Positions 1-12,283 of a stretch of DNA of 12,283 nt are shown here, piece after piece (position 1 is the first letter of the stretch; each line of letters begins with the position of its first letter). The position numbers were made by a program, and so were the translations under genes. The DNA comes from Candidatus Delongbacteria bacterium (GTDB lineage Bacteria; UBA4055). The notes beneath the pieces were generated by a model. That model was not told where the DNA came from. It was given only the letters and a program-made list of their open reading frames with translations, and made no database searches. The stretch spans positions 1 to 12,283 of the forward strand of contig WTAK01000486.1 of NCBI GenBank assembly GCA_013139625.1, written 5' to 3'.

Positions 1-1138
1 TCTCATATTGGTCGTTACAATAATTTATTTTATCACCAACTATTCTTTTAGCCTCGTGCATTGCAGTTTGATCATAAGCGTTTATGATCGCACCTTCTTT
101 AAGAAGTTGTTCAATTATAACAAGTGATGGAGCTTCTCTCATATCATCGGTATGAGGTTTGAATGCAAGACCCCAAAGTGAGATGATTTTACCTTTAAGG
201 TCACCGTTGTAATATGTCTTTATCTTATCAACAAGGATACTCTTTTGTCTATTGTTTACTTCCTCGACTGCTTTCAATACTTTTAGATCATAATTATGAT
301 CATTTGCTGTTTTTACTAAGGCTTTTACATCTTTCGGAAAACAAGATCCGCCATAACCCGTTCCCGGATTAATGAAATATGGACCAATTCTCTTATCACT
401 CCCAATACCTTCTTTAACTTTATTGACATCAGCGCCAAGTATTTCACAAAGATTTGCAATATCATTCATAAAGCTAATTTTAGTAGCTAGCATAGAGTTT
501 GCAGTATATTTTGTCATTTCAGCAGATTTAACGTCCATAACAATTACAGGATGTCCGTTAAGTATGAAAGGTTTATATAATCTATTGATAACTTTAGTAG
601 CCTTTTCTGATTCTACACCTACAATTATTCTATCAGGTTTTAAGAAATCATTAATCGCCTGTCCTTCCCTCAAAAATTCAGGGTTCGATACAATATCAAA
701 ATCAATTTTCAAATTTCTCTTATCTAATTCATCCTGAACAGTTTTTCTAACTTTTTCACCGGTGCCTACAGGAACAGTACTTTTATTTACAATTATTAAA
801 TATTCATCCATGTGCGTACCAATCTCTTTGGCTACACCTAATACATATTTAAGATCAGCACTACCATCTTCATCGGGAGGAGTTCCTACTGCTATCATAA
901 CAACTTCAGTATCTTTGATAGAGTTTTTTAATTTTGTAGAAAAATGAAGTCTTCCTTTTTCATGATTTCTATTGACCATCTCAGTCAATCCAGGTTCATA
1001 AATTGGGATTTGTCCATTATTTAACATATCAATTTTATTTTTATCTACATCTATACATGTAACATTAACTCCTGTCTCAGCAAAACAAGTTCCGGAAACT
1101 AATCCAACGTATCCTGTTCCTACTACTGTGATATTCAT
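1..1138 (-). CDS. ugd: UDP-glucose 6-dehydrogenase, 3' end cut by window edge
   Basis: This enzyme oxidises UDP-glucose to UDP-glucuronate with two NAD+, in the cytoplasm, feeding capsule, exopolysaccharide or LPS sugar synthesis. Reading the minus strand from the ATG at 1138 gives an uninterrupted frame of 379 codons that runs off the left edge; family members are usually about 390-450 residues, so only the C-terminal end is missing. Visible motifs are the N-terminal Rossmann motif GTGYVG (residues 7-12), AVGTPPDEDG, STVPVGTG, SNPEFLREG, and the catalytic GYGGSCFPKD with the nucleophilic cysteine at residue 266, then LAFKPHTDDMREAPS in the UDP-binding domain. A GGAG Shine-Dalgarno (1146-1149) lies seven bases before the start. 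It diverges from the sugar dehydrogenase at 1341, which suggests a shared nucleotide-sugar pathway. A related UDP-sugar dehydrogenase (for example UDP-ManNAc dehydrogenase) is less likely given the close motif match. Confidence 0.93.
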   Translation of the reverse strand, partial: MNITVVGTGYVGLVSGTCFAETGVNVTCIDVDKNKIDMLNNGQIPIYEPGLTEMVNRNHEKGRLHFSTKLKNSIKDTEVVMIAVGTPPDEDGSADLKYVLGVAKEIGTHMDEYLIIVNKSTVPVGTGEKVRKTVQDELDKRNLKIDFDIVSNPEFLREGQAINDFLKPDRIIVGVESEKATKVINRLYKPFILNGHPVIVMDVKSAEMTKYTANSMLATKISFMNDIANLCEILGADVNKVKEGIGSDKRIGPYFINPGTGYGGSCFPKDVKALVKTANDHNYDLKVLKAVEEVNNRQKSILVDKIKTYYNGDLKGKIISLWGLAFKPHTDDMREAPSLVIIEQLLKEGAIINAYDQTAMHEAKRIVGDKINYCNDQYE

Positions 1139-1340
1139 CTACATACTCCAAAGTCAAACTTAATATTAATTACTTGATAAAATACTTAATTTATTGTTCG
1201 TTTTCAAGTTAATTTTATTTGAAATCTTTTACCTGTTTTTTACGAACATAGAATCAAACTAAATTCTAAGTGAATTTGTTCCTTTATTTTTCGATTTCTT
1301 TTATATATATTTTTACCAAATTATATCTTGGGGAACATTA
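1139..1340. promoter_or_regulatory. Divergent intergenic region between ugd and the Gfo/Idh gene
   Basis: About 200 very AT-rich bases separate two divergently transcribed genes, so promoters for both must lie here, but I cannot assign convincing -35/-10 pairs. A 7-bp inverted pair, TGTTCGT (1195-1201) and ACGAACA (1242-1248), is separated by 40 bases and might mark an operator, but it could be chance. I see no other open frame, RNA gene or riboswitch-like fold. Confidence 0.5.
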
Positions 1341-2417
1341 ATGAAAAATTATAAATTTGCTTTGGTTGGATGTGGCAGAATATCTGGTAAGCATATAGAT
1401 GCAATAAATGAAATTGAAAATACTAGTATTGTCGCAGTTTGTGATATAAATATCGATAAAGCAAAGGCAACTGCAGATAAAATAGGGGATATTAACTTTT
1501 ATTCAACATATGATGAAATGCTGCAGAATGAAGATATTGACATTGTAAGTATTTTAACTCCAAGTGGTTTGCATGCAGAGCAAACGATTGATATAGTCAA
1601 AAAATATAAAAAGCATATGGTTGTCGAAAAACCTATGGCTTTAAAACTTGAAGATGCAGATGAGATGATTAAAGTGTGTGATGCTAATTCGGTCAGATTA
1701 TTTGTTGTTAAGCAAAACAGATATAATTTGCCAGTCCAAAAACTAAGACAAGCCGTTGAAAATGGAAGCTTTGGGAAAATGGTCATGGGTACTGTTAGAG
1801 TACGATGGTGCAGACCTCAAGAATATTATGACATGGATGCTTGGAGAGGTACTTGGGAATTAGATGGTGGAGTAATAACAAATCAGGCTTCTCATCATAT
1901 TGATCTTCTAGAGTGGATGTTAGGTGAGCCGATTTCTGTAATGGCAAAAACAAAAACATATTTATCAGATATAGAAGTTGATGATACAGCAGCAGCAATT
2001 ATAAGCTTTGAGAATGGATCAATGGGAATTGTTGAGGCCACAACTGCAGTAAGACCGAAAGATCTTGAAGGATCTTTGAGTATCTTAGGAGAAAATGGAA
2101 GTGTTGTTATCGGTGGATTTGCGGTAAATAAAATGGAAACTTGGAACTTTAAAGATACATCCGAAGAAGAAAGTAAAAAAATTGTTAAAAAATATTCTGA
2201 ATTACCTCCGAATGTATATGGATTTGGACACCAAAGATATTTAGAGCATGTAATAGATTGCATAGAAAACAATAAACAAGCTCTAGTTGATGGTTTTGAG
2301 GGTAGAAAATCACTTGAACTTATTAATGCAATGTATGAATCTGCAGAAACAGGTAAAGAAGTATTTTTAAGATTCCATCCAAATAAATCAAGACTTGGAA
2401 AAAAAGTAGAGAGATAA
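1341..2417 (+). CDS. Gfo/Idh/MocA family oxidoreductase, likely nucleotide-sugar dehydrogenase
   Basis: A 358-residue NAD(P)-dependent sugar dehydrogenase of the Gfo/Idh/MocA family, cytoplasmic. The N-terminal Rossmann fold is marked by ALVGCGRISGKH (7-18) and the acidic strand end VCDIN (33-37); the family EKP motif is at 96-98 (K97 is the expected catalytic lysine); the C-terminal substrate domain has DGGVITNQASHHIDLLEWMLG (about 175-195), containing the usual histidine/aspartate pair. The segment around WCRPQEYYDMDAWRGTW (156-172) resembles members found in surface-polysaccharide loci, such as the WbpB/WlbA-type UDP-GlcNAc-uronate 3-dehydrogenases, but I cannot fix the substrate. Divergent placement next to ugd supports a UDP-hexuronate or related sugar. 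A purine-rich GGGGA motif precedes the ATG. The yggS gene starts three bases after the stop, so it probably heads a five-gene operon. Confidence 0.85.
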   Translation: MKNYKFALVGCGRISGKHIDAINEIENTSIVAVCDINIDKAKATADKIGDINFYSTYDEMLQNEDIDIVSILTPSGLHAEQTIDIVKKYKKHMVVEKPMALKLEDADEMIKVCDANSVRLFVVKQNRYNLPVQKLRQAVENGSFGKMVMGTVRVRWCRPQEYYDMDAWRGTWELDGGVITNQASHHIDLLEWMLGEPISVMAKTKTYLSDIEVDDTAAAIISFENGSMGIVEATTAVRPKDLEGSLSILGENGSVVIGGFAVNKMETWNFKDTSEEESKKIVKKYSELPPNVYGFGHQRYLEHVIDCIENNKQALVDGFEGRKSLELINAMYESAETGKEVFLRFHPNKSRLGKKVER

Positions 2418-2420
2418 CTT

Positions 2421-3122
2421 ATGATCAAAGAAAATTTAAAAACAGTAAAAGATCGAATAAGGAAAGCTTGTAAAAAAGTTGGGAGAGATCCGGAAGGTAT
2501 TACTTTGGTCGCAGTCTCAAAAACTTTTCCAGTAAAGGTTAACTTATATTCTTATGAATCTGGGCAATATATTTTCGGAGAAAATAAGATCAGAGATCTT
2601 GTTATAAAGAGTGAACTTCTCCGAGAGAGTGAATATGAAAAAGTACAATGGCACATGATCGGTCATTTGCAGTCTAATAAAGCTAAACTTGTAGCTGAAC
2701 ATGTAAATCTGTTCCATTGCTTAGATTCATTAAAATTAGCAAAGAAATTAAATGAACATAGCAAGAAATTAGATAAGATCCTTAATGTATTGATCCAAAT
2801 TAACTCAAGCAGAGAAGAAAGTAAATCAGGGTTATTACCTGAAGAATTGTCAGATTTCATTCAATCTTTGAAAGGTCTTGAGAATCTTAAAGTAATCGGT
2901 CTAATGTCAATTGGGATGTTCAATAAAGATCCCGAAGATTCCAGAGATGATTTTAAATTTATGAAAGGTTTGTTTGAAAGGATAAAAGAAACGAAGTTGC
3001 CATCAAATTGCGAAATGAAGAATTTATCAATGGGAATGAGCCATGATTTTGAAGTTGCAATAGAAGAGGGAGCAGACATCGTAAGAGTTGGCACGGATAT
3101 TTTTGGGAAAAGGAAAGTATGA
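2421..3122 (+). CDS. yggS: YggS/PLPBP-family pyridoxal phosphate homeostasis protein
   Basis: A 233-residue single-domain alanine-racemase-like TIM barrel that binds PLP but has no known catalytic activity; the family (YggS, YlmE, PROSC/PLPBP) controls free PLP and amino-acid/keto-acid balance. Family marks are AVSKTFP with the PLP Schiff-base lysine at residue 34, FGENKIRDL (52-60), the hallmark WHMIGHLQSNKAK (77-89), NSSREESKSGL (128-138), GLMSIG (160-165) and the C-terminal phosphate-binding stretch LSMGMSHDFEVAIEEGADIV followed by RVGTDIFGKR. Length is normal for the family. It lies three bases after the upstream stop and its own TGA overlaps the yggT start as ATGA, which indicates translational coupling. 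It is the only complete gene in the window that ends in TGA. Confidence 0.94.
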   Translation: MIKENLKTVKDRIRKACKKVGRDPEGITLVAVSKTFPVKVNLYSYESGQYIFGENKIRDLVIKSELLRESEYEKVQWHMIGHLQSNKAKLVAEHVNLFHCLDSLKLAKKLNEHSKKLDKILNVLIQINSSREESKSGLLPEELSDFIQSLKGLENLKVIGLMSIGMFNKDPEDSRDDFKFMKGLFERIKETKLPSNCEMKNLSMGMSHDFEVAIEEGADIVRVGTDIFGKRKV

Positions 3123-3661
3123 GAGTATTTCAATTATTTCACACCCTCTTAGTTATTTTAATATTTGCAAGATTGATAATGCCGTTATTAGGTATGAATC
3201 ATGGACAATTATATAGTTCAGTGTATTTTTATTCTGAGAAAATATTGGCACCGGTCAGAAAACTTCTGCCAAGGTCTTCAATAGATTGGTCTCCGTTCGT
3301 TGCATTGATTCTATTGAATTTAATAATGTCATTTCTGCTTCCTGTAATTACTTTAGCAGTTCAGGGTGATTTTGAAGGTGTGATGTATTTATCAGCAGCA
3401 AACATATTATCATTGATCTCATCAATTTCAACTTTTTTTATGATAATAGTTATAGTTAAAATTGTTAACGATCATGTAAATGGTCAATATTCAGGATTAA
3501 CGCATTTTATTAACTCAATAACATTAAAACCAATGAGATTTGTAAGGCAGTATTTACCAAACAATATAAAAAAATATACTGCTTGGGTTTTATTAGCACT
3601 AATAATTGTCTTAAAAATTGTAACTCAAAGATCGATCGAGAATTTTTTACTGAATTTTTAA
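3119..3661 (+). CDS. yggT: YggT/YlmG family membrane protein
   Basis: A 180-residue integral membrane protein of the YggT (YlmG/CCB3) family, linked in other organisms to cell division, membrane organisation or osmotic tolerance, with no known biochemical activity. Two YggT repeats can be read. The first runs from a membrane helix at about 5-24 through SEKILAPVRKLLPRSSIDWSP (39-59) to a second helix (about 57-80); the EP-LxPxRxxxP plus D-x-SP pattern is the family signature. The second repeat has a helix at about 95-117, a weaker copy LKPMRFVRQYLP (136-147), and a final helix at about 154-170. Two repeats are also seen in E. coli YggT. It overlaps yggS by four bases, the classic yggS-yggT pairing. 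Confidence 0.85.
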   Translation: MRVFQLFHTLLVILIFARLIMPLLGMNHGQLYSSVYFYSEKILAPVRKLLPRSSIDWSPFVALILLNLIMSFLLPVITLAVQGDFEGVMYLSAANILSLISSISTFFMIIVIVKIVNDHVNGQYSGLTHFINSITLKPMRFVRQYLPNNIKKYTAWVLLALIIVLKIVTQRSIENFLLNF

Positions 3662-3694
3662 TAAATTTCTTAAGCATTCACAAAGGGATATAGC

Positions 3695-4201
3695 ATGACT
3701 TTAAAAAGAGATAAAATAACTTCAAAACAATTTGGCAAATCAGTCAGGGGTTATGATAAGATAGAAGTTCAAGCATTTCAAGAATGGATCGCTGATGAAT
3801 ATGATACTTTGAGGATCCGTAATATTGAGTTGGAAAAAAAGATAGAAGACTACGAAAAAGATTATGAGAAGTATGAAAAAGAAAAAGAAAATTTTAAGCA
3901 AGAGCAAATTCAAGCAAAGAAAGATATCGACAGGTTAAAAAGAGAGACCACTAAAGAATGTGAAATTGCTAAAAGTGAAGCAAAAATGAATGCTCAAAAT
4001 GTTCTGAAGGATGCTTATACTCAGACAAAAGATCTTCAGAATGATATTGATAAATTAAAAAAGATTAAACAATCATTTATAAAAAGATACTCAAATATCC
4101 TTAGAGACCAGCTTGATACACTTAAAGTATTTCAAAGAGAATTTCTCCCCGGAGAAGATTCTGTTAAGATCACTTCAAAACCTACATCTAAAAGACACTA
4201 A
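3695..4201 (+). CDS. divIVA: DivIVA-domain coiled-coil protein
   Basis: A 168-residue cytoplasmic protein with an N-terminal DivIVA domain, the membrane-curvature-sensing module that recruits division or polar-growth proteins. Residues 8-25 (ITSKQFGKSVRGYDKIEV) align without gaps to the B. subtilis DivIVA lipid-binding segment; R18 and GYD (19-21) are kept, while the membrane-inserting F17 position is a valine, still hydrophobic. From about residue 33 to 145 the sequence is highly charged heptad-like coiled coil rich in Glu and Lys, interrupted near 90-105. The C-terminal tail from 153 is short, basic and probably disordered. A purine-rich AAAGGGAT motif precedes the ATG. It follows yggS and yggT in the same order as the Gram-positive ylmE-ylmG-divIVA cluster. 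Its role here in division or polarity is inferred from family and context. Confidence 0.85.
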   Translation: MTLKRDKITSKQFGKSVRGYDKIEVQAFQEWIADEYDTLRIRNIELEKKIEDYEKDYEKYEKEKENFKQEQIQAKKDIDRLKRETTKECEIAKSEAKMNAQNVLKDAYTQTKDLQNDIDKLKKIKQSFIKRYSNILRDQLDTLKVFQREFLPGEDSVKITSKPTSKRH

Positions 4202-4204
4202 ACT

Positions 4205-4840
4205 ATGCATGATGTTAACTCACTAAAGTTATTATCAGACAAATTGATAAAATCAATTAGTTTCATTCCTGAAAAGGTTGAAATATTATCAAAGCTATGG
4301 CATGGGGTCTCCGATGGATTAATTCAGATTGATATTGACCTAGAAAGCTTAGTGAATCATAAATTTTATATTAATAAAGATTCAAAAAAAAAGCTATATG
4401 TTTTCTGGGATCATAATTCAATAGATAAGAACCTAAAAGACTTTTTTACAATTTTGATCAGGGTTCTAAAATTTTCAGGGACGACCGACATTTTAGTGTT
4501 CGATGAATGTTTGTCGTTGTCTAATGTTAAGGATGATGTCATTGGTATTTCTGACCATATAAATTTTACTTCAGATAATCCATTGATCGGTATTAATGAT
4601 GAAGAGGTAGGTACAAGATTTCCTGATATGAGTTATGCTTACTCAGATAGCTATTCTGGAAGGTTTGGTAAAATAAGAAAAGTTATCTTAGCCGGAGTTG
4701 AAGATATTGATCTTTCAGAAAGAAAATTATCTTTAATAAAATTAAGTGAAGCCGAAGTTTATAATTTTTCAGTGATGTGGATGAATATTTTAGCGGTGCA
4801 TTCCAGAATCAAATTCTCTGCTATCTGTAAAATCAAATAA
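4205..4840 (+). CDS. Degenerate purine nucleoside phosphorylase-like protein
   Basis: A 211-residue protein without a confident annotation. Residues 113-146, with DHINFTSDNPLIG (117-129) and GTRFPDMSYAYS (136-147), closely match the conserved core DHINLxGxNPLxGPN...RFxDMSxAY of trimeric purine nucleoside phosphorylases (about 270 residues). Working outward, H70 in FWDH falls at the GRxH histidine, but the arginine is replaced; the GPxFETPAE stretch becomes AGVEDIDLSE (163-172), losing the catalytic glutamate; and the chain ends at FSAICKIK, where the family has the base-binding TN pair, so that asparagine is a lysine. The N-terminal phosphate loop (GSGLG) is also not visible. I infer a PNP-fold protein that has lost catalysis. 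It starts three bases after divIVA with no clear Shine-Dalgarno, so it is probably translated by coupling. Alternative: a decaying pseudogene, although the frame is intact. Confidence 0.6.
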   Translation: MHDVNSLKLLSDKLIKSISFIPEKVEILSKLWHGVSDGLIQIDIDLESLVNHKFYINKDSKKKLYVFWDHNSIDKNLKDFFTILIRVLKFSGTTDILVFDECLSLSNVKDDVIGISDHINFTSDNPLIGINDEEVGTRFPDMSYAYSDSYSGRFGKIRKVILAGVEDIDLSERKLSLIKLSEAEVYNFSVMWMNILAVHSRIKFSAICKIK

Positions 4841-4854
4841 AAGATACAACATAT

Positions 4855-4929
4855 CCGTAGGGACGACCCTTGTGGTCGTCCGGACACATGGATGATATAA
4901 GTGGGCGACCACAAGGGTCGCCCTTACGG
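4855..4929. repeat. 75-bp nested inverted repeat, REP/MITE-like
   Basis: Two GC-rich arms of about 27 bp (4855-4881 and 4903-4929) are near-perfect reverse complements, both beginning CCGTA on their outer side. Each arm is itself a hairpin: GGACGACC/GGTCGTCC (4861-4868, 4874-4881, loop CTTGT) and GGGCGACC/GGTCGCCC (4903-4910, 4916-4923, loop ACAAG). The unpaired centre is about 21 bases. The element contrasts sharply with its AT-rich surroundings, contains no gene, and sits 15 bases after the PNP-like stop codon. It resembles paired REP/BIME or small MITE elements. Confidence 0.8.
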
Positions 4930-5027
4930 TTTATTGTTTTTTACATTTTATAGATTTTATTTGCTTTTAAATTTTAAAATATTATCTTCTTAAGACTCTA
5001 AATTATCTTATGAAAATTTAAATAAAA

Positions 5028-5033
5028 AAGGAG
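5028..5033 (+). promoter_or_regulatory. Ribosome binding site that decides the rocD start
   Basis: AAGGAG is followed directly by ATGAAAATG. The ATG at 5034 would touch the Shine-Dalgarno, whereas the ATG at 5040 has a six-base spacer, identical in arrangement to the fba gene in this window. The start at 5040 is therefore preferred. Confidence 0.8.
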
Positions 5034-5039
5034 ATGAAA

Positions 5040-6242
5040 ATGTTGAGCTCAAAAGAAATAATGGAACTGGACAACAAATATGGTGCACACAACTATCACC
5101 CTCTTCCTGTCGTAATAGCAGAAGCAGAAGGTGTAATGGTTAAAGACCCTGAAGGTAGAGAGTATTTTGATTTTCTATCAGCTTACTCAGCAGTAAACCA
5201 AGGTCACAGAAACCCAAAGATCATCAATGCTTTGATCGAGCAAGCAGGTAAATGTACTTTGACTTCAAGAGCATTCCACAATGACGTAATGGGAAAATTC
5301 CTTAAGAAGCTTTGTGAATTTACAGGTTACGAAATGGCTTTACCAATGAACACTGGTGCTGAAGCTGTTGAAACTGGTATCAAGCTTGCAAGAAGATGGG
5401 GAGTTGAAGTAAAAGGTATTGAGAATGGGAAACAAGAGATAATCGTTGCAGAAGAGAACTTCCACGGAAGAACTACTACAATAATTTCTTTCTCTACTGA
5501 TCCTGATGCAAGAACTAACTACGGACCTTATACTCCTGGTTTTAAGATCGTTAAATATAACGATGCAAAAGCTTTAGAAGATGCGATCACTCCAAATACT
5601 TGTGCAATACTTCTTGAGCCTATTCAAGGAGAGGCTGGTGTTTATGTGCCTTACGATGGATATCTGAAAGATGTGAGAGAGATCTGTACAAAACACAATG
5701 TTCTTTTCATAGCGGATGAAGTTCAAACTGGTTTCTTAAGAACAGGCGAGAGATTTGCTGTGAATCATGAGAATGTAAGACCTGACGTTATGACTTTAGG
5801 TAAAGCTTTAGGTGGAGCTGTAATACCTGTATCTGCAGTTGTTGCTGACAAAAAATTCATGAAAGTATTTACACCTGGTTCTCACGGGTCAACTTTCGGT
5901 GGTTATCCTATAGCTGCTGCAGTTGGCATCGCTTCATTAGAAGTTCTTGAAGATCCAGAATTGAAGAAAAGTGTTCAAGACTTAGGAGAATTCTTCAGAG
6001 CAGAACTTAAGAAGATCAATTGTGATAAGATCGTTGAAGTTAGAGGTAAGGGACTTTTAAATGCGGTTGTATTTGTAGATAATTTTGAAGCATGGGATGT
6101 TTGTATAGCTCTTAAAGATGCTGGTTTACTTGCGAAGCAAACTCATGGTAATATCATTAGATTTGCGCCACCATTGGTTATTACAAAAGGTGAAATTGTA
6201 AAAGCATTAGATATTATCAAAACGGTTTTTGAGAAGTTTTAA
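5040..6242 (+). CDS. rocD: Ornithine aminotransferase
   Basis: A 400-residue PLP-dependent class III aminotransferase that converts ornithine and 2-oxoglutarate to glutamate-5-semialdehyde and glutamate, linking arginine/ornithine and proline metabolism in the cytoplasm. The match to B. subtilis RocD extends over the whole length: YGAHNYHPLPVV near the N-terminus, DFLSAYSAVNQGHRNPKI, LTSRAFHND, the PLP phosphate loop PMNTGAEAVE, NFHGRT, EPIQGEAG, FIADEVQTG with the cofactor-binding aspartate, LGKALGG with the Schiff-base lysine at residue 255, and GSHGSTFGG, ending with RFAPPLVI. The HGSTFGG and NYHPLP elements favour ornithine aminotransferase over acetylornithine aminotransferase. It has its own strong ribosome site and an AT-rich leader after the 75-bp repeat, so it is probably transcribed alone. 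C-ending codons (TTC, AAC, ATC) look commoner than in its neighbours, which may reflect high expression. Confidence 0.94.
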   Translation: MLSSKEIMELDNKYGAHNYHPLPVVIAEAEGVMVKDPEGREYFDFLSAYSAVNQGHRNPKIINALIEQAGKCTLTSRAFHNDVMGKFLKKLCEFTGYEMALPMNTGAEAVETGIKLARRWGVEVKGIENGKQEIIVAEENFHGRTTTIISFSTDPDARTNYGPYTPGFKIVKYNDAKALEDAITPNTCAILLEPIQGEAGVYVPYDGYLKDVREICTKHNVLFIADEVQTGFLRTGERFAVNHENVRPDVMTLGKALGGAVIPVSAVVADKKFMKVFTPGSHGSTFGGYPIAAAVGIASLEVLEDPELKKSVQDLGEFFRAELKKINCDKIVEVRGKGLLNAVVFVDNFEAWDVCIALKDAGLLAKQTHGNIIRFAPPLVITKGEIVKALDIIKTVFEKF

Positions 6243-6252
6243 TAATCAATTC

Positions 6253-6284
6253 CGTAAAGACGTGATTCATCACGTCTCAGAACG
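6253..6284. repeat. AGACGT-type hairpin repeat, copy 1
   Basis: The stem AGACGTGA/TCACGTCT (6258-6265, 6270-6277) encloses the loop TTCA. It is flanked by CGTAA on the left and CAGAACG on the right, so the outer CGT/ACG can also pair. The same frame, CGTAA-AGACGT...ACGTCT-CACG, recurs in inverted orientation at 11044-11073 with a different centre. Confidence 0.7.
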
Positions 6285-6285
6285 C

Positions 6286-6318
6286 AAAAAGGGTGATCAA
6301 ATGATTACCCTTTTTTTT
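6286..6318. terminator. Bidirectional terminator between rocD and the winged-helix gene
   Basis: The stem AAAAAGGGTGATCA (6286-6299) pairs with TGATTACCCTTTTT (6302-6315) with one G-T wobble, and a T run follows to 6318. On the opposite strand an A run becomes a T run, so it can stop transcription from both convergent genes. The stop codon of the minus-strand gene (6317-6319) lies within the T run. Confidence 0.85.
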
Positions 6319-6619
6319 ACCTTCCCAACATCCTCTCTAACCGTTCGACATATTTTTTAAAAGCTTCTTTTCCTTTCTTAGTCAGCTTATATTTAGTTAA
6401 AGGTTTTCTATCAACGAATAGTTTTTCAACTGAGATATATCCGGCAGTTTCGATTTTTTTTATATGAACACTTAGATTTCCATCTGTAGCTTTCACATTT
6501 TGTTTTATAAAATTAAAGTCAGCTTCTTCCACACTGATAAGAACGGACATGATCGCAAGTCTTATCCGGGAATGAATAATGTCATCTAATTGCTTATAAT
6601 CAAATTCTGATTCAGGCAT
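6317..6619 (-). CDS. Winged-helix transcriptional regulator (HTH_34 type)
   Basis: A 100-residue single-domain winged-helix DNA-binding protein of the small HTH_34-like group (ArsR/MarR-related, Pfam-style name from memory). LDDIIHSRIRLAIMSVL (11-27) is the first helix region; EEADFNFIKQNVKATDGNLSVHIKKIETAGYI (31-62) forms the helix-turn-helix with the recognition helix around DGNLSVHIKKIE; VEKLFVDRKPLTKYKLTKKGKEAF (64-87) gives the beta wing and the start of the dimerisation helix. No ligand or metal cysteines are present. It starts one base after the stop of the membrane-protein gene, so the two are translationally coupled. Regulators of this type often accompany a membrane protein and probably control their own operon; the signal sensed is unknown. 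Confidence 0.85.
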   Translation of the reverse strand: MPESEFDYKQLDDIIHSRIRLAIMSVLISVEEADFNFIKQNVKATDGNLSVHIKKIETAGYISVEKLFVDRKPLTKYKLTKKGKEAFKKYVERLERMLGR

Positions 6620-6620
6620 A

Positions 6621-7256
6621 TTATTTACCCGCAGAATTTAATTTCGATCTTCTGTAATATTTTATCCCTGGAATGATCTGGAATAAGATCATCATAAGTG
6701 CAAAAATTGGGAATGTATTATAACTTTTCATGTAGAACAGAACTATTCCACCTATCCACCAGCCGTATGCTAATCTCGTTGTAAATTTACAGTCGTTAAT
6801 AGATCCTGTAACGTAGTATGAGATACCCAGTATCAGAGAGATCACAGGAGTAATGGCCATAGAATTAATGATATAAGGATAAGGAATAAAATCTGAAATA
6901 TCCCTTTTATATTGAATTGTGCAAACCAAGGCAATTATGGTCATTGTAATACCGGAAGCACTCCAAAGGGCATTCTGTACTTTCAATCCGAAAGTTTCAG
7001 GCATATTCTTCTTCTTTACATTTCTGGCACTTAAATAAGAGTAAGTCCAACCTGATACCAGGATAAAACCCCATACATATAGTGTATAGTTCCAGTTATG
7101 GTTTATTCCGCTGAAATAATTTGTCATGATACCAATTACGACAATAATTCCCCAGATCACACTGGAAAGGCCGCTATCTTCAACTTTTTCTCTACTGTCT
7201 TTGATTATATTCTTGATGAATTCAAGTTCCAGTTCTGCTTTGTTTTTTTCTTCCAT
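6621..7256 (-). CDS. Six-helix membrane protein paired with the winged-helix regulator
   Basis: A 211-residue integral membrane protein of unknown function. A charged, helical cytoplasmic segment (1-30, rich in E and K) precedes six likely membrane helices at about 31-48, 58-75, 95-114, 128-150, 161-177 and 181-199, with basic connecting loops (NVKKK at 79-83) and a basic tail (YYRRSK). I see no transporter or enzyme motif. AAGGA lies seven bases before the ATG. The downstream winged-helix gene begins one base after its stop, so the pair is a module; the membrane protein may sense or respond to an envelope state that the regulator controls. This role is inferred only from context. Confidence 0.75.
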   Translation of the reverse strand: MEEKNKAELELEFIKNIIKDSREKVEDSGLSSVIWGIIVVIGIMTNYFSGINHNWNYTLYVWGFILVSGWTYSYLSARNVKKKNMPETFGLKVQNALWSASGITMTIIALVCTIQYKRDISDFIPYPYIINSMAITPVISLILGISYYVTGSINDCKFTTRLAYGWWIGGIVLFYMKSYNTFPIFALMMILFQIIPGIKYYRRSKLNSAGK

Positions 7257-7285
7257 GATGTATCCTTCTTTAATTGTTTTAAAAG

Positions 7286-7310
7286 AGGGGAGGGTTAGAA
7301 ACCCTCCCCT
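7286..7310. terminator. GC-rich palindrome after the lipoprotein gene, terminator-like
   Basis: A perfect 11-bp stem, AGGGGAGGGTT/AACCCTCCCCT (7286-7296, 7300-7310), has the loop AGA. On the minus strand it begins 10 bases after the lipoprotein stop codon and is followed by CTTTT, so it could terminate or attenuate transcription before the membrane-protein gene. On that strand it is preceded by TTGT and reads TGTAGGGG, matching the outer sequence of the repeat at 10995-11022. Confidence 0.7.
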
Positions 7311-7320
7311 ACAATTATTT

Positions 7321-8499
7321 TTAATCCATTGTTAATTCGAATACTTTGATCACTACATCTGCCTTTCCGCCTTCGCTGTAATTTTGCTCTATTGGAGTAG
7401 CAGCGATAAGATATTTCCCTTTAGCTCTGATCTTAAATCCTGCAAGTTCAGGTACTGCAACAGTTTTCAAAAAATGTCCCTGATCATTAAAGACATCAAA
7501 CTCTTGTCCTTCTTCTTTGAACATGCTTTCATTTACAGTTACCCAAAGATTATTTTTGCTGTCAATGAACATCTGAGTGATTGCACTCCGAAGGTTTGAA
7601 ACTTCTTTAAATTCAATCATCCCGCCCATATTTTTCTCTACTTTGTCCAAAGCTTCCTGAATACCTTCCATATCTTCTTTTGATCTTCTGAGAGGAGCAT
7701 ATTTTTTCTTTATTTCTTTGAGCCTTTTTCCACTGTAGTCATATTGATAGATTACATATTTATTCTTTGAAGTATCGGCGATATAAATATTTTCACCGGA
7801 TATCGCAGTTAATAGTCCTTGATCATCAGCATCAACATTTTTCATGTCAAACGGCTTAGTGTCTCCGGCAATTTTATCTTTAATATCATATTCAGATGTG
7901 CCGTTATATAAGCAAGTACCCATTTTAAAATCATTTGTACCCCATTGACCTTCAAAAACTTCACATCCAAACAATGGACCTTGATCAGTATAATAAAAAT
8001 TCTTTGCTCGGACAGCTCTCTTTGAAATATTATAGAACTTGATGAAATTACCATCCAGATCAAAAATTGACAATCTACCTGATCCATCAAATACATGAAC
8101 TTTATTTGTAGAGCTTACAACACTGATATCAATTGGGCTACTTGGGAATTCTCCGGGACCTTGACCTTTTGCTCCCCATTGACTCAGATATTTACCGTTC
8201 TTGTCAAATTTGAGTATGAATGATTTTACATTATCGACAACATAGAGGTTACCTTTATCATCTAGATCTGAGTTAAGGTCTGCTCTGTGCTGAGGAAAAT
8301 TTAATACGAAAGTCGTATCCTCGTCAGAGTTTTCAACTGTCATGATGTGCTGGATCTTATAAGTAAGATCTTTTTTTATTCCTTCCTTTGTGTTCTCAAT
8401 TATCTTTACACCGTCAACAATGGTTTCGATGTATGGTTGTTCTTTTGAGCATGAGAGAAGAAGGAGTGATGCCACGAGTAATGTTATTAGAGTTTTCAT
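7321..8499 (-). CDS. Six-bladed beta-propeller (NHL-like) lipoprotein
   Basis: A 392-residue predicted lipoprotein. The N-terminus MKTLITLLVASLLLLSC has a signal peptide with a lipobox LLSC, placing the lipidated cysteine at residue 17. The body reads as repeated propeller blades: LYVVDNVKSFILKFDKNGKYL (85-105) followed by GAKGQGPGEF (109-118), a typical loop of 6-bladed propeller/NHL lipoproteins; VHVFDGSGRLSIFDLDGNFIKF (134-155); IYIADTSKNKYVIYQYDYSGKRL near the middle; and LWVTVNESMFKEEGQEFDVFNDQGHFL near the C-terminus. Propellers of this kind usually bind ligands or proteins at the cell surface or in the periplasm; the partner is unknown. Its ATG shares one base with the stop of the upstream TPR gene (TAATG), and AAAGGA lies seven bases before the ATG. 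Confidence 0.83.
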   Translation of the reverse strand: MKTLITLLVASLLLLSCSKEQPYIETIVDGVKIIENTKEGIKKDLTYKIQHIMTVENSDEDTTFVLNFPQHRADLNSDLDDKGNLYVVDNVKSFILKFDKNGKYLSQWGAKGQGPGEFPSSPIDISVVSSTNKVHVFDGSGRLSIFDLDGNFIKFYNISKRAVRAKNFYYTDQGPLFGCEVFEGQWGTNDFKMGTCLYNGTSEYDIKDKIAGDTKPFDMKNVDADDQGLLTAISGENIYIADTSKNKYVIYQYDYSGKRLKEIKKKYAPLRRSKEDMEGIQEALDKVEKNMGGMIEFKEVSNLRSAITQMFIDSKNNLWVTVNESMFKEEGQEFDVFNDQGHFLKTVAVPELAGFKIRAKGKYLIAATPIEQNYSEGGKADVVIKVFELTMD

Positions 8500-9362
8500 T
8501 ATAGTTCCTTTAGTAGTTTTTTATATTCATCATCAGGGTTTATTTTGATAGCTTTCGCGATAGATTCCTTAGCTTTATTCTTATCACCTTTAAGTTGATA
8601 TATCTGTGCAAGTCTCCAATAAGCTCCATCTAACGAAGGTAAAGGGTGCTCAGGCTTATATTTAAGATATTCAGTGAGAGCTTCTATACCTTTATCAAGG
8701 CTCTTTTTAGAGAACACTGCATTCCTGCCAACTTGATAAAGTGATTCTAATGCTTTTGGATCAATGGATAAAGCTTTTTCAAAGTTACTCAATGCTTTGT
8801 CGTAGTCTTTTGTCTGCTGGTGCATTATCCCGATCGAATAATATGTATGAGCATTATTTGGATCGAGTTTTATTAGTTCGTCATACTCTGCGAATGCTTT
8901 GCCATACTCTTTTTCCTGAGAATAAAACTGAGCTTTGATCTCATGACCTTTGACAGGGGAGAGTTTAGCTACTTTTTCTGTAAGCTCCCAAGCCTTATCC
9001 TTATCACCACCGGCAATATAAGGAGCATTAAAGTAAAATGAAGCTAGATAATATATTGCATCAATGTTCTTAGTATCTTTTTTGATACTTAATTTGAGAT
9101 ATTTTTTTATCTTAGACGAATAAAGACCTTTACTCATAAAGTTTACATTGTTGATATCAGCTAGGTATGATTTTGCCAACCAGAGATATAGATCTGAATT
9201 ATTTTCATCTTTTTCTACTGCTTTTTTGTACCAATCGATAGCATTGTCGTAATCTTTATTATCATAGAATACTTTTGCTGTTTTTGCTTCCTGTGAATCT
9301 TTAGCGATCAGTGAGAATATTAATACTCCCATGATGATGAGTGTGAGTAATTTGCGTTTCAT
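8499..9362 (-). CDS. Secreted TPR-repeat protein
   Basis: A 287-residue protein with a probable N-terminal signal peptide or anchor (MKRKLLTLIIMGVLIFSLIA, cleavage near residue 20) followed by tetratricopeptide repeats. Repeats can be read at about 23-55 (AKVFYDNKDYDNAIDWYKKAVEKD in part), 99-136, 138-170, 171-204 (the clearest, with YYSIGIMHQQTKDYDKALSNF and AL-IDP), 205-240 and 245-279. The stretch around SKGLYSSKIKKYLKLSIKKD (77-96) is a less regular helical pair. TPRs hold protein partners; none is identifiable here, but the one-base overlap with the propeller lipoprotein gene suggests the two act in one envelope complex. GGGA precedes the start by five bases. No enzymatic domain is visible. 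Confidence 0.82.
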   Translation of the reverse strand: MKRKLLTLIIMGVLIFSLIAKDSQEAKTAKVFYDNKDYDNAIDWYKKAVEKDENNSDLYLWLAKSYLADINNVNFMSKGLYSSKIKKYLKLSIKKDTKNIDAIYYLASFYFNAPYIAGGDKDKAWELTEKVAKLSPVKGHEIKAQFYSQEKEYGKAFAEYDELIKLDPNNAHTYYSIGIMHQQTKDYDKALSNFEKALSIDPKALESLYQVGRNAVFSKKSLDKGIEALTEYLKYKPEHPLPSLDGAYWRLAQIYQLKGDKNKAKESIAKAIKINPDDEYKKLLKEL

Positions 9363-9513
9363 TTTGTTCCCTTTAATTTAATTTCGTAAAGTACTTTGTT
9401 TTATAAAGTGAAGATACGAAGATTGTTTTTTGTTGTCAAGTATTTTGTTTCAATTTAGAGAAAAATTTCGTAAATTAAGAGTTCATTATTAATACATTAT
9501 ATAGTAGGTCAAA
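9363..9513. promoter_or_regulatory. Divergent intergenic region between the TPR gene and purB
   Basis: About 150 AT-rich bases must hold promoters for both the minus-strand operon and purB. TTGTCA (9433-9438) is a possible -35 for purB, but the matching -10 (TAGAGA, 17 bases on) is poor, so I do not assert it. I see no purine-riboswitch-like or other RNA structure. Confidence 0.4.
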
Positions 9514-10947
9514 ATGAAAGATCAAACAATTTATCAAAATCCACTTATCGAGAGATATTCATCAAAAGAAATGAGTTATATTTTTTCTCCTGAGAATAAA
9601 TTTAAGACTTGGAGGAAGCTTTGGATAGCTTTGGCAGAATCTGAGAAAGAACTTGGGTTGAATGTTACTCAACAGCAGGTTGATGAGCTTAAGAAATATG
9701 AAGATACTATAAATTATGAAGATGCTATTGCCAGAGAGAAGATAGTTCGTCATGATGTTATGAGCCATGTTTATGCTTACGGATTACAATGTCCATTAGC
9801 TAAGCCGATCATTCATTTCGGAGCAACTTCTGCTTTTGTAGGTGATAACACGGATCTTATTCAGCTGAAAGAAGGTATCACAGAAGTTAAAAAGAAATTA
9901 TTAGTCCTTATTTCAAGAATAAAAAACTTTGCTTTATCAGAGAAGGATCGCCCAACTTTAGGTTTTACACATTATCAGGCAGCTCAGATAACGACTGTTG
10001 GTAAAAGAGCATCTCTTTGGTTGAATGAATTTATCTTAGACTTTGAAGAACTTGAGCATAACTTGGAGTCATTAAAGTTTCGAGGTGTGAAAGGAACTAC
10101 CGGAACTCAGGCATCTTTCATGTAGCTTTTTGAGAACAATGAAGATCAGGTTAAGAAACTTGACGAACTTGTCACAGAGAAATTGGGTTTTGACAAGAAG
10201 TACATAGTCACAGGTCAGACTTACAGCAGAAAAGTTGATTATAAAGTATTATCTCTGTTATCAGCAATAGCACAGTCTGCTCATAAGACCACAAATGATA
10301 TAAGATTACTTCAGAGCTTAAAAGAGATCGAAGAACCTTTTGAAAAAAGTCAGATCGGATCGTCCGCAATGGCTTACAAAAGAAATCCTATGAGATCTGA
10401 ACGCGTAGCATCACTTTCAAAGTTTGTAATGTCACTTACAACTTCAGTGGCAATGACAGCTTCAACTCAATGGTTCGAAAGAACTCTAGATGACAGTGCA
10501 AATAAAAGACTTTCTGTTCCGGAAGCTTTTTTAGCTATAGATGCAATTTTGATTATTTTAAATAATATTTTTGACGGAATGGTAGTTTACCCTAAGCAGA
10601 TCGAAAAAAGACTTCAATCTGAAATTCCTTTCATGGCAACTGAGAATATTATTATGAATGCTGTGAAGAAGGGAGGGGATAGACAAGAACTTCATGAGAA
10701 GATCAGGGAACTTTCAATGATAGCAGGTAAGAATGTAAAAGTTGAAGGTCTTGAGAATAACCTATTAGATCTTATCGCTGAAAATCCATCTTCTAATCTT
10801 TCTATGGATGAGCTTAAAGAGATGACTGATCCTAAGTTATATATCGGGAGAGCACCTAGTCAGGTTGTTGAATTTATTAAAGATATCGTTGATCCTATTT
10901 TAGCGAAGAATGTAGTAGAAGATGTCGATATTGAATTAAAGGTATAA
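9514..10947 (+). pseudogene. purB: Adenylosuccinate lyase with a single in-frame TAG at codon 204
   Basis: Adenylosuccinate lyase acts twice in purine synthesis, splitting fumarate from SAICAR and from adenylosuccinate. The reading frame covers 477 codons, the length of the human-like class (about 484), and is intact except for a TAG at 10123-10125. Similarity to ADSL is strong on both sides: IIHFGATSAFVGDNTDL (His101), GFTHYQAAQITTVGKR (His153), GVKGTTGTQASFM before the stop, then LFENNEDQVKKLDELVTEK, TGQTYSRKVD, the signature IGSSAMAYKRNPMRSE (281-296) with the catalytic serine, and WFERTLDDSANKR. The active site draws on both halves, so a truncated 203-residue product should be inactive. 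No ATG restart exists just after the stop. It may be a recent nonsense mutation, an error in the sequence, or a gene read through by a suppressor tRNA; otherwise the gene looks under selection. Confidence 0.9.
10123..10125 (+). other. In-frame amber codon inside purB
   Basis: TAG stands where many ADSL relatives have Gln, Glu or another polar residue in the motif TQASF-(L/M)-x-LF; CAG, AAG and GAG are each one base away. The frame continues without shift on both sides. Confidence 0.95.
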
Positions 10948-10952
10948 TCGTA

Positions 10953-10976
10953 GGGGAAGGCTCCCACGCCTTCCCT
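10953..10976. repeat. GTAGGGG-type hairpin after purB, copy 1
   Basis: The stem GGGGAAGGC/GCCTTCCCT (10953-10961, 10968-10976, ending in a G-T pair) has the loop TCCCAC. It begins five bases after the purB stop and is preceded by CGTA on its outer side. It lacks a following T run, so it is repeat-like rather than a typical terminator. Confidence 0.65.
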
Positions 10977-10997
10977 AATCGTGTAATTAAAAAATGT

Positions 10998-11028
10998 AGG
11001 GGACGATTTCTTTTCGTCCCCTTTTTTT
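10998..11028 (+). terminator. GTAGGGG-type hairpin with T run, probable purB terminator
   Basis: A perfect 9-bp stem, AGGGGACGA/TCGTCCCCT (10998-11006, 11014-11022), with a loop of TTTCTTT is followed directly by a run of T to 11028. It is a good intrinsic terminator for purB. The outer TGTAGGGG matches the palindrome at 7286-7310 read on the minus strand. Confidence 0.8.
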
Positions 11029-11043
11029 ATTTAAAATTTGTTT

Positions 11044-11073
11044 CGTGAGACGTAGCAGTGCTACGTCTTTACG
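11044..11073. repeat. AGACGT-type hairpin repeat, copy 2 (inverted)
   Basis: The palindrome AGACGTAGCA-G-TGCTACGTCT (11048-11068) has outer CGT (11044-11046) and ACG (11071-11073). Read on the minus strand it begins CGTAAAGACGT and ends ACGTCTCACG, the same frame as the repeat at 6253-6284 but with a different centre. It starts two bases after the fba stop codon on that strand and may also help end fba transcription. Confidence 0.7.
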
Positions 11074-11074
11074 A

Positions 11075-12058
11075 TTAATACCTGTCCGCAGATCCCAAGA
11101 CATTACGATTTTTATTTTTTATCATTTCCTTCAACTCATCTCTAGCAGGTCCAAGATATTTTCTAGGATCGAATTCTCCAGGTTTTTCAGTTAAGACTTT
11201 TCTAACCAAAGCAGTCATTACCATTCTACCATCAGTATCAATATTGATCTTACATACAGCTGATGTTGCTGCTTTTCTAAGTTGCTCTTCAGGAACTCCT
11301 ACTGCATTACCCATATCTCCACCATACTGCTTGATCATTTCAACATACTTTGGAAGTACTGATGACGAACCATGAAGTACGATCGGGAATCCCGGTATTC
11401 TTTTTTCACATTCTTCAAGAATATCAAATCTAAGTGGTGGTACTGATTCTCCGGGGCCTAATTTGAATTTGTAAGCACCGTGAGAAGTTCCAATTGAAAT
11501 TGCAAGGCTGTCAACGCCTGTTTTCTTCACGAAATCCTCAACTTCTTCAGGTTTTGTGTAGCTGCTTGTTTCATGAGAGACTTCATCTTCGATACCTGCT
11601 AATACTCCAAGTTCCCCTTCAACAGTCACATCTCTAGGATGAGCATATTCAACGACTTTTTTTGTTAAAGCAACATTTTCATCATAAGGTAAGCTTGAAC
11701 CGTCGATCATTACAGATGAGAAGCCATTGTCGATACAGCTTTTACAAAGTTCGAATGTATCACCATGGTCTAAATGTAAAGCGATAGGAATATTCGATCC
11801 TAATTCGTTCTTTGCCATGTCAGCAGCACCCATTGCCATATAGCGCAACAAAGTTGAGTTTGCGTAATTTCTTGCACCTTTCGATACTTGGATTATTACA
11901 GGTGATTTTGATTCGATACAACCATAGATGATAGCTTGAAGTTGCTCAAGGTTATTGAAATTATAAGCAGGAACTGCATAACCGCCATCCATTGCTCTTT
12001 TGAACATTTCACGAGTGTTAGAAAGTCCGATATCTTTAAAACTGATTGTTTCCGACAT
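11075..12058 (-). CDS. fba: Class II fructose-bisphosphate aldolase
   Basis: A 327-residue zinc-dependent aldolase that interconverts fructose 1,6-bisphosphate with dihydroxyacetone phosphate and glyceraldehyde 3-phosphate in glycolysis and gluconeogenesis. The chain carries YAVPAYNFNNLEQL (27-40), HLDHGD (95-100) with the catalytic aspartate 97 and zinc ligand His98, VEGELG (146-151), SIGTSHGAYKF (188-198) with zinc ligand His193, LHGSSS (228-233) with zinc ligand His229, and the phosphate/substrate motif KINIDTDGRM (270-279), ending with FDPRKYLGPARDELKEM. All expected catalytic residues are present and the length is typical. AAGGAG (12065-12070) stands six bases before the ATG. The gene is convergent with purB, with hairpins between them, and has an IS element inserted about 110 bases upstream. 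Confidence 0.95.
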   Translation of the reverse strand: MSETISFKDIGLSNTREMFKRAMDGGYAVPAYNFNNLEQLQAIIYGCIESKSPVIIQVSKGARNYANSTLLRYMAMGAADMAKNELGSNIPIALHLDHGDTFELCKSCIDNGFSSVMIDGSSLPYDENVALTKKVVEYAHPRDVTVEGELGVLAGIEDEVSHETSSYTKPEEVEDFVKKTGVDSLAISIGTSHGAYKFKLGPGESVPPLRFDILEECEKRIPGFPIVLHGSSSVLPKYVEMIKQYGGDMGNAVGVPEEQLRKAATSAVCKINIDTDGRMVMTALVRKVLTEKPGEFDPRKYLGPARDELKEMIKNKNRNVLGSADRY

Positions 12059-12064
12059 GATTTT

Positions 12065-12070
12065 CTCCTT
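12065..12070 (-). promoter_or_regulatory. Strong ribosome binding site of fba
   Basis: AAGGAG on the minus strand with a six-base spacer confirms the ATG at 12058 and suggests high expression. Confidence 0.8.
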
Positions 12071-12166
12071 TTTATTTTAATTTTATAATTTGAGTGGTAT
12101 TAATTTAAATAAAAATACGATTATAACCTAAAGTTTTTTTAAAAATATATCCACAGGGTCACTATA

Positions 12167-12192
12167 TGAACTGCACCCCATAAAGTGGACAC
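12167..12192 (+). repeat. Putative left terminal inverted repeat of the IS element
   Basis: This 26-bp stretch begins TG, as IS3-family ends do, and carries CTGCACCCC and AGTGGACAC. The partner repeat is outside the window, so the exact outer boundary is an estimate. Confidence 0.65.
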
Positions 12193-12232
12193 GGACAAAA
12201 AGGACATGTATATTACTGGATGGGAGGTTTTT

Positions 12233-12283
12233 ATGGAGAAGCGTAAGAAGTATAGTAAAGAGTTGAAATTACAGGCAGTTAAA
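12233..12283 (+). CDS. Transposase OrfA, N-terminal fragment at the window edge
   Basis: Seventeen codons are visible, MEKRKKYSKELKLQAVK, the typical basic start of IS3-family OrfA helix-turn-helix proteins (pattern RxYSxEFKxxAVK). GGGAGG (12222-12227) lies five bases before the ATG. In this family OrfA is usually joined to the DDE-domain OrfB by programmed frameshifting; the rest lies outside the window. Position 41 bases inside the inverted repeat supports the call. Confidence 0.8.
   Translation, partial: MEKRKKYSKELKLQAVK

Follow-up and report, generated by a model that had tools for sequence, protein, structure and literature searches.

An in-frame TAG in the purB gene of a Candidatus Delongbacteria draft genome: probably a base-level assembly error

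PurA and then PurB convert IMP to AMP, and the product of purB is normally needed for the synthesis of both AMP and IMP. What, then, is a TAG codon doing in the middle of the purB gene of a Candidatus Delongbacteria bacterium? The stretch of DNA analysed here (the window, 12,283 nucleotides; contig WTAK01000486.1 of assembly GCA_013139625.1) belongs to a draft genome, G000, that totals 2,614,506 bases on 486 contigs, with 88.26% completeness and 3.03% contamination. A preliminary description, made from the letters of the window, had reported a lone in-frame TAG in purB without a frameshift and had offered three readings: a base error, a very recent nonsense mutation, or a TAG translated as an amino acid. 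Our analysis indicates that this codon calls for nothing beyond an ordinary explanation, either an error in one base or a mutation that is fresh and local.

The purB frame and its internal TAG

The purB frame lies on the forward strand and extends over 477 codons from an ATG at 9514 to a stop at 10945–10947. An uninterrupted frame, as expected of PurB, is lacking at codon 204, where a TAG at 10123–10125 forms the single interruption. The first part (codons 1–203, positions 9514–10122) matches positions 1–193 of the TIGR00928 model, and the second (codons 205–477 plus the stop, positions 10126–10947) matches positions 194–434, so that the two pieces hit adjoining stretches of the same model. 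When the frame was read through the TAG, it scored 388.3 bits, above the cut-off of 326.2; taken singly, the pieces of 203 and 273 amino acids reached 165.5 and 214.7 bits, both below it. Alignment to the genes of the same genus revealed no frameshift or indel over the 1434 bases. The lone TAG and the absence of a frameshift are thus confirmed.

A search of the draft (486 contigs, 88.26% complete) for a second purB returned one match in total, the gene described here. The end of the window is 2160 bases away from the TAG, which is thus not at a contig end. Most of positions 1258–10947 aligns with a contig of a genome of the same genus (G001:C18), in blocks of 74%–85% DNA identity, which assigns the contig to the Delongbacteria lineage, and the best-scoring named PurB matches (among the best 120 of 7,996 scored) carry the name Candidatus Delongbacteria.

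Two further features of the locus were recorded. In a comparison with the PDB, for which the protein of a close relative served as the query, PurB (9514–10947) scored 555 bits with adenylosuccinate lyases of the animal type and at most 142 with those of the Bacillus/Thermotoga type; we take the matched entries to be human and bacterial adenylosuccinate lyases. Downstream of purB, at 10950–11080, there are three short G+C-rich inverted repeats, of which a 44-base part (10993–11036) recurs with 93% identity in a same-genus stretch (L153, 11271–11313), resembling a small interspersed repeat.

Codon 204 in relatives

In both genomes of the same genus, G001 and G002 (92% protein identity), codon 204 is GAG. 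Ten genomes of the same family lie beyond the genus; nine of them gave a purB match and eight were readable at codon 204, the match in G008 covering the gene end only. These eight have Glu in five cases and Lys (G003), Ser (G007) and Ala (G004) in one each. Among 80 loci taken from 593 confirmed ones, with one motif per locus, the residue at the site was Glu in 75, Asp in three and Ser in two, and none had a stop there. The most identical protein in the best 120 of 7,996 scored, P0040 (354 residues, encoded on a different contig), is 97% identical over 74% of the length and has Glu at the site, while the two best-matching solved adenylosuccinate lyases, presumably both human, have Gln. An internal stop in purB was found in the gene's own match only, among the 56 genomes with a match (61 searched, its own included). 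The site tolerates several residues, and in the material examined the TAG is private to the G000 assembly. The suggestion in the preliminary description that the site tolerates Gln, Glu or Lys holds, with Ser and Ala added from the family and Asp from the wider loci; a sense codon in close relatives, which it had named as evidence against recoding, is what G001, G002 (GAG) and P0040 (Glu) have.

The gene on either side of the TAG is constrained. Measured against G001, dN/dS was 0.050 before the TAG and 0.059 after it; against G002, the values were 0.066 and 0.055. No decay of purB, in the form of indels or relaxed constraint, was seen in comparison with these two genomes, although a very recent stop would look alike. 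The absence of decay is as compatible with a very recent mutation as with an error.

Constraint on both parts, together with the 254-codon open frame that follows a TTG at 10183, would also be consistent with a split gene, in which translation of the second part restarts at this TTG and its product joins the first piece to form a functional PurB. We regard such an arrangement as highly improbable, given that the other genomes with a purB match have no internal stop, that none occurs at the site in the 80 loci, that a restarted second piece would be without residues 205–223, and that the constraint is equally expected from a new stop or an error. A split gene with a TTG restart was seen in no relative examined.

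Stray stops across the draft

A gene-by-gene census compared 81 contigs of G000, among them the window (463,967 bases in all, 18% of the draft), with 59 stretches of G001 (831,724 bases). Open reading frames of G001 of at least 100 amino acids that matched at 60% identity or more defined a set of 85 genes with 30,697 codons. Two clean mid-gene stops were found in these 85 genes of G000, the purB TAG (codon 204 of 477) and a TGA in purA (codon 295 of 425), as well as one frameshifted gene. The reverse census in G001 (91 genes, 31,773 codons) revealed no clean mid-gene stop. The raw count in G000 was six stop codons, of which four were set aside as artefacts of gene ends or as part of the frameshifted gene: one at residue 8 of 687 in L271, one at residue 196 of 202 in L267, and two in the overhang of the frameshift in L269. 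Three genes were flagged as spanning more than one frame; for two of these the cause seems to be hits on copies that are repeated or related. Two raw stop codons were set aside in the reverse census, at residue 8 of 454 and at residue 32 of 323, the latter in a gapped stretch before a conserved methionine.

The purA TGA lies at 7870–7872 of L271 (G000:C135). A family model confirmed the gene as purA, encoding adenylosuccinate synthetase, with one internal TGA, and the gene is uninterrupted in relatives. The stop is about 50 bases from the contig end. Three relatives have glycine at this site, and nine codons beyond it G000 has alanine where the same three have proline. The frameshift lies at about 2415–2472 of L269 (G000:C115), in a gene that forms one 750-codon frame in G001.

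Searches with family models added a third stop. An ABC-transporter protein encoded on the minus strand of L274 (G000:C31) has an in-frame TAA near 1233–1235, where both same-genus genomes have GAA; the contig is 4942 bases long, so this stop, too, is away from the contig ends. It is the single internal stop among 39 matches to the ABC domain (PF00005) in G000, compared with none of 42 in G001 and none of 45 in G002. No internal stop was detected in any of the three genomes for PF00009 (10 matches in G000, 13 in G001 and 10 in G002), PF00156 (3, 4 and 2), PF02769 (2, 4 and 3) or purH (2, 1 and 2), which makes 0 in 17 matches for these four families together in G000. The excess of internal stops over the relatives is in the expected direction, but the numbers are small, and two versus none in the census does not reach significance alone. 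If random errors in single bases produced both census stops, the error rate would be about 4 in 10,000 bases, a figure obtained by arithmetic from two events on the basis that about 5% of such errors make a stop, a share taken from the base-difference counts given below. Since a TAG in purB, a TGA in purA and a TAA in the ABC-transporter gene coexist in G000, each of the three stop codons is represented among the stray single-base stops of the draft, and TAG does not stand out.

A G-to-T change at the first codon position could account for each of the three stops, an agreement with a probability of about 0.01 were every nonsense change equally likely; in purA, the original codon was inferred, as G001 has a different glycine codon there. 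Base differences were counted against G001 in 59 genes (22,570 codons, identity of at least 75%). No general excess of G in G001 and T in G000 was found: there were 27 such differences versus 34 in the reverse direction at position 1, and 7 versus 4 at position 2, with 87 versus 97 over all single-base non-synonymous differences. Oxidative damage as a source of the stops was considered and set aside, given that there is no general G-to-T excess, although a few errors would drown in such counts.

Recoding, mutation or error

An in-frame TAG in a conserved gene is what UAG recoding looks like, whether by reassignment, by a suppressor tRNA or by pyrrolysine, and in that case PurB would be made at full length. 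The frame is otherwise perfect, and codon 204 accepts several residues. RF1 scored 487.1 bits in G000 against a cut-off of 423.25, in an open frame that runs to a contig end. The best match to PylS in the 88% complete genome reached 28 bits against a cut-off of 178.15, so that the enzyme is scored as absent. TAG ends 72 of 264 open reading frames of at least 150 amino acids (27%; 81 contigs, the purB TAG itself counted), and 134 of 543 (25%) in the 59 stretches of G001. The other clean mid-gene stops in the draft are TGA (purA) and TAA (ABC-transporter gene).

With respect to a tRNA that could read UAG, no CUA anticodon was present in the 18 tRNAs found with the Rfam tRNA model (150 of 166 first-look candidates scored), a set which is incomplete in that it has no tRNA for Ala, Ile, Lys, Pro, Asp or Cys. 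A pattern for a CUA tRNA, run over the whole genome, matched at 9 places, as against 36 with a reversed control. Two of the nine overlap genes for tRNAs of a different anticodon (in one case on the opposite strand), ARAGORN found no tRNA on the contigs of two more, and one gave none in 101 bases; these checks cover five of the nine matches. The part of the preliminary description's proposal that called for a CUA tRNA therefore found no counterpart in the tRNAs recovered, although the incomplete set and the coverage of five of the nine pattern matches leave it some room.

Taking these results together, the translation of this UAG as an amino acid has next to no probability in our estimate, and reassignment or pyrrolysine in G000 is very unlikely because RF1 is present, TAG is an ordinary terminator, PylS is absent and the part of the tRNA set that could be examined contains none with a CUA anticodon. 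The earlier suggestion of a TAG read as an amino acid is unsupported, the more so as stray stops of all three kinds occur in the draft. It may be added that, as stated in the relevant part of an eLife screen (PMC8629427), all bacterial stop reassignments known by 2021 concern UGA. If recoding were true, UAG would have a sense meaning in this bacterial group; the evidence points the other way.

That the TAG is a genuine nonsense mutation of very recent date, carried by the sampled strain or by part of its population, is possible, albeit on the unlikely side. The rest of purB is intact and constrained, as a fresh mutation predicts; purA is also interrupted, as a lost AMP branch predicts; and three matches to the phosphoribosyltransferase family (PF00156) are candidates for a role in salvage. 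In its single stop and otherwise intact, constrained frame, the gene resembles a recent strain-specific nonsense pseudogene. Unlike such a pseudogene, however, it specifies a product that is normally needed for AMP and IMP, and the base here may be an error. A sense codon is found in both same-genus genomes and in P0040, a stray stop also occurs outside the purine genes, in the ABC-transporter protein, and the other purine-pathway families searched (a partial set) are without a stop in G000. Were the mutation real, it would leave a PurB fragment of 203 residues and a dependence on outside purines.

That two of the three stops fall in one two-step branch would seldom happen by chance alone: the chance that the second census stop hits purA among the remaining 84 genes is about 1 in 84. 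Given that purA encodes the partner enzyme, we retain a slim chance that both stops are real and that the population lost AMP synthesis only very recently and subsists on adenine compounds from its neighbours.

The purB TAG is probably a base-level assembly error. It is private to this assembly, the relatives have GAG or Glu, stray stops and a frameshift occur elsewhere in G000, and purB is undecayed; the purA stop, close to a contig end and with a nearby change at a conserved proline, favours the same reading. The TAG differs by one base, the first, from the Glu codon that the closest relatives have, and purB is normal in other respects. The wrong base most likely came in during a fragmented metagenome assembly, perhaps through low coverage, which is a guess from the fragmentation, and the organism itself would then most likely have an intact purB. 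Several observations weigh against an assembly error: besides the clustering in one branch, the purB and ABC-transporter stops lie away from contig ends, the census counts are low, the four further families have no internal stop, and there is no general G-to-T excess. The pair of readings put forward in the preliminary description, a base error or a very recent nonsense mutation, is supported as a pair by the GAG of the relatives, the other stray stops and the absence of decay.

Similar cases have been described in bacterial assemblies. In the part of their study that concerns internal stops, Cooley and Wright (2024; PMC11017572) relate many internal-stop pseudogenes to coverage, platform and assembler, and internal-stop counts there track assembly error. 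Like the spurious pseudogenes treated in that part, purB in G000 is a conserved gene broken by one internal stop that no other assembly examined shares, and the draft around it contains further stray stops as well as a frameshift. The proof in that study came from reads and reassembly, whereas here it is the assembly sequence alone, with 18% of the genome compared gene by gene, that bears on the question. Such sequence does not by itself separate an error from a real mutation, and our judgement that the base is most likely an error is to be read in this light. On premature stops in metagenome-assembled genomes, nothing was found in the literature under the terms tried.

In summary, when an essential gene in a metagenome draft shows one isolated internal stop, the frequency of stray stops in that draft should be considered first. 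If the purA and purB stops were both real, they would mark the onset of nutrient dependence in a lineage that is uncultivated.
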